Below are positions 1-64,000 of a stretch of 64,000 nt of DNA, piece by piece. The position numbers and the translations under genes were made by a program. The stretch is from Bacteroidales bacterium (GTDB taxonomy: Bacteria > Bacteroidota > Bacteroidia > Bacteroidales > Tenuifilaceae). The stretch lies in contig JAQUJY010000004.1 in NCBI GenBank assembly GCA_028680705.1, forward strand, positions 10,425 to 74,424. Reading direction: 5' to 3'. Positions within the stretch are counted from its first letter, which is position 1, and every line of letters begins with the position of its first letter. Under the pieces are notes generated by a model. It was given only the letters and a program-made list of their open reading frames with translations, did not search any database and was not told the DNA's origin.

Positions 1-1
1 C

Positions 2-1540
2 CATGTCTATTCCCAACACGACCCTGTTATCGATAAAATTATCGAAATAGGAAAATCCGACAATCAAACTATGCAGCACCTCGATGTGCTATGTAACCGC
101 ATAGGCGGGAGGCTTATTGGTTCCGATGCCTACGAAACCGCTGTTAAATGGGCTACTAAAAAACTTGAAGAATGGGGGATGGAAGTAATTGTTGATTCGG
201 TTGGCTCACTCCCTGTGGGATTTAATCGTGGCCCATGGTTTGGCCGTATGCTAGACCAAAACGGCATGAATCTTCATTTCGCAACCCCTTCATATACCGT
301 TGGAACAAAGGGAGTTCAAACTGGACACGTAATGCTCGAACCCAAAACCCGAGCACAGTTTGACCGGATGAAAGGTAAACTAAATGGTGCTTGGGTGCTT
401 ATTTCGGGAAAAAGCAACGGTTGGCCCATCGATATTTCAGACGAAGCCAATACGAGTCGCATTAGCATTATGCTCGAAAATGAAGAGATTGAAAAAAAGA
501 ACAATGTAATAAGGCAAGAAAACTGGGCTAATCGAAATACCAGTAACCCACAAAAAGAGTTACTCCCATTAAAAGAAGAACCTGCTCTATTCTACAAAGA
601 AATGGTTGACGCTGGGATTCTGGGCATTATCCAGTCGGCACCTAACCCCATTGTAGCCCTTTACGATCGTAAGAATCTTGAAGACCTTACCTTTGAAAAT
701 CTTCCGAAAGTGCCCGACATTAAGCTTGATGAACACCAATTTGCTGTTATTGAGCAAATGGCCATTGAACGCCAACGCTTCTTTCTCGAGTTTGACATCA
801 GAAACCATTTTAGGCTTGGACCAATTCCATACCACAGCGTAATTGGTGTTATACCTGGCACCGAATTTCCCGATGAGTACGTAATTATGGGAGGTCACCT
901 AGATGCATTTGATGTAGCCACCGGTGGAGTTGATAATGGTTCGGGCGCCACTCCTGCAATGGAAGCCGCCAGGCTTATTATGCAAGCGGGAGGCAAACCT
1001 AAGCGAACAATTCTTGTATGCCTATGGGCTGGAGAAGAGTTTGGCCTACTAGGTTCTAAAAGTTGGGTTGAAAAAAATGCTGATAAACTTGACAAAATAT
1101 CCAATATGTTTAATCGTGATGGGGGTCCAACCGTTGCTAGCAGCATAAAAGTGCCTGCTGCAATGATGAAAGACATGAAACAAATATGTGAACCCATTAA
1201 CCAAATTAATCCCTATTTCCCATTTACAGTAAGCGAAATGCAACCCGTAAAAAGGCCAACAGAACCATGGGGTACCGATAGTGGGCCCTTTGCTGTAGCC
1301 GGAGTTCCTACTCTCAGTTTTGGCACCTCAGACCCAAAAGGGTATGACTTTACCTACAGAGAAATATGGCATACTGAACGAGATTTATATAACATGAGTA
1401 TACCCGAGTACCAAGAGCATACCTCAATAGTAACAGCAATTGTGGTATACGGAATTGCCAACCTCGATCATCTGCTTTCGCGAAAAGGATACTGGAAAAA
1501 GGATGAGCCTAAAACGAAAGAGAAAGAACGCAAGCGTTAA
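2..1540 (+). CDS. M28 family metallopeptidase, 5' end truncated by the window edge
   Basis: Frame stays open upstream of the listed M at 71 (HVYSQHDPVIDKIIEIGKSDNQTMQHLDVLCNRIGGRLIGSD), so the true start is outside the window. M28 motifs GGHLDAFD, DNGSG, GEEFGLLGS, WHTERD. Confidence 0.9.
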   Translation, partial: HVYSQHDPVIDKIIEIGKSDNQTMQHLDVLCNRIGGRLIGSDAYETAVKWATKKLEEWGMEVIVDSVGSLPVGFNRGPWFGRMLDQNGMNLHFATPSYTVGTKGVQTGHVMLEPKTRAQFDRMKGKLNGAWVLISGKSNGWPIDISDEANTSRISIMLENEEIEKKNNVIRQENWANRNTSNPQKELLPLKEEPALFYKEMVDAGILGIIQSAPNPIVALYDRKNLEDLTFENLPKVPDIKLDEHQFAVIEQMAIERQRFFLEFDIRNHFRLGPIPYHSVIGVIPGTEFPDEYVIMGGHLDAFDVATGGVDNGSGATPAMEAARLIMQAGGKPKRTILVCLWAGEEFGLLGSKSWVEKNADKLDKISNMFNRDGGPTVASSIKVPAAMMKDMKQICEPINQINPYFPFTVSEMQPVKRPTEPWGTDSGPFAVAGVPTLSFGTSDPKGYDFTYREIWHTERDLYNMSIPEYQEHTSIVTAIVVYGIANLDHLLSRKGYWKKDEPKTKEKERKR

Positions 1541-1568
1541 ACATAAATGAATTAGCACTATACTCCCC

Positions 1569-1611
1569 TCCCCCCTCATTAAGCATCTACGTTCTGAAGG
1601 GGGATTTTTTT
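1569..1611 (+). terminator. Rho-independent terminator after the M28 peptidase, overlapping the 3' end of the convergent gene
   Basis: TCCCCCCTCA ... TGAAGGGGGA (10-bp stem, 1 mismatch) followed by TTTTTTT. Confidence 0.6.
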
Positions 1612-2799
1612 ATCTATGTTAAATTTAAAAATTATTGCAGAACGTATTGCCATGGCTGCTACCACTGGAAACATTGGAAATGGAAGTTCCTGGGGTAGAA
1701 TAAACCAGAGAATCATTACCAGTACCATTACAAGCGCATTGACACCAAAATAGTACCTTGCTAAAAGCCTTAAACGTTTAACTAAAAGTGCAACCACACC
1801 CAATAAATGTAATGGATGAGCCCAGATAAGATTATAGTTATTGCCCATTACAACATGATTGGATCCAAACCACTGAAAAGCAATAACGACTCCCAACAGC
1901 CCAACTAAAGTAAAAAAAACTGTATCAATCCAGTGACTTGCTCGCCCACGTTTAATGTCAAAATACGAAAGCATAACGACTAACAATAGCAAGCCGATAA
2001 AAACCATTAAGGGAGATTCTCTAAACCGAGTTCTTGGGATTTCGGTTCCATTGAGTAGGGTAACGCTAGGCTGCATTAGCGGCTTAGTGAGGCTATCTAC
2101 GCCAACGCTTGCTGTGCTAAATGCAGTTTGCATATGCTCGGGCAAAAACATGTACTCCCATGGCTCGGCCTGCCTATCAGCACTAACACCCAGTAAAAGG
2201 TTGATACCTAATTTTGCCCAGGGTTTCTCCATTACGTTTGGCATAAGCAATTCTCTGAAACTCAATCCAGTTTTTAATGAATTATAATCGAAATCGACCT
2301 TACGCGGTATTACCTCAACAAAAACATCGCGGATACGAGTTGCACAATTATCAAACAAAAAATCGTATAAATAATAACGATTCTCGGGCAAATAATTAAT
2401 CCTTAGGGAATCGAGTAGCAATTGTTTCTCGTGCTGTTGCAGGTTTAGCATCTGCTCATAGATATATCTCTCCTCGAAAATATAGGAGTACCTAAAATTT
2501 TGATAGGAGGATACTGAAAGAATATAGTTAAGCTTTCCTTTTACAAAGTTTGAATAAAAATTTGGGTCTGAGAAATCGAATGTTCCATAATTAAAAACCC
2601 AATCGACACCAACTACAGGATCGACAATCCTTATGGCGCTATGGCCAAATATTGAGTACAACTCCTCGCCTTGCGAACAGGTAATAAGGCTAACTTTAGC
2701 GCTATCGGTAAGCATTACCTGTGGGAGTTGGGCATAAAACGGCTTAGCAAGAAGGAGCATACTCACAAACAATGATATTGCAAAAACTTTTCTTTTCAT
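1579..2799 (-). CDS. DUF4105 / Lnb N-terminal periplasmic domain membrane protein
   Basis: Signal peptide; SLITCSQGEELYSIFGHSAIRI ... VFNYGTFDF ... NCATRIRD; C-terminal TM helices. Confidence 0.8.
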   Translation of the reverse strand: MKRKVFAISLFVSMLLLAKPFYAQLPQVMLTDSAKVSLITCSQGEELYSIFGHSAIRIVDPVVGVDWVFNYGTFDFSDPNFYSNFVKGKLNYILSVSSYQNFRYSYIFEERYIYEQMLNLQQHEKQLLLDSLRINYLPENRYYLYDFLFDNCATRIRDVFVEVIPRKVDFDYNSLKTGLSFRELLMPNVMEKPWAKLGINLLLGVSADRQAEPWEYMFLPEHMQTAFSTASVGVDSLTKPLMQPSVTLLNGTEIPRTRFRESPLMVFIGLLLLVVMLSYFDIKRGRASHWIDTVFFTLVGLLGVVIAFQWFGSNHVVMGNNYNLIWAHPLHLLGVVALLVKRLRLLARYYFGVNALVMVLVMILWFILPQELPFPMFPVVAAMAIRSAIIFKFNIDKKIPLQNVDA

Positions 2800-2956
2800 C
2801 TAGCTGTTTATAATTTGTTTTTCAATTGCCATATGGGACTCGCCAAAATAATTATCTTTCCTCTTGCAAAAAACTTCTATCGTGGCTCGTTCCACATTCA
2901 ATTAATCTTATCACATTTAATAGGGTAAAGTTAAAAGGATTTATGCGTATGTACAC

Positions 2957-2986
2957 TTTGGGCTGAATAAAGATTTGCTATTTTTG
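2957..2986 (+). promoter_or_regulatory. Bacteroidetes-type promoter (TTTG-N18-TAttTTTG)
   Basis: TTTG at 2957-2960 and TATTTTTG at 2979-2986, 18 nt before ATG 3005. Confidence 0.6.
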
Positions 2987-3004
2987 CTGATAAACCTACA
3001 CCAC

Positions 3005-4426
3005 ATGAATACTAAACCCATTTGCATTGGCGGAGATTTCAGGATTCTCTCCAACACCTTCGAGGTAATAAATCCATACAATAAAGAGCAAATTGCCTGT
3101 TGCTCTCTTGCTGGACAACAGGAACTAGAAGAAGCAATTGCACTAGCCCAGAAAGTTGAGAATGAGATGGCAAACATGCCCTCGCACAAAAAGAGCAGCA
3201 TACTAAATAGCATTGCCGAAGGATTAACAAAAAAACGCGAAGAACTTGCAAAACTCCTCGCTCAAGAAGCTGCGAAGCCGATGAAATATGCTTTGGGGGA
3301 GGTAGATAGAGCAGTTCAGGTTTATTTGATTGCCGCCGAGGAGTGCAAACGACTACCCTCTGAGTATATGCAGCTCGACTGGACTCCAGCAGGTGAGGGC
3401 AAAGAAGGATTGGTTAAATACTTTCCTGTGGGGTTAGTGTCAGGGATATCGCCATTTAACTTTCCGCTTAATCTTACATCGCATAAAATTGCTCCAGCCA
3501 TAGCATCGGGATGTCCCATAATTCTTAAGCCAGCTCGCAGCACACCACTTTCGGCATTAGAGTTATCCAAAATTGCGTACGCCGCAGGTCTGCCTAAAGG
3601 AGCACTTAGCGTATTGCCCATGGATAGGGTTTTAGGCAACCAACTAGTTACCGACGAAAGATTTAAACTGCTTACCTTTACAGGCTCCCCCATGGTTGGA
3701 TGGAAAATGAAAGAGAAAGCAGGCAAAAAGAAGGTTGTTCTTGAACTAGGAGGAAATGCAGGTGCCATTGTTACCCCAACCGCAAATCTAAAAACTGCTG
3801 CTGCTAAATGTCTTGTTGGTGCTTTCTCGTACTCTGGTCAGGTTTGCATTCACACCCAACGTATCTACGTCCATCAAAGCATTTTTTTGCAGTTTGTCGA
3901 TATGCTTTCAAATCTAACAAGCAGACTAAAAATTGGGAATCCACTTGATGCTGAAACAGATATATCATCGATGATTGATGAAGAAAACACCCAAAGGATT
4001 GATGAATGGGTTAAAGAAGCTATTGACAATGGAGCAAGGCTAATTACTGGCGGAAAAATTGTGAGTGGTGTATATCTACCTACCATTTTAACCAACACAG
4101 ACTCCAGTATGCGCGTATGCAAAAACGAAGTATTTGGACCTGTTGTAGTGGTTGAGCCTTACGAAAACTTTAGCGATGCAATCAAAGAGGTTAATAACTC
4201 GCCTTTTGGCCTGCAGGCAGGAGTTTTCACCAACAGCATAAGCGAAGAGCATGAGGCGTTTAATGAACTGAGAGTTGGTGGAGTAATTATAAACGACACT
4301 CCAACTTTTAGGGTAGACCAAATGCCCTATGGTGGTGTTAAAGAATCTGGGCTGGGACGCGAAGGGGTTAAATATGCAATACACGATATGTTGGAACCAA
4401 AAATACTTGTAAGAAGCATCCCCTAA
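3005..4426 (+). CDS. Aldehyde dehydrogenase family protein
   Basis: LELGGNAG, SGQVCIHTQRIYV (catalytic Cys), EVFGPVV, PYGGVKESGLGREG. ATG 3005 preferred over the ORF start at 2975, which falls within the predicted promoter. Confidence 0.9.
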   Translation: MNTKPICIGGDFRILSNTFEVINPYNKEQIACCSLAGQQELEEAIALAQKVENEMANMPSHKKSSILNSIAEGLTKKREELAKLLAQEAAKPMKYALGEVDRAVQVYLIAAEECKRLPSEYMQLDWTPAGEGKEGLVKYFPVGLVSGISPFNFPLNLTSHKIAPAIASGCPIILKPARSTPLSALELSKIAYAAGLPKGALSVLPMDRVLGNQLVTDERFKLLTFTGSPMVGWKMKEKAGKKKVVLELGGNAGAIVTPTANLKTAAAKCLVGAFSYSGQVCIHTQRIYVHQSIFLQFVDMLSNLTSRLKIGNPLDAETDISSMIDEENTQRIDEWVKEAIDNGARLITGGKIVSGVYLPTILTNTDSSMRVCKNEVFGPVVVVEPYENFSDAIKEVNNSPFGLQAGVFTNSISEEHEAFNELRVGGVIINDTPTFRVDQMPYGGVKESGLGREGVKYAIHDMLEPKILVRSIP

Positions 4427-4505
4427 ACTAAGAATGAATTAACTATCAATCCTAAAAAAACATGTTTTGTATTCCATTTACATTATAATATAACTTTACA
4501 ATAAT

Positions 4506-4513
4506 TATCTTTG
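4506..4513 (+). promoter_or_regulatory. -7 element TAtcTTTG for the LysE gene
   Basis: TATCTTTG 30 nt before ATG 4544; no clear -33 element. Confidence 0.45.
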
Positions 4514-4543
4514 CATCGCTTAATCAAAAAAGGAATTAATTAA

Positions 4544-5176
4544 ATGTTTGTATCCCTTCTAATAAAAGGAATCATTGTTGGACTTCTGGCCTCAATCCCA
4601 CTTGGCCCAATTGGGGTAATCTGCATACAACGAACAATAAACAAAGGGAGATTAAGCGGTTTCCTCAGCGGTCTTGGAGCAGCAACAGCCGATACAATAT
4701 TTGCAGCTATTGCAGGCTTCAGCCTAACTTTTGTGATTTCATACATTGAAGAGAAGCAAATTTTATTTCAGGCTCTGGGAGGTATTATTGTATTCCTTTT
4801 GGGGATTAAAATATTTCTCACAAATCCCGTAAGGCAACTCCGAAGACACAAGCGCAAAAAGAACAACCTTGTAGAAGATTACTTCTCCGTTTTAGCAGTT
4901 ACAATTACAAATCCATTGGCAATATTCCTATTCATTGCCCTTTTTGCCCTATTGGACGTAGTAACCGATAACACCAGCTGGACACACTCCCTAGTTACCA
5001 CAAGTGGTGTATTTATAGGCGCAGTGCTGTGGTGGTATATCCTCACTACTCTAGTAAATATATTTAGAACAAAGTTCAGACTCAAACAACTTTGGTGGAT
5101 CAACAAAGTATCTGGCGCAGCTATTTTTACCCTCGGGGCTATTGCAATTCTTGGTCTTATTCGTTTACTTTTCTAA
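4544..5176 (+). CDS. LysE family translocator
   Basis: SIPLGPIGVICIQRTINKGRLSGFLSGLGAATADTIFA and multiple TM helices. Confidence 0.85.
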   Translation: MFVSLLIKGIIVGLLASIPLGPIGVICIQRTINKGRLSGFLSGLGAATADTIFAAIAGFSLTFVISYIEEKQILFQALGGIIVFLLGIKIFLTNPVRQLRRHKRKKNNLVEDYFSVLAVTITNPLAIFLFIALFALLDVVTDNTSWTHSLVTTSGVFIGAVLWWYILTTLVNIFRTKFRLKQLWWINKVSGAAIFTLGAIAILGLIRLLF

Positions 5177-5473
5177 CTGTATCCACAAGTTTTTACCCCA
5201 AGAAACCAACGCTTTATCAAAATTACCCTAAAGTTCTTGAGCATTAACAGCTGTAAACTGTCCATTTATTAGTACTTTCATTACATTTTAAATAATGATT
5301 TAAATCTCTAAATCCGTTAAGTATATGTTTTTTTTCATATATTTATCATTAATTATGTAAAACTGTTAATTCTGGCACGTACTACAATAAAATATTACTA
5401 AACAAACAGTTATATATAATTATTTCTCTGTTTTCGCTATGTATCTTTTGATAAATAAAAATTATAATCCGGC

Positions 5474-7249
5474 ATGAACGTAGCCAACCGCCTTTTAAAC
5501 CTCTTTTTAAATAAAAAAAACCAGAACGAAGAGGAAGAGATTACATCTAGAATCCATGCATTTAATGTTTCTTGCTGGGTTTTAATGATTTTCTTCATCT
5601 TGCTTTCCGCTTCCGCCTTTTTAATCTCTAATAACCTCCTTAGTATCATTGCCATTTCGGGAGCAATACTAATTGGTTTATTCATGAGATTATATTCTAA
5701 AAAAACTACCCGCAGTTATGCATATACCTATTCTATTATATTTATTGCTGCCGTTGTATTTGAGTTTATAATCTGGTCGGGCAACATTAGTATAACAAGC
5801 GCTTTAGCCATTAGTCTGTTACCCATAATTGCTGCGGCATCACTTGGCTACAATAAAGGAACAATTGCAAGTGGAATTTTTCTAGCGGTGGCAATAATAG
5901 GACTATTTGCACCCTTTGGTATTTTTAACAATAACGAAGAAATATCCTTAATCTTTAAAATCCTATTTATAGTTTCTTTCCTTGCTGTGATGCTATTGGC
6001 ATATCTGCACGATGCCATAAAAACTAAGTATATGCATAGCATGGAAAAAAAAGTACTTAATCTAAAAACCATTAATAAGCAACATCAAGACTTTATTTCA
6101 GGGCTTTCTCACCAAATTCGCACACCATTAAATAATATAATGGTTATAGCTAATTTGCTCGAAACTATCACAAGTAATGAAAAACAGAAGGATTTAATTG
6201 ACACCATCCATGCTTCAACAAACAATTTGGTTAACGTGGTTAACAGCATGGTTGAAATATCGAATATTGACATCAAAGAAAGAGGGAGCATTAACATCCC
6301 CTTTAGCCTATATAGCACAATTAATAGCACAATTAAGATATTCTCAACTCAGAATACCTACAATACTCCTTTTAATCTAAAAATTGACAACTCAATACCA
6401 GATAATCTTTTGGGCGACCCAGTTCGCATCAAGCAAATATTCTTAAACCTAATTGAAAGCATCCTAAAGAATAAGAGCGCAAGCAAGGCTAGTGTTAATA
6501 TTATAGTTTCAAAACGAGAGGAAACGGACAAAAGTATTAATCTTTTTGTTGAAGTTAAAAGTGATAAGCCCTTATTGCTACCTTTAAATTTGGACCAAAA
6601 CCTTTTCGTTACTAACGACTCCTCGCTAGCACAAACAAGTTCACAAACATATATTGATATGCTAGACCTCTCAATAACACAAAAATTAATTGAGAGTAAC
6701 GGAGGCAAACTAAGCATCTCATTAACCTCCGAAAATGCTTCCTTTTTCTTTCCCTATTCACTCGAAAAAAATGGATTAACCCATCAAAAAGATGAACAAC
6801 AGGAAGAAGATAAGGACAGTGATACAAAAACTGATTTAAAGCGCACACAAGAGCAATCGATAAAACTCAAAGATGCCAATGTTCTTTTGGTTGAGGATAA
6901 CCTAATAAATCAGAAGATTGTTGTACTTAGCCTCAAAAAACTTGTGAAAAACATTGATATAGCGAATAATGGCAAAGAGGCACTTGATAAGTTTGGAACC
7001 AGTAAGTTTGATATTATTCTTATGGATATTCAGATGCCTATAATGAACGGAATTATATCCACCAAAAAAATTCGCGAAATAGAATCTAGTTCAAACTCAC
7101 GTACTCCAATAATAGCCATAACAGCTAACGCCCTACTAGGTGATAAGGAGGAGTGCCTAGCTGCAGGAATGGACGATTACATCAGCAAGCCATTCCAAAT
7201 TGAGGTGTTAATTCAGAAAATGAAGAATTTAATCGGCACCCAATATTAG
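5474..7249 (+). CDS. Membrane hybrid histidine kinase / response regulator with degenerate HATPase
   Basis: N-terminal TM region, HisKA GLSHQIRTPLNN, C-terminal receiver VLLVEDNLINQKI...DIILMDIQMPIMNG...AITANA...YISKPF. Confidence 0.85.
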   Translation: MNVANRLLNLFLNKKNQNEEEEITSRIHAFNVSCWVLMIFFILLSASAFLISNNLLSIIAISGAILIGLFMRLYSKKTTRSYAYTYSIIFIAAVVFEFIIWSGNISITSALAISLLPIIAAASLGYNKGTIASGIFLAVAIIGLFAPFGIFNNNEEISLIFKILFIVSFLAVMLLAYLHDAIKTKYMHSMEKKVLNLKTINKQHQDFISGLSHQIRTPLNNIMVIANLLETITSNEKQKDLIDTIHASTNNLVNVVNSMVEISNIDIKERGSINIPFSLYSTINSTIKIFSTQNTYNTPFNLKIDNSIPDNLLGDPVRIKQIFLNLIESILKNKSASKASVNIIVSKREETDKSINLFVEVKSDKPLLLPLNLDQNLFVTNDSSLAQTSSQTYIDMLDLSITQKLIESNGGKLSISLTSENASFFFPYSLEKNGLTHQKDEQQEEDKDSDTKTDLKRTQEQSIKLKDANVLLVEDNLINQKIVVLSLKKLVKNIDIANNGKEALDKFGTSKFDIILMDIQMPIMNGIISTKKIREIESSSNSRTPIIAITANALLGDKEECLAAGMDDYISKPFQIEVLIQKMKNLIGTQY

Positions 7250-7550
7250 GGTATACACATAAACTTTATAGCATATTTCATATGCAAAGGAATACTTGCC
7301 TGCCCTTTCGGCCAACTTACAGGTGGCAGAAATGAAATATCCATTAGGATATTCATTCAAATGCATTAAGGATAATCCTGGATGTTATATATGTCTCATC
7401 GTACAATGCAGAATACTTCGTTTGCGTGGATATTTGCTAGCAGGATCTGTTTTAGCAAGATTAACCATATAATTTGAATCTCCAATCTTTTGATGCAATG
7501 GCACTGCAAAATTTATAGGGTAACCCTAGGGTATTTGCTAGCAAAATAGC

Positions 7551-10500
7551 CTATGCCAAATCGGGCTTTATACCAATAATCAATATATCATCCACCTGCT
7601 CATTTTCACCTTTCCACTGGTTAATACTACCTAGTAATTGTTGCTTTTGAACTTCAAGCGGATACCTGTGGATGCTAAGCAGGAGGTGCCTAAACCTGCG
7701 AAATTTAAATTTTTTATCTTCAGGCCCACCAAACTGATCAACATACCCATCGGTAAAAATATAGATCATGTCGTTTTGCTGTATTGACTCAGTATAACTA
7801 TAGAATTGGGGCTTTTCTAGGTCATAGGAAAACCCCACGGTATAACGCTGCCCTTTAATTTCCTTCAAACGGTTATCACGAATAAGGTAAAGGTTACTAA
7901 AAGCACCTGCAAATTGTAATGTTCTATTCTCTTTGTCGATAACACAAAAGGATACATCCATACCATCCTTTACATTTGACGCTTCATCGTTAACAGTTTT
8001 ACTAAACGTGTCGCGTATTCCCTCATCTAACAAGTTCAATATCTCAGCTGGATCATTAATCCCCATAACGCTTATAATATTGCGAAGAAGTTCTACTCCA
8101 ATTATTGACATGAAAGCTCCTGGCACTCCATGACCAGTACAGTCAATGGCTGCAACAAAAATCCGATTATCTATTTCATTAATCCAATAAAAGTCTCCAC
8201 TAACTATATCCTTTGGTATGAGCAAGATAAAGGACTGGGGTAAGATTTTTTTAAAATGGGACTCAGATGGAATTAGAGCCTCCTGAATTCGTTTGGCATA
8301 GTTTATACTATCGGTAATATTTTTATTTTGAAGCAGTAACTCTTCTTTCTGATCCTCCATGTCACCCATAGTAACCTCTCGCTCCTTAAGTAATCGGCTT
8401 GTTTTTCGTAAGATTCTAGTCCTTGTTCTTAGGAATATAAACAAAAACAAAAGCAGCGAAAAACCATAAACAAAGATTGCGTACCGTGTCCTCCACCATT
8501 GAGTTTTTATAATTACTGATATGCTTTTCCCTATCTCATTCCAAACCCCATCACTATTTGCACCAATAACTCTAAGAGTATACTCGCCTTCGGGGATATT
8601 TGAGAATATTGCGAAATGCTTATGGTCAATCGGGATCCAATCCTCATCGAATCCCTCAAGCTTATACATGTACTTATTCCTCTCAGGATGCGTAAAATCG
8701 AGCACAGCAAACTCGAAGCTAATCATTGAGAAAGGATGTTTTACTATCACTTCGGTCCTAGATTCTAATGGGATTATCACTCTCTGGGTTGGGGTAACAA
8801 CCTCAAGTTGAGTAAAACTAAGGGAAGGAGTGCTATACGAGCGGCTTATTGAATCAGGAAAAAAGGCATTTAAACCCGATATTCCACCAAAAAAGAGTTC
8901 ACCTTTGGATGATTTGAAACTAGCACCAAGGTTAAACTCGTAACTCTGAAGCCCATCGCTTACTCCGTATGATGTTATCGATAAATTGAAAGGGTTAATT
9001 TTGGCAATTCCCCAATTAGTGCTCACCCATATACTTCCCTTATCATCCTCCTCAATGGCATATATGATATTATTGGGCAACCCATCTTCCTCGGTAATTA
9101 GCGTGAAAAAATCTTTACTCTGATCGTAAACATGTAACCCGGATGGGGTTCCTACCCAAAGTTTATCATTCCCATCCAGATGAAGGCTGATAATATCACT
9201 AGAAATCAGCCCTCCTCTTGAATATACTTTGCCCTTTGTATATCGTTTAACCTTTCCCGTTGATATGTCCAACCTATTAAGTCCATTGAGTGTCCCCAGC
9301 CAGAGGGTATTCCCTTCTTGAACTATACAATATACTTCATTTGAGGTTAAGGTAGTTGAATCGGAAGGATTATGCTGATACTGCTCAATGGTTGTACCAT
9401 CAAACCTAAAAAGCCCCATTCGTGTTCCAAACCAAATATTTTTATCGGAATCCTGCAGGATAGAGTAAATGCGATTGTACTGAAAAAGCGATGAAGCATC
9501 AACTCCTTTCAACTTAAAAAAATCTACAAACGATTTTGTTAAAGGATTGTAAACCTGAACTCCATCCCTTGTACCAATCAGCACATCTCCACCCAGCAAA
9601 GCATAAATAACATAAATATTATCGCTTACAATTTTATAAGGACTATTCAATTGTGAAGAATACTTGGTTATACCATTGGTTTTTCGGTTAAGCATGTAAA
9701 GCCCAGCATTCCATGTGCCAACCCAAAGTACACCATCTATGTCTTCGTATATAGCTCCGACCATACTATTCCCAAAGAGATTGTTTCCTTGTTGGTCTTT
9801 TCTATACAACGGAAACTTCTGTTCCTTAACGTCCAATTTGATTAAACCCGAGAAGGTACCCATCCACATCACTCTAGATTTATCTTCAGCAATTGAAGTA
9901 ATACTTGTGCTAAAAGTTTCAGGATTTAGTACTAATTTTGATACTGGACTAAAGCCGGCGCCCTCTTTATAGGTACAAACGCCCTTGCTGCTAGCAATCC
10001 AAAGAACATCTTTTGTATCGATATAAAGCGCATTTATCTCATTGGACAACAAACAATTACTTACATCAGACTGCCTATGGTATCTCTTGAAACCTCGATT
10101 TATATCCAATAACCTGTTAAGCCCATTGTTTGTCGCAATCCAAATATTACCTTTCCCATCCTCAACAATATCCCTAACATTATTACTACTTAAAGAGTTG
10201 ATATTGCCAGGATCATTCGAAAAACGCTTGAAAAGTCCCAATCCTCTGTCAAAAAGCAATAAGCCATCTTTTGAGCCAACCCAAAATCGCCCCTGGGTAT
10301 CCTCAAAAATCGGATAACCATCTATAAACGCTGGATTGGTAAATGGATCGTAGAAATGAGGAAACCTATCGAATGTATTTGATTCTGGGTTAAAGCGATC
10401 AAGCGACTCAAGGGTTTTAACCCAAACAACCCCTTGCTTGTCTCTATAGACACTATAGATGCGATTACTGCTTATAGACTTAACATCTGAGAGTTTGTGG

Positions 10501-10871
10501 TAATAGTTGGTAAACTTACCTGTTGACCTGTTAAAAAAACTAAGCCCTTCCCAAGTACCAATCCAAAGATTCCCATTAGCATCCTCACATATTGTATTGA
10601 TGTTATTGCTGCAGAGCGATAAACTATCGAGAGGATTATTTCTGTACTTAGTAAATGAATAACCATCGTACCTGTTGAGACCATCCTGCGTACCAACCCA
10701 TAAGAAACCATGCTCATCAACCAGAAGAGTAGACACCCACGACTGCGATAGACCTGACTCAATATTCAGCATCTCAGCCTGTCTTTTACCGTGCAGAGTC
10801 TCTCCCCTAGCGTTTTGAACAATAGGAATAAACAGTAAAAGAATTATATACCACTTTATGAATCCTCTCAT
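7551..10871 (-). CDS. Two-component-regulator propeller (reg_prop) + Y_Y_Y + TM + SpoIIE/PP2C phosphatase
   Basis: Repeated GFLWVGTQDGLNRYD-type blades, C-terminal Y_Y_Y-like region, TM helix, SGDFYWINEI...AIDCTGHGVPGAFMS...DGMDVSF...FTDGYVDQFGG. Confidence 0.9.
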   Translation of the reverse strand: MRGFIKWYIILLLFIPIVQNARGETLHGKRQAEMLNIESGLSQSWVSTLLVDEHGFLWVGTQDGLNRYDGYSFTKYRNNPLDSLSLCSNNINTICEDANGNLWIGTWEGLSFFNRSTGKFTNYYHKLSDVKSISSNRIYSVYRDKQGVVWVKTLESLDRFNPESNTFDRFPHFYDPFTNPAFIDGYPIFEDTQGRFWVGSKDGLLLFDRGLGLFKRFSNDPGNINSLSSNNVRDIVEDGKGNIWIATNNGLNRLLDINRGFKRYHRQSDVSNCLLSNEINALYIDTKDVLWIASSKGVCTYKEGAGFSPVSKLVLNPETFSTSITSIAEDKSRVMWMGTFSGLIKLDVKEQKFPLYRKDQQGNNLFGNSMVGAIYEDIDGVLWVGTWNAGLYMLNRKTNGITKYSSQLNSPYKIVSDNIYVIYALLGGDVLIGTRDGVQVYNPLTKSFVDFFKLKGVDASSLFQYNRIYSILQDSDKNIWFGTRMGLFRFDGTTIEQYQHNPSDSTTLTSNEVYCIVQEGNTLWLGTLNGLNRLDISTGKVKRYTKGKVYSRGGLISSDIISLHLDGNDKLWVGTPSGLHVYDQSKDFFTLITEEDGLPNNIIYAIEEDDKGSIWVSTNWGIAKINPFNLSITSYGVSDGLQSYEFNLGASFKSSKGELFFGGISGLNAFFPDSISRSYSTPSLSFTQLEVVTPTQRVIIPLESRTEVIVKHPFSMISFEFAVLDFTHPERNKYMYKLEGFDEDWIPIDHKHFAIFSNIPEGEYTLRVIGANSDGVWNEIGKSISVIIKTQWWRTRYAIFVYGFSLLLFLFIFLRTRTRILRKTSRLLKEREVTMGDMEDQKEELLLQNKNITDSINYAKRIQEALIPSESHFKKILPQSFILLIPKDIVSGDFYWINEIDNRIFVAAIDCTGHGVPGAFMSIIGVELLRNIISVMGINDPAEILNLLDEGIRDTFSKTVNDEASNVKDGMDVSFCVIDKENRTLQFAGAFSNLYLIRDNRLKEIKGQRYTVGFSYDLEKPQFYSYTESIQQNDMIYIFTDGYVDQFGGPEDKKFKFRRFRHLLLSIHRYPLEVQKQQLLGSINQWKGENEQVDDILIIGIKPDLA

Positions 10872-10911
10872 TTCATTGTAGAGAAAAATAATCGAAAAAA
10901 AACTTCAAATT

Positions 10912-12816
10912 CTACTTGGATATTGCGCCATCCTGATTTACAATACCCAAAAACTGTGTTGATGGCGAATCAATAAAACCACCTAAACCTAACCTATCCC
11001 ACATACTATCCACCTTCTGAACTGTCTCCCTGCTCGAAGTAACAATATTTGGCCAATCCCTTTTAAAATTATCACTCTCAATGGTTTTTTGGGTTCCGTC
11101 AATAAAAAGGCAAGCAAACCTTACATCATCACATTCGGCATAAAAGCAATCACGTTCCGGATCTACATTTCCTGCTGTATACCAAGCTACAATTGGTATT
11201 CTATCTAAAGGTATTTCCTTGTCAACAATAACTATTATTTTAGGTAAACTCTCACCTAGTACACCTACAATGCTTTGCGCGAGAGCACGTACAACGCCAC
11301 CGTTTGATTTATCAATAGAGATTATAACTACTGATATCCCTTCACTCAACAAACTTACATTAAAGTCAGATAATCCCTCCGAAACTTGCTTAAGATGGGC
11401 AGAAACTTTCTCGGGATCCAAAACTATAGACTCAACTCCTATACTTTGCTCTTCGCTAAACTTTACTGTAGCATCAATTAATATTTTCCCTCCAATAGCA
11501 GGTTTATTGGATGAGTGGTCAAGTATATCTAAAGGTCCACGACTAATCAAGGTATCATATAAAGGATTATAATTTTTTGTAATAGCCCTTGCCACATCCT
11601 TGGTACAATGAACATCCACATCAGAATCGGTAACTATCATTATTTTATTAAACATCATTTGCCCTGCTCCCCAAAGACCATGGCCAACCTTATAAGCCTG
11701 CCCCGGATACGATTTTTCAATCTTTACTATCGCAATATTATGGGCAACGCCCTCTTCAGGCAAATTCATATCAACCACTTCTGGTAGCATTGCAATTTTA
11801 ATGGGGCTTATAAATATTCTTTCAGTTGCTCTAGCCATGTACTTATCCTCCATAGGGGGCACACCTACAATTGTAGCAGGATATATTGCATTACGCTTGT
11901 GAGTAATACACGTTACATGAAACCGAGGATACCAATCGGCAAGCGAGTAAAACCCCGTATGATCACCAAAGGGGCCTTCCCAAGCAAGATCATCACTGGG
12001 GTCAACATATCCCTCTATCACAATGTCGGCATCGTAGGGTACCTCAATATCAACCGTAATACCTTTTACCAGCCTAACCTTTTTGTTTCTTAAAAAACCT
12101 GCAAGTATATATTCATCGATATTGTCTGGCAAGGGAGCTGTAGCGGCATACGTATATACTGGATCTCCTCCTAATGCTACGGCTATTGGCATTTTCTTGC
12201 CAAGTTTTTTGTACTCATTGAAATGCCTTGCCCCTGTTTTGTGCCTATGCCAGTGCATACCCGTTAGCGCTTCGGTAAAAACCTGCATTCTATACATTCC
12301 TACATTCCTTATTCCTGTGTTGGGATCTTTGGTATTTACCATGGGTAAAGTAACAAACCTTCCACCATCATACGGCCAGCTTTTAAGAATAGGGAGAATA
12401 CTTAAATCGGGTTCACGATGCACAACCTCCTGACACTCGCCCCTCCCTGAAACAGTTTGAGGGAACCACTTGGCAACACGATTTAGTGTTGGGAGTATTT
12501 TTAGTTTCGATGTAAGCGAATGCCTAGGATGTGTAAGATGCTTAAAAAGTTCCTCGATTTTAGCGGCAGCGGAATCAAGGTTAAAAACTCCAAGTGCCAA
12601 AGCTATACGCTCATCTGAGCCAAAAGCATTTATTAGTACAGGAAAATCTGTCCCAGTATTCTCAAACAGCAATGCTTTGCCACCATCTTGTTGCTTACTG
12701 ATTCTATCAGTAACTTCGGCAATCTCGTAGATAGGATCAACATACTCTTTTACCCTAACTAACTGTCCTTTGCTATCTAAAGTTTTAACAAAATTATCTA
12801 ATCCACTAAATGGCAT
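10912..12816 (-). CDS. UbiD family decarboxylase
   Basis: GGRFVTLPMVNTKDPNTGIRNVGMYRMQV, EGPFGDHTGFYS, PPMEDKYMA. Confidence 0.85.
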   Translation of the reverse strand: MPFSGLDNFVKTLDSKGQLVRVKEYVDPIYEIAEVTDRISKQQDGGKALLFENTGTDFPVLINAFGSDERIALALGVFNLDSAAAKIEELFKHLTHPRHSLTSKLKILPTLNRVAKWFPQTVSGRGECQEVVHREPDLSILPILKSWPYDGGRFVTLPMVNTKDPNTGIRNVGMYRMQVFTEALTGMHWHRHKTGARHFNEYKKLGKKMPIAVALGGDPVYTYAATAPLPDNIDEYILAGFLRNKKVRLVKGITVDIEVPYDADIVIEGYVDPSDDLAWEGPFGDHTGFYSLADWYPRFHVTCITHKRNAIYPATIVGVPPMEDKYMARATERIFISPIKIAMLPEVVDMNLPEEGVAHNIAIVKIEKSYPGQAYKVGHGLWGAGQMMFNKIMIVTDSDVDVHCTKDVARAITKNYNPLYDTLISRGPLDILDHSSNKPAIGGKILIDATVKFSEEQSIGVESIVLDPEKVSAHLKQVSEGLSDFNVSLLSEGISVVIISIDKSNGGVVRALAQSIVGVLGESLPKIIVIVDKEIPLDRIPIVAWYTAGNVDPERDCFYAECDDVRFACLFIDGTQKTIESDNFKRDWPNIVTSSRETVQKVDSMWDRLGLGGFIDSPSTQFLGIVNQDGAISK

Positions 12817-12847
12817 GTTTGTTCACAGTTAATAAGAGGTGAATATA

Positions 12848-12885
12848 CAAAAAAGGGCTCAACCTTTTTATAGTTGAGCCCTTAA
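12848..12885 (-). terminator. Rho-independent terminator downstream of eno
   Basis: Minus strand: AAGGGCTCAAC...GTTGAGCCCTT followed by T-rich tract. Confidence 0.8.
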
Positions 12886-12902
12886 AAATACAGTGATTTT
12901 TG

Positions 12903-14266
<1,364 letters not shown>

Positions 14267-14298
14267 CCCTTCTATAGAGTAGTACTATTTAGAGATTG

Positions 14299-14916
14299 CT
14301 ATTCTGCATCCTCTTTCTTTTCGTCCGTATCTTTCTCGCCTTTGGCTTCAGTCGATTTAGGAGATTCAACAGTTTCACTCTTAACCTCTTTTACTTTTTC
14401 AACTGCTTCTTTTTTCTTTTCCTTAACCTCTGCGTCGGGGCTTTTTACTTCAGCAGTAACGTCATCAATAACTTTAGGCTCATCAGTTTTACCTGCTTTA
14501 CCTCTACGTGTGCGTTTTGCTTGCGGTTTTTCCGATTTAGTTTCGGATACGTAAGTTGTATTGTAGTCAACTAGCTCAATGATGCACATCTCAGCATTAT
14601 CGCCAAGACGAGTACCCGTTTTAAGAATACGCGTATATCCACCTGGTCTATCGCCTACTTTTACAGCTACATCACGGAAAAGCTCTGCAACTATTGCCTT
14701 ATCTTTTAAATGAGAAAACACTACTCTTCTTGAGTGAGTGGTGTCACTTTTACTCTTAGTAATTAGCGGCTCCACATAAATCCTTAGTGCTTTAGCTTTA
14801 GCAACTGTAGTGTTTATGCGCTTATGCTTAATTAGCGAACCCGCCATATTTGAAAGCATTGACTTACGGTGTGAAGATGTCCTGCTTAAGTGATTAAATT
14901 TCTTATTGTGTCGCAT
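14299..14916 (-). CDS. rplQ: 50S ribosomal protein L17 with long charged C-terminal tail
   Basis: [37 protein letters not shown]. Confidence 0.97.
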
Positions 14917-14921
14917 CGTAA

Positions 14922-15914
14922 TTATTCCTTGTCAAGTTTGTACTTTGTTGTATCCATACTGAAAGTTAAATTCATACCTTCCAGAAGGTCTTCAAGTTCG
15001 GTGAGCGATTTCTTTCCAAAGTTTCTGAACTTCAACAAATCGTTCTTATTAAACTTAACCAAGTCTCCTAATGAATCAACATCGGCAGCTTTGAGGCAGT
15101 TAAGCGCTCTAACCGATAGGTCGAGATCAACCAACTTGGTTTTAAGCAACTGGCGCATGTGGAGAACCTCTTCGTCGAACTCGTCATGTGCGTACTTATC
15201 ATCCGAGTCAAGAGTAATCTTTTCGTCGGAGAAAAGCATGAAGTGATGAATCAAAATTTTAGCTGCTTCCTTAAGGGCATCCTTAGGATGAATACTTCCA
15301 TCAGTAAGAATTTCGAAGATCAACTTCTCATAGTCGGTCTTTTGCTCAACTCTGAAGTTTTCTATCTCATACTTTACATTTTTAATAGGTGTATGGATTG
15401 AGTCAATAGGAATAATGCCAAACTCCACATCTTCTTCCTTATTTTCTTCAGCGGGAACATAGCCTCTACCCTTGCGGACAGTAACTTGAATGTCAAATTT
15501 AACATCTGGCTCCATCCTGCAGATCACAAAATCAGGGTTAAGCACTTTGAATCCGGTTAGGAAATTCGAAAGGAATCCTGCCTTAAACTCATTCTGTCCT
15601 GCTATTGAAATTGAAGCCTTTTCTTCCTCAATATCCTCTACAATTCTTTCGAATCGAATTTGTTTGAGGTTGAGAATAATCTCAGGTAGGTCCTCCACAA
15701 CTCCAGGTATAACTGAAAATTCGTGGTCGACACCTGATATCTTGATGGAAGTGATAGCAAACCCTTCAAGTGACGATAGTAAAATTCGCCTTAAAGAGTT
15801 ACCCACTGTAATTCCATAGCCTGGCTCAAGTGGACGAAACTCAAATCTACCAAAAGTTTCAGTAGAGTCGAGCATAATTACCTTATCGGGTTTTTGAAAT
15901 GCCAGAATTGCCAT
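14922..15914 (-). CDS. rpoA: RNA polymerase alpha subunit
   Basis: [29 protein letters not shown]-terminal alpha-CTD. Confidence 0.98.
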
Positions 15915-15926
15915 TCGGTTTATATT

Positions 15927-16535
15927 TTACTTGGAGTATAGTTCAACAATAAGCTGTTCCTTAATATTCTCAGGAATATCGGAACGCTCCGGATTATTTA
16001 AATATTTGCCTGCAAACTGTTCTTTGTCCCACTCCAGCCACGAGTATTTGGTGTGCCTTTCGGAGATTAAAGACTCAGTTATAGTCTCAAGTGATTTTGA
16101 TTTTTCTCTAACGCCAACTAAATCACCTCCCTTTAATGAATACGATGGGATATTAACCACGCTACCATTAACGGTAATATGCCTATGGCTAACAAGTTGA
16201 CGAGCAGCTGAACGTGTTGGAGCAATCCCCAAACGGAACACGACATTATCGAGCCTTGTCTCTAGCAACTGGAGAAGTATTTCGCCAGTTACTCCTTTCA
16301 TACGCTCAGCCTTTTTAAACGTATTAAAAAACTGCTTCTCAAGAAGCCCATAGGTAAACTTAGCTTTTTGTTTCTCAAGTAACTGAGTACCGTACTCCGA
16401 TACTTTTTTACGCCTTTTAGTTTGCCCATGCATTCCTGGGGGATAATTCTTCTTTTCTAGAACCTTATCGGGCCCAAAAATAGGCTCCCCTAACTTCCTT
16501 GCAATTCTAGTGGTTGGTCCAGTATATCTTGCCAT
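15927..16535 (-). CDS. rpsD: 30S ribosomal protein S4
   Basis: [17 protein letters not shown]...[10 protein letters not shown]. Confidence 0.98.
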
Positions 16536-16575
16536 TCCTCTTTAGTTTTATTATTCTGTGAAAACACCTCGGCAA

Positions 16576-16965
16576 TTACACTCTCCTCCGCTTAGGAGGG
16601 CGACAGCCGTTGTGTGGTAATGGGGTTACATCAACTATCTCAGTTACTTCAATGCCAGCAGAATGGATTGTTCGTATTGCTGATTCACGTCCTGAACCGG
16701 GTCCTTTAACGTAAACTTTCACCTTACGTAGACCTAGATCGAATGCTACTTTTGCACAATCACCAGCAGCAGTTTGAGCTGCATAAGGGGTATTCTTTTT
16801 CGAACCTCTAAATCCCATCTTGCCAGAAGATGACCATGAAATCACCTGTCCTGTACCATTAGTAAGAGTAACGATAATATTATTGAATGAAGAATGAATA
16901 TGAGCCATTCCCTGTGCTTCAACCTTTACAACTCTCTTTTTTGCTGATCCTGTTTTCTTTGCCAT
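16576..16965 (-). CDS. rpsK: 30S ribosomal protein S11
   Basis: [16 protein letters not shown]...[13 protein letters not shown]. Confidence 0.98.
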
Positions 16966-16975
16966 AATCTATAAT

Positions 16976-17353
16976 CTATTTAGTAGCTTTCTTCTTGTTG
17001 GCAACGGTTTTCTTTCTGCCCTTACGGGTTCTCGCATTGTTCTTGGTACTCTGACCCCTTACAGGCAATCCAATACGATGACGAATACCTCTATAGCACC
17101 CAATATCCATCAAGCGCTTTATATTCAGTTGAACCGATGAACGAAGTTCACCTTCAACTTTATGGTTTTCATTAAGAACACTACGAATTTTATTGATATC
17201 GTCGTCGTTCCATTCGCTTACTTTGGCGTTTATGTCAACACCTGCGCCTTCAAGAATTTTGCGCGCACTGCTTCGCCCAATACCAAATATATAGGTAAGA
17301 GCTACTTCGCCTCGCTTGTTCTTGGGTAAATCAACACCTACTATACGTGCCAT
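16976..17353 (-). CDS. rpsM: 30S ribosomal protein S13
   Basis: [30 protein letters not shown]. Confidence 0.98.
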
Positions 17354-17392
17354 ATTATTTCCTTAAAAAAATTAGGGTACAAAGTTAATAAA

Positions 17393-17509
17393 TTATCCTT
17401 GGCGTTGTTTAAACTTCGGATTTTTTTTGTTAATCACGTACAAACGCCCTTTGCGCTTTACAATTATACAATCGTCACTGCGCTTTTTAACTGATGTTCT
17501 TACTTTCAT
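17393..17509 (-). CDS. rpmJ: 50S ribosomal protein L36 (not in ORF track)
   Basis: Read from reverse complement: [38 protein letters not shown]; in the conserved infA-rpmJ-rpsM position. Confidence 0.95.
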
Positions 17510-17532
17510 CGTTACTTATTATTATCAATTAA

Positions 17533-17751
17533 CTATTTATAACGGAAAGTTATGCGACCCTTGGTCAAGTCATAAGGTGACATTTCAACCTTAACCTTAT
17601 CACCTGGCAGAATTTTGATATAATGCATACGCATTTTACCTGAAATATGGGCAGTAATTACATGTCCATTTTCTAACTCTACCCTAAACATTGCATTTGA
17701 TAGGGCTTCAATAATAATTCCGTCTCTCTCTATGGCAGATTGTTTGGCCAT
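17533..17751 (-). CDS. infA: Translation initiation factor IF-1
   Basis: [45 protein letters not shown]. Confidence 0.97.
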
Positions 17752-17766
17752 ATTACAACTTAAGTT

Positions 17767-18543
17767 TTATTTTAATTCATAGAACTCCTCAATGTACTTG
17801 AAGGTTGATAGCACATTGGCTTTCTCCTTCTGTACAACTACCGTGAGCTCAAAATGAGCCGAGGGTTTTCTATCGTATGTTCTAATAGTCCATCCATCGT
17901 CCTCTTGGTAGATATTCTTTGTTCCAAGGTTTATCATTGGTTCAATGCAAATTGCCATTCCTGATCGCAACTTAGGTCCTTTCCCTTTATTCCCATAATT
18001 TGGGACTTCGGGTCTCTCGTGCATTTCTTTGCCAATTCCGTGTCCAACTAACTCACGAACAACCGAAAATCCATTAGACTCGGCATGTCTCTGAACTGCG
18101 TGCGATATATCGCCTACCCTATTGCCATCAATAGCCATCTCAATTCCCTTATAAAGACTCTCCTCAGTTACCTTTAAAAGTTTTTTTACAGGGTCAGAGA
18201 TTGGTGGAACAGCAAAACTATAAGCAGAATCGCCATAAAGACCTTTATACTTTGTTCCGCAGTCAACAGAAACAATATCACCTTCTTTAAGTTCGTACTT
18301 AGACGGAATTCCATGAACAACCTCGCTATTTATAGAAATACAGAGAGTATTGGGATATCCATTGAATCCTAAAAACCCTGGAACAGCCCCATGATCTCTT
18401 ATGAACTGTTCTGCTATGCTATCGAGTTCAAGGGTTGAGACTCCTGGTTTAATATTCTTCCCTACCTCAGCCAGAGTGCGCGATACTAAATCGGCATTCT
18501 GTTTAAGGATATCAATCTCTTCTTCCGTCTTTATATTATGCAT
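17767..18543 (-). CDS. map: Type I methionyl aminopeptidase
   Basis: DHGAVPGFLGFNGYPNTLCISINSEVVHGIP...GHGIGKEMHERPEVPN. ATG at 18543 preferred over TTG at 18549. Confidence 0.96.
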   Translation of the reverse strand: MHNIKTEEEIDILKQNADLVSRTLAEVGKNIKPGVSTLELDSIAEQFIRDHGAVPGFLGFNGYPNTLCISINSEVVHGIPSKYELKEGDIVSVDCGTKYKGLYGDSAYSFAVPPISDPVKKLLKVTEESLYKGIEMAIDGNRVGDISHAVQRHAESNGFSVVRELVGHGIGKEMHERPEVPNYGNKGKGPKLRSGMAICIEPMINLGTKNIYQEDDGWTIRTYDRKPSAHFELTVVVQKEKANVLSTFKYIEEFYELK

Positions 18544-18568
18544 TACCAAAAGAACTTATGCTGGAACA

Positions 18569-19897
18569 TTACATTCCAGACTTTCCTTTAATCCTTCCTG
18601 TTTTCATCAATCCATCATAGTGTCTCATCAGCAAGTGACTCTCAATTTGCTGGAGAGTATCAAGTACAACACCTACTAAAATAAGTAATGAAGTACCTCC
18701 AAAAAACTGGGCAAATTGATTGTTAACACCCAATATTCTGGCAAATGCTGGTAGAATAGCAATTAATGCAAGAAAAATGGAACCTGGGAGTGTAATTTTC
18801 GACATGATATTATCGAGAAATTCAACTGTTTTACGTCCTGGTTTTACCCCTGGGATAAAGCCTCCATTCTTCTTCATATCCTCAGCCATTTGGTTAGGAT
18901 TGATGGTAACAGCAGTGTAAAAATACGTAAAAGCAATGATGAGCAAGGCAAACGTAAAGTTATACCAAAAACCGGTAAAATCTGAAAAAGCAGCCGCAAT
19001 ACCAGTAGTAGCACTTGTGTCAAAACTTGCAAGCATCATTGGGAGAAACATTAGTGCCTGTGCAAAAATGATAGGCATTACACCAGCAGAGTTAACCTTT
19101 AAAGGTATGTACTGGCGAACACCACCATACTGCTTGTTGCCAACTATCCTCTTAGCATACTGAACAGGAATCCTTCGGGTTCCCTGAACTAGCAGTATTG
19201 AGAACATGAAAACAACGAACAATATAACCATTTCTACAAGGAACATAACAAGTCCTCCGGCCATTTCCTCTGCTCTTTGAAAAAACTCAGCCGCTAAAGC
19301 AAAGGGTAGTCGTGCAATTATACCAATCATAATGATCAGTGAAATACCGTTTCCAATTCCCTTATCAGTAATTTTTTCACCAAGCCACATGATGAACATT
19401 GTACCTGCAATAAGGATAATTGTTGAGGAGATTGTAAAGTACACTCCTGTAAGAGCAAATGCGCTTGTTGGTAGTTGTGCATGAAGGTTAGCAAGATAAG
19501 CAGGCGCCTGAAGAACAAGAATAATTACCGTAAGATAACGGGTTATCTGGTTAATCTTTCTGCGTCCGCTCTCTCCCTCTTTCTGCAACCGCTGAAAGTA
19601 AGGAAGTGCAATACCTAGCAACTGTACAACAATTGAGGCCGAGATGTAAGGCATGATACCAAGGGCAAAAATAGATGCATTACTAAATGCTCCTCCCGAG
19701 AACATGTCCAAAAGGCCCATTATACCATCTGATGTCTGGCTTTTAAGGGCTGTCAACTCAGCGGGGTTAATACCTGGAAGTACAACAAAACTTCCTAAAC
19801 GATAAATCAGTAGAATACCCAAAGTATAAAAGATCCGATTTCTCAAATCTTCTATCTTAAAGATATTCTTTAGGGTTTCAAAAAAAGATTTCATCAA
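18569..19897 (-). CDS. secY: Preprotein translocase subunit SecY
   Basis: Multi-TM; VVLPGINPAEL, MPYISASIVVQLL, NGGFIPGVKPGRKT. Confidence 0.97.
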   Translation of the reverse strand: MMKSFFETLKNIFKIEDLRNRIFYTLGILLIYRLGSFVVLPGINPAELTALKSQTSDGIMGLLDMFSGGAFSNASIFALGIMPYISASIVVQLLGIALPYFQRLQKEGESGRRKINQITRYLTVIILVLQAPAYLANLHAQLPTSAFALTGVYFTISSTIILIAGTMFIMWLGEKITDKGIGNGISLIIMIGIIARLPFALAAEFFQRAEEMAGGLVMFLVEMVILFVVFMFSILLVQGTRRIPVQYAKRIVGNKQYGGVRQYIPLKVNSAGVMPIIFAQALMFLPMMLASFDTSATTGIAAAFSDFTGFWYNFTFALLIIAFTYFYTAVTINPNQMAEDMKKNGGFIPGVKPGRKTVEFLDNIMSKITLPGSIFLALIAILPAFARILGVNNQFAQFFGGTSLLILVGVVLDTLQQIESHLLMRHYDGLMKTGRIKGKSGM

Positions 19898-19898
19898 A

Positions 19899-20345
19899 TT
19901 ATAGTTTTACGGCTGTTCCCTGCACTGCTTCAATTGCTTCTACTGCTTTTTTCGAGAAGGCATGAGCCTTAACCTCTACCTTGGATGTTAATGTTCCATT
20001 ACCAAGAATCTTAACTAGGTCGTTCTTCGAAAGATACCCAGCATCGATTAAAGTTTGTGCGTCAATTGAAGTAATTCCACGCTTGTCTGCCAGTGTTTGT
20101 AAAACATCAATATTGATTGCTTTATACTCTTTGCGAAACGGATTTTTAAATCCAAATTTGGGAAGTCGTCGTTGCATAGGCATCTGTCCCCCTTCAAATC
20201 CGAATTTTTTGGAGTACCCTGAGCGCGATTTGGCGCCCTTGTGCCCCTTAGTTGATGTTCCACCATATCCAGATCCTTGTCCACGGCCAATTCTCTTGTC
20301 CTTATGGGTCGATCCGCTGGCGGGTTTTAGGTTGTGAAGTTCCAT
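19899..20345 (-). CDS. rplO: 50S ribosomal protein L15
   Basis: RIGRGQGSGYGGTSTKGHKGAKSRSGY...FEGGQMPMQRRLPKFGF. Confidence 0.97.
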   Translation of the reverse strand: MELHNLKPASGSTHKDKRIGRGQGSGYGGTSTKGHKGAKSRSGYSKKFGFEGGQMPMQRRLPKFGFKNPFRKEYKAINIDVLQTLADKRGITSIDAQTLIDAGYLSKNDLVKILGNGTLTSKVEVKAHAFSKKAVEAIEAVQGTAVKL

Positions 20346-20377
20346 ATCTTAATCACCGTTATAAAGGTTTCTAATCG

Positions 20378-20554
20378 CTATTGTTCTATACGAACAAGGT
20401 GTTTAACTTTCTCTACCATACCAAGAACATCGGGTGTTCCCTCACGCTCTACAGTGTGGTTAATTCTTCGAAGGCCAAGGGTATCTAATGTTGCCCTTTG
20501 ACGTTTGTTCGAGCCTATTCTGCTCTTAACTTGTGTAATTTTTATCTTTGCCAT
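20378..20554 (-). CDS. rpmD: 50S ribosomal protein L30 (not in ORF track)
   Basis: Read from reverse complement: [58 protein letters not shown]; between rpsE and rplO. Confidence 0.95.
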
Positions 20555-20565
20555 ATCTCCGAATT

Positions 20566-21087
20566 CTATCCGTTAAACACTTTGTTAAGATCTACTCCTC
20601 TTATGGCAGCAACCGCATACGCATCGCGTAACTCTAGCAAGGCTGAAATAGTGGCTTTCACAAGATTATGTGGGTTTGATGACCCCTTAGATTTTGCGAG
20701 CACGTCGGTAATCCCAACGCTCTCTAGTACTGCTCTCATCGCACCACCTGCTTTAACGCCTGTTCCGTGTGATGCTGGCTTAAGAAAAACTCTTGCACCA
20801 CCATATCTTGCAACTTGCTCGTGAGGGATAGTTCCCTTGTAAATAGGTACTTTCACTAAGTTCTTCTTTGCATCCTCAATTCCTTTTGAAATAGCGGAGG
20901 TTATTTCACCCGCTTTCCCCAAACCGAAACCAACAATGCCATTCTCGTCACCAACTATAACGATGGCTGAGAAACTGAATGTTCTACCACCCTTGGTTAC
21001 CTTGGTTACTCTTTGTATTGAAACTAACCTATCTTTTAATTCAAGATCGGCTGTTTTCACTTTTCTCATACTTGTATTTGTAGACAT
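20566..21087 (-). CDS. rpsE: 30S ribosomal protein S5
   Basis: [39 protein letters not shown]. Confidence 0.97.
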
Positions 21088-21093
21088 CGCTTA

Positions 21094-21453
21094 CTAGAAT
21101 TTAAGACCCCCTTCTCTTGCAGCATCAGCTAACTCTTTAACGCGTCCGTGGTAAAGATATCCATTACGATCGAAAACTACAGTCGTAATACCTTTGTCCA
21201 TTGCGTTTTTAGCCGCTAACTTGCCAACAAGGCGGGCTTGTTCGGTTTTAGTAATTTTTGCTTGTTCAGCAATTTCTTTCACTCGTGAGGAAGCAGATGC
21301 TAGGGTAACGGCGTTTACGTCGTCGATAACCTGCACGCTAATCTGCTTGTTGCTCCTGAATACGGAAAGTCTTGGTTTTTCTGGAGTACCAGAAATTCTC
21401 TTCCGTAATCTCATTTTTATCTTGAGCCTTCTCTGTTGTTTCTTTAGAGCCAT
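21094..21453 (-). CDS. rplR: 50S ribosomal protein L18
   Basis: [37 protein letters not shown]. Confidence 0.97.
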
Positions 21454-21474
21454 ATTACATTAACGTTTAACAGA

Positions 21475-22029
21475 TTATACACTAGCTGACTTACCAGACT
21501 TCCTGCGGACCTCTTCTCCGACAAAGCGGATACCCTTACCCTTGTACGGTTCTGGTTTACGTAACGAGCGAATTTTTGCAGCCACTGCTCCTAAAAGTTG
21601 CTTATCAGCACTTTTAAGCGTAATAATTGGGTTGCTCCTACGCTCGGTTTTAGTTTCAACTGATACTTCTTTAGGTAGTAGGAAATGAATATCGTGAGAA
21701 AAGCCAAGGCTCATTTCAAGCACTTGTCCTTTTGCCTCGGCTTTAAAGCCAACGCCAACTAACTCCTGTTGCACACTCCATCCTTCAGAAACACCAACAA
21801 CCATGTTATTGATTAAAGCGCGGTATAAACCGTGCATTGACCGATGCCGTTTCTGCTCAGTTGGCCTGGTGAGGACAAGTTCCTCTCCCTCAATCTTTAC
21901 GGTTATATCAGGATCGATAGCCTGAGATAACTCGCCTAGAGGGCCTTTCACGCTTACCACGTTATCTGAGCCAACGGAAACCGTTACTCCCTTGGGTAAG
22001 TTTACAGGTTTTTTTCCAATTCTAGACAT
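21475..22029 (-). CDS. rplF: 50S ribosomal protein L6
   Basis: MSRIGKKPVNLPKGV...KPEPYKGKGIRFVGEEVRRKSGKS. Confidence 0.97.
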   Translation of the reverse strand: MSRIGKKPVNLPKGVTVSVGSDNVVSVKGPLGELSQAIDPDITVKIEGEELVLTRPTEQKRHRSMHGLYRALINNMVVGVSEGWSVQQELVGVGFKAEAKGQVLEMSLGFSHDIHFLLPKEVSVETKTERRSNPIITLKSADKQLLGAVAAKIRSLRKPEPYKGKGIRFVGEEVRRKSGKSASV

Positions 22030-22050
22030 TTCAATTTGTCATTAATAGAT

Positions 22051-22449
22051 TTAGTATACATAGCAGAGCACTTCTCCGCCAATTTTTTGGCCTCGTGCTT
22101 CTTTATCGCTTAATACTCCCCTTGAAGTTGAAAGGATTGCAATGCCAAGGCCGTTTAGTACACGTGGTAGTTCGTCTACCCCAACATACTTTCTAAGACC
22201 AGGTCGGCTAACACGTTCGATGTGCTTTATCGCATTCGTCTTACTCTCTGGATGATACTTAAGCGCAATTTTAATAATACCCTGTTTATCGTCATCTTCA
22301 AATTTGTAATTTAGGATATACCCTTTATCAAATAAAACTTTGGTAATCTCCTTCTTAACATTTGAAGCAGGTATCTCAACGATCCGATGTTTCGCCATAA
22401 TGGCGTTTCTAACTCGGGTTAAAAAATCTGCAATTGGGTCAGTAACCAT
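22051..22449 (-). CDS. rpsH: 30S ribosomal protein S8
   Basis: [16 protein letters not shown]...[19 protein letters not shown]. Confidence 0.97.
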
Positions 22450-22470
22450 TTGATTTTTGTATTTATTTGT

Positions 22471-22740
22471 TTACCAACTAGCTTTTCTAATACCTGGAAT
22501 AAGCCCGTTTGAAGCTAATTCCCTAAAAGTAATACGGCTGATACCGAATTGACGCATATAGCCTCTAGGTCTGCCCGTTACAGAGCAACGATTGCGCTGA
22601 CGAACCGGACTAGCATTTCGAGGAAGTTTTTGTAGTGCAACCCAATCCCCCTCCTCTTTAAGCTTAGCACGCTTGTCGGCATACTTCTCTGCAAGTTTTA
22701 CTCTCTTAACCTCTCTGGCCTTCATTGATTCTTTTGCCAT
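22471..22740 (-). CDS. rpsN: 30S ribosomal protein S14
   Basis: [38 protein letters not shown]. Confidence 0.97.
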
Positions 22741-22743
22741 TGC

Positions 22744-23301
22744 CTAGTTTTTTTTAACATTTTTAAAAGGAATACCAAATTCTTTAAGCAAAGCATATGC
22801 CTCTTCATCGGTATTCGAAGAAGTTACAAAGGTAATCTCAACACCTAAGATCTTATTTATCTTGTCGATATCAATCTCGGGAAAGATAATATGCTCTTGA
22901 ATTCCAAGGCTATAATTACCTCTACCATCAAACTTGTTGTTCACACCTTTAAAATCGCGGATACGAGGTAATGAAACGCTAATAAGCCTTTCTAAAAATT
23001 CGTACATGCGCTCACGGCGAAGGGTAACCTTAACGCCAATGGGCATTTTTTTGCGAAGTTTAAAATTTGAGATATCCTTGCGAGATACTGTTTGCACAGC
23101 TTTTTGCCCTGCAATTGTACTAAGTTCTTCTTGTGCTGTTTCAATAAGTTTCTTGTCGGCAACTGCCTGACCAACGCCCTGATTAAGCACTATTTTCTGC
23201 AGCCTAGGAACTTGCATCACACTTTTGTAACCAAAATCTTTGGTCAACTTTTGGATGATCTCATCCTTATATTTCCTCTTGAGGTTTGGTACGTATTCCA
23301 T
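22744..23301 (-). CDS. rplE: 50S ribosomal protein L5
   Basis: [17 protein letters not shown]...[21 protein letters not shown]. Confidence 0.97.
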
Positions 23302-23624
23302 TACTTAATCTCCTCCCCTGATTTTTTAGAGTAACGAACTAACTTATCTTTCTCATTCCTTCTGCGACCTATACGGGTTGGTTTTCCGCTTGAGGGATCT
23401 ACCAGCATAAGGTTTGAGATATGTATGGGGGCTTCCTTTTTAATGATCCCCCCTTGAGGACTCTGGGCATTTGGCTTAGTGTGTCTGGACATGATGTTCA
23501 CGCCTTCAACAATGGCTCGCTCTTTGCTTACCAATACCTCAAGCACTTTGCCTTGCTTGCCTTTGTATTCGCCTGAATTAACGAATACAGTATCCCCTTT
23601 CTTTATGTGAAGTTTCTTATTCAT
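23301..23624 (-). CDS. rplX: 50S ribosomal protein L24
   Basis: [25 protein letters not shown]. Confidence 0.97.
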
Positions 23625-23645
23625 CGTACTAACGATTTTAACTAT

Positions 23646-24011
23646 TTACAAAACCTCGGGGGCAAGAGAAACGATCTTCATATACTTTTCACGAAGTTCT
23701 CTAGCTACGGGGCCGAATATACGGGTTCCACGAATTTCACCCTGAGTGTTTAATAATACACATGCGTTATCGTCGAAACGAATGTAGCTACCATCAACTC
23801 TTCTGAGTTCCTTTTTGGTTCTCACTATAACAGCCTTGGTAACGGTTCCTTTCTTGACTTCGCCGCTAGGCATAGCGCTCTTAACGGTAACAACTATCTT
23901 ATCGCCAATTCGGGCATAACGCTTCCCTGTGCCACCGAGCACGCGAATACAAAGCACTTCCTTTGCACCACTATTGTCGGCTACTAAAAGTCTACTTTCT
24001 TGCTGTATCAT
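23646..24011 (-). CDS. rplN: 50S ribosomal protein L14
   Basis: [27 protein letters not shown]. Confidence 0.97.
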
Positions 24012-24013
24012 GA

Positions 24014-24274
24014 CTATTTGGCTCTTTCAATGATTTCTACTAACCTCCAGCACTTGGTTTTACTCAAGGGCCTGGTCTCCATTATCCGAACGGTATCCCC
24101 AACATTGCAAGTATTTTGCTCATCGTGGGCATAGAACTTGGTGGTTCTATTTATAAACTTGCCGTAAACCGGGTGCTTAACCTTACGCTTAACGGCTACA
24201 ACGATAGACTTTTCCATCCCGTTGCTAACCACTAACCCAGTTCTTTCTTTTCTTAAATTACGATTATTTTCCAT
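24014..24274 (-). CDS. rpsQ: 30S ribosomal protein S17
   Basis: [35 protein letters not shown]. Confidence 0.97.
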
Positions 24275-24289
24275 TTTTGAAAGATGGCT

Positions 24290-24487
24290 TTACTGTTTCT
24301 GACTAGTACGCTCGGTGAGAATTGTCCTCATCCTTGCAATAGTTCCACGCATCTCTTTAATCTTTAAAGGATTATCAAGTGGTGATATGGCATGATTTAT
24401 TCTCAGCTTTAGCAGTTGAGTTTGATAGGTGTCGATTCGCTCTACAATTTCCTTATCAGTTAGTTCTCTTATCTCTGTCGCTTTCAT
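24290..24487 (-). CDS. rpmC: 50S ribosomal protein L29
   Basis: MKATEIRELTDKEIVERIDTYQTQLLKLR. Confidence 0.96.
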   Translation of the reverse strand: MKATEIRELTDKEIVERIDTYQTQLLKLRINHAISPLDNPLKIKEMRGTIARMRTILTERTSQKQ

Positions 24488-24494
24488 ATCTCAA

Positions 24495-24923
24495 CTAATT
24501 TGCTGTTTCACTATAATCACGGCGTACAATAAACTTTGTGGTAACAGGAAGTTTTTGAGCAGCTAAGCGCAACGCTTCCTTTGCAACCTCATAGGGTACA
24601 CCCTCGGCTTCAATAATAATTCGACCTGGGGTAACAGGGGCAACAAATCCCTCGGGAGCACCTTTACCTTTACCCATACGAACTTCTGCGGGTTTTTTGG
24701 TAATGGGTTTATCGGGGAAAATGCGGATCCAAATCTGACCTTCACGTTTCATGTAACGTGTCACGGCCTGACGAGCAGCTTCGATCTGGCGTCCAGTAAT
24801 CCATTTGGTTTCCAATGATTTGATACCAAAAGATCCGAAAGCCAGCTCATTTCCTCGCTGCGCATTGCCTTTCATGCGTCCTTTTTGCTGCCTCCTAAAC
24901 TTAGTTTTCTTTGGCTGTAACAT
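24495..24923 (-). CDS. rplP: 50S ribosomal protein L16
   Basis: [33 protein letters not shown]. Confidence 0.97.
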
Positions 24924-24950
24924 TTGCTAATTATCGTTTAATGCGATTAA

Positions 24951-25679
24951 TTACTTCCTTTTCCTACGTGCGCCTCCACGGGGTGGTCTTGAATGCCCTC
25001 GAGAAGTGTCTCCTCCAGTTGTACTCTTACCAAGATTTGGTGAAAGATCACGTTTACCATAAACCTCACCATGGCATATCCAAACCTTTATGCCTATCAA
25101 TCCTACTTTAGTAAGAGCTTCACCTAATGCGTAGTCAATATCTGCACGAAAGGTATGGAGCGGAATTCTACCCTCTTTAAACGTCTCGTTTCGAGCCATT
25201 TCAGCTCCTCCTAAACGTCCAGAGATTTGCACTTTAATACCCTCTGCTCCCATTCTCATGGCAGTAGCAATTGCCATTTTTATCGCTCTGCGGAAGGAGA
25301 TACGTCCTTCAAGCTGACGAGCAATATTGTTTGCTACTATTGTTGCATCAGTTTCGGGTCGCTTAATCTCAAAGATATTAATCTGTATCTCTTTATTGGT
25401 GATATTCTTAAGTTCTTCCTTAAGTTTATCTACCTCTTGCCCACCTTTACCAATGATGATACCAGGTCGCGCTGTATGAACAGTAACGGTGATTAGCTTT
25501 AGTGTACGCTCAATCACAATCTTTGATACGCTAGCTTTTGCAAGCCTAGCATTAAGATACTCACGAATTTTGCTGTCTTCCTGCAACTTCTGGGCATATT
25601 GGTTTCCACCATACCAGTTAGAATCCCATCCTCTGATGATGCCTAACCTGTTTGAAATTGGATTAACTTTTTGTCCCAT
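24951..25679 (-). CDS. rpsC: 30S ribosomal protein S3
   Basis: [25 protein letters not shown]...GIIIGKGG. Confidence 0.97.
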
Positions 25680-26102
25680 TTAGCTCTGAGTATTTTGAGT
25701 TTCGTTAATAACTGCGCTGTCTAGAACAACGGTCACGTGGTTAGAACGTTTCCTTATTCTATGTGCACGCCCTTGTGGAGCTGTTCTTATACGCTTAAGC
25801 ATACGCCCTTCATCAACAAAAATTTCTTTTACAAAAAGATTTGCATCCTCAATACGAACGCCATCATTCTTGGCTTGCCAATTTGAGAGAGCGGATAAAA
25901 GCAATTTATGTACTCTTACTGCTCCATCATTTGGAGTATACTTAAGGATATCTAGGGCGGTATTAACTTGCTTTCCACGAATCAAATCAACAACCAAGCG
26001 CATTTTACGAGGTGAGGTAGGGCAGTTACGCAGTATAGCGTAAGCTTTGCTCTTCTTCTCCTCCTTTATTTTTTCTGCTTTAACACGTTTTCTTGCACCC
26101 AT
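25680..26102 (-). CDS. rplV: 50S ribosomal protein L22
   Basis: NCPTSPRKMRLVVDLIRGKQVNTALDIL. Confidence 0.97.
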   Translation of the reverse strand: MGARKRVKAEKIKEEKKSKAYAILRNCPTSPRKMRLVVDLIRGKQVNTALDILKYTPNDGAVRVHKLLLSALSNWQAKNDGVRIEDANLFVKEIFVDEGRMLKRIRTAPQGRAHRIRKRSNHVTVVLDSAVINETQNTQS

Positions 26103-26127
26103 TATTTCTTGGATTAAGATCTATTTA

Positions 26128-26397
26128 CTATTTCTTCCTATTCCCAGCATGGCCACGGAATGTACGGGTTGGGGCAAATTCTCCTAACTTATGCCCTACC
26201 ATATTTTCTGTTACATATACAGGGATAAACTTATTCCCATTATGAACAGCAATGGTGTGACCAACAAAGTCAGGAGATACCATAGATGCTCTTGACCAAG
26301 TTTTCACAACATGCTTTTTGTTGGCAGCGTTCAAATCGAGAATGCGTTTATCCAACTTATACTCTATATATGGACCTTTTTTTAATGAACGACTCAT
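26128..26397 (-). CDS. rpsS: 30S ribosomal protein S19
   Basis: [15 protein letters not shown]...[23 protein letters not shown]. Confidence 0.97.
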
Positions 26398-26415
26398 AGT
26401 TCAACTTTTATCAGA

Positions 26416-27240
26416 TTACTTTTTCCTTCGTTCAACAATAAACTTATTCGACAGCTTTTTCTTAGAGCGTGTCTTATACCCTATTGCAGGTATACCTTTA
26501 CGTGAGCGAGGATGTCCTCCAGCCGAACGTCCTTCACCTCCACCCATTGGGTGATCAACGGGATTCATAACCACACCACGTACCCTTGACCTACGGCCAA
26601 GCCAACGTGAGCGGCCAGCTTTACCCGAACGGGTAAGCGCATGGTCGGAATTAGAAACAGCACCAACTGTTGCTTTACAGCTAGTAATTACCATTCTAAT
26701 TTCACCGCTAGGTAGTTTAAGTACAGCATACTTTCCCTCTCTAGAAAGCAACTGAGCATATGATCCTGCACTACGTGCCATTATACCTCCTTGCCCTGGT
26801 GTTAGCTCAATGTTATGAACTATTGTTCCAAGGGGTATTTCCGATAGGTACAATGTGTTGCCCACTTCAGGCAAAACTCCTTTACCCGACATAATTGTCT
26901 GTCCTACCTTGAGGCCAGCAGGTGCAATGATATAGCGTTTCTCGCCATCTTCATATACAACTAGAGCAATGCGAGCAGTACGATTGGGATCGTACTCAAT
27001 GGTTTTCACAACAGCAGCTACTCCATCGCGATTGCGCGCAAAGTCAATTAACCTGTAACGACGCTTATGCCCTCCACCTAAATTACGCATAGTCATTTTA
27101 CCGGAGTTATTACGTCCGCCTGACTTTGTAATGGGGGCTAGCAACGATTTTTCAGGTGTAGTAGTTGTAATATCATCAAATACACCTATAATTTTATGTC
27201 TTTGACCTGGGGTAACAGGTTTTAGTTTTCTTACAGCCAT
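26416..27240 (-). CDS. rplB: 50S ribosomal protein L2
   Basis: [22 protein letters not shown]...[19 protein letters not shown]. Confidence 0.98.
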
Positions 27241-27245
27241 TTTAT

Positions 27246-27536
27246 TTAAATGTTGCTAAAAAAATCAATCTGTTCACCTTCTTTAAGCGTTACGATTGCT
27301 TTTTTAAAATTTGTGGTACGTCCTGCAATTACACCTGTCTTAGTGTAACGCGATTTACGTTTTCCTCCGTAACGCATTGTATTCACATCCTTTACGGTTA
27401 CACCGTAAAATTCCTCAACGGCTTGTTTCACCTGTAACCGACTAGCATTAATCTCAACGATAAAGCCGTAGCAATTTAACTTCTCGCTAAGCTTTTCCAT
27501 CTTCTCAGTTACCACTGGTTTTAAAATAATATTCAT
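27246..27536 (-). CDS. rplW: 50S ribosomal protein L23
   Basis: [16 protein letters not shown]...[19 protein letters not shown]. Confidence 0.96.
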
Positions 27537-27547
27537 GGTTACAGTGT

Positions 27548-28180
27548 TTAAGCTATTTTAAACATCTTGTTCAAAACATCAATTGAACTTTCAACTAGCA
27601 CAAGAGTTCCTGCGTTCATAATCTCATAGGTATTTATACCCGAGGCAGTTATTACTCTTTGTTTCTGTAAATTCCTAGTGGACAACAATATATTCTTATT
27701 TGGCTCACTCAGAACAAAAACTGACTTTTTGTCGGCTAAATTCAAGTTCTTACAGATGTTCACAATCTCATTAGTTTTGGGAGTTTCTAAGCTAAAATCT
27801 TCCAGAACAAGGATTGAGTTATTCTTGGCTTTATATGCAAGAGCACTCTTACGCGCTAACTGCTTTAACTTTTTGTTAAGTTTAAAGCTATAGTCACGAG
27901 GCATTGGCCCAAATACTCTTCCTCCACCACGGAATATGGGTGACTTTATGGAACCAGCTCTTGCTGTTCCTGTACCCTTCTGCTTTTTAATTTTCCTTGT
28001 ACTTCCAGACACCTCACTACGCTGTTTTGACTTGTGAGTGCCTTGTCTTTGGTTGGCAAGATATTGCTTAACGTCAAGGTAAATAGCGTGATCGTTTGGT
28101 TGGATACCAAAAATCTCATCATTGAGATCAACCTTTCTCCCAGTATCCTTTCCTGTTGTATTAAGTACGCTGATTTCCAT
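27548..28180 (-). CDS. rplD: 50S ribosomal protein L4
   Basis: [33 protein letters not shown]. Confidence 0.97.
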
Positions 28181-28794
28181 TACTTCTCAATGATTAAATA
28201 TGAACCTTTAGGGCCTGGTATTGAACCCTTTACAATAAGCAGATTGTTCTCAGGGATAACCTTAATAAGGCGAAGGTTAATAACCTTTACAGCCTCACCA
28301 CCCATTCTTCCGGCCATGGGTTTACCCTTAAACACTCTGCTGGGATAAGAACCAGGACCCAATGAACCAGGAGCACGTAAACGGCTACTCTGACCATGTG
28401 TTTGGGCTGATCCACTATACCCATAACGTTTTACAACGCCCTGAAATCCTTTACCTTTTGTAATTCCTGTTACATCAATCCATCTATCCTCAAGAAAGAT
28501 TTCTGATGTTATCGTATCCCCTAACTGGTACTCTTTCTTCCAATCCTTAATCTCCACTACTTTACGCTTAGGAGATGTTTTGGCCTTTTGGAAGTGACCA
28601 GCCATAGGCTTACTAGTATGCTTTTCCTTTTTATCGTCAAAGGCAAGTTGTAGCGACGAATAACCATCTGTCTCTACAGTTTTTACCTGTGTAACAACGC
28701 ATGGACCAGCTTCAATAACAGTGCATGGTATATTTTTACCATCCTCACTGAAAACGGAGGTCATTCCGATTTTTCTTCCAATTAATCCTGGCAT
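28180..28794 (-). CDS. rplC: 50S ribosomal protein L3
   Basis: [36 protein letters not shown]. Confidence 0.98.
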
Positions 28795-28820
28795 CGCAAT
28801 TACTAATTAATTTATCACAC

Positions 28821-29126
28821 TCATACTTTAATTTCTACTTCGACTCCACTAGGCAATTCGAGCTTCATAAGCGCATCGATTGTTTTAGGTGTGGAGCTGT
28901 AGATGTCGAGTAGTCTCTTGAAAGAGCTTAACTGAAACTGCTCTCTCGACTTCTTGTTCACAAACGTGGCACGGTTCACAGTGAAGATTCGCTTATGCGT
29001 AGGCAATGGAATTGGACCATTAACTACTGCACCTGTTGTTTTAACAGTTTTTACAATCTTCTCCGCCGATTTATCCACTAGGTTGTGATCGTAAGACTTC
29101 AGTTTAATTCTGATCTTTTGGCTCAT
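28821..29126 (-). CDS. rpsJ: 30S ribosomal protein S10
   Basis: [25 protein letters not shown]. Confidence 0.98.
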
Positions 29127-29147
29127 TTTACAACAAATAGTAAATGA

Positions 29148-31268
29148 TTAATCGTCTTCGTTAACTATTTTACCACTGGACAGTTCTACAACTTCCTTCG
29201 CAATGTGGGCAGGAACCTCAGCATAGTGAGAAAACTCCATTGATGAGGTAGCCCTTCCGGAAGTGAGTGTCCGTAGTACGGTTACATATCCAAATTGTTC
29301 AGACAATGGAACCTTAGCTTTAATTACGCGAGCAACGCCTTTAGAGTCCATGTTTGTAACTTGACCCCTTCGCTTGTTAAGATCACCGATTACATCGCCC
29401 ATATACTCCTCGGGGGTAACAACCTCCATGGCCATAATGGGTTCAAGTAAAACTGGTTTTGCTTTGGGGGCCGCATGGCGAAAACCCTGGCGAGCCGCAA
29501 TTTCAAATGAAAGAGCATCCGAGTCAACTGCGTGGAATGAACCATCTTTTAGCGTTACCTTAAGGTTAGTTAAGGAAAACCCTGCAAGAACACCATTCTT
29601 CATAGCTAACCCAAATCCTTTTTGTACAGATGGAATATACTCTTTAGGGATATTTCCTCCTTTAATCTCATCAACAAATTGAAGCCCAGTAACACCTTCG
29701 TCAGCAGGGCCAATTGAAAAGATGATATCAGCAAATTTACCCCTACCACCTGTTTGCTTTTTGAACACTTCACGGTGTTCAGCAAGTTGGGTGATAGCTT
29801 CTTTATAAGCTACCTGAGGAGCACCTTGGTTGATGTCAACCTTGAACTCTCTCCTCAATCTATCAACAATAATCTCAAGGTGTAGCTCGCCCATACCGCT
29901 AATTACGGTTTGGCCGCTATCCTCGTCAGTATGAACCTGGAATGTAGGATCCTCTTCTGAAAGCTTGTTTAATGCAACCCCAAGCTTATCGAGGTCCTGT
30001 TGGGTTTTGGGTTCAACCGCAAGCCCAATTACAGGTTCGGGGAAGGTCATTGATTCAAGTATAATCGGTTGTTTTTCAACACAAACAGTGTCGCCTGTTC
30101 TAAGATCTTTAAAACCTACAGCAGCACAAATGTCTCCAGCACCACAAAATTCAATAGAATTCTGCTTATTAGAGTGCATTTGGTAAAGACGGCTAATACG
30201 TTCTTTTTTGCCGCTTCGCATATTAAAGATATAGCTACCACTATCTAATTGTCCTGAGTAAACCCTAATAAAAGCAAGTCGCCCAACAAATGGGTCAGTG
30301 GCAATTTTAAATGCCAACCCACAGAAAGGTGCACTTGAATCGGGTTCACGAACTATCTCTTTGCCTGAATCAGGATCTGTTCCATGCACAGCCCCAACAT
30401 CAAGGGGACTTGGCATAAAACCAGTAATGGCATCCAGCAAACGCTGAATACCTTTATTCTTAAATGAAGCACCACAAAGCACAGGAACAATTGATAGATT
30501 AATTGTTGCTATGCGAATGGTTTCAAGAATTTCTTCTTTTGTAATGGAATCAGGATTGTCGAAAAAGCGTTCTAAAATATCATCATTAAACTCGGCTACA
30601 GCCTCGATGAGTTTTTCACGCCATTCGTTAACTTCGTCAACCATCTCTGAGGGTACTTCCTCATAACGATACTCGGTAGTCTTAGTTTTAGCATCCTCAT
30701 ACCAAATAATTGCCCTATTCTCAATTAAATCAACTACACCCTTAAAATTATCTTCTGCTCCAATAGGTAGTTGAATAGGAATTGGCTTTGCGCCAAGCAT
30801 TTCTTTTATCTGTTGAACTACGGACAGGAAATCAGCTCCTGTTCTGTCCATTTTATTTACGAAAGCCAATCGAGGAACTCGATATTTATCGGCCTGACGC
30901 CAAACAGTTTCGCTTTGCGGCTCAACTCCACCTACAGCACAAAAAACTGCAACAGCTCCGTCGAGTACCCTTAGCGAGCGTTCCACTTCTACAGTAAAGT
31001 CAACGTGACCAGGAGTATCGATAATATTGATTTGATATTGATGATCGTTGTAGTTCCAAAATGTTGTTGTTGCTGCGGATGTAATGGTAATTCCCCTCTC
31101 TTGCTCCTGAACCATCCAGTCCATAGTAGCAGCACCGTCATGCGTTTCTCCTAACTTATGCGTTTTACCCGTGTAGTATAATATACGCTCGGATGTTGTT
31201 GTCTTACCAGCATCAATATGGGCCATAATCCCAATATTGCGGGTAAATTTTAAATCTCTGCTCATCAA
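29148..31268 (-). CDS. fusA: Elongation factor G (canonical)
   Basis: [46 protein letters not shown] all intact. Confidence 0.98.
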
Positions 31269-31307
31269 ATATCTTTCTCTATGTATATTGTAGGTTATAA
31301 AACTTTA

Positions 31308-31787
31308 CTAAAAACGGAAATGTGCGAAAGCCTTATTTGCTTCTGCCATACGGTGCATATCCTCTTTACGCTTAAATGCTGCACCCTCCTCATTGTATGC
31401 AGCCATAATTTCAGCTGCTAACTTATCACTCATCCCTTTATTACCTGAACGTTTACGCGAGTATGAAATCATATTCTTCATTGATAAAGAAATCTTGCGA
31501 TCACCACGAACTTCCATCGGTACTTGGAAAGTTGCACCACCTACTCTACGGCTTTTAACCTCTACCTGAGGGGTAATGTTCTCAATGGCCTTCTTCCATA
31601 TCTCGAGAGGGCTCTTCTCTGCATCCTTCATCTTTTCTTCAACGATTTTAAGTGCATCGTAAAAGATGTTAAATGCGATACTCTTCTTCCCGCTAAACAT
31701 CATGTGATTCACAAAACGTGTAACTTCAACGTCTTTGAATTTGGGATCGGGTAAAAGTATCCTCTTCTTCGGTTTTGTTTTTCTCAT
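31308..31787 (-). CDS. rpsG: 30S ribosomal protein S7
   Basis: [30 protein letters not shown]. Confidence 0.98.
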
Positions 31788-31814
31788 TTCTTAAAGAAAC
31801 AATTTAGTTGTTAA

Positions 31815-32195
31815 TTAACTTTTTTTCTTAGGCCTTTTGGTACCGTACTTGGAGCGGCGCTGTGTGCGACCTTCAACTCCAGACGCATCAAGGGCACCCC
31901 TAACTAGGTGATAGCGAACACCAGGCAAGTCTTTAACTCTACCTCCACGGATAAGCACAATTGAGTGCTCCTGCAGATTGTGTCCTTCACCGGGGATGTA
32001 AGCGTTAACCTCGTTTCCATTGGTAAGCCTTACCCTGGCAACCTTCCTCATCGCTGAGTTAGGTTTCTTTGGGGTTGTGGTGTACACACGTACACACACA
32101 CCACGACGCTGAGGACAAGAATTAAGAGCTGGAGATTTACTCTGCTCTACAATTTTTTTCCTCCCCTTTCTCACTAATTGTTGAATAGTAGGCAT
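31815..32195 (-). CDS. rpsL: 30S ribosomal protein S12
   Basis: [24 protein letters not shown]...[18 protein letters not shown]. Start set at 32195; the ORF-track extension to 32285 covers the promoter. Confidence 0.98.
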
Positions 32196-32241
32196 ATATA
32201 TCTTGATTAAATTAAATAAGATTCTCGGTAAAATCGGGTTG

Positions 32242-32271
32242 CAAAGGTATTCTTTTTTATTAAATACCAAA
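32242..32271 (-). promoter_or_regulatory. Promoter of the str/S10/spc/alpha superoperon (TTTG-N18-TAccTTTG)
   Basis: On minus strand: TTTG (32271-32268), 18-nt spacer, TACCTTTG (32249-32242), 46 nt before the rpsL ATG. Confidence 0.7.
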
Positions 32272-32480
32272 ACATTTAACGCCATTTTTATTGTTAGCTA
32301 GCGTTTTACTACCCTAAAAATGCGGGCGCAAATTTAAGGATCTCATTCTACAATTCCAAAGGTTTGGAACATTAATTATATGGTTTATCAATAATTTTTC
32401 TTTATTCAACTTGCTCATGGGCAAACCAAATTTACATTCGTAAATAAATTGATTCTATTTGAAGTAAACCGTTGCGAATG

Positions 32481-32510
32481 TTTGTTTAAAAAAAAAAATT
32501 AGTATTTTTG
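32481..32510 (+). promoter_or_regulatory. Promoter of the EF-G paralog (TTTG-N18-TAttTTTG) with 11-A tract in the spacer
   Basis: TTTG 32481-32484, A11 at 32488-32498, TATTTTTG 32503-32510; ATG at 32596. Confidence 0.6.
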
Positions 32511-32595
32511 GGAACTTTTTATATTAAAAGGATTAAATCAGCATAGTACTTGCTGACAATTAAAATATTGTTAAACTTCAGAAAAAGCATGTAGA

Positions 32596-34752
32596 ATGAA
32601 AACTTACCAGTCAGATCAAATAAGAAACATTGCCCTACTAGGCAATACCGGTTCAGGAAAAACTATCCTAGCCGAAACCATGATGTTTGAAGGAAAAGTT
32701 ATTGACCGCAAGGGTACTATAGAAGCAAAGAATACTGTATCTGACCACACCGAAATTGAACAGCAGAATGAGCGTTCCATATTCTCTACAGTACTTTACA
32801 CAGAGTTTAACGAAAATAAGTTAAACATCATTGATACTCCTGGTTCCGATGATTTTGTTGGTGCTGTTATTTCCTCTATGCATCCTGTTGATTTAGGCCT
32901 AATGGTTATTAATGCACAACACGGCGTAGAGGTTGGAACGGAAATTTTTGCACGCCATGCCGAAAAACTTGGCAAATCCATGGTTTTTGCCATCAACCAA
33001 CTTGACCATGATAAGGCAAACTTTGATCAAACCATTGAATCGCTTAAGGTAAGTTTTGGTTCAAAAGTAGCTATAGTTCAATACCCAGTAAATGCTGGCC
33101 CAGATTTTAACGCCATTATTGATGTACTTGTAATGAAAATGTACAAGTTTAAGGGTGACACCGGAGAACGCGAGATTCTCGATATCCCTGCAGAGGAAAT
33201 GGATAAAGCTAAGGAACTACAAAACACGCTTATTGAAACTTCTGCTGAGAATGACGAGAAATTAATGGAAAAATTCTTTGATCAAGGCACACTCTCGGAA
33301 GATGAAATGCGAGAAGGAATTAGAGAAGGTTTGCTATTGCGAGGAATGTTCCCCGTTTTTTGTGTTTCGGGCAAACGCAGCATCGGCGTCAAAAGACTAA
33401 TGGAATTCATTATTAATGTATGCCCAAGTCCCGATAAATATCCAGCATCCAAAACTAAAGATGGTAAGGAAATTAGCTGTAGCTCTTCAGAACCCGCCTC
33501 GCTATTCGTATTCAAAACAGCGGTTGAATCTCATATTGGAGAGGTAAACTATTTTAAAGTGATGTCGGGCAAGGTTACTGAAGGGATGGACATGGTGAAC
33601 ACTACCAATGATGGAAAAGAGCGTATATCGCAACTTTTTGTTGTTGCTGGTAAGAAGCGTGAAAAGGTAACTGAACTGATTGCGGGTGATATTGGAGCAG
33701 CAGTGAAACTTAAAAACACTAAAACAAACCACACCCTAAGCGCACCTGGTAAAAACATCGACTTTGAATCACTTGTATTCCCAAATGCAAAATTTAGAAC
33801 TGCAATTAAGGCAAAAAATGAGGCGGACACTGAAAAACTTGGCGAATATCTGAATAGAGCACACCAAGAGGATCCTACTATTAACATTGAATACTCAAAA
33901 GAGCTTAGACAAATTATTTTATCTGGGCAAGGTGAACATCACCTTAATATACTTAGGTGGCAGTTACTTAATCTATACAAAATTGATGTAGATTTCCTTC
34001 CACCACGCATACCTTATCGCGAAACCATTACTAAAATTGCACAAGCTGACTACCGCCATAGGAAACAAAGTGGGGGAGCAGGTCAATTTGGAGAAGTACA
34101 TATGGTGATTGAGCCATACGTGGAAGGTGCACCCGACCCAGTTAAGTTTAAGATTAATGGCCGCGAGATAAATATTAGCGTTAGAGGGAAAGACGAGATA
34201 AAACTTGATTGGGGCGGTAAACTTATTTTCTACAACTGTATTGTTGGCGGATCCATCGATGCCCGGTTTTTACCCGCAATTCTTAAAGGTATAATGGAAA
34301 GAATAGAGCAAGGCCCCCTTACCGGATCCTATGCTCGTGATATCAGAGTATCCGTATACGACGGTAAAATGCACCCCGTTGACTCAAACGAAATCTCTTT
34401 TAAACTTGCAGGGCGCAACGCTTTCCGAACTGCGTTTAAAAATGCAGGGCCAAAAATTATGGAACCGGTTTATGAGGTAGAAGTTCTTGTACCTGCAGAT
34501 AAGATGGGAGATGTTATGAGCGATCTTCAGAATAGAAGGTCTATTATACTTGGGATGGACAGCGTTAAAGGATTTGAAAAAATTAATGCAAGAGTGCCCC
34601 TGGCCGAACTCAACAAGTACTCTACCGCACTATCATCGTTAACTAGCGGAAGGGCAACTTATAGCATGAAGTTTATAGACTACGAACAGGTTCCTGCAGA
34701 TATACAAGAAAAACTACTCAAGGCATACGAAGAGGAATCGGAAGAAGAATAA
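32596..34752 (+). CDS. Elongation factor G paralog (EF-G2-like) with atypical G-domain motifs
   Basis: Full-length EF-G architecture, but GNTGSGKT, NERSIFST, DTPGSDDF and NQLD replace [21 protein letters not shown] and NKMD. Confidence 0.9.
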   Translation: MKTYQSDQIRNIALLGNTGSGKTILAETMMFEGKVIDRKGTIEAKNTVSDHTEIEQQNERSIFSTVLYTEFNENKLNIIDTPGSDDFVGAVISSMHPVDLGLMVINAQHGVEVGTEIFARHAEKLGKSMVFAINQLDHDKANFDQTIESLKVSFGSKVAIVQYPVNAGPDFNAIIDVLVMKMYKFKGDTGEREILDIPAEEMDKAKELQNTLIETSAENDEKLMEKFFDQGTLSEDEMREGIREGLLLRGMFPVFCVSGKRSIGVKRLMEFIINVCPSPDKYPASKTKDGKEISCSSSEPASLFVFKTAVESHIGEVNYFKVMSGKVTEGMDMVNTTNDGKERISQLFVVAGKKREKVTELIAGDIGAAVKLKNTKTNHTLSAPGKNIDFESLVFPNAKFRTAIKAKNEADTEKLGEYLNRAHQEDPTINIEYSKELRQIILSGQGEHHLNILRWQLLNLYKIDVDFLPPRIPYRETITKIAQADYRHRKQSGGAGQFGEVHMVIEPYVEGAPDPVKFKINGREINISVRGKDEIKLDWGGKLIFYNCIVGGSIDARFLPAILKGIMERIEQGPLTGSYARDIRVSVYDGKMHPVDSNEISFKLAGRNAFRTAFKNAGPKIMEPVYEVEVLVPADKMGDVMSDLQNRRSIILGMDSVKGFEKINARVPLAELNKYSTALSSLTSGRATYSMKFIDYEQVPADIQEKLLKAYEEESEEE

Positions 34753-34772
34753 ATATTATTCAAACAGAGATA

Positions 34773-34803
34773 AAAAAACTCCTGCTGATGTAGGAGTTTT
34801 TTA
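34773..34803 (+). terminator. Rho-independent terminator after the EF-G paralog
   Basis: AAAAAACTCCT...AGGAGTTTTTT. Confidence 0.85.
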
Positions 34804-34920
34804 TTTCGATAAATCGAAACACACTCTTTGTGAAGAAATTAAATAGATATAGAACAGAAAAGCCATAAAAACACTGAAACATCTAACTATTTGTTTTATA
34901 TTTAAAAGAAAAAAATCATC

Positions 34921-35613
34921 ATGGAAAACCTCTTTTTACACTACATGCACGAAAGGGTGCGCCGCGAAGAAGAGCAAACCGTGCTAGACCCTGGACCGGT
35001 TATCACTATATCAAGGGATTATGGTTGTTACGGAAACGAAGTGGCCGACCTCTTAACCAAAAAAATTAATGCAATACAAGCAGCTAAAAAGAAACCTAAA
35101 TGGGTGCTTATAAGCCACCAAGTGCTCCACGATGCTGCCGAATCGCTAAAAGCAAAACCAGATGAAATAGTGCACATCTTTGGTGCCAAAGAAAAATCAG
35201 TTTTTCGCGATTTAGTATCAATCTTCACAAAAGACAAATACCTAAGTGACATACAGATAAAACGTACAATAGCCCAAATAGTCCGTTCCTACTCAGTTCA
35301 AGGGAATACTGTTATAGTTGGTAGGGCAGGTTGTGTTTTAGCAAAACACATTAAGCGATCGGTACATGTTAAACTCATGGCACCAATCGACTGGCGTGCG
35401 GAAACCATTAAGAAAAGGTTTGACATTTCAATCTCCGATGCAATGGAAAAAGTTAAAGAAACCGATAAGCGTCGTGAGACATTTATGGAATTCTTTAGGG
35501 GAAATAAACCTGATAGCGAACTCTTTGATTTACTCCTAAACAGGTCAACCGTTGATACTGAGGATATAGTTGACCTAATCCTAAAACTAGCTAAGGTTAG
35601 GGATGTAATATAA
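34921..35613 (+). CDS. Cytidylate kinase-like family protein
   Basis: PVITISRDYGCYGNEVADLL...VIVGRAGCVLA...KRFDISISDAMEKVKETDKRRETF. Confidence 0.8.
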   Translation: MENLFLHYMHERVRREEEQTVLDPGPVITISRDYGCYGNEVADLLTKKINAIQAAKKKPKWVLISHQVLHDAAESLKAKPDEIVHIFGAKEKSVFRDLVSIFTKDKYLSDIQIKRTIAQIVRSYSVQGNTVIVGRAGCVLAKHIKRSVHVKLMAPIDWRAETIKKRFDISISDAMEKVKETDKRRETFMEFFRGNKPDSELFDLLLNRSTVDTEDIVDLILKLAKVRDVI

Positions 35614-35705
35614 CCGAATTTACCCTATATTCGCACCCCGAATGAAACATTTGCACTACAGTAAGTGTTGTGTAAATTCTATACTAATATTATAAATACT
35701 AAAGC

Positions 35706-36164
35706 ATGAAGATAGCAGAAATTCATACGCCTAAAGGCGTAATGAAGGTTAAGTTTTACGAAAATGATGCACCTAAGACTGTTGCAAATTTCATTAAACT
35801 TGCCGATGAAGGATTTTACAATGGACTAGCCTTTCATAGAGTTATTCCAAATTTTGTAATCCAAGGTGGATGTCCTCTTTCAAAAGACATGAACGACAGC
35901 AGGGTTGGTACAGGCGGCCCAGGTTACTCTATTGATTGTGAACTTAACGGCGACAACCAATACCACGACAAGGGCGTTCTTTCTATGGCTCATGCAGGAA
36001 AAAACACGGGTGGATCACAGTTCTTTGTCTGCCACAGCCGAGATAATACAAGCCATTTAGACGGAGTTCACACTTGTTTTGGGAAGGTTTACGAAGGGGT
36101 TGAAGTGATTGACGAAATAAAACAAGGTGATGCTATTGAGAAAATAGTTATCGTTAATGAGTAG
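35706..36164 (+). CDS. Cyclophilin-type peptidylprolyl isomerase
   Basis: [21 protein letters not shown]...[22 protein letters not shown]...[11 protein letters not shown]. Confidence 0.95.
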
Positions 36165-36187
36165 CTATAGATAAAGAAGCAATAACT

Positions 36188-36226
36188 AAAAAAGGGAGAG
36201 CTTAAAACTAAGCTCTCCCTTTTTTT
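36188..36226. terminator. Bidirectional terminator between convergent ppi and AMP-ligase genes
   Basis: AAAAAAGGGAGAGCTTA-AAAC-TAAGCTCTCCCTTTTTT, near-perfect stem. Confidence 0.9.
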
Positions 36227-36253
36227 AAAACAAAATTTTAACATAATAAACCA

Positions 36254-37900
36254 TTAACTATACAGATAGCGCTTAATGCTTCGCTTAGGAGTTTTGATAA
36301 AGTCTTCGGCTTGAATTACTACCTGTGAAATATTCATATAAGCGGGCAGCTGATCGTTTGCCTCTTTTTTATACTCGTCAAATAGTTTTTGTAGAGTCTC
36401 TTTATCAACCTTATTTTGCTGTACATATTCCTGATCGGGATATATAAGGGCTACCAGCTTATCATCTCGCTGAACAACCACGGTTTCGGCTACTCCAAAC
36501 CTGTTATTTAGTACCGATTCAATCTCCTCGGGATAAATATTCACACCACTTGAACCAAGCAGCATACTCTTTATTCTGCCCTTAATAAAAATGTTTCCTT
36601 TTTTATCAATCAGGCCCAAATCGCCTGTATGTAGCCATCCTTCATCATCCAAAACTTCTTTGGTTGCCTCCTCGTTCTTGTAGTAACCATACATTACGTT
36701 ATCACCCTTAACCATAATCTCACCAGCAATTCGCTCAGGATTAGGTGAATCAATTTTTATCTCAAGCGTATCAACAACTCTACCCGAAGCCCCTATGGGC
36801 GTTTCTTTCCAATTAACGTAACTAATTAGCGGGCCACACTCCGTCATCCCATAACCCACCGTAAACGGAAACTTCATCTTTGCGAAGAAAATTTCGGTCT
36901 CCTGATTAAATGCTGCACCACCCAGCACTAGTTCCCTAAAATTCCCTCCAAAAGCGGTCTCAAGTTTCACCCTAATCTTCTTAAGGATTATACTATTAAT
37001 AACAGGTATCTTAAGTAAGATTTTCATGGAACGTTTTGATACAATGGGCAGCACTTGCTTCTTATAAATTTTTTCAATTACAAGTGGAACCGATAGTATT
37101 AACGAAGGTCTAACCTCGCCAAATGCTTGCAATACTATTTGTGGCGAAGGTGTTTTAGTTAGTATGGTAATATGACACCCTAGAGTAAAGGGGAATAGAA
37201 ATTCAAAAGCACATCCAAAGGTATGCGCAAGCGGAAGAAACGACACAATCCTATCACCGGGATTCAATGGCATATTTTCTTGTGCATAACGTATGTTAGC
37301 AGCAAGGCTATTATGAGGAATCATAACCCCTTTTGCAAATCCAGTTGTTCCCGACGTATAACTTATTACGGCTAACTTCTCATTTGAAATTTGAGGAAGT
37401 TTGAAGTCTTCGGGGCTAGAACCAACTGAATCAATTACCTTTTCGATTCCTGACTTCTCAAACGCTTCAACTAAAATAGATGAGCGCTGCGCTTGTAATG
37501 TAAACCCATTAATTTTTAACGAGCCTATAATCTGGGGCATCTTTTCAAACTCCATTGTTTCAAAGAGCTGTTGCTCGGCAAAAAGCAGCATAGAGTCTGA
37601 ATGGTTTACAATCTCGTGAATGTCACCAGGTTTAAAATCGGGAAGAATTGGCACAATTACTGCTCCATATGATACTACCGATAGGTATATTATCCCCCAT
37701 CGTGCAGAGTTTTTGCCCACAAGGGCAATTTTATCGCCCTCCTTTACGCCTGCCAACTTGTAAAAATTATGAAGCCTACTGATGTAGTACGCAACCTCAG
37801 CATAGGTAAAGGTGTCGCCCTTATAATCGGATAGGGCCTTAAAATTCCAGTTTTTCCGGATACTATCCTCGAAATACTGGGATACAGTTTCTTTAAGCAT
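36254..37900 (-). CDS. AMP-binding protein / long-chain fatty acid-CoA ligase family
   Basis: ISYTSGTTGFAKGVMIPHNSL, VGYGMTECGPLIS, GWLHTGDLG. Start trimmed to MLKETVSQYF. Confidence 0.88.
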   Translation of the reverse strand: MLKETVSQYFEDSIRKNWNFKALSDYKGDTFTYAEVAYYISRLHNFYKLAGVKEGDKIALVGKNSARWGIIYLSVVSYGAVIVPILPDFKPGDIHEIVNHSDSMLLFAEQQLFETMEFEKMPQIIGSLKINGFTLQAQRSSILVEAFEKSGIEKVIDSVGSSPEDFKLPQISNEKLAVISYTSGTTGFAKGVMIPHNSLAANIRYAQENMPLNPGDRIVSFLPLAHTFGCAFEFLFPFTLGCHITILTKTPSPQIVLQAFGEVRPSLILSVPLVIEKIYKKQVLPIVSKRSMKILLKIPVINSIILKKIRVKLETAFGGNFRELVLGGAAFNQETEIFFAKMKFPFTVGYGMTECGPLISYVNWKETPIGASGRVVDTLEIKIDSPNPERIAGEIMVKGDNVMYGYYKNEEATKEVLDDEGWLHTGDLGLIDKKGNIFIKGRIKSMLLGSSGVNIYPEEIESVLNNRFGVAETVVVQRDDKLVALIYPDQEYVQQNKVDKETLQKLFDEYKKEANDQLPAYMNISQVVIQAEDFIKTPKRSIKRYLYS

Positions 37901-38091
37901 ATTGTTTTTGTTTTTGTCCCACTCAAAAGTACAAAACATTTTAGAGGATTATGCTTTGTATCAGACCAAACAAATTTGAGACAGCAATGTTCTCTTGACT
38001 ATCTGAGAGTTACAGAAGAATTAGTTTTTGATAAAAAGAGGATAATAACCAAGAAAAAACAAAATGGAGCAGACTATGATAAAAATAAATA

Positions 38092-39522
38092 CTATCGGTA
38101 AAGATGTAGAAATCCCTTATATACCCCACCTTTATACCTACGGCCGTCCCAACCAATAGCCTCAATAACATAGAAGTAGACACCTTCATCTACATCCTTT
38201 CCATCCCCATTAATCTTTCCGTTCCATCCCTCCCACTCTTTTGGGTTACCCGAGAACTTGTAAACCTTATTTCCCCAGCGGGATAAGATTGTAATCTGGA
38301 AGGACTTAATTGATTTTACGTTAGTTTCAATTTCTTTTATGGTAAAGAAATCATTCATACCGTCGTTGTTGGGAGTAAAAACATTGGGTATTGATTCTGG
38401 TTTGATAAATGATGTATCAACCTCAACGGCTAGCAATATGGTATCCATACAAACCGCATGGCTAGTAGTTTTTTTAGACACATGCTCAACTCCAAATAAA
38501 CCCGGCACCATGTATTCTTTTGGAGGAAACGACTCTATCCGCTCATCAAAAATCGATTTATCACGCCATACAATACTATCGGCTCCTTTTTTAAACAGAA
38601 GTTCATCGTTGATGATATTCCAGAAAAGCGAATCGGCATTCTCGGCAGTGCTTTCAAGTTTCATTTCAAGCAGGGCTTCTCCATTGGGTTCTGGCTCATT
38701 CTGCATATCCCAAACGGGCAAATTATCGATGCTTGTATTGAAGTAGATGTCGAGCCCTACCTTTGTGGCAATAGCAGGAATTGTGTCTGATTCAACTACC
38801 ATATCGCCCCTACCAAACGGATTGGTTACCGTTAAGCGGTAAGCAGCATCGAACAGGGGACCATGTTTTTTACCGTTATGCTCATTTTCAAACTCAATAT
38901 CAATGTAAGGAATACCTACAGCCGTTGGAGTAACCTCTACCGATGGATTAAGCGATTCGAAAACATGGTTGCTGAAATAATTTTTGTTTGGTAGGGCTAC
39001 CTTTTCATGATGGGAATCACTGGACAAATCAAAATAGGTAAACTTTGAGTTAATATCGTAAGAGTTTGGTGATGTTGAAAGGAAAAGTTCAAGTGCTTGA
39101 CAAGTGTTACTACTAAGGGTAAGCGAGCTTAGCTTAACATCGTCAACCATTACCCAGACAACATAAAACTCTGTACTGTCATCAGCCGTTCTATTAATCT
39201 CAACCTTGTACCCACCTGGTTCAATATTGAGAAGCAATGAGTCAGCTTGCCCAGTTATTAATTGAAACCTATCGCTAGTAGGGTTAACATTACTATCGTA
39301 TTTATACCATTGATACGTTGATGCCGATGAATCTGAGAACTGCGCTCTTAACCATGGGTCATTATCAACAAAAAAAACATAGATTAAATCTTGAGTGCCG
39401 GTTGAATACTCCGTAAGCCCTGCCCAATCGCTATCTGGTGCATAAACCTGCGAAAATGCATCACCACTCCATAGGGATACAATCAACAATACAATCAAAC
39501 TAGTTACTAGACTTTTAGGCAT
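38092..39522 (-). CDS. Secreted protein with T9SS type-B (gliding motility-associated) C-terminal sorting domain
   Basis: Signal peptide; C-term NVFTPNNDGMNDFFTIKEI...ILSRWGNKVYKF...WNGKINGDGKDVDEGVYFYVIEA. Confidence 0.85.
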   Translation of the reverse strand: MPKSLVTSLIVLLIVSLWSGDAFSQVYAPDSDWAGLTEYSTGTQDLIYVFFVDNDPWLRAQFSDSSASTYQWYKYDSNVNPTSDRFQLITGQADSLLLNIEPGGYKVEINRTADDSTEFYVVWVMVDDVKLSSLTLSSNTCQALELFLSTSPNSYDINSKFTYFDLSSDSHHEKVALPNKNYFSNHVFESLNPSVEVTPTAVGIPYIDIEFENEHNGKKHGPLFDAAYRLTVTNPFGRGDMVVESDTIPAIATKVGLDIYFNTSIDNLPVWDMQNEPEPNGEALLEMKLESTAENADSLFWNIINDELLFKKGADSIVWRDKSIFDERIESFPPKEYMVPGLFGVEHVSKKTTSHAVCMDTILLAVEVDTSFIKPESIPNVFTPNNDGMNDFFTIKEIETNVKSIKSFQITILSRWGNKVYKFSGNPKEWEGWNGKINGDGKDVDEGVYFYVIEAIGWDGRRYKGGVYKGFLHLYR

Positions 39523-39790
39523 TGAAATATCTGTTTTAAAACGGACTACAATAATAGCTCTTTTTAGGCAGACCCCCGATTAAACCGAATAAAAAAATAA
39601 CGCAATAAGCGCTGTAAAATTGTATAGTATTGATAATGGCAAAGCCAACATACACAGGCCAATATTTTTTTACACCATAAAAACATGGCTAATCTATCTA
39701 ATTTCAGGTTTTGTCAAAGGGTGGCATCTATTTTGATTAAGGAATAACGTTTAATTATAAACTTTCTGTTTTATTGTCTATTTTTACTGT

Positions 39791-39798
39791 TACTTTTG
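39791..39798 (+). promoter_or_regulatory. -7 element TActTTTG for the tlpA-like gene
   Basis: TACTTTTG 31 nt before ATG 39830. Confidence 0.45.
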
Positions 39799-39829
39799 AG
39801 CATCTAGCTTCTATACCAAAATCATCAGC

Positions 39830-40351
39830 ATGAAAAAAAGTATTTACCTTTTCATTATAGGCACTTTATTAGGGTTAACACTAACTGCACAAACACCAGA
39901 AATTGGCCAATTGGCTCCAGAAATTGCCCTAGAAACACCGGATGGCGATACCATAAAACTCTCCGACTTACGAGGGAAAGTGGTACTCATCGATTTTTGG
40001 GCATCGTGGTGCGCACCTTGCCGAAGAGAAAACCCTAACCTGGTTGAAACATACCAACGCTTTAAGGATACAGAGTTTAAGAATGGCGACGGTTTTGTTA
40101 TACTTAGCGTTTCGCTAGATTTTAAGCGCGAACAATGGATAAAAACTATTGAAGATGACAAGTTAGACTGGCCATACAATATTAGCGATTTAAAAGGTTG
40201 GAAAAGCGCAGCCGCCAAGGAGTATGGCATTAGAATGATTCCTGCCAGTTTTTTAGTTAATGGTGATGGGATAATAATTGAAGAGAACCTAAGGGGCGAC
40301 AGACTTGAATCGGCCCTAAAAAAGCATAGGGTTTGGAAACTTTGGCGCTGA
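39830..40351 (+). CDS. TlpA family thiol-disulfide oxidoreductase
   Basis: Signal peptide; VVLIDFWASWCAPCRRENPNL; IPASFLVNGDG. Confidence 0.92.
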   Translation: MKKSIYLFIIGTLLGLTLTAQTPEIGQLAPEIALETPDGDTIKLSDLRGKVVLIDFWASWCAPCRRENPNLVETYQRFKDTEFKNGDGFVILSVSLDFKREQWIKTIEDDKLDWPYNISDLKGWKSAAAKEYGIRMIPASFLVNGDGIIIEENLRGDRLESALKKHRVWKLWR

Positions 40352-40414
40352 ATAGCAAGGCAGTTGCAATAATGCCTTGTTTTTAAAACTATATCCATAA
40401 AAATAAAGTATACC

Positions 40415-43400
40415 ATGAAGGTCGTAAAGGTTTTGCGGAAAACGCTAAAAATTTTTCTAATCGCTTTGGCAAGCCTAGTGCTTCTTATCATCATCCTACT
40501 TACCATTGCCAAGTTAAGTGAGAATCGGATTTCGCGCTTGGTGCTTAACGAGGTTAGCGAGATGATAGATGCACCCGTTACGGTTGATAACGTTTCGCTT
40601 TTACTCCTACGCAAATTCCCCTATGCAACCGTAGAGTTTCATGGTTTTAAAATGGGGGTAAACAAGAGCGGAACTATTAACTCCCTAAATATTTTTGAAA
40701 ACGATACCCTAATTAGCATCAGAGAACTATTCGTTTCCATTAAATCGAAACCATTGCTAAAAAGCAAGATTGAGATTGAAAAAATTGAGATAGAGGGCTT
40801 TACTTTTAACTACAATGTCGATTCGACCGGAGTGAGTAATATCGATTTCCTTTTAGCAACAGATACAACCCAAATTGACGATGAGGATACATCAGCAACA
40901 GTGCTTGATATTCTTTTAAGCAATCTCACTGTACGTGACGTTACAGTTAACTATAACGATGAACAGCTTAAGGCTAAGGCCAAACTACATATTCCCGAAA
41001 TGGACATAACTGGTCGAGTGCTCAACGAATATTATGCCGGGAGCATTAAGGGAAAAGCACTGGCAACAAACATCAGCTTTGACGATACAAACGTTTACCT
41101 AATGGACAAAATATCCATTGATTTCTCATTAGCTTACGACGACGGAAAGGTAGATGTCGAATCGGTGTATCTGCAAACCGACGGGGCAACCCTTACCGCC
41201 AAGGGAGAAGCAATACTTGCCGACTCAATTTTTGTTGACATGACCCTTGCGCTATCAGAGGTTAACCTAAAAGAGCTAAGTAAGTACGCAACCAACGAAA
41301 TGCTTAACGAATTTGGCCTGGTTAGCATCGATGGGCAAATGCAGCTTGATGCAAAAATCACCGGCTACGTTTATGATACTTTGGTGATGCCTCAGGTACA
41401 GGCCAGCATGTCGCTCAAAAGAGGCACGATAAAAACCACTGACTACCCTGAAATTAAGCATATATCATTTAATGGAAACATAAATGCACTTGATCCCAAT
41501 AATTTCGCAACTATTTCAGCTCAGTTTAATGATTTTAGAGTAGCTACCAACAAAAGCCACATCGATTTATCGTTTACAGCATCAAATCTCGATAAACCAA
41601 CCTACAACGTAAAAACGAGCGGACACGTTAACTTTGATGAGTTTAGTAGCCTAATTCCCGACAGCACAGTTGAGTACCTTACAGGTAGCATGGCATTTAA
41701 CCTGTCAACTAGCGGAACACTTCCCGATAACCTTGGCATGGAAAACGCTGACTACTTTCTTGAGCGCACCAGGCTTGAGGTTAAAGTTAGCAACCTTTCA
41801 ACAGCGCTCGACTCAATTGATGAGGTTAAAAATTTAAACTTCAACTTTGCCTATCTTCCCAGTAAACAAATTAGCATAAGCAACCTTTCGCTTGAAGCGC
41901 CAGGATATGGTGTTGCACTGCAAAACTCATCGCTATCGGGTAAAATTCTTGGTTTTGTTCGCGATATGGATAACATGGGCGTTGATCTTGACTCATATTT
42001 CATCCAAATGGGAAACAATACCATCGAAGGAAAGACCTACGTTAAAGGACTGGAAAACGTAACATTTAAAACCGACACAAAGGCAAACATCGATTTTGAT
42101 GAACTTCGACCCTTTATTCCTGACTCACTAGTAGAAAACATTTCAGGAAAAGCAATGGTTAGCCTCAAATCGTACGGAAAAGTTCATCTCGATTCCATTG
42201 AAGATAAAATAATGCACATTGCCTTTGAGCAAAGTTCTATAAGCGCACAAATGAGAGACTTTAGCTTTGAAATGTTCGACGATACGCTTGTGAAGGTCAA
42301 TAACCTATCGCTCGATTTTGCCATGGCCAATGACACCATGCGCATCGACAACCTATACGGGAATGCTCATGGAATTGAATTTTGGATGGATTCCACCGAA
42401 ATTTGGAATGTTTACAAAGCATTTTTGCTTGAGCAAAAGGACCTTAAAGTTATTGTTAACACCCATATCCGTGCAAGCGATATCGACTACGCCCAATTTG
42501 CCCCACTGCTCGAAACCGACTCAACCCAGGTAAGTATTCCTGAAGAAGAACCAATGTACATTCCGCAGTACATTGCCCGAGGCACCTTAAGCGCGAATAG
42601 CGTAAAGTATGATAATATGGTACTAAGCGATATCTCGGCTAAGTTTAGGGTTGATGACAGCCTATACATTGCCGATGATATCAAATTTAATGCTTTTGGT
42701 GGCAATATGGTAACCTCTGTTCTTTATGATATGCGCTATGCTGGTAAAGAAAAGGTAGAGTTCAAGAACACCATCAACGGAATGGATATACGCCAACTTC
42801 TTATAGATGCCAACGATTTTGGACAAACCTATTTTACGCATGAAAACATTGAAGGCATACTAACAAGTTCTGTTAACGGGCGTTTATTCGTAACTGGCGA
42901 CTCTATTCATTATGATAAAATAACTATGCTGGGGAACTTTAAGCTTGAAAATGGAGGTATTTACGAGTTCGAACCCGCAATGGAACTCTCTAAGTTCACC
43001 AACCTTCGCGAGCTCGATAGAATTGTCTTTAGAACCATGGTAAGCAGTATTTTTATTTACGACAATAAAGTATTCTTCCCAAAAACCGACATTGTGAGTA
43101 GCGCCATCGACATGGCTGCTTATGGAATGCAAAGTTTTGGCAAAGATTATGAGTACCACCTCAACGTCCATTTGAGCGATGTATTGCTAGGTAAATCTCA
43201 AAAACTGCTTAAAAAGCAGGGCATGGAAAGCGATATTTTTGAGGGCGAGGATAAGTCGAAAAGATCTGGATTATTCCTTGTATCGTACGACAAAGAAGGG
43301 GAAACAAAGAATGGTTTCGACACCAAATCGTTGCAAAGATATATGAAAACGGTAATTAGGGTACACGAGAGAGGGCTTAACCTAATATTTAACCCTTTAC

Positions 43401-43450
43401 TGCAGAACTATAGTACAGATATTGACAGGAAAGAGGGAAAAAGGGATTGA
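40415..43450 (+). CDS. AsmA family / AsmA-like C-terminal region protein
   Basis: N-terminal TM, VLNEVSEMIDAPVTVDNVSLLLLRKFPYATVEFHGF, long beta-rich repeats. Confidence 0.8.
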   Translation: MKVVKVLRKTLKIFLIALASLVLLIIILLTIAKLSENRISRLVLNEVSEMIDAPVTVDNVSLLLLRKFPYATVEFHGFKMGVNKSGTINSLNIFENDTLISIRELFVSIKSKPLLKSKIEIEKIEIEGFTFNYNVDSTGVSNIDFLLATDTTQIDDEDTSATVLDILLSNLTVRDVTVNYNDEQLKAKAKLHIPEMDITGRVLNEYYAGSIKGKALATNISFDDTNVYLMDKISIDFSLAYDDGKVDVESVYLQTDGATLTAKGEAILADSIFVDMTLALSEVNLKELSKYATNEMLNEFGLVSIDGQMQLDAKITGYVYDTLVMPQVQASMSLKRGTIKTTDYPEIKHISFNGNINALDPNNFATISAQFNDFRVATNKSHIDLSFTASNLDKPTYNVKTSGHVNFDEFSSLIPDSTVEYLTGSMAFNLSTSGTLPDNLGMENADYFLERTRLEVKVSNLSTALDSIDEVKNLNFNFAYLPSKQISISNLSLEAPGYGVALQNSSLSGKILGFVRDMDNMGVDLDSYFIQMGNNTIEGKTYVKGLENVTFKTDTKANIDFDELRPFIPDSLVENISGKAMVSLKSYGKVHLDSIEDKIMHIAFEQSSISAQMRDFSFEMFDDTLVKVNNLSLDFAMANDTMRIDNLYGNAHGIEFWMDSTEIWNVYKAFLLEQKDLKVIVNTHIRASDIDYAQFAPLLETDSTQVSIPEEEPMYIPQYIARGTLSANSVKYDNMVLSDISAKFRVDDSLYIADDIKFNAFGGNMVTSVLYDMRYAGKEKVEFKNTINGMDIRQLLIDANDFGQTYFTHENIEGILTSSVNGRLFVTGDSIHYDKITMLGNFKLENGGIYEFEPAMELSKFTNLRELDRIVFRTMVSSIFIYDNKVFFPKTDIVSSAIDMAAYGMQSFGKDYEYHLNVHLSDVLLGKSQKLLKKQGMESDIFEGEDKSKRSGLFLVSYDKEGETKNGFDTKSLQRYMKTVIRVHERGLNLIFNPLLQNYSTDIDRKEGKRD

Positions 43451-43465
43451 GATTAAAACACTGCC

Positions 43466-44107
43466 ATGAAGAATAAGCATACCATAATTGCTTTGCTATT
43501 ATCATTAATTTTGGTTATATTAATTGCGTATCAACTGGGGAATAGGTTTATTTGGAAGCAATCAAACTCTGATATTCAAGCTGAACTGAAGCAAAATGAT
43601 TTAGATATCGTTTTTGGGTCAGACACAGCCAAGTTATCCATTTATATGTACAGCAGTTATGCTTGCACCTACTGCAAAAAGTTTTTCGATGAGGTTTTGC
43701 CCAAACTAAAACCAGAGTATATAGATAACGGGGAAGTGAATATTATTGTGCGATTGGTAGACCATGCCACAAACCCTACTATTGCAAATGCCAATAAAAT
43801 TGCAATTTGTATTAATAGGTATGGCTATTACGAAAAATTGCACGAACTTTTTGTTGCCAACTTCAAAGTTGTATCAACCAGCGAGTTTGAATCTATGATT
43901 GATGAGTTTACCCTTGCCGACGATTTGGTTGCCGAATGCTATTTTGGTGGTGAAGCAGAGGATTACCTAAATGAAACGAGAAACCAGTTTGATCAATTGA
44001 GATTTAAGGGAACTCCTACCTTTGTAATTAAAACCAGTGTGTTTGGTGGTTTCGTGGACTACGAACAGTTCTCAGAAGTCATTAATCATTATCTTTTAAA
44101 CAATTAG
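43466..44107 (+). CDS. DsbA-like thioredoxin-fold protein with N-terminal signal anchor
   Basis: IYMYSSYACTYCKKFFDEVLPKL (CxxC) and cis-Pro FKGTPTFVI. Confidence 0.85.
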   Translation: MKNKHTIIALLLSLILVILIAYQLGNRFIWKQSNSDIQAELKQNDLDIVFGSDTAKLSIYMYSSYACTYCKKFFDEVLPKLKPEYIDNGEVNIIVRLVDHATNPTIANANKIAICINRYGYYEKLHELFVANFKVVSTSEFESMIDEFTLADDLVAECYFGGEAEDYLNETRNQFDQLRFKGTPTFVIKTSVFGGFVDYEQFSEVINHYLLNN

Positions 44108-44140
44108 AACTATTGCTAATCAAATAAAACCAAACTAACT

Positions 44141-44527
44141 ATGAAGAAAAAAATTTATTTGCTTCCCCTCGCCCTTTTTAGCGCCCTCATTCTAATTACA
44201 TGGGGATGCGAAAAAGATGAGGATGAGGATGTGTGCGTTTTGTTTGCACTTACAGCAAAAATAAGCTGTGAGGATGCTACTATGTGCTGCCCAACTGATG
44301 GGGGAAACTGTTACATTATTAATCCAGAGGGTGCTGACTTTTATTGTGACATTAAAAATGCTACCCCCAGCGACCCTGATGGCTGCGACGCTGCTGAGGC
44401 TGCTTACATCGCTAAATACTGCTCAAAGGGTATAAGCAAAACTGAAGAAGCAACAGTCAAGAAAGAGCTTCGTCAACAATTTAATAAACTAATGAAGGAA
44501 GCGCGAACCCATTCAGTGTGCAACTAA
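44141..44527 (+). CDS. Cys-rich putative surface lipoprotein
   Basis: Signal peptide ending LITWGC followed by EKDEDED; 10 Cys in 128 aa; 33 nt after the DsbA-like gene. Confidence 0.65.
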   Translation: MKKKIYLLPLALFSALILITWGCEKDEDEDVCVLFALTAKISCEDATMCCPTDGGNCYIINPEGADFYCDIKNATPSDPDGCDAAEAAYIAKYCSKGISKTEEATVKKELRQQFNKLMKEARTHSVCN

Positions 44528-44547
44528 TTCCACTCTATGTTACGCTT

Positions 44548-44582
44548 AACAACAGCAAATGGAAGTTCCATTTGCTGTTGTT
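44548..44582 (+). terminator. Perfect 17-bp inverted repeat (terminator-like hairpin)
   Basis: AACAACAGCAAATGGAA-G-TTCCATTTGCTGTTGTT, 20 nt after the lipoprotein stop. Confidence 0.6.
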
Positions 44583-44640
44583 TGGTTTAAAAAGTTATCC
44601 ACAATAGTTAAGATAATCTTTTAGTTTCGGTTATTGACTT

Positions 44641-44648
44641 TAACTTTG
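44641..44648 (+). promoter_or_regulatory. -7 element TAacTTTG for the helicase
   Basis: TAACTTTG 35 nt before GTG 44684. Confidence 0.4.
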
Positions 44649-44683
44649 CAAATATTAACAAAAAAATACCCAAACAAATTCAA

Positions 44684-46993
44684 GTGCAGTACCTAAACGA
44701 GTTAAGCGAAGTTCAGAGAGAGGCAGTAACCACGGTTAATGGGCCAGCCCTAATAATTGCCGGAGCAGGTTCAGGAAAAACACGCGTACTTACCTACCGT
44801 ATAGCGCATTTGCTAAAGCAAGGCGTACCCCCTTGGAGCATACTGGCCCTAACCTTTACCAACAAGGCGGCCAAAGAGATGAAGGAACGAATTGCCAAGG
44901 TTGTTGGCGACAAAACCGCAAGGCAGCTGTGGATGGGAACCTTTCACTCAGTTTTTATGCGCATACTAAGGGCCGAAAGCAATAAGTTAGGTTACCCAAA
45001 CACCTTTACCATTTATGATACTGCCGATACCAAGAGCTTGCTCAACTCAATTATTAAGGAGTTAAATCTCGATACCCAAACCTATAAGGTAAACGAAGTT
45101 TACGGACGTATATCATCGGCAAAAAACGACCTAATTACCCCTCAGGTTTATGCAAACAGCCCGCAGCTGGTATCGTACGACAGGCAAACCCGAAAGCCCG
45201 AAATAGCCCAAATATACTCCATCTACATGCAGCGTTGCTTTAAAGCAGCTGCAATGGACTTTGATGACCTGCTGCTAAACACCAATATTCTTTTCAGGGA
45301 TTTCCCTGAGGTATTGGCAAAATACCAGGATAAGTTTAAGTATATTTTGGTTGATGAGTATCAGGATACAAACCATAGCCAATATCTTATCATTAAAAGA
45401 CTTGCAGCTAACCACCAAAATGTTTGTGTAGTTGGCGATGATGCGCAGAGCATCTACTCGTTTCGTGGGGCAAAAATTGAGAATATCTTTAATTTCCGCA
45501 ACGATTACCCTAACTACAATCTGTTTAAACTAGAGCAGAATTACCGGTCAACCCAAGCAATTGTTAATGCGGCCAACAGCGTTATTGCAAAAAACCGAAA
45601 GCAAATCCAAAAGGTATCGTTCTCAGCAAACGATGTGGGCGAAAAGTTGAAACTAATAAAGGCCTACACCGATCAGGAGGAAGGATTTATGGTAGCTTCT
45701 TCCATATTAGAAATTATCCATAGGGAGAATGCACGGCACGAAGATTTTGCTATTCTCTATCGTACCAATGCGCAGTCGCGAATTTTCGAAGAGGCCTTGC
45801 GTAAAAGAAATATCCCTTACAGGGTTTATGGTAGCCAGTCGTTTTATCAACGAAAAGAAATAAGGGATACCATTGCATACTTTAGGCTTACGGTAAACCC
45901 GAGCGATGATGAAGCGCTGAAAAGGATAATCAACTTTCCAACCCGGGGAATAGGTAAAACTACCCTGGAGCGACTTGAATTAACGGCAAATCAAAAGCAA
46001 CAGAGTATTTGGGTTACCATTGAGCAACTAAACTCAGATAATTCAGGGCTTAAACCTGCTGCAATAAACAGGGTAGCCCAATTCTATAATCTTATAAAGC
46101 AATTCGGAACCATTGCATACACTACTGATGCATACGAAGCTGCTAAAACAATAATAATTAATACCGGAATGCTAAAGGAGTTTAAGGTTGACAGCTCCAT
46201 TGAGGGTATAACCCGATTGCAAAATATTGAGGGGCTTCTTAACAGCATTAAGGAGTTTATTGATTCGCGGAGAGAGGAAGGCGAAACAGAACTGGTTGCC
46301 CTAGCCGAATACCTTGAAAATGTTTCACTGCTTACCGATGCGGATAACGACAAGCCCGAGGATAAAAACAAAGTATCGATAATGACCATGCATTCGGCCA
46401 AAGGACTTGAGTTCGATTATGTTTTTCTTGCTGGAATTGAGGAGGAACTCTTCCCATCGCGCATGTCAACCGGATCGCCCGAAGAATTGGAAGAAGAGCG
46501 GCGTCTATTTTATGTTGCCATAACCCGTGCCGCCAAGCTGGCAACCATATCGCATGCGCAGGTAAGGTACAAATGGGGTAACTTAACATCCAGTATACCA
46601 AGCCGCTTTATTGCTGAAATTGACCCTGAATGGATTGACGACGAAACCATTAGTGCCGACCCAATTAACACCATTACTGCGCAAAGAGGGCTACAAACCA
46701 ACCCATCAAAATTTGGCAAATTTGCCACTACAAAACCGGAGAAGGATATGTATAAAAACAGACGATTGACAAGACTAACAACGCCAAACACCAATGGGAA
46801 ACCCGAAAATACTGAGAACGCTGAAATAGGAAGGCTAAAAGAGGGAACGAAGGTTTATCATGATAGATTTGGGAAAGGTATAGTGATGGCCATTGAGGAA
46901 GAAGGACAGAATGCAATGGCTATTGTAAACTTTGATACTGCTGGACAGAAAAATCTATTACTGAAATATGCTAAACTAAGAATTCTTGGTTAG
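44684..46993 (+). CDS. UvrD/PcrA-family 3'-5' DNA helicase (GTG start)
   Basis: GPALIIAGAGSGKTRVLTYRIAHLL, LVDEYQDTNHSQY, GDDAQSIYSFRGA, TMHSAKGLEFDYVFLAG. Confidence 0.96.
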   Translation: MQYLNELSEVQREAVTTVNGPALIIAGAGSGKTRVLTYRIAHLLKQGVPPWSILALTFTNKAAKEMKERIAKVVGDKTARQLWMGTFHSVFMRILRAESNKLGYPNTFTIYDTADTKSLLNSIIKELNLDTQTYKVNEVYGRISSAKNDLITPQVYANSPQLVSYDRQTRKPEIAQIYSIYMQRCFKAAAMDFDDLLLNTNILFRDFPEVLAKYQDKFKYILVDEYQDTNHSQYLIIKRLAANHQNVCVVGDDAQSIYSFRGAKIENIFNFRNDYPNYNLFKLEQNYRSTQAIVNAANSVIAKNRKQIQKVSFSANDVGEKLKLIKAYTDQEEGFMVASSILEIIHRENARHEDFAILYRTNAQSRIFEEALRKRNIPYRVYGSQSFYQRKEIRDTIAYFRLTVNPSDDEALKRIINFPTRGIGKTTLERLELTANQKQQSIWVTIEQLNSDNSGLKPAAINRVAQFYNLIKQFGTIAYTTDAYEAAKTIIINTGMLKEFKVDSSIEGITRLQNIEGLLNSIKEFIDSRREEGETELVALAEYLENVSLLTDADNDKPEDKNKVSIMTMHSAKGLEFDYVFLAGIEEELFPSRMSTGSPEELEEERRLFYVAITRAAKLATISHAQVRYKWGNLTSSIPSRFIAEIDPEWIDDETISADPINTITAQRGLQTNPSKFGKFATTKPEKDMYKNRRLTRLTTPNTNGKPENTENAEIGRLKEGTKVYHDRFGKGIVMAIEEEGQNAMAIVNFDTAGQKNLLLKYAKLRILG

Positions 46994-47071
46994 CCTATTT
47001 ACCCATAGGTAGCCATTCTACTTTATAAAATCATTTTACACGCTAAAAATAAATAGCTAATACGAGTTTGC

Positions 47072-47079
47072 TATATTTG
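47072..47079 (+). promoter_or_regulatory. -7 element TAtaTTTG for the sigma54 response regulator
   Basis: TATATTTG 38 nt before ATG 47118. Confidence 0.45.
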
Positions 47080-47117
47080 CTCTAAGCAAAATTTAGGTTA
47101 ATAAATTAAACAAAAGC

Positions 47118-48284
47118 ATGCCCAAAATACTTGTTATTGATGATGAGAGAGCCATCAGGAATTCACTAAAAGAAATTCTTGAGTACGAGAAGCACGAGGT
47201 TGAACTAGCAGAGGACGGGCCAACAGGAATCGAAATGGCTTCGGAAAACAGTTTCGATGTTGTACTATGCGATATTAAAATGCCCCGAATGGATGGCCTT
47301 GAGGTACTTGAAAATCTTCAGGATAGAAATCCAGAACTTCCTGTAATAATGATATCGGGACATGGAAATATTGATACAGCTGTGGAAGCCATAAAGAAGG
47401 GAGCCTTCGATTTTATTGAGAAACCACTCGACCTAAACAGAATACTCATAACCATCCGGAACGCAACCGATAAAAACACTCTGATTAAAGAAACCAAAAT
47501 ACTTAAAAAGAAGGTTAGCAAAACCTACGATATTATTGGCGAGTCGCAAGCAATTGTTAAAGTAAAGGAGATGATTGACCGGGTTGCCCCTACCGATGCA
47601 CGGGTACTTGTTACCGGATCTAACGGGACAGGAAAAGAGCTTGTGGCCCGATGGTTACATGAAAAAAGCAGCCGTGCCACTATGCCTTTTGTTGAGGTTA
47701 ACTGCGCTGCTATACCGTCAGAACTCATCGAAAGTGAACTTTTCGGACACGAGAAAGGAGCATTCACATCGGCCATAAAACAGCGTAAGGGCAAGTTTGA
47801 GCAAGCTCATGAAGGAACCCTTTTCCTTGATGAAATTGGGGATATGAGTCTTAGTGCCCAATCAAAAGTGCTTAGAGCCTTACAAGAAAATAAGATTAGC
47901 CGAGTGGGCAGCGACAAGGACATTAACGTTAATGTACGCATTGTGGCCGCCACCAACAAAAACCTACAGAAAGAGATTGATGCCGGAAATTTTAGGGAAG
48001 ACCTTTTCCACCGCCTAAGCGTAATTTTAATTCATGTACCATCCCTAAGCGAGAGGGTTGAGGATATCCCGCTATTGGCAAATCATTTTATTGAACTCAT
48101 TTGCGAAGAATACGGAATGCCAGCTAAACACATAACCGATAAGGCCATTAATGCACTTATGGATTTTAACTGGACAGGTAATATCCGTGAATTTCGAAAT
48201 GTGATTGAAAGGTTAATAATCCTTTGCGACAAAGAGATTACTGAAGGCGATGTAAAAGCTTTTGCCCAGCCAATTATTAAGTAG
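47118..48284 (+). CDS. Sigma54-interacting response regulator (REC-AAA+, no HTH)
   Basis: REC domain CDIKMPRMDG; AAA+ GSNGTGKELVAR, ELFGHEKGAFTSA, LFLDEIGDMS; ends after NWTGNIREFRNVIERLIIL... Confidence 0.9.
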   Translation: MPKILVIDDERAIRNSLKEILEYEKHEVELAEDGPTGIEMASENSFDVVLCDIKMPRMDGLEVLENLQDRNPELPVIMISGHGNIDTAVEAIKKGAFDFIEKPLDLNRILITIRNATDKNTLIKETKILKKKVSKTYDIIGESQAIVKVKEMIDRVAPTDARVLVTGSNGTGKELVARWLHEKSSRATMPFVEVNCAAIPSELIESELFGHEKGAFTSAIKQRKGKFEQAHEGTLFLDEIGDMSLSAQSKVLRALQENKISRVGSDKDINVNVRIVAATNKNLQKEIDAGNFREDLFHRLSVILIHVPSLSERVEDIPLLANHFIELICEEYGMPAKHITDKAINALMDFNWTGNIREFRNVIERLIILCDKEITEGDVKAFAQPIIK

Positions 48285-48286
48285 AA

Positions 48287-48520
48287 CTAACTCTTGAAGA
48301 AAAAGCAAGCAAGCGAATTAACGTAAGGCCCTTCGCTTTGCTCCTCAATAAGTTTTATGTCAATTTGATCAACAAAAATATCGGCAAGACTCAATAGCGG
48401 AAAACGTTGAAAACCCTTATAATCCGTACTGAAGTAAACCACCTCATGGTAAAAGAAGTTAGGCCAAGCGGATATATACATATCCGCCATAAGATTAAGT
48501 ATGGTTTTGGCATCGCGCAT
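48287..48520 (-). CDS. Hypothetical small protein (about 77 aa)
   Basis: Open frame from ATG 48520 (ORF track uses TTG 48547); non-overlapping with neighbours but no recognised family. Confidence 0.35.
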   Translation of the reverse strand: MRDAKTILNLMADMYISAWPNFFYHEVVYFSTDYKGFQRFPLLSLADIFVDQIDIKLIEEQSEGPYVNSLACFFFKS

Positions 48521-48698
48521 TACACAGAGTTTAGAATCATATAACAAGTTATGCTATTTTTTTTCGGCTTGCAATAGTTGCCTTACCTTATTTGGGTGAT
48601 CCTAATCATAAAATGGTTACAACCTCCAACTTGATTAAAGATTTTTGAAGCAATTACTTTATACACAAAACCAAATGGCTGGCAAATTTAGTTTAGAC

Positions 48699-49607
48699 CT
48701 ACTCCCCTCCTCCTACTCCAATAATCTGATAATTTGATAGGTCAAGGCTTCTAGGGCTATCGGATAAAACATCCTTAACCAGCATTTGTGTACTTGCTCC
48801 AGAGTTATCATTAAACATCATCTCCATAACTGTGCCCATACCATAAGCCCAACCACCAGATGCTAAAGCCTGAAAACCTTGCATTTGACCATAGGCTTTT
48901 GATAGGTTCACCTTACTATCCTTTGTAATCCAAAGGTTAATAGTCCCCTCCTCGTTTTTATATACGTACTCATCGCACTTATGTCCAGCAATGCTCTTCG
49001 ATTTGCCCGTAGGCACATACATGGGATGAACTAAATCTTCGGAATATTCCTCATTTACCTCCTCGGCTGCAATATCCATAGGCTCATTCTGTACATCGGC
49101 AGAATCGCGTGGCATGGCCATAGCCATTCCGCTTCGTTCACCATTCTCTTCGCTAAGGATAAGCATTGCATAGTTCTTCATATCAAAAATCATAGTTCCC
49201 TTTTCTGGCTTACCCGTTTCGGGATTTGCCTTTTCAAAAATAAGGGCAAAGTTTTTATCCTCTGGACTAAAAAGGGTTGTGTATCTCATATTATCCTTAT
49301 TACTAACAGAATCGATGGTGACAATATCCATCACCATACTCGAAGTAAAACTATAGTTCTGATCGTACGCTACGTTGTTAAGCCCCATGGCTTGCATCAT
49401 TTTTCGCTCCATAAAATTCGGCCCCTTTTTCTTAGGCCGTGCTGGCTCGGACTGCTGGGACTGCTGCTCCTGTTCTTTCTCCTCCTCCTTACCCCTTATT
49501 GCCTCAATGGCCTTATTGCGCAAAAGACCTTTTAGCTGAGCCTCGGCAATGCTTGGCACAAATACGATAAGCGCACCAAATGCTAGCGCGTAAATAATTT
49601 TTTTCAT
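48699..49607 (-). CDS. DUF4412 domain-containing secreted protein
   Basis: Signal peptide; YTTLFSPEDKNFALIF...GTMIFDMKNYAMLIL...GHKCDEYVYKNEEGTINLWITKD. Confidence 0.75.
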   Translation of the reverse strand: MKKIIYALAFGALIVFVPSIAEAQLKGLLRNKAIEAIRGKEEEKEQEQQSQQSEPARPKKKGPNFMERKMMQAMGLNNVAYDQNYSFTSSMVMDIVTIDSVSNKDNMRYTTLFSPEDKNFALIFEKANPETGKPEKGTMIFDMKNYAMLILSEENGERSGMAMAMPRDSADVQNEPMDIAAEEVNEEYSEDLVHPMYVPTGKSKSIAGHKCDEYVYKNEEGTINLWITKDSKVNLSKAYGQMQGFQALASGGWAYGMGTVMEMMFNDNSGASTQMLVKDVLSDSPRSLDLSNYQIIGVGGGE

Positions 49608-49716
49608 GGCAATTAACTGTTTAGGGTTACTAATATATTTTCACAGTACTCTAACTATCTATATACAAGTTAGCTCAAATGCTATAACAAACTCAATTGA
49701 AATTAGTTTATTTGTG

Positions 49717-50598
49717 CTACTTCCCCATATCATCCAAATCAATAACCGTTGATAGGTATGAAGCAAAAACACCAAGTCCCCCTTCGATATTTGAGTATAA
49801 GTGGCTTGATTCGGCAAATGGATTATCCTCAAAATCCTCTGCATTATCAAGCGATTTATGGAAGCGGTAGTAGTGCTTATCAACAGATAAAGCATAAAGA
49901 CTAATTTTAAAATTATTATAGTGACTTTCACCCCAAACACTATAATCAATTTTAAATGGAATGCTTTCGCCATCGTACCCTAAATCGCTATAAAGCTCTC
50001 TGGTAGAGAAATGCACATAACTTACAGTGTCAACCCCATTGAAATACTGATCAAAGTTGTACTGAAATAAAGCATAAAAATTCGGCCTACTTGCCTCATC
50101 CACAATTTTGCCTGAAAGGATTATTCGAATTTCACCCCACTGAGTTAACCCTAAAGTATCAAGTTTAACCTCTGTAAGGATGGGAGCATAATCTGGAACA
50201 GTAGTTGAAGCCTTTACTTCATTAAACCCTGGTGCCGAAACGCTCAAATGGTAGGTTTTTCCCATTACAACATCATACGCAGTTGGTGGGATAACGTACA
50301 TTCCTAATTCTTCAATAAATGGTATTTCAACTGTTTGGGTGTTCTCTGAATTTTTAAGTACAACCATTGCATTTTTCACCTCAACCGGTTTATTATCATA
50401 ATAATTACCGGTAATGGGTAAGTTATAATTAATTGGTGTGGATTGCCAAACCATTACCTTAATTGACTCATTAGGTGTAATAAACGACTGAACTACAAGT
50501 TTGGGTTCAATACTTGGTAGGTTAAAATTATCAACATCATCAATACAGGATACAATACCTATAAACATGATTAAAACTCCGACTATTCTATTTTTCAT
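49717..50598 (-). CDS. DUF4249 domain-containing lipoprotein
   Basis: IVSCIDDVDNFNLPSIEPKLVVQSFITPNESIKVMVWQSTPI; directly downstream of a TonB receptor. Confidence 0.82.
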   Translation of the reverse strand: MKNRIVGVLIMFIGIVSCIDDVDNFNLPSIEPKLVVQSFITPNESIKVMVWQSTPINYNLPITGNYYDNKPVEVKNAMVVLKNSENTQTVEIPFIEELGMYVIPPTAYDVVMGKTYHLSVSAPGFNEVKASTTVPDYAPILTEVKLDTLGLTQWGEIRIILSGKIVDEASRPNFYALFQYNFDQYFNGVDTVSYVHFSTRELYSDLGYDGESIPFKIDYSVWGESHYNNFKISLYALSVDKHYYRFHKSLDNAEDFEDNPFAESSHLYSNIEGGLGVFASYLSTVIDLDDMGK

Positions 50599-50609
50599 GT
50601 CTCCTATTT

Positions 50610-52982
50610 TTAGAATTTAATTGACCAAGAAACCGATGGAATTAGCTGAAACAGGCTTAGCTGCTTTAGCTTTGTTGTTGAGGTTTCAACACCAGTATGT
50701 TGATTGTAATCGTATTCGTTAGCGATATAGTAAATAAACGGATTTCTCCGGTTATACAAGTTGTAAACGCTTACTTCCCATGTTCGCTCGTACTTTTGGA
50801 ATTTTTTATGAAACTGAACACCCACATCAAGTCTGTGATAGGGTGCCATGCGGTAACTATTCTTCTCTCCATAATCTTGTACTTGATTGTTCCATTGATA
50901 ACCAGGGTTTACTGGATAATGCTCTTGCACAGTGTATAAAGCCAGGGGTAATGTTATGGCATTACCAGTACCATAAACCCATGTTCCAGAAAGCGTTATC
51001 CCCTTACTTAACTCGTAAACAGCAACCAGCGAAACATCATGTCGCCTATCGTACCTTGCCCAAAAAGGGTTCCCGTTGTTCACCTCATCAAACTGAAGTT
51101 GAGTCCATGATAGGGTATAACCAATCCAACCCGTTAGCCTACCCGATTTCCGATGAGCAAGGAACTCAACCCCATAGGACCATCCTACTCCGCTAGTTAT
51201 GTTATCCTCCCATTTTACCTCACTGGCATTTTCTGGATCATCAATCATCAGGAAACTAGCTCCCTCGCGATAGGTTATCACATTTTTTGACTCTTTGTAG
51301 TATCCCTCAAGCGACAATGTGGTAGATAGTTCGTGGAGATCCTTAGCCAACCCAAGCGCTGCTTGCCAGTTTTTCTGTGCAGGCGCATCGGTTGTAGCAG
51401 GTACCCATAAATCGGTTGGTAAGCCAATGCCAGTACTAGATAACAGATGTATATACTGATTCATTTGGGCATAAGAGGCTTTTAGCGACATGGTTTTGCT
51501 TAAGTAATAGCTCCCTGTAATCCGAGGTTCAAGGCTTAAGTTTGAATCATCTTTATAGAGATGATGTGAGAGTCTAAGGCCAGTATTCACAATGCCTCGG
51601 TCGCTTATTTTGGTCTCACCCTCAACGTAAACGCCCGACTCGGCAGTGTTAATTGTTTGAACCTCGCTTATGTGCTCATCAATATAATCATCCTTAACCA
51701 CAACCGCACTGGGATTAAAACTGTGCCAAACAGAGCTTACACCATACCTAACGGTAAGCATTGAAAGTGGTTGCCACGAAAAATCGTACTTAAACCCTAG
51801 ATCGCGAATTCCCGAACGGTACGACAGCTCAAAACTATTTCCATCGTACTTATCAAATTCATAAATTTTGAACCTATAGTTGCTAAAAATCAGCGATAGG
51901 TTTGAGAATATATTATGGCTTAAAACGCTATTCCACCTTAGGGTCGTGGTGGCGTTATCCCAAAACAGGCCAGCTTCAAAAATATCCTTATCATCTTTTT
52001 CGCGTCCAGAAAATTTATCCTTACCAAAGTATCCGCTGAGGTAAATCCTGTTCTTGCTATTTATCTCCCAATTTGCCTTGGCTGTTAAATCGTAAAAAAA
52101 GAGGCCAAGCTTCATATCACTAGGCATAAATGGCCTGGTCAAGATATCGTAGTATGTTCGGCGACCCGAAACCAGAAAAGAAGATTTGCCCTTTACAATT
52201 GGGCCCTCGAGCACCAAGCGCGAAGAAAGAATCCCAATACCAGCTTCACCCGATATTTTCTCCTTATTCCCATCCTTCATAACAATCTCAAGCACCGACG
52301 AGAGCCGTCCTCCATACCTAGCAGGAAAACCTCCCTTTGTGAGCTCTATGCTCTTAATGGCATCGCCATTGAAAAGAGAGAAAAATCCGAACAAATGGTA
52401 TGCATTATAAACCGTGGCGTCGTCGAGGATAATCAGGTTCTGATCGGGTCCTCCACCTCGGACGTAAAGCCCGCTAGTGCCCTCGCTGCCCTTTTGCACA
52501 CCCGGCATTAGCTGAATTACTTTAAGGATATCCTTCTCGCCAAGCAGAGCGGGAATTGACTTTATCTGCTTTAGAGGTATCTCCATTACGCTCATCTGCG
52601 AACTCCGGCTTGATTGTTTGGGAAGGTTGGCTCTAATCTCAATTTCTTCCAGTTCAATACTCGGATCGAGTTCTACATTTAGCTCGATATTCTTATCTAG
52701 CAAAACTTGAAAACTACGAACCTGGTAGCCAACAAACGAAAAGATAATTTCCTGCTCCGCTGCTGGGAGCGTTAATGAGTAAAACCCATAGCTGTTTGAT
52801 ACAGTACCAATAGTTGTTCCTGGCACGTAGATGTTCACCCCCGGCATGGATTCACGACTTCCTTTCTCGTAAACAAAACCGCTAACCGTAAACCGGGATT
52901 GGGACTTTAAGGTAATAGAAAATGATGCCACAAGTAGAATAAGCAGCAGATACTGCCGAGGCAAATAAAATCTTGATTTCAT
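50610..52982 (-). CDS. TonB-dependent receptor with carboxypeptidase-regulatory-like N-terminal domain
   Basis: VSGFVYEKGSRESMPGVNIYVPGT; plug LMPGVQKGSEGTSGLYVRGGGPDQNLIILDDATVYNAYHLFGFFS. Confidence 0.92.
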   Translation of the reverse strand: MKSRFYLPRQYLLLILLVASFSITLKSQSRFTVSGFVYEKGSRESMPGVNIYVPGTTIGTVSNSYGFYSLTLPAAEQEIIFSFVGYQVRSFQVLLDKNIELNVELDPSIELEEIEIRANLPKQSSRSSQMSVMEIPLKQIKSIPALLGEKDILKVIQLMPGVQKGSEGTSGLYVRGGGPDQNLIILDDATVYNAYHLFGFFSLFNGDAIKSIELTKGGFPARYGGRLSSVLEIVMKDGNKEKISGEAGIGILSSRLVLEGPIVKGKSSFLVSGRRTYYDILTRPFMPSDMKLGLFFYDLTAKANWEINSKNRIYLSGYFGKDKFSGREKDDKDIFEAGLFWDNATTTLRWNSVLSHNIFSNLSLIFSNYRFKIYEFDKYDGNSFELSYRSGIRDLGFKYDFSWQPLSMLTVRYGVSSVWHSFNPSAVVVKDDYIDEHISEVQTINTAESGVYVEGETKISDRGIVNTGLRLSHHLYKDDSNLSLEPRITGSYYLSKTMSLKASYAQMNQYIHLLSSTGIGLPTDLWVPATTDAPAQKNWQAALGLAKDLHELSTTLSLEGYYKESKNVITYREGASFLMIDDPENASEVKWEDNITSGVGWSYGVEFLAHRKSGRLTGWIGYTLSWTQLQFDEVNNGNPFWARYDRRHDVSLVAVYELSKGITLSGTWVYGTGNAITLPLALYTVQEHYPVNPGYQWNNQVQDYGEKNSYRMAPYHRLDVGVQFHKKFQKYERTWEVSVYNLYNRRNPFIYYIANEYDYNQHTGVETSTTKLKQLSLFQLIPSVSWSIKF

Positions 52983-53038
52983 AGGTTAATTAGGTAGGTG
53001 TTTGGAATATTGTAAATGTAAATATAACCTACATTTGC

Positions 53039-53052
53039 TGATAATATTATCA
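53039..53052. promoter_or_regulatory. 14-bp perfect palindrome resembling a Fur-type box
   Basis: TGATAATATTATCA; 57 nt upstream of the TonB receptor start. Confidence 0.4.
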
Positions 53053-53142
53053 TACAAAAAAATATTTAGCGAATTATTTGCATGACTCAGGTAAAAGGAA
53101 TTGTCTTTACATTGAGAAAAGGCAGTTTAACAAAAAGCATAG

Positions 53143-53150
53143 TAAATTTG
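53143..53150 (+). promoter_or_regulatory. -7 element TAaaTTTG for the thioredoxin gene
   Basis: TAAATTTG 46 nt before ATG 53197. Confidence 0.35.
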
Positions 53151-53196
53151 TTAACTTACGCACCTTTACAAAACAATAATACCCTATAAAAGTATA

Positions 53197-53532
53197 ATGA
53201 AGTCCTCTATTAAATTCACACCCGAGAGCTGGGAGCATTTTGTTACACAGAATGATGCAGTGTTACTATACCTGTACAATACGGGTTGTGATATCTGCAA
53301 TACGCTTCGCCCAAAAGTAAAAGACTTAGTTGAGCAGAATTTTCCAAAAATTAAGTTGGTTATCATTAACGCTAGCGATAACTTGGAGTTTGCAGCACAA
53401 ATCCGGATGCTAAGCGTACCGGGTATTATTCTTTATATGGAAGGGAAAGAGATGTTTCGTGCAAATGGGTTAATTGCACTATCGGACTTTGAGCAGAAAA
53501 TTAGGCGACCCTACGAAATGATGTTTGAGTAA
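53197..53532 (+). CDS. Thioredoxin family protein (CDIC active site)
   Basis: LYLYNTGCDICNTLRPKVKDLV...LSVPGIILYMEGKEMFR. Confidence 0.85.
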   Translation: MKSSIKFTPESWEHFVTQNDAVLLYLYNTGCDICNTLRPKVKDLVEQNFPKIKLVIINASDNLEFAAQIRMLSVPGIILYMEGKEMFRANGLIALSDFEQKIRRPYEMMFE

Positions 53533-53545
53533 AAAAACAGATCAT

Positions 53546-53571
53546 AAAAAAAGCCTCTGAGAGGCTTTTTT
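53546..53571. terminator. Bidirectional terminator between convergent genes
   Basis: AAAAAAAGCCTC-TGA-GAGGCTTTTTT. Confidence 0.88.
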
Positions 53572-53588
53572 ATGTGGTAGGGTTCAAA

Positions 53589-54176
53589 CTAAAATTTATA
53601 GATAAACCCAATTGAAGAGTTAAGGAAGTATTCCTGGATGCTGTATCCACTATTAGCCCTAAAATTAACGTTTGTATAGTCATTACTATAAGTGATAAAC
53701 GAGAAGATTGAAGGCATTAGCAGAGTTGCCCCCCATTTCTCACTTAACGCATAGGATAAACCAGGAAGGATATTAATTCCAACTGAGTTGTAACCATCCT
53801 TTGATGTTCCATTAGAAAATTTCCCGCTATGAAAATTTAAAGGTAATTCGCCTTGGGCAAAAATGGTGATTTTCTCGAACTTAATTGCAGAGTATCTTAC
53901 AAATGGCCTTAAAGAGAACGTATTGCTTACATCCTTTCCATCAACACCATCGGCTTTTGTTGAACTAGTTGAAAAGCCAATAGCACCACCCACTGTAAAA
54001 TTGCTGTTAACAACGTACCCAAACTGAGGCGCGAGCGAAAATCCAGAGGCTTTATCACCATCATCATTAGTACTTGAGAACCGCAGAGAGCCCCCAACCC
54101 ACATTTTTGAATTCTGGCCTACAGCCATAACTGACAATGCGATTAATAGTATCGCAATTAAAGGTAGTTTTTTCAT
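53589..54176 (-). CDS. Outer-membrane beta-barrel protein
   Basis: Signal peptide; GFSLAPQFGYVVNSNFTVGGAIGFS; C-terminal SIGFIYKF. Confidence 0.75.
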   Translation of the reverse strand: MKKLPLIAILLIALSVMAVGQNSKMWVGGSLRFSSTNDDGDKASGFSLAPQFGYVVNSNFTVGGAIGFSTSSTKADGVDGKDVSNTFSLRPFVRYSAIKFEKITIFAQGELPLNFHSGKFSNGTSKDGYNSVGINILPGLSYALSEKWGATLLMPSIFSFITYSNDYTNVNFRANSGYSIQEYFLNSSIGFIYKF

Positions 54177-54346
54177 CTTTTGAATATTTATTTAGTTAGT
54201 GATTAAGTGCATTTTCCTTCATTATTTTATTAGTCCTTAATAAAAGAGGTGACCCTTAGGGTCAATCAAATACAATAATAATCTTATTCATGCCACAAAA
54301 CCCATTAAACCGTGAATAATGTCCTAGGAACAAGAATACTGTTACA

Positions 54347-55420
54347 TTAGTTCAATTCCACCTCAAAAACTTTAGGCCAATTCTTCCCGGTTACAAACAA
54401 TCTGCTCCCTTTACTATCCCATGCTATACCGTTAAACACATCAATATCTTTATGCTTATCCTTCTCACTTAAAAGTTCAGAAAAGTTGACTACTGCATCA
54501 ACCCTGCCACTAGTGGGATCAATTACTACAATTTTGTTGGTTAAATAAATATTGGCATAAATTTTACCCTTTATCAGTTCCAGCTCATTAAGCTGGTTTA
54601 CCAGCCCCAAATTATCGAATACCTCAACTCGTTTAATTTCGGTGAACGATTTGGGCTCGAGAAAGTACAAAACGTTTGAGCCATCGCTCATAACAAGCAT
54701 ATTATCCATGGTGGTTAACCCCCACCCCTGGGTAGGATAATCGAAAGTTCGGATTAAATTAAAGGTTTCAGGATTGTAAACAAAGCCTTTGCGCGAGGTC
54801 CAGGTAATTTGATAAATCTCGCCATCGTAAATTGTTGTTCCCTCACCAAAGTATCTCGTATCGAGGTTTACGCTTTGCAATACCTTCCCTGTCTTAATAT
54901 CAACCCTTCTAAGACTCGACAATCCTCTTTGACCTGTGCTCTCAATAAAATATCCATTGTGATAAAAAAGTCCCTGAGTGTATGCTTCAATATCGTGAGG
55001 ATAAGTATTAACAACCCTATACGATAACTTTAGGGGTTCTATATTACTCTTTAGTTTTACACCTACCGACGCAGTTTGCCTTTGTCCTTTACGCCAAGCT
55101 GTTACCCTGAGTTGCCTTGTACCTAATGAGAATGACTGGGTGGCTAAACTATACTCAAGGCTTGTTAATTCACCAACACGCTCGTTGTCAACATAAAGCA
55201 CTATAGAGTCAGGACTTATCGAGTCGCTCTTTAGCTTTAAGCTAATTTGAATCTCATCGCCCAAATCAAAAAGTTGTCCGTTAGTTGGCTTAGTAATACC
55301 GATTAACTGCAGACTTACGTCTTGCTTAGGTACTCTCTGTGTTTCTGGCGATTTGCGATGGTCACAAGCCAGCATAGCCAATAGCATGAGACCTGAAAGA
55401 AAAAATAAAACCCTGTTCAT
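54347..55420 (-). CDS. Glutaminyl-peptide cyclotransferase family lipoprotein
   Basis: YPHDIEAYTQGLFYHNGYFIESTGQRGLSSLRRVDI...FNGIAWDSKGSRLFVTGKNWPKVFEV; lipobox MLACD. Confidence 0.88.
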   Translation of the reverse strand: MNRVLFFLSGLMLLAMLACDHRKSPETQRVPKQDVSLQLIGITKPTNGQLFDLGDEIQISLKLKSDSISPDSIVLYVDNERVGELTSLEYSLATQSFSLGTRQLRVTAWRKGQRQTASVGVKLKSNIEPLKLSYRVVNTYPHDIEAYTQGLFYHNGYFIESTGQRGLSSLRRVDIKTGKVLQSVNLDTRYFGEGTTIYDGEIYQITWTSRKGFVYNPETFNLIRTFDYPTQGWGLTTMDNMLVMSDGSNVLYFLEPKSFTEIKRVEVFDNLGLVNQLNELELIKGKIYANIYLTNKIVVIDPTSGRVDAVVNFSELLSEKDKHKDIDVFNGIAWDSKGSRLFVTGKNWPKVFEVELN

Positions 55421-55433
55421 TTCAATGATTTAA

Positions 55434-55853
55434 TTACTTATTGAATAACGGTTTCCAATAAGGTTTACGCTTTAAACTCGATATAACTTTTTGCTCCTTT
55501 ACCCTATTTTTCTCCTCGGGAAAAAACTCTTGCCAAATATTACTCCAACCCACAAAACCACCAATATTTCTGTCGTCGATAAAAACATCGGCCTCAATTT
55601 TTCTCGATACTTCAGCATCGAATTGCTCCTCGGGATAATTGGCATTAACGGCATAGAACTCTACTCCATTTGCACGACAAAACTCAATGGCCTCATCAAG
55701 CTCTTTTCCCTTTCGAACCGTCCATAGAATTAGCAACATTCCCTTTTGCTGCATTGCCTTTAGGGTTTCAAAGGCAAATAGCATTGGTTTGCCAATATCT
55801 GGAAATTTGTTCTCAACAATGGTTCCATCAAAATCAACTGCAACTTTAAGCAT
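55434..55853 (-). CDS. HAD-type hydrolase (BT0820-like)
   Basis: VAVDFDGTIVENKFPDIGK...LILWTVRKGKELDEAIEFCRANG...DVFIDDRNIGG. Confidence 0.85.
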   Translation of the reverse strand: MLKVAVDFDGTIVENKFPDIGKPMLFAFETLKAMQQKGMLLILWTVRKGKELDEAIEFCRANGVEFYAVNANYPEEQFDAEVSRKIEADVFIDDRNIGGFVGWSNIWQEFFPEEKNRVKEQKVISSLKRKPYWKPLFNK

Positions 55854-55872
55854 AGCATAACCTTATAATGTA

Positions 55873-55880
55873 CAAATATA
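55873..55880 (-). promoter_or_regulatory. -7 element TAtaTTTG for the HAD/QC genes
   Basis: CAAATATA on plus = TATATTTG on minus, 19 nt before the start. Confidence 0.4.
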
Positions 55881-56037
55881 GTAATTTGAGGTTATTAGAA
55901 TACCAGGATTGGGGTAAAGTAAAACTAAGTTAAAATTAAGAGCAGCTATTTAATCAGGAGCTGAATCTAAAGACACCTCATTGACCAATATCACCATTTT
56001 TAGAACTCGTAAACCTAAAAAGGGCTCTTAATTCTTC

Positions 56038-56045
56038 TATATTTG
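56038..56045 (+). promoter_or_regulatory. -7 element TAtaTTTG for the SiaC/PP2C cluster
   Basis: TATATTTG 34 nt before ATG 56080. Confidence 0.45.
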
Positions 56046-56079
56046 TGCGAATAGCACATAGCAATAATTCATTTTTAGT

Positions 56080-56454
56080 ATGAACATCTTTCGAGTAAAC
56101 GAACAAGAGGATACTCCAGAAGTCTTAATCGACAGAGATTCTGGTACGGTTAGTTTTACGGGTAAACTATTGCCCGAAGATTCTTTAGCATTTTTCTCAC
56201 CCATCGAAGAGCAATTAAAAAACTACATCTCTCAACCCAATCAAATAACCACAGTTAACCTTCGGCTTGAGTACATGAACTCCTCCTCACAGAAAAGAGT
56301 GCTTGGCCTACTTGCCACCCTTCAAAATCTAACTAACAGTGGACTAGAAGTTTACATTAACTGGTATTACCCCGAGGATGATGAGGATTTACTGGACGAA
56401 GGGAGAGATCTATCACAAATGCTTGAAAAACCATTAAACATAATCCCCTATTAA
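56080..56454 (+). CDS. SiaC family regulatory phosphoprotein (DUF1987)
   Basis: TPEVLIDRDSGTVSFTGKLLPEDSLAFFSPIEEQL...NLRLEYMNSSSQKRVLGLLATL...WYYPEDDEDLLDEGRDLSQML. Confidence 0.85.
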   Translation: MNIFRVNEQEDTPEVLIDRDSGTVSFTGKLLPEDSLAFFSPIEEQLKNYISQPNQITTVNLRLEYMNSSSQKRVLGLLATLQNLTNSGLEVYINWYYPEDDEDLLDEGRDLSQMLEKPLNIIPY

Positions 56455-56478
56455 CCAAAAAAACCAAACTATATCTCC

Positions 56479-58398
56479 ATGCTAAACAAGGCCTTACAAA
56501 AAATCGTAATTATAATTTTAGTGTTTTGCTCTAATGCACTACAAGCCCAATTTCAGGCTGAACTTCCCGAAGCATTGAAGATAGAAATTGAAGAACAAAT
56601 AATAAAAGCCAACGAGTTTGAAAATTCGGAAGATTACAATCAGGCAGCTTTCCATCTGAATAAAGTTGCTACCATCTATTGGGTTAACGGATTTCCCAAC
56701 AAGGCCATACCACTATTTAAGAAAACCATAGTACTAAACGAAAAGATTGGCAACGAAAATGCCATAAGAATGCTCAACAGCAATATTGGTATGATCTATA
56801 CAGATGAGGAAAATTACTCAAAGGCCCTTGAGTACTTCAATAAATCATTATGTATTGCAAGGCAGATGAACCGAAAACCCGATATTGCAGCATCACTGCT
56901 AAACATTGCCAATGTACAATCGGAGATAAAGGAATATGCCAATGCAGCAAAAACTTTAGAGGAGGCACATACACTAGCCCGCGAGCTAAACGACGAAAAG
57001 ATGCTCCGCAACTGCTACTCCTTACTTGCTGATGTTTACGAAAAAAAAGGCAATTCCGATAAATCGACCGAATACTTTGCGCTTTACACTACCATAACCA
57101 GGAAAATTCAGCGCGAAGAGATGCGCAAGCATGATAACCAAGCCCGCAAAATTATTGAGGATGCCAAGAGCAAGGTTACAGAAATTGAGCATGCAAAGGA
57201 TCAAACCGAAAAGGAATTGCTCGATAAGCAGCAAGCCCTAAAAGATACCGAAGAGAGCCTGGAACAAACTGAGCAGATATCGAAAGATCGCAAAATGCAG
57301 ATTGACTTGCTTAACAAGGAGAAAGAACTAAAAGATGCTATAATAAAAAATCAAAAATTAGTACGAAATATTTTCCTGTTCATCATCTTTGTTGTGCTGG
57401 CCTTTGCACTACTCTTCTTCTACAACCTGAAAATAAAGAAAAAAGCCAACCAAAAGTTAAAAACGCAAAACATTGAAATTGCCAAGCAGAGCCAGCTAAT
57501 TGAGCAGGTAAATCAAGATCTGGAAGGAGCTTTCAATAAGATTGAAAAACAAAACCGCGATATTACTAGCAGTATAAACTACGCTCAACGCATTCAAGAG
57601 GCAATGCTGCCTTCGGTAGAAAACCTTTCGCCTCTTAAAAACGATTCATTTATACTATTTAAGCCTCGCAACATTGTTAGTGGCGATTTTTACTGGTTTA
57701 CTGGATACGGGTCTCCCAAAACACTCGATGAAGAAAATAACAAAACCTTTATCAAACTTCACAACTTACCTAAGGACGAGAAAGGGTTCCTTATCTCGGC
57801 TATTGATTGCACCGGACATGGTATACCCGGCGCATTTATGAGTATGATTGGCTTTAATCTGCTCGAAACCATTGTCCGGAGTGGGATTGTTGTGCCTAAC
57901 GAAATACTTAAGCATTTACATAATGCGGTTAGGTATCTACTTAAGCAGGATACTACCGACAATAGAGATGGCATGGACATGGCCATTTGCAGTATTATTG
58001 ATAACGGTAAAAAGTTACTTTATGCCGGAGCAAAAAACCCGCTAATCTCGATATCAAATGGGGAATTGAACTATATTAGAGGCGATTCTGTTCCAGTGGG
58101 AGGAATGCAGAAAGAGGACCAGAGAGAATTTTCATTACACACAATTAACGTGGATAGTCCAACATCATTCTATATCTTCTCCGACGGAATTACAGATCAA
58201 TTTGGTGGTCCGAACGAACAAAAGTTTGGCACAAGAAGGTTTAAAGAGTTCCTGCTGGAAATACATAAATTACCCATGCCTGAGCAAAAAGAAAAACTTG
58301 AGCAACGGTTGGGCGAATGGATGAAGAGCTACCAGAAGCAAATTGACGATATAATTGTTGTAGGCTTTAAAATTGACGGCGCAAAATTTGAACTCTAA
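56479..58398 (+). CDS. TPR + coiled coil + TM + SpoIIE/PP2C phosphatase
   Basis: Signal peptide, TPR repeats (ALEYFNKSLCIARQM), TM IFLFIIFVVLAFALLFF, SGDFYWF, AIDCTGHGIPGAFMSM, DGMDMA, FSDGITDQFGG. Confidence 0.92.
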   Translation: MLNKALQKIVIIILVFCSNALQAQFQAELPEALKIEIEEQIIKANEFENSEDYNQAAFHLNKVATIYWVNGFPNKAIPLFKKTIVLNEKIGNENAIRMLNSNIGMIYTDEENYSKALEYFNKSLCIARQMNRKPDIAASLLNIANVQSEIKEYANAAKTLEEAHTLARELNDEKMLRNCYSLLADVYEKKGNSDKSTEYFALYTTITRKIQREEMRKHDNQARKIIEDAKSKVTEIEHAKDQTEKELLDKQQALKDTEESLEQTEQISKDRKMQIDLLNKEKELKDAIIKNQKLVRNIFLFIIFVVLAFALLFFYNLKIKKKANQKLKTQNIEIAKQSQLIEQVNQDLEGAFNKIEKQNRDITSSINYAQRIQEAMLPSVENLSPLKNDSFILFKPRNIVSGDFYWFTGYGSPKTLDEENNKTFIKLHNLPKDEKGFLISAIDCTGHGIPGAFMSMIGFNLLETIVRSGIVVPNEILKHLHNAVRYLLKQDTTDNRDGMDMAICSIIDNGKKLLYAGAKNPLISISNGELNYIRGDSVPVGGMQKEDQREFSLHTINVDSPTSFYIFSDGITDQFGGPNEQKFGTRRFKEFLLEIHKLPMPEQKEKLEQRLGEWMKSYQKQIDDIIVVGFKIDGAKFEL

Positions 58399-58477
58399 AA
58401 CATTTCAACTATATTTAAAGTGCTACACAATTCCGCAATCTATCAAAATAAGATAATCCACATATAAAATACAAACA

Positions 58478-59422
58478 ATGAGAATTGTTACGCTCACTTT
58501 ACTCTTTATAGCTATTCTGCAATTTCATCTTTTAGGGCAGGAACAATTAAAGCATGAAGCAAAACTTTTTACCGACAGCACCGGTCAGGTTTTTACTAGG
58601 GTTGATGCCCCAGCATATCTTTTTATCTCACCTGCCAACTCGGCAGAAAGACTCATCCTTATCCCAAGTAACGATAAATTGGCAAACCCCATGGAATGGG
58701 ACGGTCACGGTTCCCACTATATTGTTTATAAAGATTTGAAGCAAAATACGAATATTCGCTTTAGGGTAATTGCCGATGGAGTACCACCTAAAAGCGAACC
58801 ATTATTTACAAAGGGACTGCTTTTTAGCTACAACAACACCTACTTCTCTGAGGTTGGTTCTGAGATGGCCATTACAGCAACTGATAATATGACTGGAGTT
58901 GAAAACTCTTACATCTCAATGGATGGAAATCCATTTCAGGAGGCTAGTAACCCCATAATTTTTAACAACGAGGGTGAATTTGAGGTTAAGGCCTACTCTG
59001 TGGATAACGTAGGTAATGCTGAAAACATAAAAGACTATAGAATTATAACCTCCAGTAGCGCGTCCATTCATCTAAACAGCATATATTTTGGCGTGGGCAG
59101 CACCACGCTTATTCCCGAGGCAGTTAATGAATTGAGTAAGTTGGCAAGCCTTTTACAAATCTATAAGGATATACACCTTGAGATTAGAGCACACACAGAT
59201 AGTAGAGGAAAAGCAAACTTCAACCTCACCCTTTCCGAAGGAAGAGCACAATCGGTTATTAAGTTCTTAAAATCAAAAGGAGTTGAGGAGGAGAGACTAA
59301 CAGCAAAAGGCTATGGCGAAACTCTGCTAATTAACGAATGTTCCGATGGAGTAACCTGCTCCGAGGAAAAACACAAAGAAAACCGAAGGGTCGAACTTAT
59401 TGTCAAAAAGAGTTTCCCCTAA
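58478..59422 (+). CDS. Secreted protein: WDGHG module + OmpL47-like repeat + OmpA peptidoglycan-binding domain
   Basis: C-term IYFGVGSTTLIPEAVNELSKLASLL...IRAHTDSRGKANFNLTLSEGRAQSVIKFLKSKGV; N-term shared with the next gene. Confidence 0.88.
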   Translation: MRIVTLTLLFIAILQFHLLGQEQLKHEAKLFTDSTGQVFTRVDAPAYLFISPANSAERLILIPSNDKLANPMEWDGHGSHYIVYKDLKQNTNIRFRVIADGVPPKSEPLFTKGLLFSYNNTYFSEVGSEMAITATDNMTGVENSYISMDGNPFQEASNPIIFNNEGEFEVKAYSVDNVGNAENIKDYRIITSSSASIHLNSIYFGVGSTTLIPEAVNELSKLASLLQIYKDIHLEIRAHTDSRGKANFNLTLSEGRAQSVIKFLKSKGVEEERLTAKGYGETLLINECSDGVTCSEEKHKENRRVELIVKKSFP

Positions 59423-59444
59423 CAAAATAACACACTAGTAAGGA

Positions 59445-61133
59445 ATGAAATATTTCATACAATCACTAATACTTACTCTTGCGCTAACAATGGTATCGGC
59501 ATTTACCATTGCGCAAGAAGTTGACACATTTCATACCGATTCTATCGGTCAGCTATTCGTAAACCCAAAAACGCCCATACACCTTTACCTTTCAACATCG
59601 CCCGATGGCAAAGATGCAGTTAGACTGAAGAGCCAACAGCCCGAAGGAGAGCCTTTGTACTGGGACGGGCACGGCCCTCAATACCTTACACACTTAAACC
59701 TTTACCTTGGCCGTAAAATAAGATTCGATTTATTTGCCGATGGTCTCCCACCCAAAACTTCGCCTAATTTTGATGTAAAGCAAGGATACCAAAAGGGTAA
59801 CACAATATACGTCTCTGGAACTACGATAATTGAGTTCACATCAACTGATGCCCATTCTGGTATTGACAAATTGATGTACTCTGTTAATGGTAACGAATTT
59901 GCCCAATATGCTCAACCCATAGTTCTTGATAATGAAGGACAATACACACTAAAATTTTACGCCACAGATAATGTTGGCAATAAAGAGGATGAGGGCGAAA
60001 GGACAATTATGGTTGATACAACCCCACCAGTAACTGACCTGAAATTTATTGGTCCTGAGCACAATAGCGTTGTCGCATCGGCAACAAAGTTTGAACTAAC
60101 TGCTACTGACTTAAATGGCGTAAAGGAAACGTATTACTCTATAGATGATGATACACAAAAACAATACAAGACTCCAATTGCCTTGGCCAAACTCTCCGAA
60201 GGAGAGCATTCCATAATCTGGTACTCAATTGATATGGTAGGCAATACTGAAGAAAATCAGCAATTAGATTTCTTTGTAGATAAAACGCCCCCAATGGTTT
60301 TTGAGGAGTTAGTAGGAAACACCTACATGGTGGCAGGTAAAGAATACTCATCGGGGCGAACCCAGCTACGTATTGTTGCCGTTGACAATAAGGCTGGTGT
60401 TAAGGAGATTCACTACTCAATAAACAACCAACCCTTTAAACTATACGAAAAGCCAGTTTACCTATCGGAAATTAGCGGTGCGGCTATAGTGAAATCGTTC
60501 GCAATTGACAATGTTGGCAACAAGGGAGTTAGTGACACAGAGGGGCAGCAATTCTCAATGCCCAAGGTTGATATTACAGGACCAAACATAAAGTACACGC
60601 TAAAGGGACCAAGGTTAACACTAAGGGATAGTTTATGGCTAAGCCCAAAAACAAAAATAGGCATAACAGCAACCGATGATGGTTCGGGTTTAAACCGAAT
60701 TGAGTATAAAATTAATGAGAATGCTCCTGGAGAATATACCGATGAATTCTACATTGACCAATCAGGCGCATATACTATTGTCGCAACCGCATGGGATAAT
60801 GTAGAGAATCTCAATATCAGCAACCTTGAACTGCGTATTGATGCCAATGCGCCAGAATTATTGTGCAACTTCTCAGTAAAACCCCACAGATTTATTGATG
60901 AAGGTGAAGAACGGGTTCCCGTTTATAGCAATGGTGTTCTAGTTTACCTTGGAGCCACCGATGATATTGTTGGTGTTGACAGGATTATGGTTTCCATTAA
61001 CGGTTCACGAGAAAAAGCATACACCCAACCGCTAAGCGGTTTTAAAGTCAACCAAACTCACACCATAAAGTTAAGGGCAATTGATAGATTAGGTAATGAA
61101 AAAGAAACAACCATTCAGTTTAGAGTTGAATAG
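59445..61133 (+). CDS. Secreted protein: WDGHG module + about five OmpL47/Ig-like repeats
   Basis: Repeats TDAHSGIDKLMYSVNG..., TDLNGVKETYYSIDD..., VDNKAGVKEIHYSINN..., TDDGSGLNRIEYKINE..., TDDIVGVDRIMVSING... Confidence 0.82.
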   Translation: MKYFIQSLILTLALTMVSAFTIAQEVDTFHTDSIGQLFVNPKTPIHLYLSTSPDGKDAVRLKSQQPEGEPLYWDGHGPQYLTHLNLYLGRKIRFDLFADGLPPKTSPNFDVKQGYQKGNTIYVSGTTIIEFTSTDAHSGIDKLMYSVNGNEFAQYAQPIVLDNEGQYTLKFYATDNVGNKEDEGERTIMVDTTPPVTDLKFIGPEHNSVVASATKFELTATDLNGVKETYYSIDDDTQKQYKTPIALAKLSEGEHSIIWYSIDMVGNTEENQQLDFFVDKTPPMVFEELVGNTYMVAGKEYSSGRTQLRIVAVDNKAGVKEIHYSINNQPFKLYEKPVYLSEISGAAIVKSFAIDNVGNKGVSDTEGQQFSMPKVDITGPNIKYTLKGPRLTLRDSLWLSPKTKIGITATDDGSGLNRIEYKINENAPGEYTDEFYIDQSGAYTIVATAWDNVENLNISNLELRIDANAPELLCNFSVKPHRFIDEGEERVPVYSNGVLVYLGATDDIVGVDRIMVSINGSREKAYTQPLSGFKVNQTHTIKLRAIDRLGNEKETTIQFRVE

Positions 61134-61188
61134 TGGTTATTAGTTTTATGCCTATCTATACCCGAATTCCTCAAAGTATGAATTCCCT

Positions 61189-62391
61189 CTACCTAAACAC
61201 CGCAACTGCTCTGCTGTAGATTCCCTGCACATAGGCAATGGCCAACCCAAAGTTGGTAACCGGGATGCCTGCTTCAATGGCTGGCAAAAGTCTTGAATGC
61301 AATTGCTTTCGGGTTATCATGCAGCCTCCACATTGAATTATCAAAGCATAATCGGTCATGGGGCGTTCCAGTTTATCGAGGCCAGCCACAAAATCAAACT
61401 CTAGCACTTTTCCCGTAAATTTACGAATCCAACTCGGAATTTTCACACGCCCAATATCATCGCACGATACGTGGTGCGTGCAGCTCTCCAGCATCAAAAC
61501 TCTATCCCCATCCTTTAGCTCTGCTATTTTAGGTGTCCCTTTTATGTAGCTGTCAAAATCGCCCTTAAACCGAGCCAGAAGAATACTAAAACTTGTTAGT
61601 GGCACATCGGCGGGAATTATGGAATCTGCCAACGAAAAGATTTGACTATCTGTTACTGCAATGGCTGGTTTAATACCTGTTTTACGCAAAAAACCTTCCA
61701 CTTCATTCTCCTTTAGCACAATGGCCACAGCATCATTATCAAGGGCATCGCGAATGGCCTGTACCTGAGGAAGAATTAACCGCCCTGCCGGTGCTGCATT
61801 ATCAATAGGCGTAATGAACAATACAATATCACCTTTGCCAATAATTCCGCCCAAAAGTTTTGGCGTTTGCAAAGATGAATCAGGAATAGTTAACCTAATA
61901 GTGTCCACCAATTGTTTAAAGCCATCCCCTGTAGCAATACTTATCTCAACAATACTAGGCTTTAGCGGTAGTGCTTGTAAAGATGTTTTTACCTCTTTGT
62001 TTAGCGGTGCCAAATCGCTTTTATTGTGAACAATAATATATGGTATGCTATGCCTACTAAACTGGGCGACCAGCTGGTTCTCAAAATCGCCCCAAAGGCT
62101 GTTGGCGATTACCAATATGGCTAAATTGATATGGCTTATGGTCTCAACCGTTTTCTCTATTCGCTTGGCTCCCAAATCACCAGTATCGTCAATCCCCGCA
62201 GTATCAATTATAATAACTGGCCCAAAATCGAGTATCTCCAGCGATTTTTTAACAGGATCGGTAGTAGTACCGGGATGCTCCGAAACAATGGCCACAGACT
62301 GACCCGTAAGCATGTTGACCAGCGAACTCTTACCGTTATTTCGTCTTCCGTATATACCAATATGGGGCTTTGACTCTCTTCCTAAACTCAT
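61189..62391 (-). CDS. hydF: [FeFe] hydrogenase H-cluster maturation GTPase HydF
   Basis: HIGIYGRRNNGKSSLVNMLTGQ, EHPGTTTDPVKKSLEILDFGPVIIIDTAGIDDTGDLG, HHVSCDDIGRVKIP, IIQCGGCMITRKQ. Confidence 0.93.
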   Translation of the reverse strand: MSLGRESKPHIGIYGRRNNGKSSLVNMLTGQSVAIVSEHPGTTTDPVKKSLEILDFGPVIIIDTAGIDDTGDLGAKRIEKTVETISHINLAILVIANSLWGDFENQLVAQFSRHSIPYIIVHNKSDLAPLNKEVKTSLQALPLKPSIVEISIATGDGFKQLVDTIRLTIPDSSLQTPKLLGGIIGKGDIVLFITPIDNAAPAGRLILPQVQAIRDALDNDAVAIVLKENEVEGFLRKTGIKPAIAVTDSQIFSLADSIIPADVPLTSFSILLARFKGDFDSYIKGTPKIAELKDGDRVLMLESCTHHVSCDDIGRVKIPSWIRKFTGKVLEFDFVAGLDKLERPMTDYALIIQCGGCMITRKQLHSRLLPAIEAGIPVTNFGLAIAYVQGIYSRAVAVFR

Positions 62392-62408
62392 TGCTACAAT
62401 TTTGCCTA

Positions 62409-62416
62409 CAAAGGTA
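62409..62416 (-). promoter_or_regulatory. -7 element TAccTTTG for hydF
   Basis: CAAAGGTA on plus, 18 nt upstream of the hydF ATG. Confidence 0.4.
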
Positions 62417-62610
62417 AAAGATTTAGCGGACTGAATTTTATCACTTAGATTTATTTAGTTTAAAGATTAATTGATATTATATTGCTTGTAAAAGATATAT
62501 TATTGCTATTTTAGTTCGCCGAATTGCTTATAATTAGGGAATATGTAGATATTGAGCAATCGTTAATACTTGAATAAACCAGCGTTAACCATACATGATT
62601 GGGCAATAAG

Positions 62611-62862
62611 ATGAAAGTATTCTTTTATGGCATAGTACAAGTTGCCACAAACACTATAACCACCTTTCGTAATTCGAAGTTGGCTCAAGTTCTATTAATT
62701 ATTGTACTCATCAAAATCTTTATTTTTTACGGCTTGCTCAAAGGATTTATATACCCTCGTTACCTAAAGCCTAAATGGGACAGCAAAGAACATCGCAGCA
62801 ACGATGTGATGAAAGACCTACTAAACAAACCTAAAACTTATACATATGATGGAATCTATTGA
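62611..62862 (+). CDS. DUF4492 small membrane protein
   Basis: MKVFFYGIVQVATNTITTFRNSKLAQVLLIIVLIKIFIFYGLLKGFIYPRYLKPKWDS; overlaps the cydA start. ATG 62611 preferred over TTG 62599. Confidence 0.8.
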   Translation: MKVFFYGIVQVATNTITTFRNSKLAQVLLIIVLIKIFIFYGLLKGFIYPRYLKPKWDSKEHRSNDVMKDLLNKPKTYTYDGIY

Positions 62863-64000
62863 TATGACGCTTGTGGACTGGTCGAGGCTTCAGTTTGCCA
62901 TGACGGCAATTATTCACTGGCTGTTTATTCCGATTACTGTTGGAATAACATATATCATTGCCATTGCTCAAACCATACATGTTAAAACTGGCGACCCACA
63001 CTGGGAAAAAGTGGCCAAGTTTTGGGCAAAACTATTTGGGATAAACTTTGCCATTGGGGTTGGTACTGGAATAATTTTGGGGCTTGAGTTTGGCACAAAC
63101 TGGAGCAACTACTCGTGGATATCGGGCGATATTTTTGGTGCTCCCCTTGCTGCCGAAGGCATTATGGCTTTCTTCTTGGAATCGACCTTTATTGCCATAA
63201 TGTTTTTTGGATGGGGCAAGGTTGGCAAAAAGACTCATCTAGTTTCAACCTATCTAGTTGCCTTTGGGGCAAGCCTATCGGCACTGTGGATTTTGGTTGC
63301 CAACGCATGGATGAACAACCCTGTAGGAATGGTATTTAACCCAGATACTGCTCGACACGAGATGGTCGATTTTTGGAGCATACTTCTATCTCCCAATGCC
63401 ATAAATAAGTTTTTACACACCATCGGCTCGTGCTTTGTTATATCAGCATTCTTTGTTATTGCGGTTAGCGGCTGGTACCTGCTCAAAAAGCGAAATATCC
63501 TGTTGGCAAAGCGGAGCATTGTAATTGCTGGAGTTTTTGGTCTGCTCTCAAGCCTGTTTGTTGTGCTAACAGGTGATGGTTCGGCATACAACGTAGCTCA
63601 GCAACAGCCTGCAAAACTTGCTGCCATGGAAGGACTTTATGATGGTTCCGAGGGTGCTGGCCTTGTTGCCTTTGGCATACTAAATCCTGGCAAAAAGGTT
63701 GGCGATGATATAGACGATTTTATCATCAAAATTGAAATTCCTAAACTGCTATCGCTGCTTGGTTACAGAAGCCTTGATGCTTTTGTCCCTGGAGCAAACG
63801 ATTTAGTGTATGGCAACGAGAAGTACAATATCATGTCGGCCTCTGAAAAGATGGAGAAAGGCAAGGTTGCACTTAACGCCCTTGCAGCATACAAAGAGGC
63901 GCATACCCAAGGAGATTTGGAGCAGATGGAATACTCGCTCTCTGAATTTGAGGAGAATTACTACTACATGGGATATGGGTATTTGCATAACCCCGAGAGT
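62849..64000 (+). CDS. cydA: Cytochrome bd ubiquinol oxidase subunit I, 3' truncated by the window end
   Basis: MESIDMTLVDWSRLQFAMTAIIHWLFIPITVGITYIIAIAQTIHVKTGDPHWEKVAKFWAKLFGINFAIGVGTGIILGLEFGTNWSNYSW; frame open to 64000, hence absent from the ORF track. Confidence 0.95.
   Translation, partial: MESIDMTLVDWSRLQFAMTAIIHWLFIPITVGITYIIAIAQTIHVKTGDPHWEKVAKFWAKLFGINFAIGVGTGIILGLEFGTNWSNYSWISGDIFGAPLAAEGIMAFFLESTFIAIMFFGWGKVGKKTHLVSTYLVAFGASLSALWILVANAWMNNPVGMVFNPDTARHEMVDFWSILLSPNAINKFLHTIGSCFVISAFFVIAVSGWYLLKKRNILLAKRSIVIAGVFGLLSSLFVVLTGDGSAYNVAQQQPAKLAAMEGLYDGSEGAGLVAFGILNPGKKVGDDIDDFIIKIEIPKLLSLLGYRSLDAFVPGANDLVYGNEKYNIMSASEKMEKGKVALNALAAYKEAHTQGDLEQMEYSLSEFEENYYYMGYGYLHNPES

Follow-up and report, generated by a model that had tools for sequence, protein, structure and literature searches.

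The locus analysed here raises the question of what a SiaC-like phosphoprotein and a phosphatase are doing beside two envelope proteins in an uncultured member of the Bacteroidales. To our knowledge, SiaC/DUF1987 is understood solely as a diguanylate cyclase activator in Pseudomonas; in the literature searched, mention of DUF1987 was scarce and mention of DUF6272 was not found. A sequence-only reading of the window, by which we mean the whole stretch of 64,000 nucleotides that was analysed, had proposed a partner-switching pathway with its output left undefined and a possible connection to the envelope. We asked which parts of this proposal withstand comparison across genomes, profile searches and structure prediction. 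The reading that we favour, and hold to be moderately likely, is that the operon encodes a transmembrane partner-switching pathway linking periplasmic envelope proteins to a cytoplasmic SiaC-like switch.

Gene layout and conservation of the cluster

The four open reading frames all lie on the plus strand (Table 1). An ORF check of the window reproduced both the co-directionality and the gaps of 24, 79 and 22 nt that had been reported for them. The single TAtaTTTG element placed ahead of the four genes was likewise recovered, and the next plus-strand TAnnTTTG copy occurs only at 59765, within ORF4. In the window as a whole, the TAnnTTTG motif is present at chance level (88 observed versus 76.3 +/- 8.7 expected). 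In 13 of 21 orthologous loci, however, the stretch of 100 nt ahead of the SiaC gene contains such an element, where chance would account for about 5% per locus.

Table 1. Positions in the window of the four genes and of the candidate promoter element
Feature	Position	Strand	Remarks
Bacteroidota -7-like promoter element TATATTTG	56038..56045	+	42 nt 5' of SiaC start; function inferred
SiaC-family phosphoprotein, ORF1, 124 aa	56080..56454	+	PF09345
TPR receptor phosphatase, ORF2, 639 aa	56479..58398	+	TPR + SpoIIE PF07228
WD-OmpA periplasmic protein, ORF3, 314 aa	58478..59422	+	OmpA PF00691
WD-Ig periplasmic protein, ORF4, 562 aa	59445..61133	+	NF047446 repeats

A WD-OmpA orthologue was found in 22 of 26 other Tenuifilaceae genomes, and the order SiaC, PP2C, WD-OmpA, WD-Ig is kept in 20 of these 22 loci, with flanks that vary between genera. 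A second family, f134, shows the identical four-gene order in two genomes. The four genes thus appear to form a real operon, judging from an order that is kept amid varying flanks. Exceptions are informative for the pairing discussed below. Genome G001, from the same genus as the source genome, retains PP2C-OmpA-Ig and is missing SiaC, and in G003, where the contig stops 248 bp upstream of PP2C, an adjacent SiaC was not seen. In neither G001 nor G003 does any SiaC exceed 41% identity to that of the operon; G004 has one at 73%. With no close adjacent SiaC in G001 or G003, the PP2C may act on other SiaCs or on a different target, which weighs against the pathway that we favour.

The four gene products

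ORF1 is a member of the SiaC family (PF09345, E 5e-34, 117 bits against a curated cut-off of 24.5) and falls under the cut-off of the P. aeruginosa SiaC equivalog NF038265 (68.6 of 150 bits). It aligned to the P. aeruginosa SiaC structures PDB 6kko and 7e6g with zero gaps, which places Ser68, within the stretch Tyr65-Met-Asn67-Ser68-Ser69, at the phosphoacceptor position as the counterpart of P. aeruginosa Thr68. In P. aeruginosa SiaC, Y65, N67, T68 and S69 contact SiaD and T68 is phosphorylated (PMC8457831, PMC7647112). Every SiaC of the module carries Ser or Thr at the phosphoacceptor position in our alignment; the L118 row reads YLNTSS around it. In the tree, one SiaC paralogue from the source genome itself clusters with the Tenuifilaceae operon SiaCs (SH-aLRT 92). 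The test of these operon SiaCs as a single clade gave p 0.19, which neither rejects nor establishes that grouping. On contig C9, where the paralogue is encoded, its neighbour is a TPR histidine kinase, with a double-SiaB gene opposite and no PP2C adjoining.

ORF2 consists, in order, of a signal peptide, TPRs at about residues 85-210, a coiled coil, one transmembrane segment at about 298-318 and a SpoIIE-type PP2C domain at about 400-633 (PF07228, E 7.6e-17, 62.3 bits against a cut-off of 25). All five metal-site motifs of the PP2C are present (SGDFYWF at 401, AIDCTGHG at 441, DGMDMA at 497, FSDGITD at 567 and DDIIVVGF at 623), and the best PDB match was 6k4e, a putative serine phosphatase (E 7e-33). 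Against the SiaA equivalog NF038263, ORF2 scored 172.5 bits, under the cut-off of 700, with the PP2C domain as the best-matching stretch. Given the signal peptide, the single transmembrane segment and the basic stretch that follows it, we infer from topology rules that the TPR half is periplasmic and the PP2C half cytoplasmic.

Signal peptides are predicted from sequence at the N-termini of ORFs 2 to 4. In ORF3, the signal peptide is followed by an N-terminal 'WDGHG..ADG.PP' domain (the WD domain), one Ig-like repeat and an OmpA peptidoglycan-binding domain; ORF4 begins in the same way and continues with at least five Ig-like (OmpL47-type) repeats. The two proteins share the WD domain and one repeat, with 30% identity across 189 aa, and look like a diverged tandem pair in which one copy ends in OmpA and the other in extra repeats. 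A Pfam scan of ORF3 and ORF4 gave the WD domain no name, and in a PDB fold search only the OmpA and Ig parts were matched, leaving the WD domain without identification. The OmpA assignment of ORF3 (PF00691, E 4e-16) agrees with fold matches to the C-terminal domain of PorE (6top) and to OprF (5u1h). Residues D241 and R256 are invariant across 24 orthologues, and we take them to be the peptidoglycan Asp/Arg ligand pair, as in A. baumannii OmpA. A link to type IX secretion through the PorE-like OmpA was considered and rejected, since the match is to a generic OmpA domain only and T9SS genes are absent next door.

The earlier description of ORF4 as an OmpL47-repeat protein holds for its five NF047446 stretches (246.6 bits against a cut-off of 40) and fails for the fold that the name implies. 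Its AlphaFold model (pLDDT 85; pTM 0.50, so that domain packing is uncertain) matched Ig arrays in the PDB, and the 'OmpL47' repeats are predicted to be arrays of Ig-like beta-sandwiches rather than beta-barrels. The name 'OmpL47 beta-barrel' is misleading for repeats of the ORF4 type.

A candidate pathway and its alternatives

A partner-switching system comprises a phosphatase, a kinase, a phosphoprotein and a switched target; of these the operon holds the phosphatase and the phosphoprotein, with SiaB-family kinases encoded elsewhere in the genome. In Pseudomonas, SiaB phosphorylates SiaC at T68 and the PP2C of SiaA dephosphorylates it (PMC7647112, PMC8457831). We hypothesized that here the trigger would be engagement or release of the TPR half of the phosphatase, most probably through the two periplasmic products of the same operon: the WD-OmpA protein, tethered to peptidoglycan through its OmpA domain, and the WD-Ig protein, an Ig-like array. 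The PP2C half would then take the phosphate off Ser68 of the SiaC-like protein and a SiaB-family kinase would put it back, so that phosphorylation state sets the partner of the SiaC-like protein, a partner that would not be a diguanylate cyclase. That the operon PP2C acts on the adjacent SiaC is, in our judgment, quite probable. Placing the OmpA and Ig proteins on the input side is a more tentative step, a little short of an even call.

The first alternative runs in the opposite direction. The phosphatase would sense something else, and the OmpA/Ig proteins would be cargo or an output under regulation; their co-transcription would serve to couple remodelling of the envelope to the signal. Profile searches found the WD domain in 78 of 393 Bacteroidales genomes, including the source genome, but in only 5 of the 395 genomes that were sampled from elsewhere in the phylum. 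Among 77 WD/Ig loci outside Tenuifilaceae, 45 have no PP2C neighbour, and five genomes have WD without any SiaC, which argues that these proteins have a role of their own; the intact peptidoglycan-contact residues of the OmpA domain also fit an output or cargo. However, the PP2C's periplasmic TPR receptor domain shares a compartment with the OmpA/Ig proteins, and the Ig gene has repeatedly come to lie with distinct PP2C lineages; both observations suit a role as ligand or co-receptor more than one as cargo. The same 77 loci have PP2C in the same directional cluster in 32 cases, SiaC in 17 and both in 15, in varying gene orders (for example, PP2C-SiaC-WD and WD-PP2C-SiaC). Chance would give about 2-3 PP2C-WD adjacencies by a rough binomial that assumes 2,600 genes per genome and is subject to relatedness, so that p-values are indicative only. 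The 32 PP2C-WD loci spread over 16 Bacteroidales family-level groups, SiaC, PP2C and WD occur together in five families besides Tenuifilaceae, and PP2C-WD was also found in one Cyclobacteriaceae record. At least one WD-linked PP2C, that of locus L137, has an additional response-regulator receiver domain. When SiaC was scored as present or absent per genome, it occurred in 73 of 78 genomes with WD versus 90 of 315 without (Fisher p 3e-27, again indicative only because of relatedness), and in none of the five WD genomes without SiaC did a PP2C lie beside the WD gene.

A single origin of the PP2C-WD pairing was rejected by an AU test, which spoke against uniting the WD-linked PP2Cs in a single clade (delta lnL 200, p-AU 3e-58, in a test whose grouping was taken from neighbourhoods, with weakly supported deep forks and four long or doubtful rows excluded). 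The pairing must then have arisen or been exchanged more than once, and its recurrence points to a functional relationship. The sequence-only reading had linked the last two genes to the SiaC/PP2C module by position alone and had made its proposal depend on co-localisation in other genomes. Both points gained from this comparison: the genes are co-localised throughout most of the family and in f134, the PP2C-Ig pairing extends to the further family-level groups, and the recurrent neighbourhoods support the link. We consider the reversed direction unlikely.

About equally improbable, in our view, is that the pairing is non-cognate, with the PP2C serving several SiaC paralogues or another phosphoprotein and the adjacent SiaC being one client of a shared network. 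In the source genome, about 19 genes account for the 21 SiaC domains and 5 genes for the 6 SiaB domains, and there are 14 SpoIIE domains. These numbers are consistent with such sharing, as are the PP2C kept in G001 without an adjacent SiaC and the closest paralogue that the operon SiaC has in this genome, which adjoins the TPR histidine kinase and the double-SiaB gene rather than a PP2C. On the other side stands the constancy of the neighbours, with SiaC adjacent in nearly all of the family loci and found with PP2C and WD in the five other families. We retain the adjacent SiaC as the probable substrate.

A search for SiaB-like kinases elsewhere in the genome, which had been suggested from the sequence, found all five SiaB genes outside the operon, some of them beside SiaC genes. 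Two own-genome SiaB kinases were scanned and both scored above the NCBIfam cut-off. SiaB retains the N-box E and N. The earlier statement that neither SiaB nor GGDEF is encoded in the window is true of the window, and for GGDEF of the genome; for SiaB it does not extend to the genome. The partner-switching proposal is modified to the same extent: the tie between the SiaC/PP2C module and envelope genes and the output other than c-di-GMP stand, and kinases are added to it. With only 5 kinase genes for about 19 SiaC genes, the pairing of kinase and switch is uncertain; this weighs against the proposed pathway. The double-SiaB gene on contig C9 may be regarded as our best lead to the kinase, and as a lead only. 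Another SiaB-SiaC pair of this genome is followed by a TerB/ABC-2 exporter gene, which suggests a diversity of SiaC outputs.

Hitch-hiking, in which the neighbours would be linked by co-expression only, is highly improbable: the TAnnTTTG element is common by chance, but the order is kept despite flanks that change between genera, it recurs in other families and orders, and adjacency is far above chance.

Least credible of all is a true SiaABCD system with c-di-GMP output, for although SiaC and PP2C are present and SiaB lies elsewhere in the genome, the SiaA and SiaC equivalog cut-offs are missed and GGDEF is absent. No GGDEF domain was detected in the source genome, which is 97.8% complete, or in any of 49 SiaC-bearing Bacteroidales genomes, with positive controls detected in each search; among 79 genomes only G064, itself without SiaC, has one. 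SiaC and SiaB have an identical distribution, occurring in the same 49 of these 79 genomes. The absence of GGDEF from genomes with SiaC leaves the switch no recognisable diguanylate cyclase to act on here. A c-di-GMP output was thus rejected, and only an unrecognisable cyclase could rescue it; that the output is something other than c-di-GMP is strongly supported by the gene content of these genomes.

Significance and comparison with known systems

The strict co-occurrence of SiaC and SiaB in GGDEF-free Bacteroidales shows that targets of another kind exist for the switch. It also provides a defined operon in which a candidate input, a phosphatase and a switch can be tested together. If our reading is true, a function would be gained for TPR-PP2C receptors and for a widespread, nameless periplasmic WD domain. 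More speculatively, and with somewhat less than even confidence, we propose that Bacteroidales possess a large c-di-GMP-independent SiaB-SiaC signalling network, with few kinases and as many as about 20 SiaC switches in one genome. One arm of it would be the present operon: its peptidoglycan-anchored protein and its Ig array, both with a new domain, may be the ligands that TPR-type receptor phosphatases meet in the periplasm, and the state of the cell wall would thereby be written directly onto a SiaC phosphoprotein.

The system most similar to this one is SiaABCD of P. aeruginosa (PMC7647112, PMC8457831). The two share the SiaC fold family with the phosphoacceptor at the start of helix 2 (T68 there, S68 here), a SpoIIE-type PP2C as the likely phosphatase, for which 6k4e is the closest PDB relative, and a SiaB-family kinase in the genome. 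Unlike SiaABCD, the present system has no SiaD/GGDEF anywhere, a kinase outside the operon, a TPR phosphatase sensor, two periplasmic OmpA/Ig proteins in the operon and many SiaC paralogues. Partner switches of the RsbU/RsbS/SpoIIAA type are alike in their PP2C phosphatase, GHKL-type kinase and small STAS-like phosphoprotein; here, however, the phosphoprotein is SiaC/DUF1987 rather than STAS, the operon has no sigma factor and the TPR input is extracytoplasmic. In its architecture ORF2 resembles FimS of Porphyromonas gingivalis (NF053520), a Bacteroidota TPR sensor kinase that likewise has a signal peptide, periplasmic TPR, one transmembrane segment and a cytoplasmic output; residues 50-350 match, whereas the output is a PP2C phosphatase in ORF2 and a histidine kinase in FimS. 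ORF3 has the OmpA domain fold and peptidoglycan-contact residues of PorE/OmpA-family proteins, and differs from them in an N-terminal half made of the WD domain and an Ig-like repeat and in the lack of adjoining type IX secretion genes. Finally, five ORF4 repeats score above the domain cut-off for OmpL47-type repeat proteins (NF047446/NF047441), whereas the whole protein, at 219.7 bits against a cut-off of 250, falls below the Leptospira OmpL47 equivalog and is predicted to consist of Ig-like sandwiches, not barrels.

SiaC and SiaB families in the Tenuifilaceae

Across the family Tenuifilaceae, genomes carry 11-21 SiaC versus 3-10 SiaB. The SiaC paralogues are expanded in the genome containing the window, with 21 domains over ~19 loci (L023-L036), including a run of three consecutive SiaC genes on contig C150 and double-SiaC proteins on contigs C107 and C146. 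The 1026-aa protein that follows SiaB-SiaC at L024 is a candidate exporter under SiaC regulation.

Phosphatase neighborhoods and WD/Ig proteins

A second neighborhood recurs at L076, L082, L083, L107, and similar loci, in the order TPR-PP2C paralogue, two ~180-aa secreted proteins, ~1175-aa usher-like OmpA protein, dapF-like gene, SiaC, and DegP-like protease. Outside Bacteroidales, L159 and L160 (G241 and G201) carry long tandem proteins (~590 and 1040-1075 aa) combining Ig-like repeats with WD, the N-terminal domain common to the operon's last two proteins, and these genes have no neighboring PP2C or SiaC.

Histidine kinases

The receiver domain on the TPR-PP2C of L137 suggests that a histidine kinase provides input to the phosphatase in some lineages. 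At L033 and L105 a SiaC adjoins a TPR histidine kinase; at L033, in the genome containing the window, the pair is convergent to a fused double-SiaB kinase, and the SiaC there groups with the operon SiaCs.

Coordinates of SiaC- and PP2C-associated features
Feature	Location	Coordinates	Strand
SiaB-SiaC, then 1026-aa protein (TerB, ABC ATPase, ABC-2 membrane domains)	L024 (G000, contig C53)	149-4248	
Second SpoIIE PP2C, 1106 aa: repeated sensor-propeller-like sequence, TM, C-terminal PP2C	window	7551-10871	-
WD-linked TPR-PP2C, C-terminal response-regulator receiver domain	L137 (G062)	2517-4703	
SiaC with adjoining TPR histidine kinase (HisKA/HATPase)	L033 (G000, contig C9)	334-3499	
SiaC with adjoining TPR histidine kinase (HisKA/HATPase)	L105	9507-11644
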